Origin: Planctomycetota bacterium
GTDB taxonomy: Bacteria > Planctomycetota > Planctomycetia > Pirellulales > Pirellulaceae
Assembly: GCA_014381825.1 (NCBI GenBank)
Contig: JACNKX010000113.1
Span: forward strand, 127,367 to 191,366
Direction: 5' to 3'
DNA: 64,000 bases
The notes beneath the pieces are model-generated. The model saw only the letters and a program-made list of their open reading frames with translations. It searched no databases and was not told where the DNA came from. Both the position numbers and the translations under genes were made by a program. Below are positions 1 to 64,000 of this stretch, in pieces. Within the stretch, counting starts at the first letter, position 1. Each line of letters starts with the position of its first letter.

Positions 1-2
1 TC

Positions 3-3000
3 AACTTCACCGGCTTCGAACCGTTCTTCGACAACCTGCCCGGCACGCTCACCGTCAAAGGCACCGATTCCGACAACGCGATCGATGTTCGCCAAGGCTC
101 GACCGCCACACGTGGTCTGGTGTCGGTCGATGAACACGAGACGATCGAGTTCGAGAACAAAACGACGCTGACCATCAACGCCGCAGCAGGCCGGGACAAC
201 CTTAATCTGAACAACCTGAACGTCACGACAGATCTACAACAGATTAACGTCGTCGGTGGGAATTTAAACGACGATAGGCTGACCATCAACGGCACGCCGG
301 GATCGGACGTAATCGGCGTCACGCTCGACAGCGCAGATTCAGGCTCGGCCCTGGTTAACTCGATGCTCGTCACGTTTGACCTGGTTGAATCCGTTTCAAT
401 CAACGGCCAGGGCGACGGCGATTCATTCGAAGTGATCGCTCCCAATTCGCCGAGTGTCATCGAGTTCACACCTGGCGCAAGCGACGATTCCGGACAGGTT
501 CGGGTGGACTCGCGCGTGCTGCTGGAGTTCGAACAACTGGGTTTGGGTGTGGTGACGATCACCGATCCCGATGCCGGTAACTCCCAACTGATACACAACG
601 GCTATGCGACCGATGATGGGTTTCAAGTTCCGTCGTCGGCCTTCTTTGGTTTCGTCCCACCGGGAAGTGATCCGCCGCCCATCCCACCCTCCATCGGGCT
701 CAACGATCGGGTACCAATCATCACTCAAGGCATCGTCAATTACACGCTCCGTGGGCTTGAAGGAAACGATTCGTTCGGCATCTTTGACGGATTGGGGCTG
801 AGTGTGGAAGTGGAAGGCGACGGTCCCGACGACAACGACTTGCTGACGTTCATTACCGATGCCGCAGTAGAATTGGATCTCGAATCAAGCCAGTTCATCG
901 TGACGGGGCGGGTGTTTCCGTTCTCCGGAATCGAGACCCTGCAGCTAAACTCGGACGGCCTGGATATTACTGGCACGAATCTTGATGACCGTTTTGAATT
1001 CGCGCCGCTGAGCACATTGCGAGGCAAGGTTCATCTCGATGGCTATGGTACGGACATTGAGTTTCGCGTTGAAGGGCCGGTAACCCTGGATGGGCTGGGC
1101 GGCGCGGACGCACTGAATGTCGTTGGCACACCTGAGCCCGAGACGATTGTGCTCAGCGATCTGGGCGCACCAAAGTCGGTGACTGTCGGCGAACGTTTGC
1201 CCGCGTTTCATGAAGGATTCGAAGCCGTCAGCGTGGATGGCCGCGAGGGAGTCGATGTCGTGCGTGTGCGCATGTTCGACGAGCTATCGATTCCGGTTTT
1301 CGTGGATGGAGGCAATCCGATCGCTCAATCCGAAGTGTGTGTCCCCAACTTGGTGCTGCTTGGCCCCACGTTACCTACCGACTGTACGGTCCACCCCCTA
1401 CCTGACGGCCACGGCGACAAGCTGGAAATCGAATTGGTTAATTTCGGCGCTTTACCAGCGTTTGCCGTAGATGTCTTGCAATACGAAGGACCAGAAAATG
1501 ACTCCGGTTCGTACCAATTCGGGGCTGGTGCATCGGTCAGCTACGATCAGGTGGAGATCACCGATATCTTCACCACGGAAGTGGAACTGCATCTCAACGT
1601 AAAAGGTCTGCTGGGCTCTGGAAGCATTCTTGCCGTCCCGATCTCACCTGACACCGTGTCGATCTCTCAAGGAGGCGTGCCGACAAACATCACAGGGCTG
1701 ACTAGTTTGTCTCTCGAAGCGGCGGCCGTCAGCCTGGATCAGATACAAGGCTTCACGATTCCGGTGAACGTGATTGGGCCGGGGACCGGCACTTTGATTG
1801 TGCGCGGACTGGAAGTGGACGATGACAATCAAGTAAGCACGGTGCAGTGGCAGCCGACCGGCGCTGGTGGAGTACTCAGCCAACTCGACGCGGCGGGCAG
1901 CCCGACGGACATCATTACCGCAAGCGGCCTCGGGGAGTTCATCTATGATGCCCGTGGTGGGAACTTGAAGGTCTTGGGAAGCGGCCAATCCGACGTGAGT
2001 CGCGACTCGGTTCGCATGGCGGATCAGCCAGAAGTCAGATTCTTCAACACCGCCCTGATACTGGAGGGTACCGGAGCGCAGGACTCGATCACGTTCCAAG
2101 GTGGCAAGGATTTGGATGCAACCCACAGCTCATCATCCACGCCCGGTGAAGGCACCGTCTCGTTCAATTCACACATTACCTACAGCGGTATCGAAGCCTT
2201 CTTATCCTTCGAGGGCTTCAACAGCTTGACTGTACCCGCATTGGATGGCCAGTCGGTGCGTGTTACGCCGACGGGCAGATTGTCGGATCGAAAGATCACT
2301 GGCCTTGGTCTCCCGGTTTCGCTGATTGACACGGGATTCGTCTTCTTCCAGGGGACCGGAGATCTTGCGTTTGAACTTGGTCTCGGCAATTACGGCGTTC
2401 GCGTGGCGGGCAATCCATTGCTCGGCCGCGATCAATTGAGCCGCAATGGCGCAACCTGGGTCGAATGGTCGCCCGGTGTTCGCATGCAAATCGATGCGGA
2501 AGTTGGAACCAACGAAGTCCAGGTTGACGTACTCACGCTCAATTCCGCCGAGATTGATGTCCTGGGAGGACTCGATGACAAGCTGGTCGTAAACGCTGCC
2601 AGCCTTGTTGGCCAACAGTTCGACGTGACTTCCGGTTCTGTCAACGTCACCGTAACCCCGCGTGACATGTCGCGCGACCCGGCGACGGTCAATGGTGCCG
2701 GAGTCGGTGGGGTGGAGATTCGTAGCGCGCTTGGACCGGATTTATTCAATGTTGAATTGACCGACGACATGCCACCCATCGTCATCGTGGACCCGAACGA
2801 TGGCTATGGCGATCGGGCGACGTTCGACGCGTTCTTTGACGTGAGTACCGAAGTCGAGATCGTCACGCTTCCGATCGGCCACATCATTCAACGCCAAGGG
2901 CGCGATCAGCTACCGTTCTTGGCGCTACTCCCGTCACAGATTGGCATCACGCTGCCGCCCAAGGCGAATCAGCCGCCCACCGCCAACAACGATTTGGCAA

Positions 3001-5180
3001 CGACGGACGAAGATATTGGCGTGTCGATCGTCGTGCTGGACAATGACACCGATCCGGATGGCGATCCGCTGAGCCCTAGCATTACCATCTTGCCCACCCA
3101 TGGAACCGCAGTTGTCGAACCAGGCGGAACCATCAAGTACACGCCTACGCCTAATTTCCATGGAGTGGACTCCTTCAACTACAAAGCCAACGATGGCACC
3201 GTCGATTCGGTCGAGGTTAGCGTCAGCGTTACTGTGAACCCGGTCAACGATGCTCCAGTTGCCAACGACGATTCAACGATGACCGGCCAGGACGTGCCCG
3301 TGGTTATAGACGTGCTGGTCAATGACACCGACCTCGAGGAAGCCTCTTTGCGCATCTCTCAATTTAGCAGTATCAACGGCACCGCCATCATCGACGACAA
3401 CGGCACTCCGACCGTCACCGCTGATGATCAGATTCGGTTCGTACCAACACTCGGTTTCAGCGGTATCGCCACGATCACGTATCAAGTGACCGACGGAAAC
3501 CTGTTTTCCAACAAGGCCCTGGTCAAAGTAACCGTCAACGCAACCGATCCCGATCCCATCCCGCCAACGGCGGACGCGGGCGGCCCCTACACGGTGAACG
3601 AAGGGAGCTTTGTGACTCTGTTCGGTTCGGCCTCGACAGGCAACGCGCCGCTCACTTATGCCTGGGATCTTGATGCCGATGGGCAGTACGATGATGCCAA
3701 TGGCAGTACGCCAACATTTAACGCGCTCTCGCTAGACGGGCCGTCCACTCACTCGGTGTCGTTGCAAGTGACCGATGGAGGGAGCCTGAGTGCCATCGCG
3801 ACAACGACGGTCAACGTGCTGAATGTCGCACCGATCGCCGATGCGGGTGGTCCGTATCTGGCGATCAACGGCACAGCGTTACTCGCGGCTTCTGCCAGCG
3901 ATCCGGCGAACCAAGTTGTTAGCAACGATTCGTTGACGTTCCGGTGGGACTTCGACGGGGACGGAGAATTCGACGACGCGATCGGGCGGACGACGATCTT
4001 CACGGCAACCGGCGACGAGAAGAGCTTTATCGTTGCCGTACGCACCGACGATGACGACGGCGGTGTTAGTCCGCCAGCATGGACGACGATCACCGCGCTG
4101 AATCAGGGAGTTAGCTCATCGAATCAACCCCCGGACATTCACTACATCGAGGCACCGGTACAAGTGGATGTTGATGCTCCTAGCGACGTGCGAGTCGTCT
4201 TTACCGATCCCGATTCTGGGGAATCGCCGCCCACCGTCGCATTCGACTGGGGTGATGGCACGCCGCTGGAGACCGCAACGGTCTCATTCGACCGAGGATT
4301 CTGGACTGCAATCGCCGGTCACACGTACCAGCAAGAGGATGAGTACGTGATTCGTGTCACCGTGATCGACGAGGGAGGTGCTGCTGCCACGGCTTCGCAT
4401 CGCATCTCCGTCACCGATCTGAGCGACGTGTTGCGACAGCTCGACCTCACGCACGGTTACCAGTTCCCTGGTAACCACTTCGACAACTGGGGTAACCGTG
4501 GCGAGAAGTGGATACAGGATGCATTACAGAAATGGCACTTCATTACTCCCGATGGACGCTTGTTTCGTTGGGACCAAAGCAACACGGCAACGGGTGACGT
4601 GATCGCTTTCCTGGCCCCGTCGGTGTACGAGGATCCCTCGCTGTTATACGAGGCGGCGATCGAAGCCGAAGGTGAGGGGCTCGATTCTTCGCCGCCGCTC
4701 GCAAAGAGAATCGGTGTTTGGACCAACGGGCGGAACGTGCTCGATGTCAGCAGCGACGGTAACGTCACGCCATTGGACGCATTGATCGTCATCAACAAGC
4801 TGAACAGGCTGCTGCTGACCGGCGGCAGCGGCAAACTGCCAAGCCAGCCCGTGCCTTCCTACTACTATGATGTGAGCAATGACGGCTCCGTTTCGCCACT
4901 TGACGCATTACAGATTATCAATCATCTGAACTCACCAGCGGCCAGATTGTCAGTAGATGCCGAGGGAGACACGTTCGGCGGATTACAGCCATCCGCGACA
5001 CAGGAGCCTGGAGGGACGCTTCTTCCTTCACGACAGAGCCCGGTCATGCCAGACAGCGACGCGAGCGACGCTTACTTTGCCGACACCACCAAGCGGTCGG
5101 AGTACACGACCGACTTGACTCTCGCTCTTCCACGCGCAAATGACATCGGCCTTGAAGAGTATCTTGCGGAAGTGGAGTAG
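3..5180 (+). CDS. Giant secreted surface protein with Ig-like, PKD and dockerin domains (5' partial)
   Basis: The frame is open from base 3 with no start needed at the GTG at 120, so the gene begins upstream of the window. The N-terminal two thirds are Gly/Asp/Asn-rich beta repeats. Two Ig-like/cadherin-like domains follow at about nt 2980-3240 and 3245-3540 (motif DNDTDPDGD, then NDTDLEE), then three PKD-like domains at about 3550-3830, 3830-4110 and 4190-4420 (motifs ADAGGPY, WDFDGDGEFDD, FDWGDG). A C-terminal dockerin type I-like pair of calcium loops lies at about 4740-4935 (DVSSDGNVTPLDA and DVSNDGSVSPLDA). The domain set is typical of planctomycete cell-surface or exported giant proteins; adhesion or scaffolding is inferred. 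The end at TAG 5178-5180 is clear. Confidence 0.85.
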   Translation, partial: NFTGFEPFFDNLPGTLTVKGTDSDNAIDVRQGSTATRGLVSVDEHETIEFENKTTLTINAAAGRDNLNLNNLNVTTDLQQINVVGGNLNDDRLTINGTPGSDVIGVTLDSADSGSALVNSMLVTFDLVESVSINGQGDGDSFEVIAPNSPSVIEFTPGASDDSGQVRVDSRVLLEFEQLGLGVVTITDPDAGNSQLIHNGYATDDGFQVPSSAFFGFVPPGSDPPPIPPSIGLNDRVPIITQGIVNYTLRGLEGNDSFGIFDGLGLSVEVEGDGPDDNDLLTFITDAAVELDLESSQFIVTGRVFPFSGIETLQLNSDGLDITGTNLDDRFEFAPLSTLRGKVHLDGYGTDIEFRVEGPVTLDGLGGADALNVVGTPEPETIVLSDLGAPKSVTVGERLPAFHEGFEAVSVDGREGVDVVRVRMFDELSIPVFVDGGNPIAQSEVCVPNLVLLGPTLPTDCTVHPLPDGHGDKLEIELVNFGALPAFAVDVLQYEGPENDSGSYQFGAGASVSYDQVEITDIFTTEVELHLNVKGLLGSGSILAVPISPDTVSISQGGVPTNITGLTSLSLEAAAVSLDQIQGFTIPVNVIGPGTGTLIVRGLEVDDDNQVSTVQWQPTGAGGVLSQLDAAGSPTDIITASGLGEFIYDARGGNLKVLGSGQSDVSRDSVRMADQPEVRFFNTALILEGTGAQDSITFQGGKDLDATHSSSSTPGEGTVSFNSHITYSGIEAFLSFEGFNSLTVPALDGQSVRVTPTGRLSDRKITGLGLPVSLIDTGFVFFQGTGDLAFELGLGNYGVRVAGNPLLGRDQLSRNGATWVEWSPGVRMQIDAEVGTNEVQVDVLTLNSAEIDVLGGLDDKLVVNAASLVGQQFDVTSGSVNVTVTPRDMSRDPATVNGAGVGGVEIRSALGPDLFNVELTDDMPPIVIVDPNDGYGDRATFDAFFDVSTEVEIVTLPIGHIIQRQGRDQLPFLALLPSQIGITLPPKANQPPTANNDLATTDEDIGVSIVVLDNDTDPDGDPLSPSITILPTHGTAVVEPGGTIKYTPTPNFHGVDSFNYKANDGTVDSVEVSVSVTVNPVNDAPVANDDSTMTGQDVPVVIDVLVNDTDLEEASLRISQFSSINGTAIIDDNGTPTVTADDQIRFVPTLGFSGIATITYQVTDGNLFSNKALVKVTVNATDPDPIPPTADAGGPYTVNEGSFVTLFGSASTGNAPLTYAWDLDADGQYDDANGSTPTFNALSLDGPSTHSVSLQVTDGGSLSAIATTTVNVLNVAPIADAGGPYLAINGTALLAASASDPANQVVSNDSLTFRWDFDGDGEFDDAIGRTTIFTATGDEKSFIVAVRTDDDDGGVSPPAWTTITALNQGVSSSNQPPDIHYIEAPVQVDVDAPSDVRVVFTDPDSGESPPTVAFDWGDGTPLETATVSFDRGFWTAIAGHTYQQEDEYVIRVTVIDEGGAAATASHRISVTDLSDVLRQLDLTHGYQFPGNHFDNWGNRGEKWIQDALQKWHFITPDGRLFRWDQSNTATGDVIAFLAPSVYEDPSLLYEAAIEAEGEGLDSSPPLAKRIGVWTNGRNVLDVSSDGNVTPLDALIVINKLNRLLLTGGSGKLPSQPVPSYYYDVSNDGSVSPLDALQIINHLNSPAARLSVDAEGDTFGGLQPSATQEPGGTLLPSRQSPVMPDSDASDAYFADTTKRSEYTTDLTLALPRANDIGLEEYLAEVE

Positions 5181-5335
5181 TGCTTGTCACAACTCAAACC
5201 AGGAACGCCTCACACTCTCACGTGGCTGTGGCTTCCGGCCCGCTTTGGTTTGCGTCCATCTGAACGGGCCGACATGATGTCAGCCCAAGGCAACGGCTTG
5301 TGCGCTGGCTCCATTCATGTCATGCGACCGTGCCA

Positions 5336-7933
5336 CTAGTGAAGTGCCTTGAACCTGTCTCGCCACTCGGGCGGCCCGAGACTTGGATAAAGCAGTTTGA
5401 ACTGATCGTTCGCGACACGGGCCTTGTCTGCGTCGAGTTGGAACAGGCACGCCAACTGATAGTACTTCGCTTCAAACCACTCGTCGGAACCCTTCGCCAC
5501 ACCTCGGACCAAGGTTCGCCAACTAACAATCGCCGTGTCGTAGTCTTTGGCAGCAAAACTCGCCAGGCCGGCGCGGCGCAAATAACCTTTGCTCGGTGGA
5601 CCGTTACTCGCCTGCAAGAGGCTCGCCATTCGTTGCGCCGCAAGTTCATGTTGCCCGAGACGAGTCGCGTAGCGTGCGAGCTTTGAATTTGCGACCTGAG
5701 TATTCTTACTGGCCCGTATGGCCTCCGGTGAATCACCCAGCAACTCGACCAACCGCTGATATAAGGCGAACGCTTCGCGGACGTCATCGCTCGCACTGCT
5801 CGCCGGCGCTGCAGCGATCTTCTTGTCCATCGTGCGAGCCATCACAATGATCGCGGCAAGCTCGTATCGCGACCCAGCTGCATTCTTGACGAGCCAACCC
5901 GCGTTCAACCGTTCTTGCAACGAGTCGCTTCGTTTCTGTGCTAACTGCATCGCGTGAAAGTGAAGTTCGGCAACTGCCGAACTGGACGAAGGGAGTGACG
6001 TCGCGAGAGAACTCGCCTGATCAAGATACTTCGCTGCGAAATCTGTATTCGGCTCGGCCCCATTCAGCGCAACATTCGCCGCCTGGTTCAGCGTTCTCAC
6101 GAGGCGACTCTTGTCCGACTCGGATCTCGCCAAGGCTAGATAGGTCTCGGTCGCCTCGAACAATCGTCGCGCGAGCGATGCTTTTTCGGCTGCCGCGGCC
6201 TTCGCCCATTGCTGATACAAGAGCGTCGGAATTTCGTAGCGTGCCGACAGATAGTCCGGCGAGTCGGCGGCGACCTTTTCTAAGCTGCGAAGCGTCTCGA
6301 CAGGCGAAGTGCTTTGTCGCAGCTTGCCAATGTAGTAGTCAGCGCGTTTCGCATACTCATGTTCCGGGAATTCGCGTTTAATGACATTCAGCATATCAAT
6401 CGCTGCATCCTTAAACCGAGGCGCGGACTTGCTCGCCGCTTGAAAGGAAACAAAGCCCATCCAAGCGGAATCGATTGCGTGGTCGTTTCGTGCGGCGATC
6501 AGCCGTTCGCAGGCCAATTGAAAATCACGACCAGCCGCATCGTATTTTCCTTGTCGATACTGGCACCACGCGAGCTGGCTGCGGCATTGACCCGCTGCCC
6601 CAAGGTCATCGTTTGCGGCAGGATCACGCAAGGCTTGCGTTAGCGTTGCCGCGGCGAGCGCGTAATCCGCCGCTTTCTTCGTTTGCTCGGCGCTCTCGAA
6701 CAACTGCTGCCCGCGCAACCAACGCAAGTAGAAGCCAGCATCGTCATTTAATTCGATCCCGTGCTTTACGATCAATTGCTTGGCCGTGCCTCGTTGGCCG
6801 ATCTTGATCAATCCGCCTAGTCCCAAGATCCCGAGAGGCTGGGCTTGCGGGTTCGCAATCGCGCCACTGGCGTAAGCGGCTTGAATCAGACTGACGCAGA
6901 AACTAACTTGCCCTTGCGTTGCGGCTCCCTTGAACGCGGCGACGTGCTTCTCTGCGAAAGAGATAGCTTCCGCGTAACGAGCGACATTCAAGAGCGATTG
7001 CACACGCCAATAACTCGCTTGATCTCGAAGCAGAGGCGAGACCGAGGCGTGATTTAGCAGCTCGAAACAGTGGTCCCCAAGCGCAGAATGGTTTAGTGCG
7101 GTTTCGGTCAACGCTAGACCAATTAACGACCGCGCCCGCCAGACAGAATCTAAACCAAGTTCCTCGGCCTCGACATCTTCATAACGGTCGCTGACACCCA
7201 GCAACTCACGAAAGATCTTTAACGCGATGTCGAAGTCAGTCTCCGCATTCTTCGTCAGGCCTCGATAGTAGCTGGCCCATGCCGCAAAGTAAGAAGCGCG
7301 TCCGACGATGGCTTGCAGTCGCGACAGCTCTTTCTCTTTCAGATCAAGCTGTTCACCTTCCTCCATTTCGTTGATCTCTTTGAGCAGTTTGTCGTGTCTC
7401 GCATTCAGTTCTGTCTGGAGCCGATTCAACTCCGGAGCGATCCGATCAAGAATGACTTGCGCGTCGCTGCGACTCGACGAATCACCGCGATCAGCAATCC
7501 ATTTCGCCACCAAACCCTCAGCGCGGTAATAATCGGCTTGCAGCAACATCACTTCGAGTAACGGCGTTTTTGCCGCGGGAACAGCCGCGAGGAGGCGGTT
7601 GATTTTCTGAACGACTGCGGTGTATTTACTTGCCTCATCGGCGAACGCCAGCAACTGGCCCGCGTAGACGTCGGCGAGGCGTCGCGCAAGCTTCAATCGC
7701 TTTGCTTCGTCGGTTTCGACAGCGAGAACTTGCTCCATGTGAACCGTCTGGAGCTCGATCAATCCCAGTCGTGTCAGGAACTTCTCTAGCCGGTCATCTT
7801 CCGGAGCCGCCCATCCAATTCCGGGCAGAACGGTCGACAAACCGATCATCGCAACGCAAACGCACAGAGCGGTACGGTGTGGCCGCCTCCACGCCGATCC
7901 GTTCTGACTCGAATTCTCAATCGATCGGAACAT
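5336..7933 (-). CDS. Secreted TPR-repeat protein
   Basis: This protein of about 865 aa carries an N-terminal signal peptide (hydrophobic CVCVAMIGLSTVLPGIGWAA) followed by an almost wholly alpha-helical region with many TPR-like helix pairs (for example DYALAAATLTQAL, KYDAAGRDFQLAC, EYAKRADYYIGKL). The frame is open further upstream, but the ATG at 7933 is preferred: it puts the signal peptide near the N-terminus and overlaps the upstream exbD stop by only 17 bp. It is the last gene of an ExbB/ExbD-type operon, so it may be the envelope partner of that energy-transducing complex, a role inferred from context. No catalytic motif was seen. Confidence 0.8.
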   Translation of the reverse strand: MFRSIENSSQNGSAWRRPHRTALCVCVAMIGLSTVLPGIGWAAPEDDRLEKFLTRLGLIELQTVHMEQVLAVETDEAKRLKLARRLADVYAGQLLAFADEASKYTAVVQKINRLLAAVPAAKTPLLEVMLLQADYYRAEGLVAKWIADRGDSSSRSDAQVILDRIAPELNRLQTELNARHDKLLKEINEMEEGEQLDLKEKELSRLQAIVGRASYFAAWASYYRGLTKNAETDFDIALKIFRELLGVSDRYEDVEAEELGLDSVWRARSLIGLALTETALNHSALGDHCFELLNHASVSPLLRDQASYWRVQSLLNVARYAEAISFAEKHVAAFKGAATQGQVSFCVSLIQAAYASGAIANPQAQPLGILGLGGLIKIGQRGTAKQLIVKHGIELNDDAGFYLRWLRGQQLFESAEQTKKAADYALAAATLTQALRDPAANDDLGAAGQCRSQLAWCQYRQGKYDAAGRDFQLACERLIAARNDHAIDSAWMGFVSFQAASKSAPRFKDAAIDMLNVIKREFPEHEYAKRADYYIGKLRQSTSPVETLRSLEKVAADSPDYLSARYEIPTLLYQQWAKAAAAEKASLARRLFEATETYLALARSESDKSRLVRTLNQAANVALNGAEPNTDFAAKYLDQASSLATSLPSSSSAVAELHFHAMQLAQKRSDSLQERLNAGWLVKNAAGSRYELAAIIVMARTMDKKIAAAPASSASDDVREAFALYQRLVELLGDSPEAIRASKNTQVANSKLARYATRLGQHELAAQRMASLLQASNGPPSKGYLRRAGLASFAAKDYDTAIVSWRTLVRGVAKGSDEWFEAKYYQLACLFQLDADKARVANDQFKLLYPSLGPPEWRDRFKALH

Positions 7934-8336
7934 AAGACACCGAAACAAAGTCCGCATCCTTACAAGCTTGGATCGCAACTGCCGCCATCTCGAACGGGGC
8001 CCCGTCGCTGACTCGCACAAAGGCACCGTCCAATTTATTCGGGAAAGCACGCAAGACATTGGTCAGCTCGTCGCCTGCGATCAACTCACGCGAGCCGACC
8101 CGAAAGACGAAGCCAGTTCCGCCAGCAACGATTTCAACGATCGCCGGCTCCAGGTCGCTCGCCTGCGCAGCCGACTTCTCGTTCACTTTGATCGTGGAAT
8201 CGAGATCGCGTTCCGTTTTCACAAAGCTGGCAGTCGTCATGAAAAAGATCAACAGCAGAAAGACAACGTCGATCATACTCGTCATCGACAGAGCGATCTT
8301 CTTTTCGTGTTGTACTTTGCGACTTGAAAGTTTCAT
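7917..8336 (-). CDS. exbD: ExbD/TolR family protein (second copy)
   Basis: This 139-aa biopolymer-transport protein has the ExbD plan: a short cytoplasmic N-terminus (MKLSSRKVQHEKK), one transmembrane helix starting with the conserved SMIDVVFLLLIFFM, and a periplasmic domain of about 95 residues. The Asp in SMIDVVF matches the proton-path aspartate of the family. Family knowledge says ExbD works with an ExbB/TolQ pentamer to couple the proton gradient to envelope work. It lies 79 bp downstream of another exbD and overlaps the start of the TPR gene. The two ExbD copies diverge strongly outside the helix, so a heterodimer is possible. Confidence 0.9.
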   Translation of the reverse strand: MKLSSRKVQHEKKIALSMTSMIDVVFLLLIFFMTTASFVKTERDLDSTIKVNEKSAAQASDLEPAIVEIVAGGTGFVFRVGSRELIAGDELTNVLRAFPNKLDGAFVRVSDGAPFEMAAVAIQACKDADFVSVSYVPID

Positions 8337-8415
8337 GGCGAGTGTAGAGGGTCTAGAGCGTAGAGCAATGTGCCGGAGAAGAAAGCGTAATGCGTAGGTC
8401 AGAAAAAGTCTGCAC

Positions 8416-8832
8416 TCATTGCGGTACTTCCACCGCGATGCGTACGCGTTTGATTTGCAAATTATTTAACGCCGAGACGACGGCATTCACGCCCGCGCTG
8501 GCTCCGCGTTGGTCAGCACGAATTACAATTCCCAGGAGATTCGGATCGTCACCGACGTGACGCAATTCACGATTGACCATCGAAACGAAGTCTCCAATCG
8601 AAAGCGTTCTTCCCGAGACGACGATCTCGCCAGCTTCGTTCACGTTGATCGTGAGGACCGCAGGCTTTTGGTCCTCCGTGCCCTTCAGTTTCGGCAACTC
8701 CAATTGCTCTTTGTTCAGCTTCGAGACCTGTGTCACCGTCATAAAAAAGATGATCAACAAGAACACGATATCAATCATCGGTGTCATGTCCATCTCGGGA
8801 CGTGTATTGCGGCGACGTTTGGTGAGACGCAT
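8416..8832 (-). CDS. exbD: ExbD/TolR family protein (first copy)
   Basis: This 138-aa protein has a basic N-terminus (MRLTKRRRNTRPEMD), a single membrane helix with the conserved MTPMIDIVFLLIIFFM, and a periplasmic domain ending in RVRIAVEVPQ. The helix aspartate of the family is present. It sits 49 bp downstream of the ExbB/TolQ gene and 79 bp upstream of a second exbD on the same strand. It is expected to be the proton-conducting partner of the ExbB-like protein. The start ATG fits the usual ExbD length. Confidence 0.92.
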   Translation of the reverse strand: MRLTKRRRNTRPEMDMTPMIDIVFLLIIFFMTVTQVSKLNKEQLELPKLKGTEDQKPAVLTINVNEAGEIVVSGRTLSIGDFVSMVNRELRHVGDDPNLLGIVIRADQRGASAGVNAVVSALNNLQIKRVRIAVEVPQ

Positions 8833-8881
8833 GTGTTTGTCTGGCTCGAGGTCGATGAATTCAAATGTCGATGAAGCTTGA

Positions 8882-9712
8882 TTACTTTCGCCGACCTAGC
8901 GGTGTGAGAACTTGCTCTACACGTTTCCCTGCTTCGGCGATGATCGAATCAATCTTGTTGCGGAAGTAACTGAACGCGACCATCGTCGGAATAGCAACGA
9001 CCAATCCCATCAGCGTCGTCACGAGCGCTTGCCCGATACCGCCCGCCAATTCTGCCGGCTTCGCTGCGCCATCGGTTGCCGCGATCGTATTGAATGCCTT
9101 GATCATACCTAGCACGGTTCCCGTCAATCCAAGCATCGGGGCGATCGAACCGATCAAACCGAGAACTTCCGTCTTGCGGTACAACGATCCCGTTTGATCT
9201 TCGCCAGCTTCTTCGACAGCCGCCTTGTACTCGGCGAAACCAAACTCCGACGCTTTGTAACGTTCCAATCCAGCCAGCACGACAGTCGAAAACATCGACT
9301 CGTTCGGGGGATCGTTGCAGTACTCGATGGCCTGGTCGATTTGCCCTTGCGCAATCAGTTCCTCCAAGTCCAACGCAACTTCGTCTGGCATCAACGTCGT
9401 TTTGCGAATCGTCATGAAGTGCTCGATAATGAAGCCGACCGAAACGACCGAAAGCAATACGATAAACAGCCCAACGACTCCGCCATCGATAATCGTGTCG
9501 AGAACCGTACGGGTCTTCTGTTCGGGTGTTCCGGTTGCCAAACCGCTATCGACATCCGACAAAACTTCGTCGTCCTGCGCCAACGTCGCGGATGGTGTCG
9601 CCAGACTGGCGAAACCGGCGACCATCAATGACAGGGCAAGAGACATCGACAAGGCTCGTTGAATCTGCATTCGGACAGACGTGGGCTTCCCGAACTGGGT
9701 AATGCAATCCAT
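8882..9712 (-). CDS. exbB: MotA/TolQ/ExbB proton channel family protein
   Basis: This 276-aa inner-membrane protein has an N-terminal cleavable-looking leader (SMSLALSLMVAGFASLATPSA), a short periplasmic stretch, then three transmembrane helices: GLFIVLLSVVSVGFII, IGSIAPMLGLTGTVLGMI and ALVTTLMGLVVAIPTMVAF. The GLTGTVLGM segment is the MotA/TolQ/ExbB signature. The leader ahead of the first helix is common in planctomycete ExbB proteins. It heads the exbB-exbD-exbD-TPR set. It presumably forms the channel oligomer driving an outer-membrane or periplasm-spanning transporter; the substrate is unknown. Confidence 0.92.
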   Translation of the reverse strand: MDCITQFGKPTSVRMQIQRALSMSLALSLMVAGFASLATPSATLAQDDEVLSDVDSGLATGTPEQKTRTVLDTIIDGGVVGLFIVLLSVVSVGFIIEHFMTIRKTTLMPDEVALDLEELIAQGQIDQAIEYCNDPPNESMFSTVVLAGLERYKASEFGFAEYKAAVEEAGEDQTGSLYRKTEVLGLIGSIAPMLGLTGTVLGMIKAFNTIAATDGAAKPAELAGGIGQALVTTLMGLVVAIPTMVAFSYFRNKIDSIIAEAGKRVEQVLTPLGRRK

Positions 9713-9743
9713 GTTGACTCCTCAGGGTTGTGCTTTCTTACGC

Positions 9744-10889
9744 TCAGGGCTGGGGTTCGGGATTCGCTTGGCGATCGACCTGCTTTGCCGAGTAGGTACT
9801 GCCGTATTCGGCAAGTAACTCGCCTCGCAAAGCGACGCTGCCACGGACGTCTTTCATTTCAGCGAGCTTTTGCAACGCCGACAGCAAGGCCGCGCCAGCC
9901 AACTCGGGTTGCGAGTCGCCGTGAAGCGCCGGAAGGCTCAAAAGAGCAAGCAAGCCTAGTTGCTGTGTTCCAAGATCGTCCGAACTTAGATTATGCCTCC
10001 CCAACCAATACAAGCCGAGCGGCCGGTTATCTTCTGTGAGACTTGCAAGGTTATCGTGAAGATGCCGCGTGGCGAAGTTGGGTGTGGCACCAGTGAGAAT
10101 CTCACGTTGTGCCGCGACGATGTCACGTAATTCGCTGACCGGCGGTTCCGTCGACTTGACCGCACCAAGTACTTTCCCTGCCGTCGCGTCGTCACCGGCC
10201 GCCGACGCCAAACTCGCATAGTAGATAAAAGCACCTTCGGGCCGATCCTTCATGCTGCGAATAACTTGGAAGACTTTCGGCATCTCGCTTTTTGCAGCTG
10301 CCGTATCGAACCACACCGGCGTGATGTCCGAAGTGATCGCAGTCTGAGTGTCGAACACAAGTCGCCGTTCGCCGGGCAGGAGAATCTCCGACTTTGCGCG
10401 GCGTCGCAAGATGTCGTAGCACTGTAGATACGGAGCAAGAGCCGCTTCGCGCTGTCCAGCGGCCTGCCTGCCCCACATCAAAGCTTGCAGGACGGTGTAC
10501 GCGGCGTCGCTTGTTCGACCCACATAGTTCTCATAAATGGCTTCAGCGTGAGGCAACAAACCTTCGTAGTCGCCAACCGACAACCGCTGGCGAATGCGGT
10601 AAATGTGCCCGCCCAGCCCGGCGAGCATTTCGTCGAACGAAGCTTGTTTGTCGGGCGAGATCTTCGCCTTTTCGATCTCGTGCCAACCAAGAACCTGACG
10701 GTCATTCAACCGGACGCCATCTTCATCAAACGATGTAACGGTTTTGTCGGTGAGCACCTTCAGGTTGCGCAAGATGATCCGGTCTGCAGCGCTAACCGTC
10801 TGAACTGTCGAGCCAGAAAGCCAAAGGAACAGAAGGGAGAGAGCAAGACGAGAACAGACAGCTCTAGGGTTTCGGCAAATCTGCTTCAT
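9744..10889 (-). CDS. Secreted alpha-helical protein of unknown function
   Basis: I do not recognise a named family. The preferred ATG at 10889 gives 381 aa with a signal peptide (LALSLLFLWLSGSTVQTVSAA). A short beta segment follows (DRIILRNLKVLTDKTVTSF, with GVRLND and LGWHEI), resembling N-terminal domains common in planctomycete exported proteins, then a helical repeat region suggestive of a TPR-like solenoid. It ends 31 bp upstream of exbB on the same strand, so it is probably the first gene of the ExbB/ExbD operon and a periplasmic component. The frame is open 60 codons further upstream, but that part looks non-coding. Confidence 0.7.
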   Translation of the reverse strand: MKQICRNPRAVCSRLALSLLFLWLSGSTVQTVSAADRIILRNLKVLTDKTVTSFDEDGVRLNDRQVLGWHEIEKAKISPDKQASFDEMLAGLGGHIYRIRQRLSVGDYEGLLPHAEAIYENYVGRTSDAAYTVLQALMWGRQAAGQREAALAPYLQCYDILRRRAKSEILLPGERRLVFDTQTAITSDITPVWFDTAAAKSEMPKVFQVIRSMKDRPEGAFIYYASLASAAGDDATAGKVLGAVKSTEPPVSELRDIVAAQREILTGATPNFATRHLHDNLASLTEDNRPLGLYWLGRHNLSSDDLGTQQLGLLALLSLPALHGDSQPELAGAALLSALQKLAEMKDVRGSVALRGELLAEYGSTYSAKQVDRQANPEPQP

Positions 10890-11247
10890 GAATGTGTGTA
10901 TTTTGCATTTCTTATGGACACGCCCCGGCCCGTGGAGGATGTCTAGTGCCATTGTAGACATATCACACACGTAACATCCAGCTCCTCCGCGTCTGAGCTT
11001 CGATCTAGGGCCGTTTGGGACCAGAGGCGATCGATCAAGGAAACAAGGGAAACAAATAATAATTCGCACAGTAAATGTGGCATTTTTAATTCGGTCGACT
11101 ATTCCGAAACTCTAAGACAAATGTCGCGATAATTCGCGTGAACTGGCTTGGCGCGAGGTTTTTTATGTGGATAACATATCAACCAAGCGAGGGAGTCACA
11201 CCTGGGGGAGTTCATGCGGATTCGGCACGCCATGTGAAAGGGAAACG
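10890..11247. other. Divergent intergenic region (358 bp)
   Basis: This gap separates the leftward ExbB-operon gene from the rightward FHA gene and should hold promoters for both. It is locally AT-rich near 11040-11110. A small hairpin with a T-run is described separately at 11134-11164. No further gene is seen. Confidence 0.5.
11134..11164 (+). terminator. Hairpin followed by T-run upstream of FHA gene
   Basis: Arms TCGCG (11134-11138) and CGCGA (11152-11156) with a 13-nt loop are followed by six Ts at 11159-11164. It resembles a weak intrinsic terminator on the plus strand, 83 bp before the FHA start, where no plus-strand gene precedes it. It could attenuate the FHA transcript or end a short leader RNA; both are inference. 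Confidence 0.3.
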
Positions 11248-12012
11248 ATGGAGGTCTCGCTACAGATTCGACACGGGCGGCTAAAGAGTGGTGCCGGGGT
11301 GGAGAACGTAGGTGCCTTCAGGATTCCACAACGACGCTTCGTCATCGGTCGAGGCACCGACTGTAACATGGTGTGCAAGAGTCGTCTCGTCAGTCTACGG
11401 CATTGTGAGATTATAGTTGCCGACGACATGGTCACGCTTGAAGATCTCCACAGCGAGAACGGAACATTTGTCAACGGGATTCGCGTCGAAGGAAAGAGAC
11501 GTCTCAAGACCGGCGATGTTCTGAAAATCGGTCGGCTTGAGTTCTTTGTTGCGGTCGACGCAAACCAAGACGTTCCCGCTCGCGACGCCAACGCACCCGA
11601 CGCAGCAGCACAAAACGCGCGTGACACGGTCGCGATGTCGGCAACCGCTTCCGATACCGTCATAAGTCCGCCACCCAGTGCGCGTGTCGACAAAGCAGAA
11701 GGCATCGATGATCTTGTGAGCGATTTGCTTCTGGAAGCAGATGAGCAGGAGCGTACTCTTAGAATGAACGATCCCGCTGCACGATATTTGCGAGTCGAAT
11801 CTCCCCCAGCGGGAACGGGGGAACTGGATGCGCCCACTACCGACGTGCAAGAACCCGTAGCGGAGGAAGAAAAACGCAAGCGTCCCGCTCGCAAGGGACC
11901 GATCAAGCTACCAACTGACAAGCGGCCTCAGCCTACGAACATAACTGGAAAGGACAGTGTCGGAGCCGCCGAACTAGCGCTCGAAGAATTGCTGCGTTCG
12001 TCGAAGAAATAA
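11248..12012 (+). CDS. FHA domain protein
   Basis: This protein of about 254 aa has a forkhead-associated domain at residues 20-105. The canonical phosphopeptide-binding motifs are visible: GRGTDCN, then SLRHCEI, then HSENGTFVNG. The C-terminal half is low-complexity, charged and probably disordered, rich in Ala, Asp and Glu, ending in a helical segment (AAELALEELLRSS). FHA domains bind phosphothreonine, so a role in Ser/Thr kinase signalling is expected from the family. ATG 11248 is chosen because AAAGGGA precedes it and the FHA fold starts right after. The next gene, a lipoprotein, follows after 21 bp, suggesting an operon. Confidence 0.85.
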   Translation: MEVSLQIRHGRLKSGAGVENVGAFRIPQRRFVIGRGTDCNMVCKSRLVSLRHCEIIVADDMVTLEDLHSENGTFVNGIRVEGKRRLKTGDVLKIGRLEFFVAVDANQDVPARDANAPDAAAQNARDTVAMSATASDTVISPPPSARVDKAEGIDDLVSDLLLEADEQERTLRMNDPAARYLRVESPPAGTGELDAPTTDVQEPVAEEEKRKRPARKGPIKLPTDKRPQPTNITGKDSVGAAELALEELLRSSKK

Positions 12013-12033
12013 ATTAAAGGGGAGGAACTTATC

Positions 12034-12498
12034 ATGCGTCGAATCTCACAATCACTGCTTCGATCCTGCACGCTCGGTGCCATCGGACTTGTCATGTTGG
12101 CTGTGGGTGGATGTTCATCGAACTCCGTCCCCGCTCCTGACTTGAATGGCAGTTTCGCCAAACTGACCGTCCAAGTTGAGCAGATGTCTGCGACGCTTGA
12201 GGCAGTGCCCGACAAGTTCGAATTAGATACGCGCAAAAAGGTTGATGAAGCCAACCAGCTACTGGAAGACACAGCCAAGCAGCTCGCTGAACAGGCACTT
12301 ACATTCCACGAGGCGTGGGAATCGTTGCGGGCACATCGAAATATGACTGGCGAATTCGACACATCACACGTCGATTCGTACGCCCAAGCAATGCAACAAT
12401 TCGAGACTCAGTGGCAGCGGCTATTGCAGAACAATCAGCGTGCATCTGATCGTCTATATCCACTCAAGCAGATGGTCGACGACGCGACGGCCGCCTAA
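12034..12498 (+). CDS. Small lipoprotein with coiled coil
   Basis: This 154-aa protein has a lipoprotein signal (hydrophobic [14 protein letters not shown], with the lipobox cysteine at residue 27). The rest is helical with heptad-like spacing ([23 protein letters not shown]), suggesting a coiled coil. A strong ribosome binding site, AGGGGAGG, lies just before the ATG. It sits between the FHA gene and the DUF1559 gene with gaps of 21 and 32 bp, probably one transcript. No named family is recognised. Envelope anchoring is supported by the lipobox; the function is unknown. Confidence 0.75.
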
Positions 12499-12530
12499 CC
12501 AATATCGCAACACGGAAGGAAAGTAGAACC

Positions 12531-13358
12531 ATGGCTAAGCAGCGCTTATCGAATTCACACGGCTTCACGTTGGTCGAGTTGTTGGTCGTCATTGCCATTA
12601 TCGGCATTCTTGTTTCGCTTCTCTTGCCGGCAGTGCAAGCCGCCCGCGAGTCGGCTCGCAGAACGGAGTGCCAAAATAACCTGAAACAGATCGGCCTCGC
12701 TTCGCACATGTATTCGGACTCGTTCAAAGTGTATCCCTACGGCTACCAGCAGACGTATCGAGGATATGGCTTTGGCGTGTTCCTGCTAATGTTCATGGAA
12801 AACAAGACCCTTTACGATGCCGTCGCACCTGACGGACAAACGTGGAACTACTCGACTGCATCGAACAGCCCAGCGAGCAACCGCATCAGCACCTACATCT
12901 GCCCGTCCTCGACACACGAAGGCCTCTATCACGGTTTCCTTGGTCGGACCTCGTATGTTGGCAGTAGTGGCCCGTACTATACCTCCGGCGCACCACTATC
13001 GGGTGTCTTCGGCCAACGTAGCGCGACCACCATGGCGCAAATCACCGATGGACTCAGCAATACGATCCTGGTCGGCGAAACCGAAGACCAACGGACGTCG
13101 CATATTGCACCGATTTGGATCGGACCCTACTGCTTCGCCGAACAATCGGCGCGGCGGACAATGGCCGGCACGAAGATCAACTCGGGAGACGGTGCTTTCG
13201 GCAGCCGCCATCCAGGTGGAGCCCAGTTCGTCTACACGGATGGATCGGTACAGTTCTTAAACGAGTACATCGATGCCGACAACGACACGGTCGGCCCATC
13301 AATGGGACTGTTTCAACGCCTCGGCCACAAGTCCGACGGAATGCCGATTCAGAATTAG
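12531..13358 (+). CDS. DUF1559 prepilin-like protein
   Basis: This 275-aa protein begins with a type IV prepilin-like leader: [20 protein letters not shown], where the Gly-Phe junction is the expected prepilin peptidase site and Glu is at mature position 5. The DUF1559 body follows, with [20 protein letters not shown] near the N-terminus and the H-X9-DG type C-terminal motif ([18 protein letters not shown]). The family is massively expanded in planctomycetes and is thought to form pseudopilin-like surface structures. A ribosome binding site, GGAAGGAAAG, precedes the ATG. It follows the lipoprotein by 32 bp. Confidence 0.95.
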
Positions 13359-13495
13359 GAAGAGTCGTCGTCACATGTCTCGCCGACACTAGACTCGTGA
13401 GTTGGGCGCGTGAATGGATAATCAGGTGTCGGTATACTGTCGCCGCTCGGAATCATAAGAACGCAAGTTCTAGCGCGGCAGCTGAAACGGTACGC

Positions 13496-14113
13496 GTGAC
13501 ACTCCTTTCCAATACAACGCCTAGTGACTCTTGGCCGCGCCCGCGATTTGGCATCAGTGCCATGCTGTGGACAACGTTTGTCGTCGCTTTGGCGCTCGGC
13601 TATTTACGCCGGTTCAACTCCCCTGCTCTCTTTGCTTCCGCCGCGATGGTCATTGCGGCAGCCGTGGTCATCGGAGGTCTGATCGGTTGGTCAGCAGGTC
13701 GGATTGGCGACGCCACGTATTGGTCCGTTGTGATTGCCGCGGCCACCTTTTTGTCCGTTGCCGGTGACCTCGCGGCTCCATCGGTCTTTCGCTTTTCCTG
13801 GTCAGCGGTCGGGATCATTGCTGGAGCCGCGTGCGGAACTGTCGCGGCTGGACACTTGTTGCGGCGCGTTATCGTTGGGGCGTCTGCGAGTGGCATAGCG
13901 ATGCTGCTTTGCTCGACCGCAATGTCCGTCCATGACCTCGAATGGATCTTCGATCTAATTTGCGCGCCGATCGTAGGCGCATTGGTAGCCGTGCTAATCG
14001 AATTGATACTTTGGCTCGAACGCCACAGCTACTCGCCGCGGTATATCACGGCGTCGTGGCTGTTGTGCGCGGTGATTGTGGGAAACTTGCTCGTGCCGTG
14101 GGTACTCGCTTAA
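13496..14113 (+). CDS. Polytopic membrane protein of unknown function
   Basis: About 205 aa with roughly six hydrophobic helices (MLWTTFVVALALGYL, AAMVIAAAVVIGGLIGW, WSVVIAAATFLSVAG, AVGIIAGAACGTVAAG, GASASGIAMLLCS, ICAPIVGALVAVLIELIL, ASWLLCAVIVGNLLVPWVL). The frame is open far upstream, but that part overlaps the DUF1559 gene and reads as a shadow. The GTG at 13496 gives a reasonable start, with ATG 13562 as an alternative. No family is recognised and no charged catalytic cluster is seen. It runs in the same direction as the DUF1559 gene after about 137 bp. Confidence 0.6.
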   Translation: MTLLSNTTPSDSWPRPRFGISAMLWTTFVVALALGYLRRFNSPALFASAAMVIAAAVVIGGLIGWSAGRIGDATYWSVVIAAATFLSVAGDLAAPSVFRFSWSAVGIIAGAACGTVAAGHLLRRVIVGASASGIAMLLCSTAMSVHDLEWIFDLICAPIVGALVAVLIELILWLERHSYSPRYITASWLLCAVIVGNLLVPWVLA

Positions 14114-14202
14114 AACGCGGCCGTTAAGCAGTGGCGAGATCAATCTGCTTCAAGTAACCATCAACGGACTCCTCGCCTCGCTGATTGCTAATCGCGGAAG
14201 AA

Positions 14203-15078
14203 TCAAGAGATCGGCCGCTGGCGCCATGGAATAGGCATCGTCGGTGACGTGCGATGATAGTCCCGTCGCTCGTCTTTGGGGCGATCTTTGAACCACGTCA
14301 CGAACCGGACAAGTTGCTTGACCGCTTCTTCGTATGCCCGCTTCCCCTTCTCTTCACTGGCCAACTCGGCATCGCCAAGCACGCCGGATTCGCTGTAGCT
14401 GCTGGTCCACGAGATAACCGACGCAGGTCCTTGCCCCAGCAGGTCAACCCACTGAAACGGACTGTCTTCTTCATTGAAACTGACTACGCCGCTCTTGATC
14501 TTGTCTTTGCGAACATTGTCGCCATCGAGATACATGTACAGCGATGTCTCTAGCTCGCAGGCGTGGGAACAGCCTCCCGGAAACTTGCTCTCGCGCCAGC
14601 TCGGCAGAAACTCTTTGTCTACTGTCAGCAAATTCCACCACGCCAGACAAACGCATTCGGCGTCCGTTTCCAAATTGGCTCGGCGAGCCACGAGATCGAG
14701 ATTCGGCATGTTGGAGCCATGACCGTTGAAAAGCACGATCTTCTTAAAGCCGTGATAGGCAAGCGATCTGGCAATATCGAGTACATGTTCTTGGAACGTC
14801 AGAAAATCGCTGTTGATCGTCCCAGGAAAGTCCATCACATGCCCGGTGTACCCATACGCGACAATCGGCAAGACGAGCATCTTGTCCGGAATCTGCTCGC
14901 CCGCTCCTCGCAGAATCCCGAGTGGGCAAACCAAATCGACATCCAACGGCAAGTGAGGCCCATGCTGCTCGACCGCACCGCAGGGAACAAAACAAACGTC
15001 TCCCATTTCCACCGCGTCGTCGATCTCTGGCCAAGTCAGCTTCTCATAGCGATACTCCGTCGCGGCACGACTCGTCAT
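14203..15078 (-). CDS. Creatininase family amidohydrolase
   Basis: This 291-aa protein carries the creatininase-fold metal-binding motifs: GAVEQHGPHLPLDVD (Glu, His and Asp ligands) at about residues 34-48, and LFNGHGSNM at about 120, plus a later acidic and aromatic region. The length fits the family (about 250-300 aa). Members hydrolyse cyclic amides or formamides (creatinine, or 2-amino-5-formylamino compounds in archaeal riboflavin synthesis); the substrate here cannot be told. It lies downstream of rfbB-rfbA on the same strand after 64 bp, with no obvious functional link. Confidence 0.85.
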   Translation of the reverse strand: MTSRAATEYRYEKLTWPEIDDAVEMGDVCFVPCGAVEQHGPHLPLDVDLVCPLGILRGAGEQIPDKMLVLPIVAYGYTGHVMDFPGTINSDFLTFQEHVLDIARSLAYHGFKKIVLFNGHGSNMPNLDLVARRANLETDAECVCLAWWNLLTVDKEFLPSWRESKFPGGCSHACELETSLYMYLDGDNVRKDKIKSGVVSFNEEDSPFQWVDLLGQGPASVISWTSSYSESGVLGDAELASEEKGKRAYEEAVKQLVRFVTWFKDRPKDERRDYHRTSPTMPIPWRQRPIS

Positions 15079-15142
15079 GGCGATCTACTCCTAGGGTGGC
15101 TGAAGAATTCATGATCTTAGAGTTACGAAACGCGTAACGCAA

Positions 15143-16030
15143 TCAATCGAGGTCCACAAGCGACAACAGGTACTCGCCATATTCGTTGGGGCATTCGGCG
15201 GCTCTTCGCCGGAGTTGCTGCTCGTCGATAAAGCCCTTGTGGAACGCGACCTCTTCGAGGCAAGCAATCTTCAGCCCTTGTCGTTCCTCGATCGTCTGCA
15301 CAAAGTTCGCTGCCTGGGCCAACGCTTCGTGTGTGCCCGTGTCGAGCCATGCGAAACCACGCGTTAGACACTCGACATTCAATTGATCGCGATTCATGTA
15401 GTCGCGAATCACGTCAGTGACCTCTAACTCGCCGCGTGCCGACGGTTTCAATTCCTCCGCTACTCGGACCACCTGATTGTCGAAGAAGTACAAGCCCGTT
15501 ACCGCCCAACGAGATTTTGGCTCAGCAGGTTTCTCCTCGAGCGAGAGAGCCCTTCCATCGATGTCCAACTCGACGACGCCATATCGCTGTGGATGGCGAA
15601 CTTGATATCCGAAGATCGTCGCCCCGGTCTCACGTGATGCGGCGCGAGCCAGCACAGTCTGGAATCCCTGCCCGTAGAAGATATTGTCGCCAAGAACCAA
15701 CGCTACATTGTCTCGGCCGATGAAATCGCGGCCAAGCACAAATGCCTGCGCTAAGCCGTCCGGACGTGGCTGGACCTCGTACTGAATTTGTAAGCCGAGT
15801 TGTTGCCCGTCGCCAAGCAAACGCTCGAAGCTGCTCAAGTGTTCGGGAGTCGAGATCAATAGAATCTCTCGGATGCCTGCTAACATCAGCGCCGAAAGCG
15901 GATAATAGATCATCGGCTTGTCGTACACTGGCAGCAGCTGCTTGCTCGTCGCGCGCGTCAGTGGGTACAGCCGCGTACCGAAGCCACCGGCAAGAATGAT
16001 TCCTTTGCGAAAGTGATGCACCTCGCTCAC
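15143..16030 (-). CDS. rfbA: Glucose-1-phosphate thymidylyltransferase
   Basis: This 295-aa nucleotidyltransferase makes dTDP-glucose from dTTP and glucose-1-phosphate. The N-terminal [16 protein letters not shown] is the sugar-nucleotidyltransferase signature; [17 protein letters not shown] and the [10 protein letters not shown] metal-binding stretch are hallmark RmlA sequences. The length matches the family. The start is a GTG at 16030 that overlaps the TGA of rfbB (GTGA, 4 bp), showing translational coupling. With rfbB it supplies dTDP-4-keto-6-deoxyglucose for surface polysaccharides; rfbC and rfbD are not in the window. Confidence 0.96.
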
Positions 16031-17100
16031 GATTCGTTACTCGCTGAGTTCAACCCCAATCGTTCTCGTCGATATCCGCCGGAAGCAATTCGCTCGACCC
16101 ACTCGCGGTGGTTGATGTACCACGCGACAGTCTGCTCGACACCGGCAGCAAAAGTCTTTGTCGGCCGCCAACCCAATTCCGTTTGGATCTTCGTCGCGTC
16201 GATGGCATACCGTCGGTCGTGCCCAGGGCGATCTGGAACATACGTAATTGAGTCGGCACAACAACCGCGTTGGTCGTCGGGTGCCAGTCGATCTACGGCG
16301 GCGCAAATCGCCTCAACAACTTGCAAGTTCGTAAGTTCTCCAGTTCCTCCGATGTTATAAACGCTGCCTGGTACTCCACGTTCGACGACCGCACGAACCG
16401 CTCGGCAATGATCTTCGACATAGAGCCAATCTCGAATGTTTTGACCGTCTCCATAGATCGGCAAGGACTTGCCTTCAAGTGCGTTCAGAATCATCAACGG
16501 AATCAGCTTCTCGGGGAACTGATAAGGTCCGTAGTTGTTGGAGCTATTTGTGATCAAAGTTGGGAGCCCGTACGTTCGATGATACGCTCGCACAAAGTGA
16601 TCGGCGGAAGCCTTCGAGGCCGAGTAAGGCGAGTTTGGCGCGTAGGGCGTCGTCTCAGTAAAGCTTCCTGTCGGACCAAGCGAGCCAAAGACTTCGTCCG
16701 TGGACACATGCAGAAAGCGGAACTCATCTTGCGCAATAGGCGATAGTCGATTCCAATACGAACGCGCCGTTTCAAGCAAGGTACACGTCCCCACAACGTT
16801 AGTTTGGATGAACGCAACAGGACTATCTATCGATCGATCGACATGCGACTCGGCCGCCAGATTAATGATGGCGGTCGGCTGATGCCGCGCCAGCAACCCC
16901 GCGACGAGTTCCGCGTCCGCGGTATCTCCATGAACGAAGCGATAGTTGGCCGCGTTCTCAACATCGTGCAGCGAGTCGAGGTTCCCCGCATAGGTCAATT
17001 TATCGAGATTGATGACTTGATGAGTACTTTCGGCGACCAGTTTCCGTACGAGGCAACTGCCAATGAATCCCGCTCCGCCAGTTATTAGTACAGTCTTCAT
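16027..17100 (-). CDS. rfbB: dTDP-glucose 4,6-dehydratase
   Basis: This 357-aa extended short-chain dehydrogenase has the NAD-binding GGAGFIGS motif at the N-terminus, the catalytic-type HVSTDEVFG segment, the YSASKA catalytic Tyr-Lys motif, and the family-typical [22 protein letters not shown] 17100 puts the Rossmann motif near residue 8; the longer frame adds 16 unlikely residues. It catalyses the step after RfbA, giving dTDP-4-keto-6-deoxyglucose. It overlaps rfbA by 4 bp. Rhamnose or another deoxysugar for the cell surface is the likely end product. Confidence 0.96.
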
Positions 17101-17333
17101 GTCTCGAATTGGCACCTTCTGCTGCGTTCGCAACTCGACCGCTGCCATCCATTCTACCCGGCGGAACGCTCGCTGTGTTCGATGCCATGTAGGCGGATAT
17201 CAGCCTTGCGTCGCTGAACTTCCCGTCTTGCGTTCGAGCCATTCTGATGTCGACGGCAAGGACAACTCTCAGACGCGACGACAGAGTTCGACCGCGTAGT
17301 ATGCACTATCGAAAGGATCAATACGCAGTCTGC

Positions 17334-17987
17334 TCAGGCGCTAAGCTCTAGCGTGCCCCACAAACTTGGATCTTCGACGAATGGAAACTCAGGCCCGACG
17401 CTGAATGTTTGCCAACCGAGTTCTCGATCAACTACCGCGTAAGTGAATCCAAGTCGCGGATGGTCGGTGGGCTCAAAGCCCGTGATCGCTTCGGCTGGAA
17501 TCATGACTTCCAGGGTGTAGCCGTCCGGGCGCTTCGTACTGCGGATGCGAAACAACTCCGCTTCGACCGGTTTCGGACTGTCTTTAGCCCGGTTGATCGG
17601 GAATAGGGCCGCGATCGGTTCGTCTAAGCGATGGCCCCCGCCAAATGGCAGAAACTGAAAGCGATGGCAGAAGCGATTAGCGCGATGTACGTTGTGCGAA
17701 TCGCGAGTGTCGATCCAGATTTGCAACCCGTCGCTGTCTTCCATCCGAGTCGGTCGGCACCACGGCGATTGCGTCTTATCGTTCACGTTCAGAACAAATA
17801 GAAGCCCCTCCTTGTTCCAAGCCGCGCGAAGATCGGCGAACTGTGTTTTTCCTTCCAATTCGCTGAAACTAGGCACGATGTATTTGTCGGCCAACTTGAT
17901 CGTACGGTCCGACCACACCTTCTTGCGGTGATAACAAGCGGTCGAAAAGCGGAACAGAAAAGTCGGTGCGAGAAGTGATTCGGTCAT
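17334..17987 (-). CDS. CBM9-like (DOMON-type) sugar-binding domain protein
   Basis: This 217-aa protein without a signal peptide resembles the family-9 carbohydrate-binding module/DOMON-like fold: AAWNKEGLLFVLNVNDK, the DSDGLQIWIDTRDS segment, GYTLEVMIPAEAITGF and LGFTYAVVDRE occur in the usual order. Such domains are normally parts of secreted enzymes, so a stand-alone leaderless copy is slightly unusual. It is separated from rfbB by 233 bp on the same strand. Ligand and role are unknown. Confidence 0.65.
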   Translation of the reverse strand: MTESLLAPTFLFRFSTACYHRKKVWSDRTIKLADKYIVPSFSELEGKTQFADLRAAWNKEGLLFVLNVNDKTQSPWCRPTRMEDSDGLQIWIDTRDSHNVHRANRFCHRFQFLPFGGGHRLDEPIAALFPINRAKDSPKPVEAELFRIRSTKRPDGYTLEVMIPAEAITGFEPTDHPRLGFTYAVVDRELGWQTFSVGPEFPFVEDPSLWGTLELSA

Positions 17988-18146
17988 GATGTTGTTCTAG
18001 CGGAGGCGGCGCGAATCGACAAGGATCGGCCCCTAACGAATCTCGTTACTTACGCTCCCAGACAGGGATCACTTGTAGCATGCAGCATAGCCGACAGCGT
18101 ATGATTGATGCCTGCGTCGATATCTCCACGTACGATGAGGACAACC

Positions 18147-20939
18147 ATGCAAAATACCGCCGCAATCGTTTTGTCTTTGTTGGCGACCGCAGTCACTGCG
18201 GCGGATGCACCACAAGCCCGCGACGAGCGATTGACCGTCGAGCTGTTTGCCGAGCATCCGCAAATTGTCACACCGACGGGATTAGCCGTCGCGAAGGACG
18301 GTCGTGTCTTCGTCGCCGAAAGCCACACACACTTTCGCCCTGACGACTACGACGGCCCAACCGCGGATCGAATCTTGATCTTCGAAGACACAACTGGCGA
18401 CGGTCGAGCCGATAAGCGAACGATCTTCCACGAAGGCTTCACGCACGTGATGGACATCGAGTTTCACGCCGACGGCTCGCTGTACGTGGCTACGCGGCGC
18501 GATATCCACCGCATGCACGACGTGAATGGTGATGACAAGGCGGACGAGATCACCCGCGTCGTTTGGCTCGATACCAAAGGCGATTATCCACACAACGGTC
18601 TGTCCGGACTGGCATTCGATTTCGACGGCGGTTTGAATTTCGGACTCGGCGAGAACTTGGGCGCTGCGTACACGTTGCACGGAACCGATGGAATCAGCTT
18701 CAGCGGCGGTGGCGAAGGAGGCAGCACCTACCACGTTCAACCGGACGGCAAACGGCTTCGGCGTGTCTCTACCGGATGGTGGAACCCGTACGGAATGTGC
18801 GTCGACGCATTCGGGCGCGTGTTCGGAACGGACAATGATCCAGGAGCATCGCCGCCTTGCCGATTGATCCAAGTGGTCGAAGGAGGCAACTACGGTTACG
18901 AATATCGATATGGCCGAACGGGCCTGCATCCCTTGATTGGATGGAACGGCGAGATCCCCGGCACTCTACCGATGATCTCCGGAACTGGCGAAGCTCCCTG
19001 TGCGATCGTCGCTTACGAAGCTGATGCATTTCCAAAGGAGTATCTCGGCAATCTGTTCGTCCCCTGCTGGGCCGATCATCGCGTCGAGCGTTACACCATC
19101 ACGCAACGCACCGACAAAGGACTCGTTGACGCCAAACGTGAGATTCTGATTGAAGGCCCTGATGATTTTCGCCCTGTAGGGATCGATGTCGCGCCCGACG
19201 GAACGGTCTATATCAGCGATTGGGTATCGAGCAGCTACTCGCTTCATAAACTAGGACGGATTTGGCGGATACGACCAAGCGCAACTTCGCTATCCACAGC
19301 GTTAACGCCAGAACCAGCCGAACAAGTACGTAAGAATTATCGGCGTATTGGCAGCTTCAAGGTATCCGAGACGTTTCCCTTCTTCAGCGGTGGAGACATT
19401 CCAAGCACTGACAATCTGGAATACATGTATGACGCATCCGGCAATGATCCATTCGACCGACTCCAGGACCGTTTGGGCTTAGAAAGCAAGAGAACACTCA
19501 GCAGACCCAATAGGATGGCGTTGGACCTCTTGGCGGTTCGCCTCGGTACGGCGACAGACCAAAGTCAACTCGCAATCCGCGCACACTCCATGCTCTACCG
19601 CAATTCTTCCGATCTAAAGGAGGTTGCCGCAGTCCCTGCTTACCATCACGATCCGGTGTTTCTCCACCCCCCCGCAAAGGCTCCTTTACCGCGGTGGTCT
19701 CAATCTCACCGCTCGCTCGCGCACACCCCACCTGGACTCCTGGTATTACTCGCATCCCGGCGCAACGACTCGGTACGGTCATATGTCGCCGCTGAACAAC
19801 TAGACCTATTTCTGACGGCGGACAACCCGGACACTCGCTTCCTCGCCATCAAATGGATCGCTGACGAGAAGCTTGTCGACTATCGACCGGATCTTGTGCG
19901 AATGCTCAACTCCAGTCAACTTGATTACCGCCTGTTCCGAGCCGCGGCAGCGGCCATTGATCGGATCGACGAGAAGAAGCCCGCTGATCAACCGTCCGTC
20001 GAGTTGCTACTTGCAAAGATCAACGATTCCAACGCACCGGCTTCGATTCGAAGCCTCTGCCTAAGAATGATCGAGCCGACTGCAAAGGGACTCTCGTTAG
20101 ATCACTTGCTCACTTTGGCCAGACATCCCGATGCGAAACTTCGACTAGAAGCAGTTCGTACGTTAGCGAATCATCCCGATGATCGTCGCGAGAAGGAATT
20201 GATCAGCCTCGTCGTGGATGCAAAGCAATCGGAAGAAGTTCGAGCCGCAGCGATCGTGGGCCTGGCGACAACCGCCGAGTCGCACGTGGAAGTGCTGCTC
20301 GAAACCGCAACGTGCGGCGAACGTCCACTGCGCGACGAATTGCTGCGCTCACTCGTTGGGGTCCAGCTTACGGATGCTCAAAAGAACCAGCTTGCTGAAT
20401 TAGCCATCGCCCATCCAACGACGAACGAAGCCGTGAAGCGAATCTTGAAACAAGCCGCAGACCCTCGGCCTCATCACGAACAAACCGAGGCGTGGAAGGA
20501 ATTGCTGAGCGACGGAGACGCGGCTGCCGGGGAACGAATCTTCTTTGGCAACAAAGTAGGAACTTGCTCGCGATGCCACACGATGGACGGTCGCGGCAGC
20601 GCCGTCGGGCCTGACTTGTCGAAGATCCGACAGCGAGTCAAGTCAGAGGGCGTCGAGTGGTTGCTGGAAACGATTCTCGAGCCGAGCAAGCAGATGGCTC
20701 CTCAATACACGCCGTGGCAGATCGTCACGAAGGACGGCAAGACCCTCGTCGGGTTACCTCGACGCAAGGGAGGAAGCGGGGAAGCATATCTCGGAATCGA
20801 TGGAAAGGAGTTCAGTGTGAAGAAGCCAGATATTGAGTTTCACCGCGAGATGCCTACGTCAATCATGCCCAAAGGCTTGTTGCAAAGCATGACGATTCAG
20901 GAGTTGAACGACTTAATGGCGTTTATTGTCGCCGACTGA
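18147..20939 (+). CDS. PVC-type heme-binding CxxCH protein with beta-propeller and HEAT repeats
   Basis: This exported protein of about 930 aa has a signal peptide (TAAIVLSLLATAVTAA), a sugar-dehydrogenase-like beta-propeller at about residues 25-380 (motifs PTGLAVAKDGRVFVAES, HNGLSGLAFDFDGGLNFG, FGTDNDPGASPP), a HEAT-like helical region, and a C-terminal cytochrome c domain with the heme motif CSRCH (near nt 20566) and GPDLSKI. The layout matches the planctomycete membrane-bound dehydrogenase/CxxCH family. ATG 18147 is preferred: GAGG lies upstream and the signal peptide begins there. A proline-rich patch at a run of seven Cs near 19670 interrupts the helical repeats. A DUF1501 gene and a WD40 gene follow on the same strand, a common planctomycete trio. 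Confidence 0.88.
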   Translation: MQNTAAIVLSLLATAVTAADAPQARDERLTVELFAEHPQIVTPTGLAVAKDGRVFVAESHTHFRPDDYDGPTADRILIFEDTTGDGRADKRTIFHEGFTHVMDIEFHADGSLYVATRRDIHRMHDVNGDDKADEITRVVWLDTKGDYPHNGLSGLAFDFDGGLNFGLGENLGAAYTLHGTDGISFSGGGEGGSTYHVQPDGKRLRRVSTGWWNPYGMCVDAFGRVFGTDNDPGASPPCRLIQVVEGGNYGYEYRYGRTGLHPLIGWNGEIPGTLPMISGTGEAPCAIVAYEADAFPKEYLGNLFVPCWADHRVERYTITQRTDKGLVDAKREILIEGPDDFRPVGIDVAPDGTVYISDWVSSSYSLHKLGRIWRIRPSATSLSTALTPEPAEQVRKNYRRIGSFKVSETFPFFSGGDIPSTDNLEYMYDASGNDPFDRLQDRLGLESKRTLSRPNRMALDLLAVRLGTATDQSQLAIRAHSMLYRNSSDLKEVAAVPAYHHDPVFLHPPAKAPLPRWSQSHRSLAHTPPGLLVLLASRRNDSVRSYVAAEQLDLFLTADNPDTRFLAIKWIADEKLVDYRPDLVRMLNSSQLDYRLFRAAAAAIDRIDEKKPADQPSVELLLAKINDSNAPASIRSLCLRMIEPTAKGLSLDHLLTLARHPDAKLRLEAVRTLANHPDDRREKELISLVVDAKQSEEVRAAAIVGLATTAESHVEVLLETATCGERPLRDELLRSLVGVQLTDAQKNQLAELAIAHPTTNEAVKRILKQAADPRPHHEQTEAWKELLSDGDAAAGERIFFGNKVGTCSRCHTMDGRGSAVGPDLSKIRQRVKSEGVEWLLETILEPSKQMAPQYTPWQIVTKDGKTLVGLPRRKGGSGEAYLGIDGKEFSVKKPDIEFHREMPTSIMPKGLLQSMTIQELNDLMAFIVAD

Positions 20940-21068
20940 ACACTTGCGAGTTCAGCTACATGCACGAACGACGTGCGTGTTGGATTGAGGAAACGTTGCG
21001 TTGCACATCGAGTTGTCGGTATCCTTAATGCACCGGTTCGAGCCAACCTGACTATCGATTGAACGATC

Positions 21069-22355
21069 ATGAATACCTCACTCTGCAAACCATGGGAACA
21101 CCAGCTGTCGCGTAGGCAACTGCTGGGCACAACGACTGGCGCTGCGGTTGCAGCGGTCGGATTAGGCCCGCTGCTACAGCCCGTGATTGCGGAAGAGTTA
21201 AAGAAGAAACAGAAGCAGGTGCTGTTCGTTTGGCTGGACGGCGGGATGAGCCAGTTGGAAAGTTGGGACCCGAAGCCGAACACACAGTTCGGCGGGCCGT
21301 TTCGCGCGATCCCGACATCCGTCCCAGGTATCCATATCAGCGAATTGCTTCCGAAGTCCGCCAGGCAAATGCATCACTTGGCAGTCATTCGAAGCTTGTG
21401 TACGCAAGACAATTCGCATTCGGCGGGCGTTGCTCGCATTCAGCGCGGCGATCCGAAAGACCGCGGTGTAACTTATCCCTACTTCGGGTCAGCCGTCGCG
21501 AAACTGCTCGGCCCCGGCGAAAGCAAGCTGCCGCCGTACGTTTGGATCAAGCCCGGAAGCGGCGGATTCAAGCATACAGATGCTGGGTTCCTCGGCCCGA
21601 AATTCGGAGCGTTAGCATTCGGCGACGGACAACCGCCGGAGAATCTGTTGCTCCATAAATCAATTACCGAGCAAGCGGATGACGAACGCGACCAACTCCG
21701 CCGAGCCGCTAACCGGCGCTATGCGGCAAAGCGAAGGAAGCAGGTTACTGAAGCAAACAGCTACGTCTTCGAGATGGCTCGCACATTAATGAAACGACAG
21801 GACTTGTTCGATACGACGAAGCTCGATCCAAGCGACGTCGAACGTTATGGGACGCATGAGATCGGTCGACACATGCTGCAAGCTCGGAAGATGCTCGAAG
21901 CGGGCGTGACATTTGTCAAAGTCAATTCATACGGTTGGGATACGCATGGCGACAACTTCAACGGACACGCCAGTCTTGTTCCGAAATTTGATCAAGCCTT
22001 CGCAGCAATCGTCGAGGACTTAGCGGAACGCGGCATGATGGAAAACGTGTTGGTGATTGCCATGAGCGAGTTTGGGAGGACACCTCGAATCAACGGACAC
22101 ATCGGTCGCGATCATTGGCCCGAGGCATGGTCGCTGGCGATGGGTGGCTGTGGCGTCCGTGAGGGAATCACCGTCGGGAAGACGAACGAAAAGGGAACTT
22201 TCGTCGCGACCGATGAACATGACATCGGCCACATATTCCACACCTGGTTTCGCGCCTTAGGAATCGACAGCACCGACATCGAGTACGACAACGGCGGACA
22301 ACCGCTCCCGATTGCTCATGACGACATGCACGTGATCGAAGAGCTGTTAGCATAA
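21069..22355 (+). CDS. DUF1501 family exported protein
   Basis: This 428-aa protein has a twin-arginine-type leader (LSRRQLLGTTTGAAVAAVGLG) and the DUF1501 core: VLFVWLDGGMSQLESWDPKP near the N-terminus, the internal VNSYGWDTHGDNF and, toward the C-terminus, MSEFGRTPRINGHIGRDHWP. DUF1501 belongs to the alkaline phosphatase/sulfatase-like fold. Planctomycetes encode many copies beside cytochrome-containing proteins. It starts 129 bp after the CxxCH heme protein on the same strand. The substrate is unknown. Confidence 0.92.
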   Translation: MNTSLCKPWEHQLSRRQLLGTTTGAAVAAVGLGPLLQPVIAEELKKKQKQVLFVWLDGGMSQLESWDPKPNTQFGGPFRAIPTSVPGIHISELLPKSARQMHHLAVIRSLCTQDNSHSAGVARIQRGDPKDRGVTYPYFGSAVAKLLGPGESKLPPYVWIKPGSGGFKHTDAGFLGPKFGALAFGDGQPPENLLLHKSITEQADDERDQLRRAANRRYAAKRRKQVTEANSYVFEMARTLMKRQDLFDTTKLDPSDVERYGTHEIGRHMLQARKMLEAGVTFVKVNSYGWDTHGDNFNGHASLVPKFDQAFAAIVEDLAERGMMENVLVIAMSEFGRTPRINGHIGRDHWPEAWSLAMGGCGVREGITVGKTNEKGTFVATDEHDIGHIFHTWFRALGIDSTDIEYDNGGQPLPIAHDDMHVIEELLA

Positions 22356-22418
22356 ATGCCAAGTAGAGTGTCGGTGTCGGCCACACCAAGAATTAGCTAA
22401 AAACTAAAGACCTAGACC

Positions 22419-23501
22419 ATGACCGAACAACCACAAGACCTCGCAACTCGCTTCGAGCCAAAAGAGCTCGCGGTCATTGGTGCCGACCCACAAGTATTCG
22501 CTGCCAAGTTCAATCCGTCGGGGAAGTTGCTCGCGGCAGGCGGCTTTGATGGTCGTGTCCGATTGTGGGATCTCGCCACGGAAGCGCCTCAAGAACTGCC
22601 TGCGTTAACCGCCCACGATGGCTGGGTGCAAGCGCTCGCCTTCTCGCGCGATGGCCAACGACTTTACACAGCCGATTCTTGGGGAAAGCTATGTGCGTGG
22701 GATGCGAACGATGGGAAGCCGGAACTAGCTTGGTCCTTGAACGAGGCACACGATGGTTGGCTTCGTGATCTGGATGTGAATGCGGATGGTACGAGAATTG
22801 TTACCTGTGGTCGCGACCAAGTGGTTCGTATTTGGGCCGCTGTCGATGGAGCACCACTTTTAGAGTTGCAAGGTCATAAAACCGATGTCTACTCGGTTCG
22901 TTTTCATCCAGAGAAACAGCTGATCGCTTCAGGCGACGATCGTGGCATCGTAAAGCTATGGGGAGCAACAGACGGTCAACTCGTTCGGGAGTTCGACGCG
23001 AGTTTGCTGTATCTTGAGCATCGACTGCAAGATGTCGGCGGTGTTCGAACGCTGGCGATTGATCGAGCCGGGAAGCGTCTAGCCGTCGGAGGCACGATTC
23101 CGAAAAATGGGGCAACGGTCCAGGGCACGCCGAGCGTCTTGTTGTTCAACTTTGAAACTGCCGAGCTAACACACACTCTGAATTTTGGTGCGTCGACTCA
23201 CTGCTTTGTCCACGAAATCATTCTGCATGACGAAGGGTTTGTAATGGCCGTCACCAGCGGCACACCCGGCCAAGGGCAAGTCATCTTCCAGCTGCCCGAC
23301 GAAGAAACGCCGTTCTACACAACGACGAAACTTCTGAATTGCCACAGTATTAACCTGCACGGGCCAACGGGACGAATTGCGATTGTCACAACCAATCGTG
23401 GAAGCAACGGCAACGGACGAAGGCTTGCAGAGAACGGCGAGTACGAAGGCAATAACTCGCCAATTCATCTCCTTCAGTTCGCCGAGGCAGCGAGTTCCTA
23501 G
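22419..23501 (+). CDS. WD40 repeat protein
   Basis: This 360-aa protein without a signal peptide has repeated WD40 blades: KFNPSGKLLAAGGFDGRVRLWDL, then ALAFSRDGQRLYTADSWGKLCAWD, LDVNADGTRIVTCGRDQVVRIW and VRFHPEKQLIASGDDRGIVKLWG, followed by more degenerate blades. It fits a seven-bladed propeller. It lies 63 bp downstream of the DUF1501 gene and completes the CxxCH-DUF1501-WD40 group often seen in this phylum. A scaffolding role is inferred. Confidence 0.9.
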   Translation: MTEQPQDLATRFEPKELAVIGADPQVFAAKFNPSGKLLAAGGFDGRVRLWDLATEAPQELPALTAHDGWVQALAFSRDGQRLYTADSWGKLCAWDANDGKPELAWSLNEAHDGWLRDLDVNADGTRIVTCGRDQVVRIWAAVDGAPLLELQGHKTDVYSVRFHPEKQLIASGDDRGIVKLWGATDGQLVREFDASLLYLEHRLQDVGGVRTLAIDRAGKRLAVGGTIPKNGATVQGTPSVLLFNFETAELTHTLNFGASTHCFVHEIILHDEGFVMAVTSGTPGQGQVIFQLPDEETPFYTTTKLLNCHSINLHGPTGRIAIVTTNRGSNGNGRRLAENGEYEGNNSPIHLLQFAEAASS

Positions 23502-23549
23502 CGGCCGTCGAGCACTTCTGAAGCCCAACGAAACACTTCGCTGTCGCAA

Positions 23550-24923
23550 TTATCGTCGAATATCGCGACTTGCGTCAAAGCTCGAGACACTGCTCTGCAA
23601 TCGCGGTACGATCGCCGCAGGTTGCCCTTGGTCTGGATCGACTGCATCGACAACGACTTGCGTCTCGCTGATATCGACGAAGAAGTCATCGCCCGTTAGA
23701 GGATTGATCTTGGCCTTTGGCGGCGTCCCCCCGGTGGCGATTTGCAACGCCAGCGCCCAGGCCTCGCACTTCGCCCGATCCAGCGCGATTAAACGGCTGC
23801 CTTGATCAAGTTGTAACAACAACAGCTGATCGGCAACGAAGGGATAATCGTCGCGCCCACGCAGCAGTTCTAGATTGGCTTCGATTTGCCGGAAGACTGA
23901 AGCGCGTTCGTAGTAAGGCTTCTGGCAGGCGTCGACGACATCACGCATTGTACGTAAGTAGAACAACTCGTCTTGATCAATATTGACGGCGACGAGTTCA
24001 GCCAATTGCTGGATTCCGATCTCATCGCGGTATTCACGGAGCTCTTCGTAAGAAAGCATCGACAACAGGTAGCCATCGCGGATCAACTCGTACGTGTGCA
24101 ATCCCTGCGCTCGATCACCGATCCAGGCGTTCGCGTCATCTGGCCACCGCTCCAATTGCTGGACAACGAGCATCTTCAGTTGCCGATGAACGGAGGGCGT
24201 GGCAGCTGGGTGTCGCGCGATGCCTTCCAACAACTGGAGAGCCTCGCCTCGTCGCACTGCCCCTCCACCCCGCGAAACGATATTCCTTTCGCCGGCCAAT
24301 TGTTCGCTCACGCGCAACATCAGCCGTAGCGGTTCGATGGCCCTTTCTGGCTCACCGGCTTCCAAGAGGCCAGCGGCGTATAGACCTTCGAGTCGATTAC
24401 CGATCTCGATCGCGTCAAGGTAACTCGTGTCGGCGGACAACCCAAGCGAATGATCAACGGGAACGTCAAAGTCCACCGCCGAGACCAGCTGCTCGTATTT
24501 CTCACGCTTCGCCCGATAACGCTGCGACAACGTGGCAACAACATGAAGAGTTGACGCCGTAAACTCAAAACCCTCGACCGGCCAAACTTTGTCCAAGTTC
24601 TCGCGACTGGAGTCACGAAAATTGGGTGGAAAGATCTCGTCAAATTGTGCGACCACAGAAGCCGCGTTCGGCATTGCCTCCAAGCGAGAATGATTCGAAC
24701 CGGCCCGAGACGAATTCCCCATCAGTTGGAGCGGAGTCGCGTACTCCGCGATTAGTCTCGCGAGTTCAGCTTGCAGCTCCGCGTCGTGCGTCTCGGTCAG
24801 ACCGGGCAACGACGCATACTGAACAACGTCCGCCGGTGTTTTGACGGATGGTTCGTTCTTGTTGCATGCGATGCAGCAAAGCGGAAGGAGGATCAGGGGC
24901 AAGAAGTTCCATCGAGATCGCAA
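23550..24923 (-). CDS. Lipoprotein of unknown function
   Basis: About 457 aa with a lipoprotein leader (RSRWNFLPLILLPLCCIAC). The TTG at 24923 is chosen as start because GGAAAGGAA stands just upstream on this strand, and because it places the leader at the N-terminus; a GTG at 24968 would add 15 residues. The body is alpha-helical and acidic with no recognised catalytic motif (for example ALQLLEGIARHPAATPSVHR and YLLSMLSYEELREYRDEIG). It resembles other helical planctomycete lipoproteins of unknown role. It converges on the WD40 gene. Confidence 0.7.
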   Translation of the reverse strand: MRSRWNFLPLILLPLCCIACNKNEPSVKTPADVVQYASLPGLTETHDAELQAELARLIAEYATPLQLMGNSSRAGSNHSRLEAMPNAASVVAQFDEIFPPNFRDSSRENLDKVWPVEGFEFTASTLHVVATLSQRYRAKREKYEQLVSAVDFDVPVDHSLGLSADTSYLDAIEIGNRLEGLYAAGLLEAGEPERAIEPLRLMLRVSEQLAGERNIVSRGGGAVRRGEALQLLEGIARHPAATPSVHRQLKMLVVQQLERWPDDANAWIGDRAQGLHTYELIRDGYLLSMLSYEELREYRDEIGIQQLAELVAVNIDQDELFYLRTMRDVVDACQKPYYERASVFRQIEANLELLRGRDDYPFVADQLLLLQLDQGSRLIALDRAKCEAWALALQIATGGTPPKAKINPLTGDDFFVDISETQVVVDAVDPDQGQPAAIVPRLQSSVSSFDASRDIRR

Positions 24924-25040
24924 CGTACCGATTCCTTTCCAAGTAGTCGGTAATGCTACCGCCGACACGTACTCCTGGGAAAGAGCAACTCTCGGCGAAT
25001 GCGTGTGGCACTGGAAGAACCTAACGCTAGAGCGTAAGGC

Positions 25041-25601
25041 TCACACCTGCGATTGGCGTTCGCGAAACTCTTGGGCGAGTTTGACGACATCCACGAGTTC
25101 GGCCAACCCGGCGGCGGCGAACTCGGGGCCTGAGACGTACGTTCCGGGTCGGACCCATTTTTCAATATCGTCTTGCGCAGCTCCGAACATGTCGGCAAGG
25201 AGCTGATCCATTTTTCCTTCCAAATGGGCGAAGTGCCGAGCCCACTCGGCGGCTTCCGCCAGCTGAACGCTTTCCTCACTTTGCCAGCGCATCGGATGAA
25301 ATAGCAAAACACTATAGGGCGTGACGACGCGCCGAACACACGCCGCTAGCGGCCACAGCGCGGCGGACGAACACTCGCCCGTCACGATGCCGGTCGCCTG
25401 TACCTCGCGCATGACAATCAAGTTCATCAGCGACAATGCACAATAGGGACTGCCACCCGGTGAATCGAAGTAGATAATGCACTCGCCACCTTGAGGGACG
25501 CTGAGCAGTTTGTCCGTCAAATCAGCGCCGTTCTCCGTCATGTCGCCGACGATCGCAATTTCGACTGCACCTTCGTCTTGATCTTCGATTTCTTCCTGCA
25601 T
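25041..25601 (-). CDS. ClpP-like serine protease
   Basis: This protein of about 186 aa has the ClpP/crotonase-like fold signature: YFDSPGGSPYCALSLMNLI, TGECSSAALWPLAACVRRV (catalytic Ser expected in the SSA) and SVLLFHPMRW (catalytic His). The C-terminal YVSGPEFAAAGLAELVD matches the ClpP end, but where ClpP has its Asp I read Gly, so the triad may be altered. ATG 25601 has AGGAA about 9 nt upstream. The protein is shorter and more divergent than housekeeping ClpP and is not beside clpX, so it is likely a specialised paralogue. Confidence 0.8.
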   Translation of the reverse strand: MQEEIEDQDEGAVEIAIVGDMTENGADLTDKLLSVPQGGECIIYFDSPGGSPYCALSLMNLIVMREVQATGIVTGECSSAALWPLAACVRRVVTPYSVLLFHPMRWQSEESVQLAEAAEWARHFAHLEGKMDQLLADMFGAAQDDIEKWVRPGTYVSGPEFAAAGLAELVDVVKLAQEFRERQSQV

Positions 25602-25758
25602 CCGTGATGATTCCTGCCGATGTTCTGTCTTAGACGTAATGTATAGGATTGAATTGGCATCCGGTGACGGTGCTGGTATACGCGGATCTGCGATTCGCCG
25701 CAAGGAAGTGCAAGCTCGCCCAGCGTTTCAGTTCGCTTCCCATCAGTACCGCTCAATG

Positions 25759-25764
25759 TATAAT
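25759..25764 (+). promoter_or_regulatory. Candidate -10 element (TATAAT)
   Basis: A perfect TATAAT lies about 66 bp upstream of the zinc-ribbon/GYF gene in the divergent region with the ClpP-like gene. No good -35 is seen at 17 bp spacing, so this is tentative. Confidence 0.35.
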
Positions 25765-25829
25765 AGTGGTTCTCGAAACTGCGGACTCACGGACGCCTGA
25801 CCCTCTCGCCCCCTCGCACAAGTAGTTAA

Positions 25830-26504
25830 ATGGGCATTCGGTTTTATTGCCCCGATTGCGGGCGACGACTCAACATAAAAGCGTTCCTGGCTGGAAAACG
25901 CGGGATCTGCCCTCATTGCGACTCGCGTGTGCTGATTCCGATGGAGAGCCAACTACCGTCCGATGCTCCAAAACATCGCCCGACTTCGGTTCAGGCGGCG
26001 GCAACTCCGGTCACTGCCGGAGCAACAGCACCCGCGAACGCTCCGTCCGCCGATCCGGTCATTCAACAACCGTCGCCTGAGCCGATCTCCGGAGAGAATC
26101 CTTCCGATCCAATCGGCGAGTCTCCCGACTCCGTTTGGTACGTGAGACCGTCGGCTGGCGGACAATATGGCCCGGCGCGCGGTGACGTCATGCGTCGTTG
26201 GCTGACGGAAGGTCGAGTAACCGCAGATTCAATGGTGTGGCGCGAAGGCTGGGAAGATTGGAAACTCGCCGCTCCTGTATTCCCTTCGTTGGAAACAACA
26301 CCCTCGACGAAGAAGCTCGATCCCGTGACGCCAGTTCCATCATTCTTGGTGCCTGATGATGAGGAGCAAGACATTAGCAAACCCGTGGCGGCACCTGCTC
26401 GCCGCGTAACTTCGAAGAAGAAATCGATTGCTCCGCTGATTATATTGGGGCTGTTGATCGTCGTGCTGCTGGTTGTTACTGTCGTAATTCTACAGAGTGC
26501 ATGA
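25830..26504 (+). CDS. Zinc-ribbon and GYF_2 domain membrane protein
   Basis: This 224-aa protein starts with a zinc ribbon (FYCPDCGRRLN and GICPHCDSR, two CxxC pairs, residues 5-35), followed by a Pro/Ala/Ser-rich linker and a GYF_2-type domain at about residues 105-150 (WYVRPSAGGQYGPARG, then VTADSMVWREGWEDWKLA). A C-terminal membrane anchor follows (PLIILGLLIVVLLVVTVVI). The ribbon and GYF domain should face the cytoplasm. GYF domains bind proline-rich peptides in other systems; the partner here is unknown. The domain set is common in planctomycetes. Confidence 0.85.
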   Translation: MGIRFYCPDCGRRLNIKAFLAGKRGICPHCDSRVLIPMESQLPSDAPKHRPTSVQAAATPVTAGATAPANAPSADPVIQQPSPEPISGENPSDPIGESPDSVWYVRPSAGGQYGPARGDVMRRWLTEGRVTADSMVWREGWEDWKLAAPVFPSLETTPSTKKLDPVTPVPSFLVPDDEEQDISKPVAAPARRVTSKKKSIAPLIILGLLIVVLLVVTVVILQSA

Positions 26505-26599
26505 CTCAAGCAGAATTGAAACTCGAAGACTGAAACTCAAATACCGTTGCCGTTAGGCTCACCTAAATACAAAATATCTTGCTCGGACAGGAATTCACA

Positions 26600-27163
26600 A
26601 TGCTCTCACGTTTAGCAATAGCAGCCACGTTGATTCTCGTTGCGACCACCTTCACGTTTGCGGCTGACGAGGTCAAAGACTCCAAAGTCGGTGAAATCAC
26701 ATTGAAGACTCCCGCCAGTTGGAAGCAATCCAAGCCGACAAGCAACTTGCGCTTAGCTCAGTTTGAGATTCCCGCCGCCAAAGACGGCAAGGAAGCTGCC
26801 GAGTTGGCGATCTTCTCGTTCGGTGGGGGCGGTGGCGTGCAAGCCAATGTCGATCGCTGGGTGGGTCAGTTTTATTCTGAGGGGCGCAAGTCAAAGGTTA
26901 CCAGTGGAAAGTCAGATATCGGGCAATACGTTGTCGTCGACGTCACGGGCACCTACAAGAAACCCGTCGGGCCGCCGATTCTTCGCAAGACCGAAGCGTT
27001 GAAGGACGCCCGTATGGTGGCAGTCATCTTGGCTGTCGAGGGGAAGGGAAACTACTTCCTTAAGATGACAGGAGAGGAAGTGACCGTTTCTGCCGCTGCT
27101 GAAGCGCTTCGAACCTCGTTCGGCGGCAAAGAAGCCGACGAGAAAGCACTCGAAGCCGAGTAG
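26600..27163 (+). CDS. Secreted protein of unknown function
   Basis: About 187 aa with a signal peptide (LAIAATLILVATTFTFAAD). The mature part reads as a mixed alpha/beta domain: GEITLKTPASWKQSKP, LAIFSFGGGGGVQANVDRW, YVVVDVTGTYKK, then YFLKMTGEEVTVSAAAEALR. This resembles PsbP/Mog1-like domains seen in bacterial exported proteins, but only by eye. ATG 26600 has AGGAA just upstream. It lies between the GYF gene and a lipoprotein on the same strand. Confidence 0.7.
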   Translation: MLSRLAIAATLILVATTFTFAADEVKDSKVGEITLKTPASWKQSKPTSNLRLAQFEIPAAKDGKEAAELAIFSFGGGGGVQANVDRWVGQFYSEGRKSKVTSGKSDIGQYVVVDVTGTYKKPVGPPILRKTEALKDARMVAVILAVEGKGNYFLKMTGEEVTVSAAAEALRTSFGGKEADEKALEAE

Positions 27164-27323
27164 CAATCACGAGGTAATGCCTGGCCGTAAAATACGCCTA
27201 GCGTGCTAGCAAGTAACAATCGGGCTGCTCGCGTTCGACTTGACGGTTCGCACGAGAACTGAGACACTTCGCGCGCATTGGTCTCAAATCCGTCCGCTCA
27301 CTGTTGACATGGAAGTCATCGTT

Positions 27324-27938
27324 ATGAGCAAGCAATCGCTTCTCGTCATTACATTGCTCGTGGCTCTTGCTGCGGGGTGCAATCCGTCGTCGTCCGACAA
27401 CGCAGTCGTGCCGGATGAAAATGCTCGTGATCTTTCGATCGACGCGTCTTCGGATATTCCGTTTGCCGCAGCCGACACGAACAAACCGGATGCGGTCGTC
27501 GAAGCGTTTCTCGTCGCACTTCGTGATGGCAACAACGAGATTGCGGAGGCGTTGCTAACAACCATCGCCCGCCGCGAAACGAAGGAACACGAACTCGCGG
27601 TCCAGCCTCCGGGTTCGCCTTCGGCCCAGTACGAGATCGGTGAAATCAAGCACGTGCAAGGCGGCGTACACGTCAACAGCATCTGGAGTGAGTTCGATGA
27701 GTCAGGTGAGCGATCGGTCTACGAAATCGTCTGGGTTCTACGACACGAGCCAATCGGCTGGCGAGTAGCCGGGATGGCGACGGCCGTAAACCCCGCTAAA
27801 CCGCCGATTTATTTGGACTTCGAGAACGTGCCAGACTTGCTCCAAAAGTGGAAGCAGGCCGATGCCGAGTTGGCGGCGCAGGCCGAAGAAGATCAGACGC
27901 TGCAAGCCGCCCAGCCTACAACAACGTTGCAGCGCTAA
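27324..27938 (+). CDS. Lipoprotein of unknown function
   Basis: About 204 aa with a lipoprotein leader ending LLVALAAGC. The mature part contains NKPDAVVEAFLVALRDGNNEIAEAL and later YEIVWVLRHEPIGWRVAGM, which looks like an NTF2/SnoaL-like cone fold of the kind found in many planctomycete lipoproteins; this is an inference by pattern. The frame is open 28 codons upstream, but the leader fixes the start at ATG 27324. The C-terminus is Ala/Gln-rich. Confidence 0.72.
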   Translation: MSKQSLLVITLLVALAAGCNPSSSDNAVVPDENARDLSIDASSDIPFAAADTNKPDAVVEAFLVALRDGNNEIAEALLTTIARRETKEHELAVQPPGSPSAQYEIGEIKHVQGGVHVNSIWSEFDESGERSVYEIVWVLRHEPIGWRVAGMATAVNPAKPPIYLDFENVPDLLQKWKQADAELAAQAEEDQTLQAAQPTTTLQR

Positions 27939-28065
27939 CGCGCCGAATCGCCAAGCGCTCCATCGCCCGCGCGTGTCGAGAGTAAACCGAGTATAGTAGT
28001 CTCCTACGGTTCGCCAAGAACCTCTGGAAACTTTCTGACTATGCTGAATCACGGGAGTTACTCCG

Positions 28066-28962
28066 ATGCCTCGTATCTTAAGTCGATTTACATTCGCATG
28101 CAGATGTTCGCTCCTGTTACTTGCATTTCAATGCGCCCAAGCCAGCGTTGTAACCGCCGAGGATACATTCGAGTTATCCGCTGAGCAGCGGGATCGCTGC
28201 CTGAAGATTCTTCGTGACGGCATGAAGAGCGAAGAGTTTTGGCCTTCGATTCATGCAGCGGAAGGCTTGACACTCGCAGGGCACGGCGACGAAGTACGAC
28301 AACATCTCGAGCCCAAGTTGCCCTCGGAGAAAGATGATCAGCACAAGTGTGGCTTGGCACGGGAACTCGTTCGCGCCGGTGATCGCGACAAGGCTCAAGT
28401 CATGCTCGACATCCTTGCTGGAGACGATCCGTACGGCCACGTTCACGCAGCTGAAAGCCTCTACAAGGTGAACGAAATTGGTGACGGAAAGGCGATGAAG
28501 CGTGGCGCGAAACAAACCAAGAATATAAAGCTGCATTTAATGGCGAACGCGGCCCTTGCGCGCAACGGCAACAAGAGGGCGATGAACCGACTACGAACGA
28601 GTTTGTCTGACGCCGCTCCAGAGACAAGAAAGATCGCTGCATGGATCTTGGCCAGAATCGGCGACGCTTCTGATATTCCGCAAATCCGTAAGAACGTCGG
28701 GTCTTCACCGGATGCGGTGTCACGTGCCTACAATGAACACGCGCTCGCATCGCTCGGCGACGCCGCGGGGTTGCGGGCACTGGTCGCGAATCTGCAAGAC
28801 GACGATCCAGCGATTCGGACTTACGCCGCAACATTTGCTGGCGATGCGAAGGCGGTCAGCGTCGGCCCTAAACTGATTCCGCTGCTCGATCACGAGAACA
28901 TCGACGTCCGCGTTCGAGCCGCCCAATCGTTGTTCGTCCTCTCGCGACTTAGCTCGAAGTGA
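28066..28962 (+). CDS. Secreted HEAT-repeat protein
   Basis: This 298-aa protein has an N-terminal leader (CRCSLLLLAFQCAQASVVTA) and then a run of HEAT-like helix pairs: WPSIHAAEGLTLAGHGDEVR, DPYGHVHAAESLYKVNEIGD, PETRKIAAWILARIGDASD, DPAIRTYAATFAGDAKAVS and NIDVRVRAAQSLFVLSRLS. No catalytic residues stand out, so it is probably a binding scaffold in the periplasm. It converges with the leftward lipoprotein gene, whose stop is only 9 bp away. Confidence 0.82.
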   Translation: MPRILSRFTFACRCSLLLLAFQCAQASVVTAEDTFELSAEQRDRCLKILRDGMKSEEFWPSIHAAEGLTLAGHGDEVRQHLEPKLPSEKDDQHKCGLARELVRAGDRDKAQVMLDILAGDDPYGHVHAAESLYKVNEIGDGKAMKRGAKQTKNIKLHLMANAALARNGNKRAMNRLRTSLSDAAPETRKIAAWILARIGDASDIPQIRKNVGSSPDAVSRAYNEHALASLGDAAGLRALVANLQDDDPAIRTYAATFAGDAKAVSVGPKLIPLLDHENIDVRVRAAQSLFVLSRLSSK

Positions 28963-28971
28963 TCGCCGCGA

Positions 28972-29583
28972 CTAACCACGGTTCGCAGCTAAAAAAGCTT
29001 GCGAGACAGCGTTGCCTTGGTTCAGCATTGAAGAAATGTTGCCAAACGTCGAATTGAGGCTTCCGGCCAATTGCTGAATTGCGGCAATCGTTTCCGGATT
29101 CGGCACGTACTGGACGAGTTGCTGGGCTTGAGTACGAATCTTGCCGACCCACGTGTTCAACGTGTGGGCCATCTCGTTGTTGACCAAGCCCGTCGAATGG
29201 CTCGCGGCCAGCGTGCTGTCCCAACCTTGCAGCGACTCGAGAATTGCTTGGGCCTTCTGCTGTGTGACTTCCGGGGGATCGTTGACGTTCAACTCGGCCG
29301 ATTTTGCTGTGACCGTGTTGATCACGCTACCCAAGTTCGTAAGTTCCTGTGGCACGAGGCTTGGAGTCGTTGCCTCCGGCTGCTTAAAACCAGCAAACTG
29401 AAGCATTTTTGAAAACGAGAACCCTTCATTTTGACTCTCGGTTGGGTGTGTCTGCGGGGCCGCGACTTGATTAGCGGGCGTCTGCGGAGAACTTTGCGAG
29501 GACAAAGTATTGGAGCGAGTCCCTGGCGACGCGCAACCCACAAAACAGACAAGTGTCAGCGTCAGCAACAAGTCTCGTCTCAT
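28972..29583 (-). CDS. Small lipoprotein of unknown function
   Basis: This 203-aa protein has a lipoprotein leader (LLLTLTLVCFVGC, lipobox Cys at residue 17). A Ser/Thr/Gln-rich linker follows, then a helical C-terminal half (PEVTQQKAQAILESLQGW and TQAQQLVQYVPNPETIAAIQ). No family is recognised. It is transcribed leftward behind the TerC gene after a 186-bp gap. Confidence 0.7.
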   Translation of the reverse strand: MRRDLLLTLTLVCFVGCASPGTRSNTLSSQSSPQTPANQVAAPQTHPTESQNEGFSFSKMLQFAGFKQPEATTPSLVPQELTNLGSVINTVTAKSAELNVNDPPEVTQQKAQAILESLQGWDSTLAASHSTGLVNNEMAHTLNTWVGKIRTQAQQLVQYVPNPETIAAIQQLAGSLNSTFGNISSMLNQGNAVSQAFLAANRG

Positions 29584-29769
29584 CTTCCTTCTCCAGCGGA
29601 ATCAAACCAACGGTCACATCGGATCGATACAAGTCGATTCGCAGCACCTAGTCGATTTCATCGTCACAATCGCTCGAGTTCCAATAATCTGTTTTGGAGC
29701 GGCAGCTAATTTCGGCATGGGCCGCGTTCCGAATCACGCGGTTTGCCGGATGGAGTGCGCCAACCACAC

Positions 29770-30555
29770 TCAATGCGTCTCGGCATGGCGTTGTTCCAGC
29801 AGCTTCTTTTGGTAGCGACTTTGTACGATGTCGATCACTACTAGCACTGCCAGCACGAAGTAGAACGTGCTCTTGGTCATGGCCTCGACCTCCGAGCCGA
29901 ACAGGTGGATATGCGCGAGGTGCGCGCCCTCGGACAGCAACATCACGCCAACGATGAACAAGATGAACAAACCGAGCACCTCGTACATGCGGTTCTTCTT
30001 AAGGAACTCAGAGACGTGATCGGAAAGCCAGATCATGAGCAAGCCGCTGATTACGATCGCCGTTGCCATCACAGCAAAGACTTTGGTCAACGCAAGAGCG
30101 CTCAAAATCGAATCAAACGAGAACACCAGATTCATAACCACGATCCATGTGATCGCCACGGCTACGGATCGCTGCCTATCACCGTCCGGCCCATCAATGT
30201 CGTCAACGGCGAGCAGATGATAAATCTCTTTCATCGCGGTATAGAGGATGAACCCGCCGCCAACCAAGGTGATCAGACTATGGACATTGAATTCACCCTC
30301 GAACACACCTTTAAGATGCAGTGCAAAAAATGGCTCCTTCAAGTGTTCGATGGCACTCATGACGACCAACAGCAAAACAATTCGAAGGCCGATTGCCAAG
30401 CCAATCCCAAGCTGTCGCACGAATCGCTGCTTCTCTTCCGGGACGCGTTTCGACTCAATCGAGATATACAGCAAGTTATCGAAGCCAAGCACTGCTTGCA
30501 GCAGCGTCAGCATGGCCAAAGTCATTAAATTCGCGATGGTGAATAGCTCGCCCAT
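29770..30555 (-). CDS. TerC family integral membrane protein
   Basis: This 261-aa protein has about seven membrane helices and the TerC hallmarks: LLQAVLGFDNLLYISIES near the N-terminus and VMNLVFSFDSILSALALT in the middle, each with the acidic Asp inside a helix. TerC proteins are linked to tellurite resistance and, in better studied members, to metal ion (Mn) efflux that supports exoenzyme metallation. The length fits the shorter TerC subgroup without a C-terminal CBS domain. It stands alone between a lipoprotein and a uup-like gene. Confidence 0.9.
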   Translation of the reverse strand: MGELFTIANLMTLAMLTLLQAVLGFDNLLYISIESKRVPEEKQRFVRQLGIGLAIGLRIVLLLVVMSAIEHLKEPFFALHLKGVFEGEFNVHSLITLVGGGFILYTAMKEIYHLLAVDDIDGPDGDRQRSVAVAITWIVVMNLVFSFDSILSALALTKVFAVMATAIVISGLLMIWLSDHVSEFLKKNRMYEVLGLFILFIVGVMLLSEGAHLAHIHLFGSEVEAMTKSTFYFVLAVLVVIDIVQSRYQKKLLEQRHAETH

Positions 30556-30646
30556 GATTTCTCACTCGTGAAACGAAAGTGGATACGCAGAATTCGCCAT
30601 AGCGTACGGTCTTCGTAAGACGAATTCCAGCCGAGTTGACATTCGC

Positions 30647-32461
30647 TCAGACCGAATCGGTTACCCGCTCAAGCTCTTCCCAACGCGAGTACGCGTTGGC
30701 AAGCTTGTCTCCCAGGTCCTTCAGCTCTAACTGCTTCTTCGCGATTTGGTCACGCGACTGCTGGTAAAACGTCGGCTCGGCCATTTGCTGATGAAGCTTT
30801 GCGACTTCGGCTTCGAGTTTCTCAATCGCTTCCGGCAACGCGTCGAGTTCGCGTTGTTCCTTGTAACTCAGGCGTCGTGTGGGCGTCGTGTCGACATCCG
30901 TGGACTTTGATGCTTTTTTCTTGGCGGTTTGTGTCGCGGTGACGGGTCGCATCGTTCGTTGCCGCAACCAGTCGTCATAGCCGCCAACATATTCTCTGAC
31001 ACCATCAGGCTCGAAAACAATCGTACTCGTCACCACATTGTTTAGGAACGCACGATCATGACTGACCAGCAACACGGTTCCTTGAAAATCGATCAAGCGT
31101 TCTTCAAGCATCTCCAGTGTCTCGGAGTCCAAATCGTTTGTTGGTTCGTCAAGCACAATCACGTTTGCCGGCCTACAAAACAACTTTGCGAGCAGAACGC
31201 GATTGCGTTCACCCCCGGACAGAAAGCGAATTGGCGTTCGCGTTCGTTCTGGGGTAAACAAGAATTTCTGGAGGTATCCAATGACGTGCTGCTTACTATC
31301 ACCAATACCGACCGTATCACTTCCCTCGCCGACACACTCCTGGACTGTCTGCTCTTCGTCCAACTGTTCACGCAACTGATCGAAGTAAGCAATTTCGATA
31401 TTTGTCCCTGTCCGAACCGAGCCGGCCTGCGGTGTCAGTTGACCGAGCAGGATTCGCAGGAGGGTCGTCTTACCAACTCCGTTCGGCCCCATCAGTCCGA
31501 CCTTGTCGTTCCGCATTATCGTGGTTGAAAATCCACGCACAATTTCATTGTCTTCGAAGGAGAACGAGACGTCTTCGACTTCGGCGATCAGGTTCCCGCT
31601 TCGTCGTCCTTCCTGAATCTTCAAGTTAACTTTGCCAACCGCCGAACGCCGTTCACTTCGCTCAAGACGCAATTCTTTCAGCGCCCTCACTCGACCTTCA
31701 TTGCGAGTGCGGCGTGCCTTGATACCCTGACGAATCCACACTTCCTCTTCGGCAAGCCGTTTGTCGAACAGCGCATTCTGCTTCTCCTCCGCGGCAAGTG
31801 CCTCATCCTTGCGACGAAGAAACGTGTCGTAGTCGCACGACCAATCAAACAGCCGTCCACGATCGATCTCCAAAATTCGCGTCGCCAACTTGCGCAAAAA
31901 CATTCGGTCGTGAGTCACGAACAAAAGCGATGCGTTCCAGCGCCCGAGAAACTCTTCAAGCCAGCCAATCGCTTCGATATCTAAATGGTTCGTTGGCTCG
32001 TCGAGTAATAGAAGATCTGGACTGGATACAAGCGATTTCGCCAACAAGACTCGGCGTTTCATCCCCGATGAGAGTAACTCGAATTTCGCCTCGGGATCGA
32101 GTTCCATGCGAGATAGAATTTTGTCGACCTGATGCTGCGAGCGCCATTCGGCATCGTGTTCGTCGTCGGCCTCCTCTGAATCGATGAGAACGCCTTCGGC
32201 GACAACGGATGCGATGCTTCCTTGAACATCCTTCGGAACGTCCTGAGGCAAAAGCGAGACTTTCGTTCCAGCGGCGAACAGAATCTGTCCGTGATCCGGT
32301 TGGACGTCGCCCCGCAACATTCGCATGAACGTCGTCTTCCCGGCTCCGTTTCGACCCAACAAGCCGATGCGTTGCCCCGGCTCGATCGTACAATCAACGC
32401 CGTCGAGCAACGCAGGCCCGCGAAAACGAATACTAAGGTCGCGTATGGTGATCAGTGGCAT
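30647..32461 (-). CDS. uup: ABC-F family ATPase, Uup type
   Basis: This 604-aa soluble protein has two ABC domains and no membrane segment. The first domain has Walker A GRNGAGKTT, signature LSSGMKRR and Walker B LLLLDEPTNHLD. The second has GPNGVGKTT, LSGGERNR and VIVLDEPTNDLD. An ABC-F arm lies between them. The C-terminus is a coiled coil (LPEAIEKLEAEVAKLHQQMA), the mark of Uup. ABC-F proteins act on ribosomes; Uup has been linked to resolving branched DNA or ribosome stress. The first signature reads LSSG in place of LSGG. Confidence 0.9.
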   Translation of the reverse strand: MPLITIRDLSIRFRGPALLDGVDCTIEPGQRIGLLGRNGAGKTTFMRMLRGDVQPDHGQILFAAGTKVSLLPQDVPKDVQGSIASVVAEGVLIDSEEADDEHDAEWRSQHQVDKILSRMELDPEAKFELLSSGMKRRVLLAKSLVSSPDLLLLDEPTNHLDIEAIGWLEEFLGRWNASLLFVTHDRMFLRKLATRILEIDRGRLFDWSCDYDTFLRRKDEALAAEEKQNALFDKRLAEEEVWIRQGIKARRTRNEGRVRALKELRLERSERRSAVGKVNLKIQEGRRSGNLIAEVEDVSFSFEDNEIVRGFSTTIMRNDKVGLMGPNGVGKTTLLRILLGQLTPQAGSVRTGTNIEIAYFDQLREQLDEEQTVQECVGEGSDTVGIGDSKQHVIGYLQKFLFTPERTRTPIRFLSGGERNRVLLAKLFCRPANVIVLDEPTNDLDSETLEMLEERLIDFQGTVLLVSHDRAFLNNVVTSTIVFEPDGVREYVGGYDDWLRQRTMRPVTATQTAKKKASKSTDVDTTPTRRLSYKEQRELDALPEAIEKLEAEVAKLHQQMAEPTFYQQSRDQIAKKQLELKDLGDKLANAYSRWEELERVTDSV

Positions 32462-32558
32462 GAGTATTTAACAACAGGGTGTTTGACATTCTGCCCGCCA
32501 GGAAGCGAATTATCTACGATAAGTGCCTTTTGCAGAAGCGGCAGGTAGCATCTTAGCA

Positions 32559-32612
32559 GTAGGATGGACTTCCAGTCCGTCGGAGCATGGACGGACTAGA
32601 GGTCCATCCTAC
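32559..32612. repeat. Long intergenic inverted repeat
   Basis: Arms 32559-32581 and 32590-32612 can form a stem of about 23 bp: outer part GTAGGATGGAC against GTCCATCCTAC, inner part AGTCCGTC against GACGGACT, with one G-U pair and one mismatch between them. The loop is about 8 nt. It lies between the divergent uup and HI0933-type genes. The length and near symmetry look like a REP/MITE-type dispersed element or a strong RNA hairpin. No second copy was seen in this window. Confidence 0.7.
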
Positions 32613-32719
32613 ACTCCTTGGTAAACTCACTACCTTGACTTGAATCGGTGCCGCAGTTCATCAGCGGACGAACGGCCTCAGTTCGCCGTTTGATTTACGT
32701 CATCTCAGGAAATGCGAAT

Positions 32720-33985
32720 ATGCGTTGGGACGTGGTCGTCGTAGGCGCGGGAGCGGCTGGATTGGTGGCGGCTATTCGAGCTGCGGAGCTTGGACAACAA
32801 ACTCTGCTACTAGAAAAGAATCGCAAGCCTGGTGCAAAGATCTTGATGTCGGGTGGCACTCGCTGCAACATCACACACAATACCGATGCGCGAGGCATCG
32901 TCGACGCCTATGGCCGTCAAGGCCGCTTCTTGCATTCGGCACTCGCCGCGCTAAGCCCAGCAGACGTCGTTGCGCTGTTCGAAGCCGAGGGCGTTGCCAC
33001 AAAGGTCGAAGAGACTGGAAAGGTGTTTCCCGAGAGTGATCGAGCGACGGATGTACTGGCAGCGTTGCGGCGAAGACTCGAACGTAGCGGGTGCGAACTC
33101 CGTCTTGGCAAGCCACTCGTCGAGATCGCTAAGAGAGATGTCGGATTTCAGTTGGTCACACCAGAGAATGAATACGAAACCGACGCCGTAATCATCACGA
33201 CCGGAGGTCAATCCTATCCCGGATGCGGCACGACCGGAGATGCTTATGCGTGGCTGGCCGATCTCGGACACACAATCGTTCCGCCGCGACCGGCTCTGAC
33301 ACCGATCACGACCAACGCGGCGTGGGTCACCGGACTGAAGGGCGTTACCATTCCCGATGTTATCGTCAAGGTCGTTGTCAGCCAGCGAGCAACGGGTTCA
33401 AGCGAGGCGACTCGAAAGAAGAAGAACAAGCCACTCTATGAACGCCGAGGATCGTTCCTGTTCACTCATTTTGGCTTGTCGGGACCAGTTGCTTTGGATG
33501 TTAGTGGAACGATCACCGGTCATCCAGCGCCGACCTCACTTGACCTGGAGTGCGACTTTCTACCAGCCAAGAGTGCAGAAGAAATTGAAACCTATTTGGC
33601 TCGGGAGGCCGCGAACGACGGAAAGAAGCAGCTAGTCGGGATGCTCACGCGACTTGTACCGCGCCGGTTAGCAGAAGCATTTCTTGAACACGCGGGCGCT
33701 GATGCCGATGTAAAGGCGGCCGAGCTATCAAGACAACTTCGGCGTCAGTTGGTAGACGCGATCAAACAAATGCGCATCCCGGTCAGCGGAACTCGCGGCT
33801 TCAAGAAGGCGGAAGTCACCGCCGGCGGTGTTTCACTTCGTGATGTCGACTCAAGCACGATGCAAAGCAAACTCGTGCCGAATCTATTTCTCGCTGGCGA
33901 AGTTCTCGATCTCGACGGCCCGATCGGAGGTTTCAATTTTCAAGCCGCCTTCAGTACCGCGTGGCTCGCCGGTTCAAACGCTTGA
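32720..33985 (+). CDS. HI0933-type FAD-dependent oxidoreductase
   Basis: This flavoprotein of about 421 aa has the N-terminal dinucleotide-binding motif VVVGAGAAGLVAAIRAAELG, the family segment KILMSGGTRCNITHN, the internal GGQSYPGCGTTGDAYAWL and the C-terminal FLAGEVLDLDGPIGGFNFQ. These are diagnostic of the HI0933/YhiN (BaiN-like) family. The reaction of most members is unknown; some reduce unsaturated steroid intermediates. ATG 32720 is chosen because CAGGA precedes it and the FAD motif follows directly. The 445-aa alternative adds an unlikely N-terminus. Confidence 0.92.
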   Translation: MRWDVVVVGAGAAGLVAAIRAAELGQQTLLLEKNRKPGAKILMSGGTRCNITHNTDARGIVDAYGRQGRFLHSALAALSPADVVALFEAEGVATKVEETGKVFPESDRATDVLAALRRRLERSGCELRLGKPLVEIAKRDVGFQLVTPENEYETDAVIITTGGQSYPGCGTTGDAYAWLADLGHTIVPPRPALTPITTNAAWVTGLKGVTIPDVIVKVVVSQRATGSSEATRKKKNKPLYERRGSFLFTHFGLSGPVALDVSGTITGHPAPTSLDLECDFLPAKSAEEIETYLAREAANDGKKQLVGMLTRLVPRRLAEAFLEHAGADADVKAAELSRQLRRQLVDAIKQMRIPVSGTRGFKKAEVTAGGVSLRDVDSSTMQSKLVPNLFLAGEVLDLDGPIGGFNFQAAFSTAWLAGSNA

Positions 33986-33990
33986 CAACC

Positions 33991-35478
33991 CTACGCGGCA
34001 GGATCGTTACCATCTATCCAGGGACCTTCGAGGCTTTGCCACTCGGGTGTCTTTAGCGCGCTGCCTTTGTCGCCCGCGTTCCAGCCTGGGACATGCTGAG
34101 TTGGACCACCAGCTCTCGAACGAGCGACCCATTGGTCTGACCAACCGGGATCGACATCGCTTGCTTGGCGTTTCTCTTCATCCCAGAAGAAGACTTTGCC
34201 TTCACGATAACTTCTCGCTCCGAGTATCACGGCGATGACAGCTGCCGCGCCTAAATCCGGCGGGTTGTTACAGTGCGCCGGCTGGTTGGACCGGATCGCC
34301 TCCAACCAGTTCTTGAAATGCGCCGCGGTCGTATTCTTTACTTCGCCGACTTCGTGACGAATCTTCGTATCTCGGTGCAACGAACCGATTCCGGTTACCT
34401 GTGGTCGCTCTGGCTGGAAATCGAGCCCAGTGAACTTCTCGCCGTTGCCAAACAGCAAACTTCCATGGTGGCCGCGAATCAACTGCGGGTACGCGGCGTC
34501 TTCGTTACACATGGACGCGGAGATTAGCGCTTGCACGCCTTCCCCGTAATCGGCCACCACGGTCGCGACATCGGGAACTTCGCGACCGTCGTACTCGAGG
34601 AAAATGCCGCCGGCACCGACGACCCGTTTCGGAATTCGCAGGCCCGTTGCCTTCAACATGGACGTCAAACGATGCACAAACAAATCGGTGTACATCCCCG
34701 CACCAAAGTCGAAGAACCGTCGCCATTGTCGATAGACGGCACGATCGAACGGACGGTCGGTTGCCAAACCTTCTTTCGCACCAAGCCAACGCTGCCAATC
34801 GATGTTCTTCGGCGACATGTCGCGGGTCAGCTTGTAGTTTCGCCACTGGCCGATGTTCGAGTTCCGATAGAATTCAGTTTGGAACTGAAGCACTTTGCCG
34901 ATCGTTCCTTCATTGATCAACTCGCGAGCCTTATCCCAGACAGGCAAGCTGGTCGATTGCACACCGACTTGCATGACTTTACCAGAAGACTTCCAAGTGT
35001 CGACGATGTCGATCGCTTGCTCGACGGTTTTCGTCATCGGCTTTTCACAGTACACATGCTTGCCAGCGTTCATCGCAGCAATCGCTTGCGTCGAATGCCA
35101 ATGATCGGGCGTACCAATACAGACGGCATCAACATTCGGATCAGCGAGCAAGTCTTCATAATCGACGTACTGTTTCGGCAACGTGGCGGTGTTCTTTTTG
35201 ATGTAATCTGCGGCCTTGTCGCTTTGAACGTTGAAGACGTCGCAGACAGCCGTGAGGTCGATGTTCGCACCGGCCTTCTTTAGTTCCGCGAGGTTCTTGA
35301 CATGGGCACCGAATCCGCGGCCACCCGTGCCGACAAATCCAATCCGAATCCGATCGTTCGCCCCTTGCGCTGGCGCCGGAGCAGATTGGCTCACCGCAGT
35401 TGCAGTCACTCCGACCAACGCGGCCGTAGCGGAAGCCGTCTGTACAAACCCTCGCCGTGATACTTGGTTCTTTGACAT
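33991..35478 (-). CDS. Gfo/Idh/MocA family oxidoreductase, exported
   Basis: About 495 aa with a Tat-type leader (SRRGFVQTASATAALVGV), then a Rossmann domain (IRIGFVGTGGRGFG), the conserved EKPMTKTVEQAIDIVD motif, and a C-terminal alpha/beta domain. Gfo/Idh/MocA enzymes oxidise sugars and inositols with NAD(P); exported Tat versions carry their cofactor folded in. Planctomycetes encode many. ATG 35478 has GAGGAA just upstream; the longer frame would add 18 residues. The stop is 5 bp from the convergent HI0933-type gene. Confidence 0.92.
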   Translation of the reverse strand: MSKNQVSRRGFVQTASATAALVGVTATAVSQSAPAPAQGANDRIRIGFVGTGGRGFGAHVKNLAELKKAGANIDLTAVCDVFNVQSDKAADYIKKNTATLPKQYVDYEDLLADPNVDAVCIGTPDHWHSTQAIAAMNAGKHVYCEKPMTKTVEQAIDIVDTWKSSGKVMQVGVQSTSLPVWDKARELINEGTIGKVLQFQTEFYRNSNIGQWRNYKLTRDMSPKNIDWQRWLGAKEGLATDRPFDRAVYRQWRRFFDFGAGMYTDLFVHRLTSMLKATGLRIPKRVVGAGGIFLEYDGREVPDVATVVADYGEGVQALISASMCNEDAAYPQLIRGHHGSLLFGNGEKFTGLDFQPERPQVTGIGSLHRDTKIRHEVGEVKNTTAAHFKNWLEAIRSNQPAHCNNPPDLGAAAVIAVILGARSYREGKVFFWDEEKRQASDVDPGWSDQWVARSRAGGPTQHVPGWNAGDKGSALKTPEWQSLEGPWIDGNDPAA

Positions 35479-35505
35479 CAATTGTTCCTCACGCACGGTA
35501 AACAT

Positions 35506-35545
35506 AACGAGACGCGAGCCACCGCCAGGCAACTCGCGTCTCGTT
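35506..35545 (-). terminator. Perfect hairpin between RRM gene and Gfo/Idh gene
   Basis: Arms AACGAGACGCGAG (35506-35518) and CTCGCGTCTCGTT (35533-35545) are a perfect 13-bp inverted repeat around a 14-nt loop. It lies 60 bp past the RRM stop and 28 bp before the Gfo/Idh start. No long T-run follows, so it may be a terminator for the RRM gene or a leader structure of the oxidoreductase. Confidence 0.5.
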
Positions 35546-35604
35546 CATGATTCAGTTATTCGTCAAGGGCGCTAAGATGGGCCCGGCCTAGCAACTGGCT
35601 TAGT

Positions 35605-35916
35605 TTAGTAGCGGCCTCTGCCGCCACCACCGCCGCCGCCGTATCCACCACCACCACCGCCACCGCGACGATCTTCACGTGGGCGCGCTTCGTTGACGTT
35701 CAGCGTCCTGCCACCGAGATCTTTGCCATTCATGGCTTCAATCGCTTGCTCCGCGCCGTCTTCCATTTCGACGAAGCCAAAGCCTCGCGAACGACCCGTC
35801 TCGCGATCCGTAATCACGGTTGCTGAGCTAACCTCTCCGTATTCGCTGAACGCGTCACGTAGATCGTCAGAGGTCGTTGCGAAAGCCAAGTTTCCCACGT
35901 ACAGTTTCTTAGTCAT
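35605..35916 (-). CDS. Glycine-rich RRM RNA-binding protein
   Basis: About 103 aa with one RNA recognition motif at residues 1-80: RNP2 is KLYVGNLAF and RNP1 is RGFGFVEM. A Gly-rich, Arg-containing tail follows (about 20 residues, mostly Gly with Tyr and Arg). It matches bacterial single-RRM proteins of the cyanobacterial Rbp type, often induced by cold. ATG 35916 is chosen over upstream in-frame ATGs because AGGGAA then sits at normal spacing. The 316-bp leader has hairpins described separately. Confidence 0.93.
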   Translation of the reverse strand: MTKKLYVGNLAFATTSDDLRDAFSEYGEVSSATVITDRETGRSRGFGFVEMEDGAEQAIEAMNGKDLGGRTLNVNEARPREDRRGGGGGGGYGGGGGGGRGRY

Positions 35917-36232
35917 TGCCATTCCCTGAGCCACGGAGGCTCACTCCAAAAAACAAAACTCACATCCGCTTTCGCGGTTCTTCGGAAGATCGCAGTTGCC
36001 GTCGCCCTCGGTGAGCTACCGCCGCTGGAGCGAGCCAGCGGTCGATCCAAACTGCTGTGAGTGACTCAAAGCGGGGATCGGGAACGAGCAAACGAGGCGT
36101 AACAATCTAAGTTCTTCCAACTAGGTTCGGCACGCGCCTAACCAACGGAGCATTATACAAGAGTTGCTGGCAAAGCAATACCTACGGCAGTTTTGTCGGT
36201 ATTGCCCTGCTGAAAGCACTTGGATTGCGGCT
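35917..36232 (-). promoter_or_regulatory. Long structured leader of the RRM gene
   Basis: The 316 bp between pheT and the RRM gene contain no gene. Read on the minus strand, they hold a 7-bp hairpin (36022-36028 with 36035-36041), a short hairpin CCGC-GAAA-GCGG with a GNRA-type loop (35966-35977), and a U-rich stretch (35948-35958) close to the start. Such leaders often give temperature or attenuation control; that is inference here. Confidence 0.4.
36176..36204 (-). terminator. Candidate terminator after pheT
   Basis: Arms CAATACC (36176-36182) and GGTATTG (36198-36204) enclose a loop that can pair further with a G-U. The hairpin begins about 29 bp past the pheT stop, at the end of the rpmI-rplT-pheS-pheT set. 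No clear T-run follows, so confidence is limited. Confidence 0.4.
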
Positions 36233-38248
36233 TTAGACCAGCAACGCGGCTGAATGCTGCTCACCGCAAGCCGCAACGATCGCATCGCGAATCTCGTCAG
36301 CTTGCTCGTTTGTCAGAGTCGTTTCAGCGGACCGTAGCGTAATTGAGAACAGAAGCCGCTTCTTGCCATCACCATCGCGTTTCGCGTCGCGATAGACATC
36401 TTGGTAAGTCACTGCTTCGAGCAATCCGCCGGCGGACTTTTGCACCGTATTGGCAAGATCCGACCAACGAAGCGACTCGTCAACAATTAGATTTAGATCT
36501 CGGGACATCGCGGGAAAGGCGCTTTGTGGCGCATGCTGTGGGATTAGATTCGCAATCGTTCCCAAGGCTGCAATGCTCAACTCAGCAACCGTCGTTGGAG
36601 TTCGAAGCTTAAACGATTTAAGCGCCGCGGCCGTCACGTCGCCGAGAAACCCGAGCAACTGGCCATTCACTCGCAGTTCGCAGCAACGATCCGTGTCGAG
36701 CAATGGTTGATTCGTCTCGCTAACTTCAACAGCGCAACTCGGATTCAATGCGGTCACGAGTCCTTCGATAACGCCCTTGAGTGACGAATAGCCTTCACCG
36801 CTCGTAATGCCGAGCGTGTGCTGCTCGATCGGCAGCTCTTCGTCGCTGGGCAAATAGATCTTCGCCGTTTCGAATAGTTCTATGACCGGGTTTGAAACCG
36901 ATTCGTTCACTCGCCGGACATCAAGCAGACTTGGAATCAAGCTCAACCGCAGCCGATCGGCACCTTTCAACGTGGGGGTATAACTCTTCAGCGGCTTCGC
37001 ATCGGTCCAAGGACTGAATGCCTTGGTCCAAGTCTCGCTGACGACGCTCGCGGTTAGCGCTTCATCGAATCCGGACGAGGTGAGAACTTGTCGCACTTTG
37101 CCTTGAACCCGATCCGCGTCCGTACGAATCGATGGACACATCGGTACCGCCGCGTCTTCGGGGATCTTTTCGTAGCCATGAATCCGCGCGACTTCTTCGA
37201 CCAAGTCGATCTCGCGCGTTAGGTCGCGACGCCACGATGGTGGGATCACTTCGACCGATGCGCCATCAGCGCGAACTTCCTCGTTGCCGAGGGCGATTAG
37301 GATTCGTTGGACCTCCTCCGCGGGCACATCAATACCGAGGATGCGTTTCAGCTGGGCAAGACGCAAGATGACAGGTTTGGTTTTCGTGCGTTCGCGAGCC
37401 ACGTCGATCACGCCAGCCGCGAGCTCGCCTCCTGCCAATTCGAGAATCAACTCACTGCATCGCTGGCTGGCCCAATCAACACCTGAGGGATCGAGGCCGC
37501 GTTCGAATCGATACGACGAAGGGCTATGCAGATTTAGCTTGCGTGCCGTGCCCCGAATGGATACGGGAGCGAATTCAGCGGCTTCGACGAGCAGATCCAC
37601 GGTCGAAGCCGAGACTTCCGAGTCGGCTCCTCCCATGACTCCACCCAACGCGACCACTCGCGAAGCATCGGCAATCACGCACATGCCAGGTTCCAACGCG
37701 TAGGTCTTATGGTCGATCGCAAGGAACTCTTCGTCTTGGTTTGCCTCGCGAACGATGATCTGTTGGCCGCCAAGCTTGGCCAGATCGAACGCGTGCAGCG
37801 GCTGGCCGCACTCCATCAAAACATAATTCGTGATGTCGACGACATTGTTGATCGATGCAATGCCCAACGATTGCAGTCGATCTGACAACCAAGCGGGACT
37901 CGGCGCAATCTTCACGCCCCGAATAACCCGAGCTGTATATCGATAACAAAGACCCGGACAATCGATACGGACTTTTACGAGGTCAGCGACTGTCGCTTCA
38001 CCTTCACTTGGCGCTGGCTCCGGAATCGTCAGTGGTTTACCAAACAACACAGACGCTTCTCGCGCAACGCCAACGTGCCCCAAGCAGTCCGGGCGGTTGC
38101 TAGTCACTTCAAGATCAATAGCCAAATCATCGCCGACCGACTCGCTGCCCTCGTGGTTCAACCCGGCCATCATCAGCCGTCGTTCGACCTCAGCAGGCTC
38201 GACGTCCAGCGCAACATAATCTTTGAGCCAATTCCAGGAGACGATCAT
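36233..38248 (-). CDS. pheT: Phenylalanyl-tRNA synthetase beta subunit, short form
   Basis: This 671-aa subunit pairs with PheS to charge tRNA-Phe. It has the PheT start (SWNWLKDYVALDVEP, MAGLNHEG), the B3/B4 domain (DLEVTSNRPDCLGHVGVARE, NNVVDITNYVLMECGQPLHAFD), a B5 region and a C-terminal FDX-ACB domain (FPAMSRDLNLIVDE). It lacks the EMAPII-like tRNA-binding B2 insertion present in the roughly 795-aa E. coli protein: MAGLNHEG is followed within about 20 residues by TSNRPDCLG. It is the last gene of the rpmI-rplT-pheS-pheT set, 33 bp after pheS. Confidence 0.96.
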   Translation of the reverse strand: MIVSWNWLKDYVALDVEPAEVERRLMMAGLNHEGSESVGDDLAIDLEVTSNRPDCLGHVGVAREASVLFGKPLTIPEPAPSEGEATVADLVKVRIDCPGLCYRYTARVIRGVKIAPSPAWLSDRLQSLGIASINNVVDITNYVLMECGQPLHAFDLAKLGGQQIIVREANQDEEFLAIDHKTYALEPGMCVIADASRVVALGGVMGGADSEVSASTVDLLVEAAEFAPVSIRGTARKLNLHSPSSYRFERGLDPSGVDWASQRCSELILELAGGELAAGVIDVARERTKTKPVILRLAQLKRILGIDVPAEEVQRILIALGNEEVRADGASVEVIPPSWRRDLTREIDLVEEVARIHGYEKIPEDAAVPMCPSIRTDADRVQGKVRQVLTSSGFDEALTASVVSETWTKAFSPWTDAKPLKSYTPTLKGADRLRLSLIPSLLDVRRVNESVSNPVIELFETAKIYLPSDEELPIEQHTLGITSGEGYSSLKGVIEGLVTALNPSCAVEVSETNQPLLDTDRCCELRVNGQLLGFLGDVTAAALKSFKLRTPTTVAELSIAALGTIANLIPQHAPQSAFPAMSRDLNLIVDESLRWSDLANTVQKSAGGLLEAVTYQDVYRDAKRDGDGKKRLLFSITLRSAETTLTNEQADEIRDAIVAACGEQHSAALLV

Positions 38249-38281
38249 AGGAGTCTAGGAGTGAAAGGATCGAATTGCGAG

Positions 38282-39307
38282 TTAAAACTGGTGTAAGAAG
38301 CGAACATCGTTCTTGTAAAACTCACGGATGTCAGTCACGCCATGACGCCTCATGCAAAGTCGTTCGATGCCAAGACCGAATGCGAATCCAGAAACTTCTT
38401 CCGGATCATAGCCGACCGCACGAAGCACGTTCGGGTCGACCATTCCGGCTCCGCCGAACTCGATCCAATCGTCGCCCCAACTCATGTCGGCCTCAACACT
38501 CGGCTCAGTGAACGGGAAGAACGATGGACGAAAACGGATGTGAACATCGTGGCCGAGATAGCTCGTCGCGAATAAACGCAAAACGCTCTTCAGATCGGCC
38601 ATCGTGACTTGCTTGTCGATCAACAAGCCTTCGATTTGATGAAACATCGGATAGTGCGTAGCGTCTGCCGTATCGGGGCGATAGACACGACCGAGCGAGA
38701 TGATTCGGACAGGCGGTGGAGTATTCTCCATCACGCGAATTTGGACCGTGCTGGTTTGGCTTCGTAATAACAGCGGTTTGCCGTTCGATTTCTGAGCGGC
38801 GGCAATGTAGAAGTTTTCGAGGGGATCGCGAGCTGGGTGGTCCGACGGAATATTCAGTGCTTCAAAGTTGTGGTGCTCGTCTTCGATCTCGGGACCGTCG
38901 GCGACCGAGAAGCCGAGCCGCCCCATGATGTCCTTAAGCTCCTCGATCGTTTGTGTGATCGGGTGCAAGTGACCAAGTCGCGGACGCTGGCCGGGAAGCG
39001 TCGGATCGAAGATCTCAGCAGGCTTGCCAGCTGCACTCGCTCCGCCGGAGGCAACTCGCTCTGTGGCTGCTTGTATCGCCGCATCAATGCGAGTTTTAAT
39101 CTCATTGAATTGAATGCCGGCTGCTCGCCGATCGGCTTTGTCGACCGCACCCATTCCCTTTTGAGCGGCCTTCAGGCGTCCACTCTTCGCGCCAACGAAC
39201 TCGACGCGAGCCGCTTCTAGAGAATCCGCGTCGGTCGCTGACTCAAACGCGGTGACAGCTTCGACCGCAAGGTCTTCGAGCTGTTGAAGGAAATCTACGA
39301 GCGCCAT
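38282..39307 (-). CDS. pheS: Phenylalanyl-tRNA synthetase alpha subunit
   Basis: This 341-aa catalytic subunit has an N-terminal coiled coil ([20 protein letters not shown]), then the class II synthetase motifs: [19 protein letters not shown], the motif 2 region [20 protein letters not shown] and the C-terminal [18 protein letters not shown] of motif 3. [16 protein letters not shown] is the family signature for phenylalanine binding. Its length matches bacterial PheS. It lies 52 bp downstream of rplT and 33 bp upstream of pheT. Confidence 0.97.
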
Positions 39308-39359
39308 GGTTTAATCGCGCATCTTGTAGGCCGGAGTTGCTGGTGGGCACGAGGTTGCG

Positions 39360-39722
39360 TTAGGCGGCTTTGTCCAAAGCTGCCTTCGCTTGCTCCACGA
39401 TGCTACCGAAACCTTCCGCATCGTTAATCGCTAGTTCAGACAACACCTTGCGATCAAGTTCGATCTCGGCCAGCTTCAGGCCATGGATCAACTGGCTGTA
39501 ACGCAAACCGTGTTCGGCAGCCGCGGCGCTCAGGCGAGTGATCCAGAGTCGACGGAAATCACGCTTGCGGACGCGTCGATCGCGGAAGGCATAAGCTTCT
39601 GCCTTGACCAGCGTCTCTTTCGCTGTTCGCAGCAACTTGCTGCGCCCACCGCGATAGCCCTTTACCTTCCTAAATAGCCGCTTCTTGGCTTTATTGCGAG
39701 CCGCGCCTTTGGTTGTACGCAT
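39360..39722 (-). CDS. rplT: Ribosomal protein L20
   Basis: This 120-aa basic protein has the L20 signatures: [16 protein letters not shown] and [22 protein letters not shown], with the C-terminal [13 protein letters not shown] segment read here as [14 protein letters not shown]20 is an early 50S assembly protein and in many bacteria represses its own operon. It lies 88 bp downstream of rpmI and just upstream of pheS. A GTACG-type N-terminus ([15 protein letters not shown]) fits the family start. Confidence 0.97.
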
Positions 39723-39810
39723 CGATCCGATCCAGTAATGTTCGCACGACTAGGCCCTTCCGTCGGCGGAAGCGTTTGGTTGCCCTCGTGCCGGAGTTTC
39801 TCCTCAAACG

Positions 39811-40014
39811 TCAATTGCTGTAGCCATTTAGAGCGATAGTTATTCTTTTTTCCATCGGCTCGGCCAGGACGCCCGTGCCGCGCAGATTCCGGCGACGCTT
39901 GTTCGAAATACGGAACGCCAAGTGGCTCGTTCCACACTTACGGTGCTTCACCTTTCCGTTTGCGGTCAGGCGAAATCGCTTCTTCGTTCCTTTGTGCGTC
40001 TTCATCTTCGGCAT
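39811..40014 (-). CDS. rpmI: Ribosomal protein L35
   Basis: This 67-aa protein has the L35 pattern MPKMKTHKGTKKRFRLTANG followed by KVKHRKCGTSHLAF, with a basic and compact profile. It heads the ribosomal/pheST set. The infC gene that usually precedes rpmI is not here; the region upstream is a divergent promoter shared with a purine nucleoside phosphorylase. The start ATG fits L35 length. Confidence 0.97.
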   Translation of the reverse strand: MPKMKTHKGTKKRFRLTANGKVKHRKCGTSHLAFRISNKRRRNLRGTGVLAEPMEKRITIALNGYSN

Positions 40015-40294
40015 CGGAATACCCTTTGTGCTGGCAGTGCGTCGCCAGTGCCATCGCTCAAATCTATTGGAAGCCTCGAATTTTAGATGCTATCGAAGCG
40101 TTGCGAAAGGGGGATTTCGTCGAATCGATGCGTTCTCCATCTAGTTCTCCATCTACTTGCGGCTGAACTTGGCCAGCATTACTCTTTTCAATCGCCCCCG
40201 CTCTGGATTCGATCACCCGAAATTCGTCTAACCAGCATTCGATTGCTCGAAACCGTTGCGGAATCTTCCGCAAAAACTAAGGAAAGTCGCTGAA

Positions 40295-41122
40295 ATGCTT
40301 GAGCTTTACGGCCAAATCGAAGAAGCGGTCGCCGCCATTAAGGCGAAATGGGACAAGACGCCTCACGCTGGAATCATCTTGGGAACTGGGTTGGGAGGGT
40401 TAGTTGACGAGATCGACGAAGAAGCGTCGCTCGATTACGAGGAGATTCCCAACTTTCCCCGCTCGACGGCAATCAGCCATCGAGGACGGCTGGTGTGTGG
40501 AACACTGAGCGGCTTGCCCGTGATGGCGATGGAAGGCCGGTTCCACATGTACGAGGGATATCCCCTCAAGCAAATTACTTTGCCCGTCCGCGTGATGAAG
40601 GCGATGGGAGCCGAGTTGCTCGTCGTCTCGAATGCCTGCGGCGGATTGCATCCCTACTTCAGTAACGGTGACCTGGTCGTTATCGAAGATCATATTAACT
40701 TGATGGGCGATAATCCATTGATCGGAATCAACGACGATCGACTCGGCCCAAGATTCCCGGATATGTGCGAGCCTTACAATCGAAAGCTCGTCGACAAAGC
40801 GTTGGAGATCGCGAGGAAAGAAGATATCGTCGCGCACAAAGGAGTCTTCGTAGCCGTCGCGGGACCGAATCTTGAGACGCGCGCCGAGTATCGCTTCTTA
40901 CGGACCATCGGCGCCGATACGGTCGGCATGTCGACCGTGCCTGAAGTGATCGTCGCGGTTCATTGCGGGATGCGTGTTGTCGGCTTTTCGATCGTGACGG
41001 ACATGTGCTTGCCCGATGCGCTCGAACCGGCGGACGTGACCAAGATCATCGCCGCTGCGAATGCCGCCGAGCCGAATCTACGCACGTTGGTCCGAGGTGT
41101 CCTGGCCGCTGAGAGCGAGTAA
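40295..41122 (+). CDS. Purine nucleoside phosphorylase, paralogue 1 (Asp variant)
   Basis: About 275 aa of the trimeric PNP family: GIILGTGLGGLVDEI (phosphate loop), the NACGG segment VVSNACGGLHPYF, IEDHINLMGDNPL and VGMSTVPEVIVAVHCGM. At the position that in most PNPs holds the base-selecting Asn (TN in ITN) it reads IVTDMCLPD, an Asp. In MTAP and adenosine-specific PNPs Asp marks 6-aminopurine use, so this copy may prefer adenosine-type substrates. ATG 40295 has AAGGAAA upstream. A second PNP gene follows after 46 bp. Confidence 0.92.
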   Translation: MLELYGQIEEAVAAIKAKWDKTPHAGIILGTGLGGLVDEIDEEASLDYEEIPNFPRSTAISHRGRLVCGTLSGLPVMAMEGRFHMYEGYPLKQITLPVRVMKAMGAELLVVSNACGGLHPYFSNGDLVVIEDHINLMGDNPLIGINDDRLGPRFPDMCEPYNRKLVDKALEIARKEDIVAHKGVFVAVAGPNLETRAEYRFLRTIGADTVGMSTVPEVIVAVHCGMRVVGFSIVTDMCLPDALEPADVTKIIAAANAAEPNLRTLVRGVLAAESE

Positions 41123-41168
41123 CGGCTGGTCGCTCTACGCATTTTGTGTATCGACGTGGGGGAGTCGA

Positions 41169-41966
41169 ATGACGAGCAGCACTGCCGTTGATGAATGTGT
41201 TCGGATCATCCAAAGCCGCTGGAGCGAGCAGCCTCGCGCAGCGGTCATCCTTGGGACGGGTCTCGGTGGGCTGACTTCGCACATCAACATCGCGGCGACG
41301 TTTGACTACTCGGAACTTCCTTCGTTCCCAATTCCAACTGCTGTCGCCCATAAGGGACAGCTGGTTTGCGGTGAACTGGCTGGCGTGCCAATTATCGCCC
41401 TTCAAGGTCGCGTTCATTACTACGAGCAGTTCACATTCGCTCAGATTACGCACCCGGTTCACGTCGTGGCGGCGTTGGGCTGCGAGTTGCTAATCGCGTC
41501 GAATGCAAGCGGCGGCATCAATCCACAATATCGATCCGGCGACATCATGGTCCTGGAAGACCATATTGATTTGATGGGCACTCTGAACGCGTTCTCACTT
41601 ACAGAACCATCGCCGCCAACTCTCTATGACCGCGAACTTGCATCGATGGCCATATCGATTGGACGCCGTGAGAACTTCGCTTGTCATCGAGGTGTTTACG
41701 TCGCGGTGACGGGCCCGAACTACGAGACGCGCGCCGAATATCGCTTCATGCGTCGGATCGGTGGCGATGTTGTCGGAATGTCGACCGTCCCAGAGGTAGT
41801 CGCAGCTGCGGACGCTGGCATGAGAGTACTCGCGTTGTCAGCCGTCACAAATGTCGCCAAGCCCGACGCTCCAGACACGGTCGATGCGATGGACGTCGTC
41901 GACATCGCCCAGCATGCCGAACCTAAGTTGCGTGCGATTACGACTGGAATTGTAGAACAATTCTGA
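41169..41966 (+). CDS. punA: Purine nucleoside phosphorylase, paralogue 2 (Asn variant)
   Basis: About 265 aa, clearly related to the gene just upstream: AAVILGTGLGGLTSHI, IASNASGGINPQYRSGD, LEDHIDLMGTLNAF and VGMSTVPEVVAAADAGM. The base-selecting site reads AVTNVAKPD with the usual Asn, expected for 6-oxopurines (inosine, guanosine). ATG 41169 has GGGGGAG upstream; the longer frame overlaps paralogue 1 out of frame and is rejected. The pair reads as a tandem duplication with possible split of substrate range. Confidence 0.9.
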   Translation: MTSSTAVDECVRIIQSRWSEQPRAAVILGTGLGGLTSHINIAATFDYSELPSFPIPTAVAHKGQLVCGELAGVPIIALQGRVHYYEQFTFAQITHPVHVVAALGCELLIASNASGGINPQYRSGDIMVLEDHIDLMGTLNAFSLTEPSPPTLYDRELASMAISIGRRENFACHRGVYVAVTGPNYETRAEYRFMRRIGGDVVGMSTVPEVVAAADAGMRVLALSAVTNVAKPDAPDTVDAMDVVDIAQHAEPKLRAITTGIVEQF

Positions 41967-42228
41967 AGCACACAGGCAACGTGCGTTGCAAAATTTCCTC
42001 ATCCGAATCGGAACATTGAAGACAGGCCAGCTGACAAGAGCCGTCTTTCGGCTCAATCTGGCAATTCAGCTCCGGCGCGATCGCAAATAGCGTCCTAGGC
42101 TTTAGTAGTTGCCTTGCGCCTCACTAAGCGTGCGGGCCCATCAGCGCAAGTCCTTTCAGTTGCCCGATTCAGGGCGAGTTTCCGACTCCACGCTAGTCAC
42201 GTGCTTCGGCCGGGTGACGGGATGATTC

Positions 42229-43482
42229 ATGATGTCGAACAACAGGCGATCGCTATCCGCATTCTTTCTTGCGTTCACACTTTCGCTTTCGATTACCGAT
42301 ACGTCAGCTGCCGAGGACTGGCCGCGTGTGATTGAGAATCTGAAACGTGGAGCGTCGTCGCGCGATAAGAAGCAACAGCTCGCCGTCGCTTACAACAACT
42401 ATGCGATCGAGCTGTCGAACCAAGGCAATTGGACACGCGCGGAATCAGAACTCAAGCGAGCCATTGCGATCGATACCAGCAACAGTCAATTCAAACAAAA
42501 CCTCTCCGTCATCTTTCTCAATCACGCCGCGTCGCTTCGCCAGGATCGCCGGTCGAGTACGCGCGGGACCAATGTAAAATCGAAGGTTCTCGTGCAACAA
42601 GCGTTGCATTACAATCCAAAGTCAGCCGACGCCTACGCCATCCTTGGCGACATTGCCTACGACACGCAACAACTCACGCACGCGAAGACTGCTTGGGAGC
42701 GGGCGAAGCGGATTGATCCTTCGATGTCCAGCATTGACGAGCGGTTGCAGAAGCTAGACACGGAACATGCGGTCGAGAAACAGTTCGATCGCGCCGCTAA
42801 CGCTCACTTCGACTTACGTTACCAAGACGGCATCGCATACTCGGCGGCGTACGACTTGCGTAGAGTTCTCGAGCAAGCACGACGTGACGTCGGCCGCGAC
42901 TTCGGTTATTGGCCGCAGCATCAGATCGTGGTACTCGTCTACTCGGAGGAAGCCTTCAAGCAAGTCCGCCAAGGCCCGGATTGGATCGCGGGACTGTACG
43001 ATGGAAAAATCCGCATTCCATTTCCACGTAGCCCCGCCGCGCAAGAGTCGCTCAAATCAACGCTCGTCCACGAGTACACGCACGCCATCATCCACGACAT
43101 CACGCGCAACCAATGTCCCGTCTGGATGAACGAAGGACTCGCGGAATTTCAAGAAGCTCGCACGCGCAAGCCTAACTTGCAACACCTACGACAAGCGGTC
43201 AGCAACAAACAGCTGATCCCGCTGGCCAGCCTCGACAGTGCCTTCAAGAGTCGCGACCCCAACGTAGCAACGCTCGGATATCAGCAGTCCTACGCCCTGA
43301 TCACCTATCTCGATCAGAAATATCGCTTCTTCCGAATCAGGAAGATTTTGGACCAAATGGCCAAAGGCGTCTCTATCGAGCAAGCCCTACAAAACGAACT
43401 GCGTCTCTCACCGTCGCAGCTCGAGCAACGTTGGCAACGCTGGTTGCCGACGTTCGTCCGTGGCTCGCTGGCCAGCCGGTAA
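42229..43482 (+). CDS. Secreted TPR and peptidase-MA-like metalloprotease
   Basis: This 417-aa protein has a signal peptide (SAFFLAFTLSLSITDTSAAE), TPR repeats at about residues 45-165 (AVAYNNYAIELSNQGNWTRA, ADAYAILGDIAYDTQQLTHA), and a gluzincin-type peptidase domain. The zinc motif HEYTH is at residues 281-285 and the second glutamate is in NEGLAEF at about 301. It fits the peptidase MA-like family seen in planctomycetes and other bacteria. The active-site residues are intact, so proteolysis is likely. The substrate is unknown. Confidence 0.85.
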   Translation: MMSNNRRSLSAFFLAFTLSLSITDTSAAEDWPRVIENLKRGASSRDKKQQLAVAYNNYAIELSNQGNWTRAESELKRAIAIDTSNSQFKQNLSVIFLNHAASLRQDRRSSTRGTNVKSKVLVQQALHYNPKSADAYAILGDIAYDTQQLTHAKTAWERAKRIDPSMSSIDERLQKLDTEHAVEKQFDRAANAHFDLRYQDGIAYSAAYDLRRVLEQARRDVGRDFGYWPQHQIVVLVYSEEAFKQVRQGPDWIAGLYDGKIRIPFPRSPAAQESLKSTLVHEYTHAIIHDITRNQCPVWMNEGLAEFQEARTRKPNLQHLRQAVSNKQLIPLASLDSAFKSRDPNVATLGYQQSYALITYLDQKYRFFRIRKILDQMAKGVSIEQALQNELRLSPSQLEQRWQRWLPTFVRGSLASR

Positions 43483-43577
43483 CATATCGGCTTAGCCCAC
43501 ACTCCCGGCGACACCAACGAGTCATTAGACTGGTGCGATGCAGTTCATCAGTTGATCTCGATTGTGTAACAAGTCTA

Positions 43578-44567
43578 ATGACGATGCGTGGAAACGGCCC
43601 TTTGTTCGTTGAACCGGATTGCGATGCGGCGCGACAATGGTTTCGTGAGAAGCCAAAGCAGATGAGCGACAAGGTCATGTCGGTCCAAGATGCCGTGCGC
43701 CAATTCGTCTCGGACGACGACTATCTGGCTTCGGGCGGCTTTGGCGGAGATCGCATCGCAACGGCGCTCTTACACGAAATTGTCCGACAACAGCGGCAAG
43801 GCCTCAGCTTCGCAGGCCATACGGCGACACATGACTTTCAATTGCTTTGTGCCGGCAACGATACCGGGCGAGGCCAATTGCTAAAGCGAGTCGACATCGC
43901 TTATATCGTTGGACTGGAAGCTCGCGGCTTGTCGCCACACGCTCGTCGAGTGGTCGAGAGCGGACAGATCGAATTGTGCGAGTGGACCAACTACGCGCTG
44001 GCGCTTCGCTTTCAAGCGGCCTCGATGGGCGTGCCGTTTCTGCCGGTGCGAGGCTTCGCCGGAACTGACACGTTCGATCATAGCGCGGCCGCGCGTGTGA
44101 CCTGTCCGTACACTGAACAGGAGTTGACCGTCGTGCCAGCGCTATGGCCGGACGTTGCGGTGATCCACATCCACGAAGCCGACCGCTTCGGGAACTGTCG
44201 TATTTTTGGGACATCGGTTTCCGATTGGCATGTAGCACGCGCCGCCAAAAAACTGATTGTCAGCTGCGAGCGTTTGATATCGAACGACGAGATTCGTCGT
44301 GATCCGACGTCGACGACGATTCCGTTCTACTGCGTCGACGCCGTGTGTCATGTGCCCCATGGTAGCTACCCTGGCAACATGCCGTACGAATACTACTCCG
44401 ACGAAGAACACCTGCGAGAATGGTTGACGGTCGAGCAAGACTTCGACGCCTATCTTGAATTTATTGAGCGCTTGATCTTTGACAGCGCCAACTTTGAAGA
44501 GTATTTAGCACAGTGTGGCGGCGCGGCGCGGATGGACACCTTGCGGCAGCAGGAACTTGATCCATGA
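43578..44567 (+). CDS. CoA transferase, subunit A
   Basis: About 329 aa of the family I CoA-transferase alpha subunit, nearest in appearance to GctA/IpdA-type proteins: KVMSVQDAVRQFVSDDDYLASGGFGG, GHTATHDFQLLCAGND and VIHIHEADRFGNCRIFGTS. The frame is open back to 43431, but the upstream part overlaps the TPR-peptidase stop, so ATG 43578 is used. Subunit B follows after 89 bp. The pair should form a heteromeric transferase or, in the IpdAB sense, a hydrolase acting on cyclic acyl-CoA; the substrate is unknown. Confidence 0.87.
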   Translation: MTMRGNGPLFVEPDCDAARQWFREKPKQMSDKVMSVQDAVRQFVSDDDYLASGGFGGDRIATALLHEIVRQQRQGLSFAGHTATHDFQLLCAGNDTGRGQLLKRVDIAYIVGLEARGLSPHARRVVESGQIELCEWTNYALALRFQAASMGVPFLPVRGFAGTDTFDHSAAARVTCPYTEQELTVVPALWPDVAVIHIHEADRFGNCRIFGTSVSDWHVARAAKKLIVSCERLISNDEIRRDPTSTTIPFYCVDAVCHVPHGSYPGNMPYEYYSDEEHLREWLTVEQDFDAYLEFIERLIFDSANFEEYLAQCGGAARMDTLRQQELDP

Positions 44568-44656
44568 TGAACGTCCAACGTTGAAATTCAAACTTTGAAG
44601 TAAAGACTGATCGAACGACTGCGAGCGGCCAACTGAACACTCCCACCTACAAACCG

Positions 44657-45409
44657 ATGGAATTGATGATCTGTGCCGCGGCCCGCACGTTGGAAGATGG
44701 TGCGATGGTTGTTGTGGGCACGGGAGCACCCTGCGCGGCTGCGATGCTGGCTCAGAAGACGACAGCACCAAACTTGACGTTGATGTTTGAAGCCGGTGGA
44801 GTCGGACCACGACTGCCTCGAATGCCGATCAGCGTCGGCGACTCGCGTACGTTTTACGAAGGCCTCATGGCGACAAGCATGAGTGACATCATGGAGACCT
44901 GTCAGCGCGGGATGGTTGACTATACGTTTCTCGGCGGTGCCCAGATCGATGCCTGCGGTAATCTCAACTCGACGATGATCGGCGATGACTACCAGCGGCC
45001 AAGAGTTCGCCTGCCCGGCAGCGGCGGAGCCAGCGATCTCGGGTCGCTCTGCTGGCGAGTCCTCGTCATCACGCCGCACGATCGCCGCCGCTTCGTCAAA
45101 AAACTAGACTTCGTTACGACGCCCGGGTATCTCGATGGCCCTGGTGCGAGAGAAGCCGCCGGGCTTCCGCCGGGGTCCGGTCCGTATAAAGTCATCACAA
45201 GCTTGGCCGTTCTCGGTTTTCACGAAGAGACGAAACGCATGCAGATCGAATCGCTGCATCCGGGTATTACCGTCGAACAGGTTCAAGCCGAAACCGAATT
45301 TGAACTCGAATGTTGCTCGCCACTTGAAGTCACCTCGGAACCAACCGCCGAGCAACTAGACATCTTGCGGCGCGAAGTCGACCCGCATCGATACATCATC
45401 GGACGCTAA
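44657..45409 (+). CDS. CoA transferase, subunit B
   Basis: This 250-aa protein matches the beta subunit of the same family: CAAARTLEDGAMVVVGTGAPC, the FEAGGVGP segment holding the likely catalytic Glu, LGGAQIDACGNLNST and RLPGSGGASDLGSL. The last two are diagnostic of GctB/IpdB-type subunits. It follows subunit A on the same strand. With one subunit of each type next to each other, a functional heterodimer or heterotetramer is expected. Confidence 0.87.
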   Translation: MELMICAAARTLEDGAMVVVGTGAPCAAAMLAQKTTAPNLTLMFEAGGVGPRLPRMPISVGDSRTFYEGLMATSMSDIMETCQRGMVDYTFLGGAQIDACGNLNSTMIGDDYQRPRVRLPGSGGASDLGSLCWRVLVITPHDRRRFVKKLDFVTTPGYLDGPGAREAAGLPPGSGPYKVITSLAVLGFHEETKRMQIESLHPGITVEQVQAETEFELECCSPLEVTSEPTAEQLDILRREVDPHRYIIGR

Positions 45410-45450
45410 GTCCACACCTTCACTGGAACAACCCCGATTGGCACTCCGCT

Positions 45451-45771
45451 GTGGCATCGCAACCTAAACCGACCAATCCTTTCTATATCGTGTTGCTAAT
45501 CGCGGGCGTGCTGTTCGTCGTCACCGCTTGCTCCTACTTTGTCATGACCATCAAAGGGCGAGATGCCAGTTTCGGCGGGCGGGAAGACCCGTCAAGCAAA
45601 CGCTTCGTCGAGATCGTTGACCGCTACGGCTTTGCCGCGTTGATGATTGAACTCGGCGTATTGGCCGGTGCAACGATCGCAGCGATGGCGACTGATGAGT
45701 ATTGGACCCGTCGCGCAGAGTTCGAAGCTCGCCACCAACCGAACGACGAATCCTCGGAAGACGCTCGCTGA
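45451..45771 (+). CDS. Small membrane protein of unknown function
   Basis: This 106-aa protein starts at a GTG and has one strong N-terminal helix (FYIVLLIAGVLFVVTACSYFVM) and a second moderate one (GFAALMIELGVLAGATIAAMA), with a charged C-terminus. No family motif is recognised. It is 42 bp downstream of the CoA-transferase pair and could be cotranscribed. Coding is supported by the frame length, neighbour spacing and plausible topology. Confidence 0.6.
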   Translation: MASQPKPTNPFYIVLLIAGVLFVVTACSYFVMTIKGRDASFGGREDPSSKRFVEIVDRYGFAALMIELGVLAGATIAAMATDEYWTRRAEFEARHQPNDESSEDAR

Positions 45772-46006
45772 AAATTTCGCTACGCAAAACAAAGTACGGC
45801 GCATGGTTGAGGCTCTCAGACGGGTGTCGATTCGAATTGCTGAACCGTTCAGATGGATCGCCTGATGCCCTGGCTTACGTCGAACGGCGAGAAGCGCGGC
45901 ATTGTCGATCCAACTAGGATGGATCATCGTTCGCCATTGTTGATGTTACATGGCGAGATGTGGACTTCCCAGCAGTCCTACTTGAAACGCTCCTAGCACC
46001 TGGCCG

Positions 46007-48727
46007 ATGATGGTAGCACCGATGTACAGCACAATCTTCCAACTCGAACAAACGATCGTTGCGATCACTCTCGTCGCGTTCGTATTCGTCCTGTCGCCAG
46101 CAGCCGCGCAGACGCAAACGTTGCCTATTAGTGAAGCGGGCGAGACGGCAGCGCCGTCGAACCGATTTGACTACCACGCCGTCCGTGGCCGCCGGCCACT
46201 CGTGTCGCGGAGTGGGCGACACGAAGGTGAGCGGGATTTTGCGTTGCTGGGAAAGTCTCGGGTGCAAGGGCTGAAACACTACGGTGATCAGTGGAGCGGT
46301 GGCGCGCACCTTCTGTGGGATGGAAGTGTCGGTGCGACTATGGAGACCTCCTTCGATGTCGAATCGGAAGGCGTCTATGACCTAGCGTTCCAGCTGACGG
46401 TCGCCAGCGATTATGGCTTGTTCGAAATGTCGCTCGCCGGAACGGACGTGAAACAGTCGGTCGATCTATACGGTCCCAAGGTCGAATTGGCACCACTGGT
46501 AAAGCTAAAAGATGTACGGTTGAAGAGTGGTAAACAATCGCTGTCGTTCAAGCTCGTTGGTAGCAACCCCAAGGCCAAGAAGTTTCAGGGCGGCTACTTG
46601 TTGGGCCTCGATTACTTGCAACTGACGCGGAAGGATCAACCGCAATCCGACACAAACGCTTTCGATCCAACGATTGACCGATCTTCGGTTTCAGCGAATT
46701 CGCCCAGCCGTGCGACGCCACTTGCGTTCAACGAACTAAAGGTAACGATGAATCGATTCTGCTACCGGTGTCACGGTGGGGGCTCGACCGAAGCGGATGT
46801 TGACCTGACGGCCTTCACACACCGTGAAACGTTACTTGCCGACATCGATACGGCTCGTAAGATTCGCGACACGTTGGCGTCCCACGAGATGCCGCCCGAA
46901 GATAAAAAGCAACCGACGCGCGAATTGCGGGCACAAATGGTTGCCAGCCTCGATGCAATGTTGGATGAGTATCTCAGCAAGCATCGATCGTCCGCTCCTG
47001 TCGTGATGAGAAGATTGAATCGCTACGAGTACAACAACGCCGTGCGAGATCTCCTGCAGCTAGGCGGTGACATCTATCCGCTGCCCGAAAAGACGATCCG
47101 ATCTAACGCGCCCTATTTCGATCCGGCATCGGGTCGTTTTCCGGCTGTGGTTCACGTGGGAAATCGAACGCTCGGTAAGAACCAAGTCGAACGCCAGATT
47201 CTGACGGGCGTCTCACCCTTCGCGATCGACCTTCAAGCAGAAGGTGGTTTCAATAATCGCGGTCGCGAGCTGAGTGTTTCACCGATCCTCCTGGAGAGTT
47301 TTTTGAAACTAGGACGATCGATCGTCAGCAGTCCTGAATTCGATCGGTATTGCGGATCGACGAATTCATTGTTCGCCGTCCCGAACGAATTGACACTCGC
47401 TCAACAAAGCGACCTCGCACGCGAGCGGCTCTCCACATTTCTGGAAGTAGCCTTTCGTGGTGAATTGGAAGCGACGGTCCTGGACCGCTATCATCGTTTC
47501 TTTGTACAGCGGCTGGAACAAACGCAGTCTTTCCGGCTAAGCATGAAAGATGTCGTGGCGGCAGTACTCGCGTCGCCAAAGTTCATTTACATCTCCGAGT
47601 CGGCGGCAAGTGAAACGGAATCACGGTTGAGCGGTTACGAGTTGGCCAATCGTTTGTCTTTCTTTCTCTGGAGCAGTATTCCCGACAAGCTGCTGTTGGA
47701 TGCCGCTCGCGACGGATCGCTCGCGCAACCAGCCGTGCTAGACGCTCAAGTCACTCGCATGTTGGAAGATCCGCGTTGTCAGGCGCTGTCACAAAACTTC
47801 GCTCGGCAGTGGCTGAGGCTTGATCAGTTGGTGACTGCCGTCCCGGACTTCGATCGTTTTCCGCAATACTATTCGCGAATCGGTTGCGAGCAGTGGAAAT
47901 TCGGCTTACAGACCATGCTCGAACCCTTGCTGTTGTTCGAGAGCATCATGGTCGAAGACCGCTCGATCATGCTGTTGGTGGACTGCAACTACGCGTACCG
48001 ATCCGACGAACTGCAGTCTTGGTACGACGACAAGGTCCCGTTCGCCGGTCGAGAGAACCGCGAACGATTCAACACGAATCAACAACTGTTTCGAAAGCGA
48101 GTCCTGAACGATCGTCGATACGGTGGAGTAATCACTTCCGCCGGGACGTTGACCATGACGTCGGCACCGTTGCGAACGAGCCCCATCACTCGTGGCGCTT
48201 GGGTGGCCACGGTCATCTTCAACGAGCCACCACCTCCACCGCCCGACGACGTGCCTCCGATCGAAGCCGATGACAAGGTGATCGAAGCCCAAGGTCTGAC
48301 ACTGCGCGAGCGACTTCAGCAACATCAGGTAAATCAATCTTGCAAGTCATGCCATGCAAAGATTGATCCCTTGGGATTTGCGTTGGAAAACTTCGATGCC
48401 GTTGGGCGTTGGCGCGACGCGTACGGTTCTGGCCTCGAGATTGATGCCAGCGGCAAACTGTTCGGCACTCGGGAGTTCCGTGACGTCGTCGAAATGAAGA
48501 ACGCACTTTTGAAGCATCCCGAATCATTCATGCGCGCCTTTTGCGAACACATGCTCTCCTATGCGTTGGGTCGTGAGCTAGGGATTGCCGATGAACCGGT
48601 CGTCGAGGAAATCGTTGCACGCTTTGCCGCCGATCACGGTCAATTCAGCACGGTGGTTCGCGGCATTGTCCAGAGTCATCCGTTTCGATATCGGGCACAG
48701 CAGATCGACACGAAGGAGTCGAAATGA
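46007..48727 (+). CDS. DUF1592/DUF1588/DUF1585-type planctomycete cytochrome-like protein
   Basis: This 906-aa exported protein has a leader (TIVAITLVAFVFVLSPAAAQ), then a predicted beta-sandwich (about residues 60-220), a cytochrome-like CYRCHG motif near residue 252, the DUF1587 motif RLNRYEYNNAVRDLL near 335, the DUF1592 motif YELANRLSFFLWSSIPD near 543, the DUF1588 GGVITSAGTLTMTSAP, and a second CKSCHAKIDPLGFALENFD near 778, with DUF1585 at the end. This is the standard planctomycete arrangement. It overlaps the next gene by 4 bp (ATGA). Start choice among 46007, 46010 and 46022 is uncertain. Confidence 0.9.
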   Translation: MMVAPMYSTIFQLEQTIVAITLVAFVFVLSPAAAQTQTLPISEAGETAAPSNRFDYHAVRGRRPLVSRSGRHEGERDFALLGKSRVQGLKHYGDQWSGGAHLLWDGSVGATMETSFDVESEGVYDLAFQLTVASDYGLFEMSLAGTDVKQSVDLYGPKVELAPLVKLKDVRLKSGKQSLSFKLVGSNPKAKKFQGGYLLGLDYLQLTRKDQPQSDTNAFDPTIDRSSVSANSPSRATPLAFNELKVTMNRFCYRCHGGGSTEADVDLTAFTHRETLLADIDTARKIRDTLASHEMPPEDKKQPTRELRAQMVASLDAMLDEYLSKHRSSAPVVMRRLNRYEYNNAVRDLLQLGGDIYPLPEKTIRSNAPYFDPASGRFPAVVHVGNRTLGKNQVERQILTGVSPFAIDLQAEGGFNNRGRELSVSPILLESFLKLGRSIVSSPEFDRYCGSTNSLFAVPNELTLAQQSDLARERLSTFLEVAFRGELEATVLDRYHRFFVQRLEQTQSFRLSMKDVVAAVLASPKFIYISESAASETESRLSGYELANRLSFFLWSSIPDKLLLDAARDGSLAQPAVLDAQVTRMLEDPRCQALSQNFARQWLRLDQLVTAVPDFDRFPQYYSRIGCEQWKFGLQTMLEPLLLFESIMVEDRSIMLLVDCNYAYRSDELQSWYDDKVPFAGRENRERFNTNQQLFRKRVLNDRRYGGVITSAGTLTMTSAPLRTSPITRGAWVATVIFNEPPPPPPDDVPPIEADDKVIEAQGLTLRERLQQHQVNQSCKSCHAKIDPLGFALENFDAVGRWRDAYGSGLEIDASGKLFGTREFRDVVEMKNALLKHPESFMRAFCEHMLSYALGRELGIADEPVVEEIVARFAADHGQFSTVVRGIVQSHPFRYRAQQIDTKESK

Positions 48728-50025
48728 AGCGTTACACGCTCTCTAGACGCGCTGCATTACGGGGCACGGGCGCGGCGATTGCCCTGCCGTTGCTCGACAT
48801 CATGCAAAACAACTGGTGCCACGCGGCGAGCGATGTCGCGCCGCCAAAGCGAGCGGCCTTCTTCTACATTCCCAACGGCGTGGTGCAGTCCGCATGGAAT
48901 CCAGTCGATACAGGCAAGGACTTTACGCTCAGCCCCACCATGCAACCTCTGGAGTCGATTCGCAACAAGGTTTTAGTTCTGAGCAACCTCGATCGCATCA
49001 AAGTTGCCGGAACCGACGGGCATGCGCAAGCCAGTACTTGCTGGCTCAGCAGTGCTGCGCCTGACGAACTCTCGCCAGCCGGATATCCCCTTAAACGAAC
49101 GATCGATCAGATTATCGCGGACAAGGCTGGACGCGAGACGGCATTTCGTTCGCTCGAACTCAGCTGCAACCCCTACGAAGACAACCGAGAGTCCGTCTAC
49201 TTCGACAATATCTCGTGGTATGGCCACGGCCACGTTGCCCGTTCGCTACGAGACCCTCAAGACGTTTTCAATCGCTTGTTCCGAATCGATCAACATGCCG
49301 CCAGTAGCAGTATTTTGGATCTTGTTATGGAAGATGCGAGATCGCTGCGTCCACGACTCGGCAAACTCGATCGCGAGAAGTTAGAGGAGTACACACAATC
49401 TGTTCGCGCCGTGGAGCAGCAGATCCAGCGAGTGCGAAAGCGACAATCGGACATCACCAAGCTGAATCCAGAGGCACCGATCAAGCCGTGGCAGGCAATG
49501 CATCGCGACGAGTTCATTCAAGTGATGGGCGACTTGATGATTCTGGCGCTGCGAACCGATCTGACACGAGTCGCGACACTGATGACCGCGCCAGAACGGT
49601 GGAGTTCGCCGTTAAAGGTCGAAGGCTGGTTCGACAAGCCGATACAACATCACGGGTGGACGCACAATCAACAAAACGAAGACGTTCGCAGGCAGTTAGA
49701 AAAGCTTGACCGATTCCACATGGAGCAGTTTGTTCAGCTCGTCCAGAAGATGGACGCCACGCCGGAAGGTGAGGGCACGCTGCTGGATAACATGATGTTC
49801 CTGCTCGGATCGGGACTCAGCAGCGGCGAGTTACACATCTGCAGCAACCTGCCGACCGTCATTGCCGGAACGGCGGGCGGCCAACGTCAAACAGGCCAGC
49901 ACGTGCGATACGCCGAGGGAACCCCGATCGCCAACCTGTGGCTCTCCATGGCACAGGTCATGGGCACGGAGCAAACTCGCATCGGTGACAGCACGGGAGT
50001 CCTGAAGGAAGTGGTGTGTACGTGA
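48724..50025 (+). CDS. DUF1552 family exported protein
   Basis: This 433-aa protein has a Tat-type leader (LSRRAALRGTGAAIALPLLD) followed by DUF1552 features: KRAAFFYIPNGVVQSAWNP, VLVLSNLDRIKV and SCNPYEDNRESVYFDNISW, with HHGWTHNQQN toward the C-terminus. DUF1552 proteins are almost always encoded beside DUF1592-type proteins, as here, and overlap them by 4 bp. The pair is thought to act together in the periplasm, but no reaction is established. Confidence 0.93.
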   Translation: MKRYTLSRRAALRGTGAAIALPLLDIMQNNWCHAASDVAPPKRAAFFYIPNGVVQSAWNPVDTGKDFTLSPTMQPLESIRNKVLVLSNLDRIKVAGTDGHAQASTCWLSSAAPDELSPAGYPLKRTIDQIIADKAGRETAFRSLELSCNPYEDNRESVYFDNISWYGHGHVARSLRDPQDVFNRLFRIDQHAASSSILDLVMEDARSLRPRLGKLDREKLEEYTQSVRAVEQQIQRVRKRQSDITKLNPEAPIKPWQAMHRDEFIQVMGDLMILALRTDLTRVATLMTAPERWSSPLKVEGWFDKPIQHHGWTHNQQNEDVRRQLEKLDRFHMEQFVQLVQKMDATPEGEGTLLDNMMFLLGSGLSSGELHICSNLPTVIAGTAGGQRQTGQHVRYAEGTPIANLWLSMAQVMGTEQTRIGDSTGVLKEVVCT

Positions 50026-50176
50026 CTAACGCTGAGAAGCGGGTTGGGACGATGAGACTGGTTCCGAAGAAACCAAGATATTGGCCGAACCTTGTAAGGT
50101 GATCGCAGAGTTTGACTGCACCAAGGTCGTCAGTTAGCTTGGCTCATCCCACAAAACGATCCATCGCGAGGTGACT

Positions 50177-50761
50177 ATGGCAATCGCATTGACTCAATGT
50201 CTGTTGCTGGGCATGTTACTCGGCCCGGTTGACGATCCGAACGCGGATGAAGGAATCAAAGTTACCGTCATCTTGCGCGGTGCAGACAGCGACGCGGATC
50301 TTGAAGTGCTGACAAAGGCCCTTCGATCGACCAAAGGTGTGAAACTCATCACGGAAAGCGTCGGCGTCGGATTTCGCAAGTTCAACAATCGGTTCACGAC
50401 GCCGATTGTTGTTAGTGTACCGAAATCACCCGGTACGGACGACGCTAACGTAGGAGCACTGGCGACGGTCGTATCGAAAGCAAAGACATCGAACCGCGAT
50501 AAGTTTCCTCCGGGCGTGAACCTGATTCTGTTTACTGACGGTACGCTCAACGAATCATCTATTATGGATCTGCGTTCATCACTGAGCCGCTTGAATGGTG
50601 TTGAAGTCGACCAGCCGGGAGGACTCGGCGCTCGCATACAAGAAGGTTGGTGCTGGATTCAGTTTGAGAATGCCGGTGGTGCGATGTTGAAGGAGATCGA
50701 GGAAAGGGCGCAGGCATCTGGGCTGAAGTACCGGCGTTTGAAAGACGCGCCCGACGAGTGA
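50177..50761 (+). CDS. Secreted protein of unknown function
   Basis: About 194 aa with a short hydrophobic N-terminus (AIALTQCLLLGMLLGPV). The mature part appears to contain two alpha/beta units: KVTVILRGADSDADLEVLTKALRSTKGV in the first half and NGVEVDQPGGLGARIQEGWCWIQ in the second, resembling ferredoxin-like folds by eye. ATG 50177 has GAGGTG upstream, making it better than the GTG at 50171. It lies between the DUF1552 gene and a PQQ-propeller gene. Confidence 0.62.
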   Translation: MAIALTQCLLLGMLLGPVDDPNADEGIKVTVILRGADSDADLEVLTKALRSTKGVKLITESVGVGFRKFNNRFTTPIVVSVPKSPGTDDANVGALATVVSKAKTSNRDKFPPGVNLILFTDGTLNESSIMDLRSSLSRLNGVEVDQPGGLGARIQEGWCWIQFENAGGAMLKEIEERAQASGLKYRRLKDAPDE

Positions 50762-50809
50762 GCGCCCGATCGAGCCTGCAGGGAAAGAACGTCAATAGAG
50801 GAAGTCGTT

Positions 50810-52234
50810 ATGAAGTGGTTACGCGACATCTCGTTGGTCGCCGTCGGGCTTGCGATACTATGGAACGTCGAGTTCGCGCAGGCAGACAACTGGCCTCAGT
50901 TTCGCGGCGTTAACGCATCTGGTACAAGTCACGAGACGACCAGTCTGCCAACCGACATCGGGCCTAACCGGAATGTTGTGTGGAAACTGCCGGTCGGACG
51001 TGGGCATTCGTCGCCGGTGGTATTTGGCGAGCGAGCTTATCTGACGACGCTGCGCGATGAGAAGCTCTTGACACTCGCGGTTGACGTCACATCCGGAAAG
51101 ATCGCGTGGGAAGCAGAAGCTCAGTACGACAAGCTCGAGAGTGTACATCGTATCGGCAGTCCGGCGACGCCCTCTTGTGCGACGGATGGCGATGTCGTCA
51201 TTAGCTTCTTCGGGTCAAGCGGTTTGCACGCGTATTCGGTCGCTGGCAAACTCTTATGGAAGCAACCAATGGGCCCGTTCGATAACAGCTTTGGCGCAGC
51301 TGGTTCGCCGATCATCGTGGATGATCTCGTCGTCATCATCGAAGATCACGATACGGGCTCATTTCTCGCTGCCTTTGACAAGCGAACCGGCAAAGAAGTG
51401 TGGCGAACGGACCGCGCCGCGTTTCGCCGGAACTATTCGTCGCCCGTCGTCTGGCCCCAAGCGGATGGTAATCAGATCGTGGTCGTGGGCACAGGACAAG
51501 TGAATGCTTACGAAGCCGCTTCCGGGAAGCAAGTTTGGACGGTGCGTCGCGGTTCGCGAGTCGTCAGCTCGACTCCGGTCGTTAGCGACGAAGGTCAGCT
51601 TTACGTCGTCAACTCCGGCGGAGGTGAAGCGCCGGATCAACCACCGTACGCTCAACTGATCGCGACCGCTGATGCCAACAGCAACAAAATGCTTGAGAAG
51701 ACGGAGCTGCCGAACAGCATCATCCGCAGCTTTATCGATCAGTTTGATCGAGACAAGAACGGCTCGTTGGACGAACTAGAGTATGAGAGCATCCGAGGAA
51801 CGATGATGTACGCCAAGCCGATTGCGATGCGAATTAAAAGCGGAGGGCACGAAGACATTACGGACACGCACGTCGCTTGGAGTGCGACCAAGTCGCTGCC
51901 GCGAAACGCATCGCCGCTGGTCGTCAACGGCGTGGTCTTCATGATCAAAGACGGAGGCATTGCCACTTCGCTCGATGCCGCATCGGGCGAGCAGCTCAAA
52001 TCTGGACGACTGCGAGCGACTGGGAAGTTTTTCAGCTCGCCTGTTTACGGTGACGGCAAAATCTATGCGTTGACCGAGCAAGGAAAACTGAACGTTGTTA
52101 CGGCAGAATCAAATTGGAAGCAACTCGCGACGGCTGATTTCAGCGAAGACGTGTATGCAACGCCGGCGATCGCGAACGGTCGTCTTTACATCCGAACCGT
52201 CCAACACTTGTACTGTTTCTCCGACACCGAGTAA
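50810..52234 (+). CDS. PQQ-like beta-propeller protein with EF-hand insert
   Basis: This 474-aa protein has a signal peptide (DISLVAVGLAILWNVEFAQA) and PQQ-binding-like beta-propeller repeats: NWPQFRGVNASGTS, VDVTSGKIAWEAEAQYDKLE, AFDKRTGKEVWRTDR and YEAASGKQVWTV. An EF-hand pair is inserted at about residues 287-325 (DANSNKMLEKTEL and DRDKNGSLDELEYE), suggesting calcium binding. This build is common among planctomycete exported proteins. No quinoprotein catalytic residues can be assigned, so a binding role is as likely as catalysis. Confidence 0.88.
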   Translation: MKWLRDISLVAVGLAILWNVEFAQADNWPQFRGVNASGTSHETTSLPTDIGPNRNVVWKLPVGRGHSSPVVFGERAYLTTLRDEKLLTLAVDVTSGKIAWEAEAQYDKLESVHRIGSPATPSCATDGDVVISFFGSSGLHAYSVAGKLLWKQPMGPFDNSFGAAGSPIIVDDLVVIIEDHDTGSFLAAFDKRTGKEVWRTDRAAFRRNYSSPVVWPQADGNQIVVVGTGQVNAYEAASGKQVWTVRRGSRVVSSTPVVSDEGQLYVVNSGGGEAPDQPPYAQLIATADANSNKMLEKTELPNSIIRSFIDQFDRDKNGSLDELEYESIRGTMMYAKPIAMRIKSGGHEDITDTHVAWSATKSLPRNASPLVVNGVVFMIKDGGIATSLDAASGEQLKSGRLRATGKFFSSPVYGDGKIYALTEQGKLNVVTAESNWKQLATADFSEDVYATPAIANGRLYIRTVQHLYCFSDTE

Positions 52235-52276
52235 CTAAATCGCCCGACTTTAAAAGCAAATCGTTGGACTGAGTGA

Positions 52277-53029
52277 ATGCTCAACACGATTCGCTTTCTT
52301 TTGTTGTTTACTCCTGCAATCGCCATCATTACTGCGGCACTCTACATTTCCGCGTGCCGCAGTCGCACCGTCATTATCGCGGCAACAGAAGTACTCGGCT
52401 GGTACTTTCTGTCACCAATTATCTGCGTGTTTCCGCCGTCGCCCCCAACATTTTCAGAATCACTCATTTCGGATTTTTGGCTAAGCGGATTACCTCTCGG
52501 CTGCGCGGTCTTCTATATGACCGCAATCGAAATTGCGCTGACCAAAACGTATCGATGGTCTATAAGCACCACGTCAGAGAGTTCCCGCGAAGTCGAACGA
52601 AAGGTGCCAAGTTCGCCGTATGTGACCGTATCGTTACTCGCCAGCTCTACCGCCCTCTTGCTTCCGCTTGGCTATCTCTGTTCGACGGGTCCTTACATGG
52701 GACCTGATGCTGTTGCGGATCGAGTCTTCGTGGCTGTGACGTTCCTGTTCTATTGCGTCTTCGCGTTGCCTTGTATTCTTATCGCCAACATCGCTGGTTG
52801 CAGGATTGTTGTCCGTTCAATGCAACTCGCCGCGTTCCGGTCCTTTGTTATCACCGTGATCACGGCTTCGGCTGGATGGGCTGCAACTGCGTTCTGGATA
52901 AGGCACCGACAACCACGCCGTGAAGGAAGAAGAGATTATCGAGACGAATCCTGTCAGCGGCATGAAGAAGCCGGCTGGGTTTGCTCGCGTCACCTACTTC
53001 AAGGAAGACGAGATCAAGGAAGTTCTTGA
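52277..53029 (+). CDS. Membrane protein with foreign 3' end
   Basis: The first 208 or so residues form a polytopic membrane protein (helices FLLLFTPAIAIITAALYI, YVTVSLLASSTALLLPLGYL, VFVAVTFLFYCVFALPCILI, FVITVITASAGWAATAFWI). The last 40 residues, from about nt 52905, are very charged (RREGRRDYRDE) and are just the out-of-frame reading of an integrase fragment that overlaps here. The native C-terminus was therefore probably replaced when that fragment arrived. No family is recognised for the membrane part. Confidence 0.55.
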   Translation: MLNTIRFLLLFTPAIAIITAALYISACRSRTVIIAATEVLGWYFLSPIICVFPPSPPTFSESLISDFWLSGLPLGCAVFYMTAIEIALTKTYRWSISTTSESSREVERKVPSSPYVTVSLLASSTALLLPLGYLCSTGPYMGPDAVADRVFVAVTFLFYCVFALPCILIANIAGCRIVVRSMQLAAFRSFVITVITASAGWAATAFWIRHRQPRREGRRDYRDESCQRHEEAGWVCSRHLLQGRRDQGSS

Positions 53030-53424
53030 CTACTGCAAGCGACCACCAAAGAAGAAGGCCGTGAGCCTGAGTCCGATAGGGGAGTATTTCGCTGCGTTGC
53101 TTCTCACCGGTGCTCGTCCATTTTCTGAGCTTGCACGAGTGACAGCGGACCATGTTCAGGAAACAGACAAAAGGATGGTGATCAGAATCAAAGCAGGGTC
53201 CGATGACGATGGCAACTACCGTCACAAAGCAGCGAAAAAGACCGGAAAGGATAGAACCATCTATCTCTTTCCTGAAGTTGAAGAAACGGTGCGAGCGTTG
53301 ATGCTTCGGTTTCCTCGTGGCTCGGGCAACACGCTCTCACTACGCCCAGTGGTGTGATGAGTACAACGAGCCATTGTGGGCGGCTGTGGGGCGGGGGAGT
53401 AAAGGTAAGCGGAAGGCGAGTTAA
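52905..53424 (+). pseudogene. Tyrosine recombinase remnant, internally deleted and frameshifted
   Basis: Frame 0 from about 52905 reads NHAVKEEEIIETNPV, then GMKKPAGF, FAALLLTGARPFSELARVTADHV (the first catalytic Arg region) and DRTIYLFPEVEETVRALM, ending in RGSGNTLSLRPVV at 53357. From 53338 another frame reads HYAQWCDEYNEPLWAAVG and ends in RGSKGKRKAS at 53424, which looks like the C-terminal end of the same integrase with its catalytic Tyr. The middle part with the HxxR motif is missing. The N-terminal domain is also absent. This is a decayed site-specific recombinase. Confidence 0.75.
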
Positions 53425-53571
53425 GTTGTGATTCAGTTGGCTTGTCTAAATTGCAACATTCAAAAAGCTTGGCTTAATCGAGCACATGGCATTGCTCCTG
53501 TGGGTGGAAACGAAACGAGTTTCGCTCGTATGGTCATACCGCGTTCCTTCTCATTGAGTTGGACCGCAACG

Positions 53572-54306
53572 TTAGAGGCCAGCGCGCTTGACAACTTCTT
53601 TCACGTCGATCGCCTTGAGCATCTTCTGGGTTCGATCGTTCAACACGGCGTCGACGCCGCTGGTGAGCGCGGCAGGGAAGCTGGCTTCTTCTAAAGCTAA
53701 TTGGAATTTCTTCGTTCCTGCGTCACCGAGCACGTTGCCTTTGATGATTCGATCGGCCAGCATGCGGGTAAGAACTTTTTCGTCGTCAAGTATTTCGGCA
53801 AGTCGTGCTGCTGTCAGTTTGTCGAGCGCGGGCATGACCGTTTTTCGCATCGCCGGCTGCATTTTGGCTTGAGCGTCGCTGCGAATCTTGGCAATTTCGC
53901 CGCGTGAAGGTGGACCACGGCGACCCTGCTTGCGACGCTGGGCCGAAATCTTGCTGCTCATGTACGCCGGCATGAATTTTTGCATCATGCCAGGAATGGT
54001 TGTTTGAGCGATCTTGTGCGCATGGTCGTGGATCTCGTTTTCCCGTGTCGTTTTGAACGTCGAGACTGTCGCATCCCACTGCGACTGACTGAGCAACGCC
54101 TTCACCTTGGCACGCTGGCTGGAACTCAGTTTGAGTGGAGCCGCAATCGATTCGACGTTCTTCGTTGCTTTCCGGCGCAGCGCTTCATTGGCCGCTTGGG
54201 CGGCTTTATCATCCGTGGCCTTCTTACCTTTGGCTGGCTCCGCCGCCGATGCTATCTGCCCGACGACTAAAATCAGAACGAGTATTGCCGCTAAACGTTT
54301 ATGCAT
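53572..54306 (-). CDS. Secreted alpha-helical protein of unknown function
   Basis: This 244-aa protein has a signal peptide (LAAILVLILVVGQIASAAE) and a highly charged, Lys/Arg/Ala-rich helical mature region (KLSSSQRAKVKALLSQSQWD, MRKTVMPALDKLTAARLAEI). No known family. It is the last gene of a leftward set (MBL hydrolase, MarR, beta-helix protein, this gene) with a 32-bp gap to the beta-helix gene. The shared transcript suggests joint envelope function under MarR control. Confidence 0.72.
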   Translation of the reverse strand: MHKRLAAILVLILVVGQIASAAEPAKGKKATDDKAAQAANEALRRKATKNVESIAAPLKLSSSQRAKVKALLSQSQWDATVSTFKTTRENEIHDHAHKIAQTTIPGMMQKFMPAYMSSKISAQRRKQGRRGPPSRGEIAKIRSDAQAKMQPAMRKTVMPALDKLTAARLAEILDDEKVLTRMLADRIIKGNVLGDAGTKKFQLALEEASFPAALTSGVDAVLNDRTQKMLKAIDVKEVVKRAGL

Positions 54307-54338
54307 GATGATTCTCCTATTTACTCGACTAAAGTTGG

Positions 54339-56387
54339 CTAACGTTCATCGTTCGCGGGAGCTTCTTCAGTGTTGGCTTCTTTTTTCGGCGGTGGTGCCT
54401 TCCGCTCGTTCTCAGCAACGACGCCTTGGGCGCCGCCTACTTTGGCGGCCGCGTCTTTCTCGGTGTCTGATAGCGCGATGTTACCGAAGACGTGAGCCGG
54501 TAGTTCCGACTTGTCCACGACGATGGCCGAGCCAAGGAAGTTGATCGCGGTGTTGTCGATTGCGCTGACGCGCTTGGCACCCGAAGCAAACAACGCGTGG
54601 CGCCAGCGATCGGTCCGGTTGTCGCAGAACGATACCGTCGAACCGCCGTGAACCCAGGCGGCAAAGTTTGGCGGACCACCACCTCGTGGACCGTTGCCTT
54701 CGAAGCGGTTGTCGCGGATGTGCGCAGTTCCCTGAACCATGACGCCGGCCACGCCACCACCTTTGATGGTGTTGTCGGTGACGATGGCAGAGGAGTCTTC
54801 ACGAATGGCGACCATCGGCGGCATGCCGCCCGTGCGCGTGAGCAAGTTGCCAGTGATGTGAGCGCTCGAACCATTACGCACGCCAATGGCGACCAATTTG
54901 TTCTCCAAACATTTGTTGTTGAGGATCAAGGCCGTCGCCTTTTCCCTCACACCAATACCGGCTGTTTTGTTCTCGCGACACTGGTTGCCGATGATCAGGG
55001 CTCTGGCACTGTTTTGCGTTCCAATGCCAGCCAATTCGTTGTTGACACACTGATTGCCACGGATGATCGGCTCGGCGCCGTCTTCGGAACCGATGCCAGC
55101 CATTAGGTTTTCGGAACAAGTGTTGCCGTCGATGATTGGGCGAGCACCTGTACGGGCACCGATTCCGGCCATTAGGTTTTTGTAGCACTTGTTGTCGCGA
55201 ATGATCGCTTCGGCTTCGAGTTCCGTGCCAATTCCGGCCATCACATTTCCGTAGCACTCATTGTCCACGATCACCGGCTTCGCATTCTCTTGTGAGCCGA
55301 TGCCGGCCATCTCGTTGTCGTAGCAGCGATTGTTGCGGATGACCGGAGCGGCTTTCGTTCGGCAACCGATCCCCGCCATCTTGTTCTCGAAACACTTGTT
55401 ATGTTCGATCAACGGACGAGCTCCCGTACGGCAACCGATGCCTGCCATCGCGTTTTTGTAGCAACGGTTGTGGCGAATGATTGGGGTGGCGTCCTCACGG
55501 GCACCGATACCGGCCATGTCGTTTTCGTAGCAGTCGTTGTCCTCAACGACAGGGGATGTTGTGGCTTCTGTACGAATGCCGATGCCGGCGCGGCGATTGT
55601 TGTAGCACTTGTTACCTCGAACCGTCGGGCATGCTCCTTCACTGATGCCTATTCCGGCCCGAACGTTTTTGTAACACGCATTGTTGATGACAAGGGGGTT
55701 GGCGTTTTCATGGCCGATGCCGGCATAGAAATTCTCGAAACAGATATTCTCTTCGATGATCGCGGTGGAACCGCGCATCGAGCCGATGCCGCCGCCCATG
55801 TTGCGGTAAGTCACGTTGCGGAAAATGTGGGGAGAAACATGCTTGCCGATCGCGCCTTCGATGCCGATCCCCGTATAGCCAATATGATGCACGTTGTTAT
55901 TGGTCCCCGTGCAGCGAGTAATTCCGTTCACCGCGATGCCCGCCGTACCCGGCGCCCCAATCGGTTCCTTGGCCTGCTGTTCTCCCTGAGTGGCGTGGTG
56001 TCGCTTCCAGCGTTCTTCGTCGTACTTGCCAATTCCCGTCACGCTGAACCCGTCGAGAGTCGAATCTTCCGCCATTGTGACGCCTGGAGCTGTGGCTCCC
56101 TTGACGTTGCCATCAATGATGGTCGCTTCGGCTCGCTTGAGGCCAAGTTTTCCCTTCGCATCGTCGCCAGCGCTTTTCAGCGTGACGCTGGGCTTCAAAC
56201 GAATTCGCTCATTGTACGTTCCCGCGCTGACCATTACGGTGTCGCCAGCCTTGGACGCGTCGATCGCCGCTTGAATCGTCTTGTGGTCCTGGGGAACGCG
56301 CAGTGTTTCGGCCGAGGCGGGTACGGAAACGCCAACAGCGATTAAACCGCTCGCCAACAACAATCGGCTGTGGTTGACTGTGAACAT
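54339..56387 (-). CDS. Secreted parallel beta-helix protein with 23-residue repeats
   Basis: This protein of about 682 aa has a signal peptide (LLLASGLIAVGVSVPASAE), a pectate-lyase/NosD-like opening (LRVPQDHKTIQAAIDASKAG, VSAGTYNERI), then about 14 coils of roughly 23 residues at residues 195-505 with pattern NxMAGIGxxxxAxPIIxxNxC. Seven coils carry the exact MAGIG. Cys and Asn recur at fixed coil positions and would stack in ladders. ATG 56387 has AAAGGAGA upstream. It sits 32 bp after the MarR gene. Fold and export are clear; the target (a polysaccharide or a surface role) is unknown. Confidence 0.9.
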   Translation of the reverse strand: MFTVNHSRLLLASGLIAVGVSVPASAETLRVPQDHKTIQAAIDASKAGDTVMVSAGTYNERIRLKPSVTLKSAGDDAKGKLGLKRAEATIIDGNVKGATAPGVTMAEDSTLDGFSVTGIGKYDEERWKRHHATQGEQQAKEPIGAPGTAGIAVNGITRCTGTNNNVHHIGYTGIGIEGAIGKHVSPHIFRNVTYRNMGGGIGSMRGSTAIIEENICFENFYAGIGHENANPLVINNACYKNVRAGIGISEGACPTVRGNKCYNNRRAGIGIRTEATTSPVVEDNDCYENDMAGIGAREDATPIIRHNRCYKNAMAGIGCRTGARPLIEHNKCFENKMAGIGCRTKAAPVIRNNRCYDNEMAGIGSQENAKPVIVDNECYGNVMAGIGTELEAEAIIRDNKCYKNLMAGIGARTGARPIIDGNTCSENLMAGIGSEDGAEPIIRGNQCVNNELAGIGTQNSARALIIGNQCRENKTAGIGVREKATALILNNKCLENKLVAIGVRNGSSAHITGNLLTRTGGMPPMVAIREDSSAIVTDNTIKGGGVAGVMVQGTAHIRDNRFEGNGPRGGGPPNFAAWVHGGSTVSFCDNRTDRWRHALFASGAKRVSAIDNTAINFLGSAIVVDKSELPAHVFGNIALSDTEKDAAAKVGGAQGVVAENERKAPPPKKEANTEEAPANDER

Positions 56388-56419
56388 ATTGATTTCTCCT
56401 TTGTTTGGTTGAAGGCGAG

Positions 56420-56941
56420 TTAATTCGTCGTCGCACAAGCCGGCACAATAGGATCTCCCGCGTGTGCTGCAATCATCTTGTTCATCAACCGAGTCAACTC
56501 TAGTCGATCGTCGTCATCCAAACCCGCCGTCACGCGTTCCAATTGGGCTGGCTGTTCCTTCCAAATTCGTTTCAACAGCGCGCGGCCGCGCCGAGTGATG
56601 CTGACAAACTTTGCCCGTCGATCGGCGTCGCTGACGACCCGCTGGATCAAGCCAGCCTCTTCCAGCCGCGACAGCATCACCGTGATGTTGGGAAACGAAA
56701 CGTACAGCTCTTTCGCCAATCGTCGTTGAGTAACCTTTTCTTCGCGTAGCCGGTTGATGACCGTCAGCATTTGAAACTGCGGCGGAGTGAGACCGAAGCT
56801 TGCGTAGTGAGGCCCCATTTGCCGCGCAAGCGCGCCAAATCCGCGCACGACCGACACCACCGCCCGTCGCGCTGGCGTATCGGGAAACTCGTCCCGCAAG
56901 TCCGGAATATGATCGAACTTTCTGTTTAACGGTTTATTCAT
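56420..56941 (-). CDS. MarR family transcriptional regulator
   Basis: This 173-aa winged-helix regulator has the MarR core: FGLTPPQFQMLTVINRLREE, the recognition-helix region LAKELYVSFPNITVMLSRLEE and the wing VVSDADRRAKFVSITRRGRALL, with DADRR being characteristic. It overlaps the upstream MBL gene by 4 bp and is followed by the beta-helix gene after 32 bp, so it probably controls its own operon. A palindrome fit for MarR is present ahead of the operon at 57854-57871. Confidence 0.93.
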   Translation of the reverse strand: MNKPLNRKFDHIPDLRDEFPDTPARRAVVSVVRGFGALARQMGPHYASFGLTPPQFQMLTVINRLREEKVTQRRLAKELYVSFPNITVMLSRLEEAGLIQRVVSDADRRAKFVSITRRGRALLKRIWKEQPAQLERVTAGLDDDDRLELTRLMNKMIAAHAGDPIVPACATTN

Positions 56942-57786
56942 TTATCCGTTGGCTCGTTCCTGGCTTCCAGCGTGCTGATGACCAGTTTTCCTTCGTCGAG
57001 CACAATCCGTCGTCCGGCGCCGGCTGTGTTGAACTTGTCCCCGTAGGCCGATTGGAACAACTCTTTTGCCAAGTCGCCGGAGCAATGCGCGGGCACGGCG
57101 TTGGTCACATTCAAATCCTTCAATTGTGTAATGGCCGCTTTGATCTCGTTGGGTTGCTTCCGCAACATGTGAAAACCGCCAAGCAGCAAGTGGATCGAAT
57201 CTGTTTTTCGCTGCGACTGAGCAGTCTCGACCAGTTTGACAACGCCAGGATGAGAACAGCCGACCAGCATGACCAGCCCCAATGAAGTGTCGATCACAAG
57301 CGATTGTTCGGGCGGCTTACCGTCAACGATCCCTGTTGAGTAGATGCCAGGCACCACCTCGAACGGTCCCTTCACGCGACGTGGTTTCATTCCGACACCC
57401 GCGGCGCGGCGAAAGGCTTCCTCGGGGAAGTTGTCCAAGAAATGAACAGTCATTTTGGGGTTCTTCTCAAAAACCCAGTACACGCCGCGAAGATGGTCGC
57501 CATGCTGATGCGAGATTATCGCATGGTCGATCGACTTCGGATCGATCTGCATTTTTTCCAGGTGCTCCAGCAACAGGGTTGGATCACTGCCGGCATCAAA
57601 GAGCACTCGGTGACCGCGAAAATCGATAAGCGCCGAAAACCCCCATGACCGCCGCAGATCCTCGCGAGCCGAGGTATTGTCGAAGAGCACGAGGACTTCC
57701 AGTTCTGGATTCTCCGAGTGAGCGTGTCTCACGGCAAAACAAAAAAGTACCACCGTTACCGCACACAGTTGTCTTATAAATGTCAT
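56938..57786 (-). CDS. Secreted metallo-beta-lactamase-fold hydrolase
   Basis: This 282-aa protein has a signal peptide (LCAVTVVLFCFAVRHAHSE) and an MBL domain: the metal motif ISHQHGDHLRG, the LVGCSHPGVVKLVE stretch and the C-terminal VPAHCSGDLAKELFQ. The SHPG feature is typical of the COG1237-type group related to the dihydropterin-ribofuranosyl-aminobenzene phosphate synthase family. The signal peptide suggests an envelope role, unlike the cytoplasmic archaeal enzymes. It is the first gene of the MBL-MarR-beta-helix operon. Confidence 0.88.
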   Translation of the reverse strand: MTFIRQLCAVTVVLFCFAVRHAHSENPELEVLVLFDNTSAREDLRRSWGFSALIDFRGHRVLFDAGSDPTLLLEHLEKMQIDPKSIDHAIISHQHGDHLRGVYWVFEKNPKMTVHFLDNFPEEAFRRAAGVGMKPRRVKGPFEVVPGIYSTGIVDGKPPEQSLVIDTSLGLVMLVGCSHPGVVKLVETAQSQRKTDSIHLLLGGFHMLRKQPNEIKAAITQLKDLNVTNAVPAHCSGDLAKELFQSAYGDKFNTAGAGRRIVLDEGKLVISTLEARNEPTDK

Positions 57787-57853
57787 GGTTTTGTTTGTCC
57801 GGTTAGTTGATTTAGTGAGCCATCAGGCTGCAGTTCACTTAGAACTCAACATT

Positions 57854-57871
57854 TAGTTAACTATTTAACTA
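57854..57871. promoter_or_regulatory. Candidate MarR operator
   Basis: The inverted repeat TAGTTAA-N4-TTAACTA is an 18-bp palindrome with perfect 7-bp arms, 68 bp before the MBL start and within the divergent control region. Size and AT-rich character fit MarR-family operators. Binding is inferred. Confidence 0.5.
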
Positions 57872-57929
57872 TTCGGGCGGGCACATTGTCAAGTAGTTTT
57901 TGCTGCTGCTAGGAATTCAGCGCCGCCTC

Positions 57930-57960
57930 TTGACATTCCATTGTTACACGATACCGTGTA
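57930..57960 (+). promoter_or_regulatory. Candidate ArsR promoter and operator
   Basis: TTGACA (57930-57935) is followed after 16 bp by TACCGT (57952-57957), a weak -10. An imperfect palindrome of TACACGAT and ACCGTGTA (57945-57960, 14 of 16 positions symmetric) overlaps that -10 and ends 4 bp before the ATG of the ArsR gene. An operator over the -10 is typical of ArsR repressors and self-control; the transcript would be nearly leaderless. Confidence 0.45.
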
Positions 57961-57964
57961 TTCT

Positions 57965-58330
57965 ATGGCTACCAAAACGAAAAAGCGAAAGAAGATCAGA
58001 TTTCCACCGCAACCAGCGATTGAAGAACGCCCCCTCATCACCGATGACCAGGCGGCGGCGTTGATGCGGCTGTTCAAAGTGTTTTCTAACGACACTCGTC
58101 TGCGACTGTTGCACGCGCTGGTGCGCGAAGACGAACTGTGTGTGAGCGAGTTGGGGGAAGCTGTTGGCATGAAGCCGCAAGCGGTCTCTAACCAGCTGCA
58201 GCGATTGGTGGATCGAGGTATCGTTGGCTCGCGGCGAAACGGTGTCAACATGTACTACCGTGTCATTGATCCCTGTGTATCGGTTTTGCTAGAGCGAGGT
58301 CTTTGCCTGATTGGATGCTGCCCCGAGTAA
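57965..58330 (+). CDS. ArsR family transcriptional regulator
   Basis: About 121 aa with an ArsR/SmtB winged helix: MRLFKVFSNDTRLRLLHALV, ELCVSELGEAVGMKPQAVSNQLQRL (recognition helix) and the wing SRRNGVNMYYRV. The N-terminus is basic (ATKTKKRKK). The C-terminus is Cys-rich (DPCVSVLLERGLCLIGCCPE, four Cys), a possible metal or thiol sensing site; the classical CVC of arsenic sensors is reduced to one Cys (ELCVSEL). ATG 57965 follows the palindrome. The FGE-like gene begins 13 bp later, so it likely controls that operon. Confidence 0.92.
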   Translation: MATKTKKRKKIRFPPQPAIEERPLITDDQAAALMRLFKVFSNDTRLRLLHALVREDELCVSELGEAVGMKPQAVSNQLQRLVDRGIVGSRRNGVNMYYRVIDPCVSVLLERGLCLIGCCPE

Positions 58331-58343
58331 GGAGATGGCGACC

Positions 58344-59552
58344 ATGAAACGATTATTCTTAACAACTGCGGTGGCGATCGTTGTTGTTATGCCACGAGTT
58401 GCGCCCGCGGAGCCAAAGTCCGTCGCAGATCCAACGGGAAAGTCGCTGGCTGTTCGGTCAACGCCGAGCCCCAACGGACCGCAGGTTCAAATCGACGCGG
58501 TTGAGCGTTCAAAGATCAACAAAGAGATATTCGTTGACATGATTGGGTTGCGGCTGTGGGTGGACAGCGCCGAGTCGGCGAAACGCACTCGCGCGCTGGT
58601 CGCGACTCCGGCAGCTGCTCTTCGCGTCAAACAGAAGTTGGGCACCGCGATCATGGAGACGGGCGTCGAACCGGACATGATTCCGGTACGCGGCGAGGAG
58701 GGAAAGAAGATGGGGACGGCAGGCATGGTCCTGCTAAATGGCGGTGAGTTTACGCGCGTTGGCGATTTCTACGACTCCGGCGGTGGCGGCTTGACGATTC
58801 TAAAAGACGGCACTGCCCAAATCTCCCACGGCGCCAAATATCGCGTGCGTGTGTCGTCATTCCACATTGACAAGTTCAAAGTTACCAACGAGGAGTACTG
58901 CAAGTTCCTCAATAACGGCAACGCAGGCTATGCAACGCCCTGGAACCTGCGAATCGGCAAGGCTGCGGAAGGGAGAAACGCGGGCAAGTTCGTTCCTGCC
59001 GACAATTCGTTAGCGAAGCATCCGGTTGTGCTGGTCAATTGGTATCAGGCCAAAGGCTATGCATCTTGGGCAGGGAAGCGGCTTCCCACCGAAGCCGAGT
59101 GGGAGTATGCCGCCGCGGGCAAAGAGGGCCGCAAGTATCCGTGGGGCAACGAACCGCCTGACGAGACGCGGTTGGACTATCCAATCAAATTCAAACATCC
59201 AGTTCCCGTCGATTGGTTTCCCGCTGGCGCGACACCAGACGGCGTATTCCAAATGGCAGGCAATTCGGCCGAATGGTGTGCCGATTACTTCGATCACGCT
59301 TCGTACGCCAAGGCCCCGTCCGGCGGCGTGGCGGTCGATCCCACGGGAGCGAAGCAAGCCTTCCAACCCAACACTTGGTACAAGCACCGCGTGATGTTCA
59401 AAGGCTGGTGCAAGGCGAACCGTGCCGAGTACTTCACTTCTACAAAGCGTCACAGCCGTCCGCCACTGGCCGACGCGTCGGCTGGTGTCAGTATCCGCTG
59501 CGTGAAGAATGCCGCATCGGAAGGCAATGCACACAGGAGCTTACAACAATGA
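58344..59552 (+). CDS. Secreted FGE/SUMF1-domain protein
   Basis: About 402 aa with a signal peptide (LFLTTAVAIVVVMPRVAPAE), an N-terminal region of unknown type, then a formylglycine-generating-enzyme-like domain from about residue 130: MVLLNGGEFTRVGDF, FKVTNEEYCKFLNNGN, VNWYQAKGYASWAGKRLPTEAEWEYAAAGKE and VFQMAGNSAEWCADYF. The C-x4-C cysteine pair of true FGE enzymes is not visible, so this is likely a binding domain and not a sulfatase activator. ATG 58344 has AAGGAG at proper spacing. It overlaps the next gene (ATGA). Confidence 0.85.
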   Translation: MKRLFLTTAVAIVVVMPRVAPAEPKSVADPTGKSLAVRSTPSPNGPQVQIDAVERSKINKEIFVDMIGLRLWVDSAESAKRTRALVATPAAALRVKQKLGTAIMETGVEPDMIPVRGEEGKKMGTAGMVLLNGGEFTRVGDFYDSGGGGLTILKDGTAQISHGAKYRVRVSSFHIDKFKVTNEEYCKFLNNGNAGYATPWNLRIGKAAEGRNAGKFVPADNSLAKHPVVLVNWYQAKGYASWAGKRLPTEAEWEYAAAGKEGRKYPWGNEPPDETRLDYPIKFKHPVPVDWFPAGATPDGVFQMAGNSAEWCADYFDHASYAKAPSGGVAVDPTGAKQAFQPNTWYKHRVMFKGWCKANRAEYFTSTKRHSRPPLADASAGVSIRCVKNAASEGNAHRSLQQ

Positions 59553-62455
59553 AACGAATGTCGATCGTGTTGTTGACCGTTGCGTGGTTTATCACCTTGA
59601 CCGGAGTCGCGACGCTCGCTGACGAAACGCCCGCGTTAGCTGAGGCGCCTTTTGATGCTGCTCAGGCCAAACAGTATCAACAACAGTGGTCCGACCACAT
59701 CAGCAAGTCGTTGGTCCACAACAATTCGATCGGAATGCAGCTACGACTGATTCCGCCAAGCGAATTCACGATGGGCCGAACGGAAGAGCAGTTCGACCAC
59801 GTTCTGGAAATCTTCCAGAAAGAAGGACGCAAGCCAGCTCAAACTGCGACCTGGGAATTGCTGATGATGCCCGCGCATCGAGTTCGTATTACGAAGCCGT
59901 TCTACATGGGAACGACCGAAGTAACCGTCGCACAATTCCGTCAGTTCTGTGACGAATCAGGTTACAAGACCGAAGCGGAACGCGGGCTGCACGGTGGCAA
60001 ACCTTACAAAGGGCGACGCGGAATCTGCACGTGGCGAAAACCGATGGTCTGGATCAAGCTCAAGCAAGAAGACGATGAACCCGTGCTGCACCTATGCTGG
60101 AACGACTGCATCGAGTTTTGCAAATGGCTAAGCGAGAAAGAAGGTGTCGAATACTGTCTGCCTTCTGAAGCAGAATGGGAATACGCTTGCCGTGCGGGAA
60201 CGACAACGGCTTGGAGTTTCGGCAACTTCGAAGACTTTGACCGTTTGGGGCACGAATACATGTTCGTCTCGGATGGCAAACAGGGAAAACACGATCGGCC
60301 GAGCCGTGTTGCGCAGAAGAAGCCGAACGCCTTTGGGCTGTACGACATGCACGGCAATGTTTGGGAATACGTCGCCGATTGGTGGCATCGCTATACCTAC
60401 AAAAACTCGCCGCTAAACGATCCGACCGGCCCGAACAAACAGAGCGAAAAAGGCGATATGCGCCGTATCATTCGTACCGGCTCGTTTGACTGGGGACGCT
60501 GGGGCGCGCAATCAGTCTATCGCATGCGGATCACGCAGCGGTCGACTCAACATCCCCACCAAGGTTTCCGCGTGGCGATGCGGATCAAAGATGTCGAAGG
60601 AGTGCCGCCAGCCGTCGATCCTAATGCCGATCGCCGCAGGCAGCCGCGCGATCCCGGCGCGGATTCCAAAAAAGTCGTTGCTGCTTTAAAAACCGGCGCG
60701 GCCATCGGTAAAGAACTGCCCAAGGAGTTGAGTGTCGAGTTGAACGACAAGGTCAAGATTGAGTTCGTCCTCATTCCCGTAGGCACATGCCTGATGGGCT
60801 CCAACAAAGGCGCGAAAGACGAAGGTCCGATTCACCGTGTTGTCATCTCCAAACCGTTCTACATGGCCAAGCATGAGCTGACGACGTCGCAGTGGGAAGC
60901 GGTGATGGGCAAGCACGAGTTTCTGACCAAACTCACCGAGGGCGACAACCTGATGAAGGGCCCGACCAAGGCCATGAACGTCCTCAGTTGGGACGACTGC
61001 CAAAGTTTCATTAAGAAGCTCAAAACGAAATCGCCGAATCATGCGTTCGCGCTACCCACCGAAGCCCAGTGGGAATACGCCTGCCGCGCGGGCAGCACGA
61101 TGGAGTTTCACTTCGGCGACGACGCCTCGAAGATGGGTGAGTACGCATGGTTCGAGGGCAACATGATCTGGCCCAACAAACCGGCATTTCAAGGCAAGGC
61201 GTTCTACCACGACGTCGGCACAAAGAAACCAAACGATTTCGGGTTGTACGACATGCACGGCGGCGTGTGGGAATGGTGCGCGGACAAGTATGGCGCAGAT
61301 TACTATTTCGACTCGCCACTGGTTGATCCGACGGGACCAGAGTCCGGCAGGTATCGCGTCCTGCGCGGCGGCTCGTGGTTCCGCTATGCCAAGTATTGTC
61401 GCAGCGCCTATCGCAAGTTTTTCTATCCCGCCTGCGACGGCGATGGCGTCACGGCTTGGATCAATGATTTCGGCTGCCGGCTAGTGATTAATCTTGATGA
61501 CACCAGTCGGGCTGCTTCGCTCAAACAGCCAACCGCGCAAGCGCAATCAACGATTCGCTTCGCCGAGAACCTCGTAAAGCACAAATCTAATCCGGTGTTC
61601 GATATCGGCAAGAAGGGTGATTGGGACGAGAAGAACTGCGGTTGCTTTTCGGTCGACCGATTTAACGATCGCTTTCATCTTTACTACATGGGCTCCGGCA
61701 AAAACAATCCGTGGCGGATCGGGTTGGCGACTTCCGACGACGGCGTGAAATGGACGCGGCACGCGTCAAATCCGGTGCTGCCGCAAGGTCCAGCCGGAAG
61801 CTGGGACGATCGCGCCGTGTCGATGCCGTACATCGTAAACGACGGCAAGTCGCTGTGCATGATCTACAGCGGAACGGGCAAGGGCGGCGGATTCGGCTTG
61901 GCGATGTCCGGCGACGGCGTGAAATGGAATCGTTACGGCGACACGCCGCTGCTGCGCGGCATTGGCGGCAGTATGGACCCGTGTCTCCGCAAGTTTGATG
62001 GCAAATACATCCTTTGGTATTGCGGGAAGCAAGGAAAATCGTATCGCATTTTTCGAGCGACCTCGCCGGACGGTGTTCGCTGGACGAAGCACCCGCAACC
62101 CGTTTTGCCGCTGGGCAACCAAGAAGAATTCGACGAGACTTCGCACGCCGGTCCGGTGGTCGTGAAAGTCAAGGGCGTGTACTACCTGTTCCATCTCGGC
62201 GGCAGCAGCCGTGGTTGGAAGGCGGGCCTGGCGACCTCGCGCGACGGCGTTCACTGGACGAAGTCCGCAGCCAACCCGATTCTCGATGTCGGCGGCAAAG
62301 GCGATTGGGACGGCGGCTCGATCCTCAGCATCGACGCTCTATGGCGGAATGACCGCTTTCATATCTGGTACGCCGCTCATTCCCTTGCCGACGCAGGCAA
62401 ACCCGAAATGGAACAAACGATCCGCATCGGGTGCGCGATGAGCGATACAAAATAG
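59549..62455 (+). CDS. Secreted FGE-FGE-beta-propeller fusion protein
   Basis: About 968 aa. Signal peptide (SIVLLTVAWFITLTGVATLA), then FGE-like domain 1 at about residues 57-347 (LCWNDCIEFCKWLSE, LPSEAEWEYACRAG, GLYDMHGNVWEYVADWW), FGE-like domain 2 at about 400-650 (LPTEAQWEYACRAGS, GLYDMHGGVWEWCADKY, RVLRGGSWF), and a C-terminal five-bladed-propeller region at 670-967 like GH43/GH32 enzymes (RIGLATSDDGVKWTRH, FGLAMSGDGVKWNRY, GLATSRDGVHWTK). Neither FGE domain shows the catalytic Cys pair. Start by ATGA overlap with the preceding gene. Likely a glycan-binding or glycan-processing exported protein. Confidence 0.87.
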   Translation: MKRMSIVLLTVAWFITLTGVATLADETPALAEAPFDAAQAKQYQQQWSDHISKSLVHNNSIGMQLRLIPPSEFTMGRTEEQFDHVLEIFQKEGRKPAQTATWELLMMPAHRVRITKPFYMGTTEVTVAQFRQFCDESGYKTEAERGLHGGKPYKGRRGICTWRKPMVWIKLKQEDDEPVLHLCWNDCIEFCKWLSEKEGVEYCLPSEAEWEYACRAGTTTAWSFGNFEDFDRLGHEYMFVSDGKQGKHDRPSRVAQKKPNAFGLYDMHGNVWEYVADWWHRYTYKNSPLNDPTGPNKQSEKGDMRRIIRTGSFDWGRWGAQSVYRMRITQRSTQHPHQGFRVAMRIKDVEGVPPAVDPNADRRRQPRDPGADSKKVVAALKTGAAIGKELPKELSVELNDKVKIEFVLIPVGTCLMGSNKGAKDEGPIHRVVISKPFYMAKHELTTSQWEAVMGKHEFLTKLTEGDNLMKGPTKAMNVLSWDDCQSFIKKLKTKSPNHAFALPTEAQWEYACRAGSTMEFHFGDDASKMGEYAWFEGNMIWPNKPAFQGKAFYHDVGTKKPNDFGLYDMHGGVWEWCADKYGADYYFDSPLVDPTGPESGRYRVLRGGSWFRYAKYCRSAYRKFFYPACDGDGVTAWINDFGCRLVINLDDTSRAASLKQPTAQAQSTIRFAENLVKHKSNPVFDIGKKGDWDEKNCGCFSVDRFNDRFHLYYMGSGKNNPWRIGLATSDDGVKWTRHASNPVLPQGPAGSWDDRAVSMPYIVNDGKSLCMIYSGTGKGGGFGLAMSGDGVKWNRYGDTPLLRGIGGSMDPCLRKFDGKYILWYCGKQGKSYRIFRATSPDGVRWTKHPQPVLPLGNQEEFDETSHAGPVVVKVKGVYYLFHLGGSSRGWKAGLATSRDGVHWTKSAANPILDVGGKGDWDGGSILSIDALWRNDRFHIWYAAHSLADAGKPEMEQTIRIGCAMSDTK

Positions 62456-62564
62456 AGACCGTGCGGAGCTGTCGTCCTTGGCTGTTTGAGTCGTCAGCGG
62501 ACTTGAGCGGGAAGTCCGTGTTTCAGCGATGCCATAGCTGAGAGCCCGGGAGTATACTGAGATT

Positions 62565-63770
62565 ATGAAAACTCTAACTCTTGCCCTGTTCCTGTTCTCG
62601 TTGAACGCGACGGCAAGCTCCGAAGAGCAGCCCACTCCCGCGCAGCGATATCGCCAACACATCAGGGACTACAACATCGTCTCGCGTGAGATCACACGTT
62701 CGAAAACAGTCAAAGATCGCAAGGCCGTTGCCCGACGGTTTGACGAGTTCGCGAAGAAGTTCCTTGATATTGCCGACAAACATTCCAAGGATCCCATCGC
62801 ACTTACGGCGATTCGTTCGGCCGTACAAGCAATTGTCACTACGGATTCACGCGCTCAAAATATCGCCGAGTTCCACCCCGGCACGTTGGTCGCCGGTAGC
62901 TCGGACGGCTCAACGCAGCGAGTCGTCAATCTCGTGCAACGCGATCACCTAATGAGCAACAGATTAGCGCCGATTTGCGACCGGATGCGTTTCAGCTATC
63001 GGCCGGAATTCGAACCATTGCTCGTCGCCGCCATCAAAGAGAATCCGCACCGTGACGTGCATGGGTTGGCTCAGTTGGCTTTGGCTCAATTGCTACACAA
63101 CCAGTTGCGTCTGATGGATCTCGCTAGCGACCGACCCGACTTGGTAAAGCGTTACGGTACGATCTATGGCCGGGGTTACATCGATCGACTTCAACGGATT
63201 GGACGAGATCAACTCGTCAAACGGATGGAGACAGCGTACGAAGCGGCCGTCCAGTTTGACGATGTGACGAACATTCCCTTCAAAACGTCGGTTGCAGAAA
63301 AAGCCAAAAGCGAGCTATACGAACTCCGCCATCTTTCCAAGGGCAAGCTCGCACCGGAGATTCAAGGACAGGATCAGGACGGCCGTCAGTTCAAGCTGAC
63401 AGACTACCGCGGCAAAGTCGTTCTCCTGTACTTTTGGCAGGAATACTGACTGACGTGACGGGCACACTGGCCCCACGAGCGGTCGCTCGTCAAAAATCTT
63501 TCCGGCAAACCCTTCGCGATGCTGGGCGTCAACATCCTGCCGCACACGCCAGAGGAACTAAAGAAAGTGAAGGATGCCCACAAGCTCAACTGGCGCAATT
63601 TCGCCGATGATGGCTCGATTGCCAAACGATGGAATTCGCCCGCGACGCCGTCTTTCTACATCATCGACCACCAGGGCTTCATTCGGCATAAATGGATCGG
63701 TCACCCCGGCGAGAAGACCATTGAGGCCGCCCTGGTGAAGTTGCTTCGCCAAGTGAAACCCGGCAAGTAA
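62565..63770 (+). CDS. TlpA/thioredoxin-like selenoprotein with UxxU motif (read through two TGA codons)
   Basis: Read as one frame of 401 residues. Signal peptide (LTLALFLFSLNATASSE), a helical N-terminal region, then a redoxin/TlpA domain from about residue 265: APEIQGQDQDGRQFKLTDYR, GKVVLLYFWQEY, then TGA (63447), Leu-Thr, TGA (63456), then RAHWPHERSLVKNLSG, and on to the cis-Pro segment TPSFYIIDHQGF and the end VKPGK at TAA. In TlpA/ResA proteins FWxxWCxxCR stands at this site, so both TGAs occupy the two Cys positions (295 and 298). The frame is intact on both sides. Selenocysteine at both is the best reading; double nonsense decay is the alternative. A TATACT lies 6 nt before the ATG. 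Confidence 0.8.
63475..63490 (+). promoter_or_regulatory. Candidate bacterial SECIS element
   Basis: Perfect 6-bp stem ACGAGC/GCTCGT around the tetraloop GGTC (RNA GGUC). The loop starts 22 nt after the second TGA and 31 nt after the first. Both are inside the 16-37 nt range described for bacterial SECIS. The loop begins with G, as required, and GGUC is the loop sequence of the E. coli fdhF element as I recall it. Within a coding frame, it reads through ERSLV. Confidence 0.7.
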
Positions 63771-64000
63771 TCGGCCTCATAACTGCATGTCGCGTTTGCA
63801 AGGCGGTCGATCGCCAAACGACGTTGCTAGGTGACGTTCGGCGCGTCGGTCAGATTGACCGAACGCATTTCGCGATATCCCGAACTGAAAGAAGTTGGAC
63901 AAACCGACCCCGCTTTCGCGAAGTGCTAACCCGCAGAGGTGCAATAGACGAATGGCACTTAGAAATCGTAAAGCTGTTGGCAACAACGACTAAGCACCGC
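63771..64000. other. Intergenic or gene-edge region, no gene assigned
   Basis: No ORF here has a recognisable family, start signal or neighbour support. A minus-strand open stretch at 63777-63986 is not convincing. Confidence 0.5.

Follow-up and report, generated by a model that had tools for sequence, protein, structure and literature searches.

Two TGA codons interrupt an otherwise open reading frame in the DNA of a Planctomycetota bacterium. The question that this locus raises is whether both are read as selenocysteine (Sec, U) at the catalytic positions of a thioredoxin-like protein and, if so, which signal directs the insertion. The gene is located at positions 62565–63770 of the window, by which we mean the whole stretch of 64,000 nucleotides that was analysed, on the plus strand, which is also the strand of all gene features given below. 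With TGA read as U, the frame runs from ATG to TAA and encodes 401 residues with U295, U298 and zero further stops. The two codons, UGA1 (63447–63449, predicted Sec295, the first active-site position) and UGA2 (63456–63458, predicted Sec298, the second), are exactly where a preliminary description of this DNA had placed them, in the translated context FWQEY-U-LT-U-RAHWPHERS. That description had also proposed that both stops coincide with the two cysteines of a ResA/TlpA-like domain that is otherwise undamaged. Cys codons are indeed found in relatives at these two columns, and the window gene retains the loop ATPSFYIID and has no further stop in its frame. The same two UGA codons were found again in many other assemblies. 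A double Sec in the gene, predicted as to both its insertion and its activity, is very likely.

The encoded protein starts with a hydrophobic stretch (residues 1–19, 62565–62621), by eye a likely export signal, so that the product is likely exported. The first 20 residues have low confidence in the structure model. Residues 20–250 (62622–63314) form an almost all-helical N-terminal domain in the AlphaFold2 model (pLDDT 95.2), for which the search gave no confident PDB relative. They are followed by a thioredoxin-fold domain of PF00578 (residues 260–375, 63342–63689). The fold predicted with high model confidence is therefore a helical domain joined to a ResA-like thioredoxin domain. The codon of Pro362 (63648–63650) was invariant in both alignments, A1 with 4 rows and A2 with 28 rows, and by homology we take this residue to be the cis-Pro that the fold has beside its active site. 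The only Pfam matches at E ≤ 0.001 were PF00578, PF08534 and PF13905. The PF00578 score above the cut-off and the ResA-like fold place the protein among the ResA/TlpA-like thioredoxin folds, and PF00578 combined with UxxU places it among the Prx-like thiol:disulfide oxidoreductase selenoproteins, which are characterized by PF00578 and UxxC or UxxU. Narrower families were rejected. The model of ResA proper (NCBIfam NF002854) gave 50.5 bits against a cut-off of 170, so the protein is ResA-like and not ResA; WAxxUGC_long (NF041054) gave 29.3 bits against 300 and the TUGYCR redoxin model (NF053656) 25 bits against 100. Membership in SelL/Prx-like 2 was also rejected, with no match to PF13911, a Pfam model of that family, or to PF04592. 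The latter is the model named for Prx-like 2 in passages of PMC2398784.

The genome (9.69 Mb in 238 contigs, 99.93% complete and 2.71% contaminated) contains all four components of the Sec machinery that the preliminary description had suggested looking for. We detected tRNA-Sec (67 bits, anticodon TCA), selB (352 bits, contig C59), selA (565 bits) adjoining selB on C59, and selD (L015, G000:C135, 345 bits). The selD gene has its own in-frame TGA and a hairpin with the loop GGUCG located 32 nt after that codon. Otherwise TGA is an ordinary stop, which terminates 13 of the 28 long window ORFs checked.

To collect relatives, each species was represented by a single genome, which was scanned with peptide patterns from the region before the site; the best 80 of the 365 loci obtained were examined. 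At the active-site columns 32 of these had U..U, 40 had U..C and 8 had C..C (UU, UC and CC below), and the C..U type was represented by 0 of the best 80 of 365. Column by column, the position of UGA1 was TGA in 72/80 and a Cys codon in 8/80 of the best loci, and that of UGA2 was TGA in 32/80 and a Cys codon in 48/80. Both kinds of relative that would be expected beside a Sec-Sec protein, Cys-Cys (P0032, L032, L042 and L045) and Sec-Cys, are thus present at the same columns. The record titles of the UU loci belong to Planctomycetota and Verrucomicrobiota groups, including Paludisphaera soli JC670 (L059), with the exception of one bacterium with two loci. A match with two TGA codons occurred in at least 7 of 196 genomes (the one that contains the window and those of relatives), among the matches listed. 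Among the candidates scored in the protein database we counted 633 homologues. Among the 120 listed, 118 stop immediately ahead of residue 295 (117 by pattern and P0097 by eye); P0019 ends three residues later than this stop position and has Cys at 295, and P0032 is a full-length CxxC protein. Automatic gene calling had been expected to yield two fragments, the second starting near 63519, and to miss the active site. An in-frame ATG is indeed found at 63519, and for this family of Planctomycetota and Verrucomicrobiota the active site is cut off in those 118 records.

Further members were detected in the same genome. One is a second UU copy on C163, a single open frame with the motif FWSEFULTUR and 48% identity, and another is a U..C copy on C15 with FWGHWUGPCR. 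A third UU copy on C69 (L020/L022/L023, G000:C69:16155–17315) has two frame breaks. For the C69 copy and L066, a 3.5 kb locus matched part of another assembly at 100% identity; the two are therefore not independent, and the breaks may have arisen at the assembly level or be real. A distant ResA-like locus (L029, G000:C75, match 1501–1845) has one in-frame TGA and the motif WASWUTCR (UxC), which by eye resembles WAxxUGC.

A hairpin that was absent from the preliminary description, as was its fit to both codons, lies downstream of the two UGAs. This predicted SECIS, ACGAGC-GGUC-GCUCGU (63475–63490), has a stem formed by 63475–63480 and 63485–63490 and a loop at 63481–63484. The loop is 31 nt past UGA1 and 22 nt past UGA2, and the base is 25 nt below UGA1 and 16 nt below UGA2. 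All six pairs and the GGUC loop were observed in 36/36 UU and 54/54 UC distinct genes (90/90 UGA genes). The six pairs occurred together in 0/12 CC genes, three of which, those nested in the UU clade, retain the loop letters GGTC. From codon +9 the DNA of UU and UC genes reads CAC GAG CGG TCG CTC GTN with few exceptions, and those in the stem (GAG to GGG, CAC to CAT or AGC, CTC to CTT) replace a pair by G-U, so that the stem stays paired. The codons TCG (Ser) and CGG (Arg) were each fixed in 90/90 genes and CTC (Leu) in 89/90. On a tree of 82 UGA genes the synonymous third-base changes in codons +9 to +13 numbered 1, 0, 0, 0 and 1, compared with 29 in the single codon that precedes them and 27 in the single codon that follows. 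This synonymous freeze, with its edges at the hairpin, points to a constraint on the nucleotides beyond that on the protein. The hairpin hardly varies and, for that reason, shows almost no covariation. The codon CGG that follows UGA2 (63459–63461; in UC genes it follows the Cys codon) also showed few synonymous changes, 5 on the tree, and may join a lower stem.

According to passages of PMC13188914, the bacterial SECIS (bSECIS) model has a loop of 3–9 nt, a stem of 4–16 bp, a G in the first two loop positions and a distance of 16–37 nt from the UGA. The 4-nt loop GGUC and the 6-bp stem agree with this model in 90/90 distinct UGA genes, and in the window gene the distance lies within 16–37 nt from either UGA. 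Across codons +1 to +25, the 82-gene tree revealed no second stretch that is equally frozen. Since both distances are within the range and no second element stood out, it is likely that one SECIS serves both UGAs.

Folding predictions depended on whether a ribosome was taken into account. When the RNA was folded freely from UGA1, the hairpin had a probability of 0.03 in the window gene and a competing fold was preferred; the median was 0.36 for UU genes (at least 0.5 in 15/36) and 0.98 for UC genes (at least 0.5 in 45/54). In the ribosome-covered setting, with the UGA and the 12 nt after it hidden from folding, the hairpin probability in the window gene was 0.99 for either UGA. It reached at least 0.5 in 32/36 UU and 49/54 UC genes with UGA1 covered and in 33/36 UU genes with UGA2 covered, and was 0 for the 12 CC genes in the UGA1 setting. 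The competing fold from UGA1 (63447–63490) is commoner in UU than in UC genes, hides the hairpin in free RNA and is a possible off-state.

Could the two codons mean something other than Sec? The idea that TGA is a general sense codon of this organism found no supporting point, and both the window ORFs that terminate in TGA and the Cys codons of relatives at the same columns contradict it; we consider it the least probable of all readings, practically negligible. Hardly more credible is a pseudogene or a sequencing error in which stops fell at the cysteines by chance. The broken C69 copy shows that frame breaks do occur in this gene family within the same genome, but the window copy has no other lesion, 36 distinct genes of the tree share both UGAs, the hairpin is frozen and the Sec machinery is present. 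Decay would also have relaxed the constraint beyond the UGAs; this was looked for and not seen. In comparison with the UU relative L031 the dN/dS was 0.082 before the UGAs and 0.068 after them, and with the UU relative L033 it was 0.156 before and 0.080 after, at synonymous distances that are large (1.25 and 2.58, respectively); with the CC relative L032 the values were 0.184 and 0.185. The homologues, whose decay would have told against the proposal of the preliminary description, thus show no decay: the clade in which the two UGAs are found again comprises 36 UU and 3 CC genes, and purifying selection acts on the sequence downstream of these codons.

The remaining doubts concern the hairpin and the second codon. 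The invariance of the 16 nt might reflect a constraint on the protein, in which the residues HERSLV are conserved too, or an element in the DNA or mRNA that has nothing to do with Sec, and the little variation and near absence of covariation are what one would also see in that case. Synonymous sites are nevertheless frozen there while adjacent codons vary, the six pairs are missing from the CC relatives even where GGTC is kept, and the position and loop fit the bSECIS model, which makes this explanation very improbable. Somewhat less remote, though still improbable, is that UGA1 alone is decoded as Sec and that UGA2 is subject to near-cognate read-through or mostly to termination, the outcome being either a U..X protein or a truncated one. 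In the UC relatives the same hairpin, identically placed, has only UGA1 to serve, so that its spacing is tuned to UGA1, and the spacing in selD is closer to the 31 nt of UGA1 than to the 22 nt of UGA2. However, 22 nt is within the range published in passages of PMC13188914, and the comparisons with L031 and L033 show selection downstream of UGA2 that is no weaker than upstream of UGA1. Moreover, every one of the 48 loci among the best 80 that lack TGA in the UGA2 column has a Cys codon there, and in the 39 rows of the UU clade this column is TGA in 36, Cys in 3 and any other residue in 0. We therefore hold it highly probable that the gene encodes a UxxU ResA/TlpA-like protein with Sec at both sites and that the single conserved hairpin is the SECIS for both. 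The claim of two Sec residues in the preliminary description gains support from the machinery, the non-decayed homologues and the Cys and Sec relatives at the same columns, and the insertion itself is what these observations lead us to infer.

How the second Sec arose was examined on a tree of 94 rows with a midpoint root and a bootstrap that is not fully settled. The UU genes and three CC genes formed one clade (support 100/98) placed inside the UC genes. The UU character required three changes on the tree, consistent with one gain and two losses, and in the losses (L032; L042 with L045) both codons were changed and the hairpin was broken. The direction from UC to UU is likely but, given the rooting and the bootstrap, not proven. 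In the UC genes, too, the hairpin sits at these codons; it is therefore probably older than the second Sec, which probably came in under a SECIS that was already there. Most likely it arose by a Cys-to-UGA change that required no new SECIS.

In the 47 genomes examined, selB was above the cut-off in 24/25 UU, 13/14 UC and 5/8 CC genomes, and a clear tRNA-Sec (60 bits or more, our own threshold, set at a score gap from 60.9 to about 54) was found in 18/25, 12/14 and 3/8, respectively. The seven UU genomes of 25 without a clear tRNA-Sec are mostly draft MAGs, and in G198 selB is only a 57-residue piece at a contig edge. The genomes of the CC revertants L032 and L042 are without a full selB and without a clear tRNA-Sec, and that of L045 has both. 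Not every Cys form can be put down to loss of the machinery, because five of the eight CC genomes, including that of L045, keep selB.

Decoding of both codons under one hairpin would proceed as follows. Sec-tRNA would be made by SelA, SelD and tRNA-Sec, whose genes are present and whose activity is presumed. With UGA1 in the A site the hairpin would still be folded 25 nt below, and SelB bound to GGUC would deliver the first Sec. Three codons on, with UGA2 in the A site and the hairpin 16 nt off, a reloaded SelB would use the hairpin again before it is unwound. For E. coli a recoding rate of 30–40% per UGA is reported (PMC4513850), at which two independent events would yield about 9–16% full-length product. 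That the hairpin is folded at both decoding moments is suggested by these spacings of its base. The product would be an exported oxidoreductase of the cell envelope whose two selenols would in turn be oxidized to a diselenide and reduced again. The preliminary description had likewise expected a secreted, highly reducing enzyme, and both properties stay predictions. We think it probable, with somewhat less assurance than for the double Sec under one SECIS, that one ribosome reads the single in-frame hairpin twice, with SelB reloading within three codons, to make a diselenide ResA-type enzyme, that the second Sec was gained once under a pre-existing hairpin, and that in the genes examined the pair was lost only together and with the hairpin.

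The protein differs from ResA/TlpA thiol-disulfide oxidoreductases (PF00578) in that both cysteine codons are UGA and in an extra helical N-terminal domain of 230 residues. The redoxin-fold families WAxxUGC and TUGYCR, ResA-like and with Sec forms by name, have a different motif and one U. SelL forms a diselenide, and in eukaryotes its SECIS is located in the 3'-UTR. Passages of PMC2398784 describe UxxU in Prx-like 2/SelL of aquatic organisms; two Sec three apart and a predicted diselenide are common to SelL and the present protein, but SelL is a different Prx-like family, whereas here a PF00578 ResA type is combined with an in-frame bacterial hairpin. Closer by description are the 'Prx-like thiol:disulfide oxidoreductase' selenoproteins of a catalogue, which passages of PMC13188914 and PMC9312934 present as a single UxxC/UxxU group with PF00578, 1–2 Sec and one example accession, and which share the Pfam family and the motif types with our gene. 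The string 'Planctomyc' has 0 occurrences in the main texts of these two papers, and their passages do not mention one SECIS for two UGAs. In archaea, according to passages of PMC9499178, selenoprotein genes with two UGAs have one SECIS, mostly in the 3'-UTR at 70–1,500 nt. The single SECIS for both UGAs is thus shared, with the difference that the present hairpin is in frame, bacterial and 22 and 31 nt away. Planctomycete selenoproteins are treated in passages of PMC4807772, whose lists may already name the present gene type. No statement of one bacterial SECIS serving two UGAs was found among the open-licence papers searched. The preliminary description had called a double-Sec motif at least rare; this holds within the present fold as far as seen, but UxxU is already listed for PF00578 and for other selenoprotein families in passages of PMC13188914 and PMC2398784. 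UxxU selenoproteins are known already in other families, and the newer aspect is the arrangement with one hairpin.

The locus makes it testable whether one SECIS can serve two UGAs nine nucleotides apart and whether SelB can be reloaded before the hairpin is unwound. The natural UU, UC and CC versions, with the hairpin kept or lost, form a series for gauging the contribution of the second selenium to a thioredoxin-fold enzyme. Among the loci compared, no widely shared neighbour genes hinting at partners were seen. Elsewhere in the window, at 27871–27967, ARAGORN made a tRNA-like call with an unreadable anticodon, which is probably false. The ORFs upstream of the gene (58311–62455) are by eye of the formylglycine-generating-enzyme type, one of them with a glycosidase-like end, and a similar ORF was located at most 5 kb from the gene in two other compared loci (L033 and L034).
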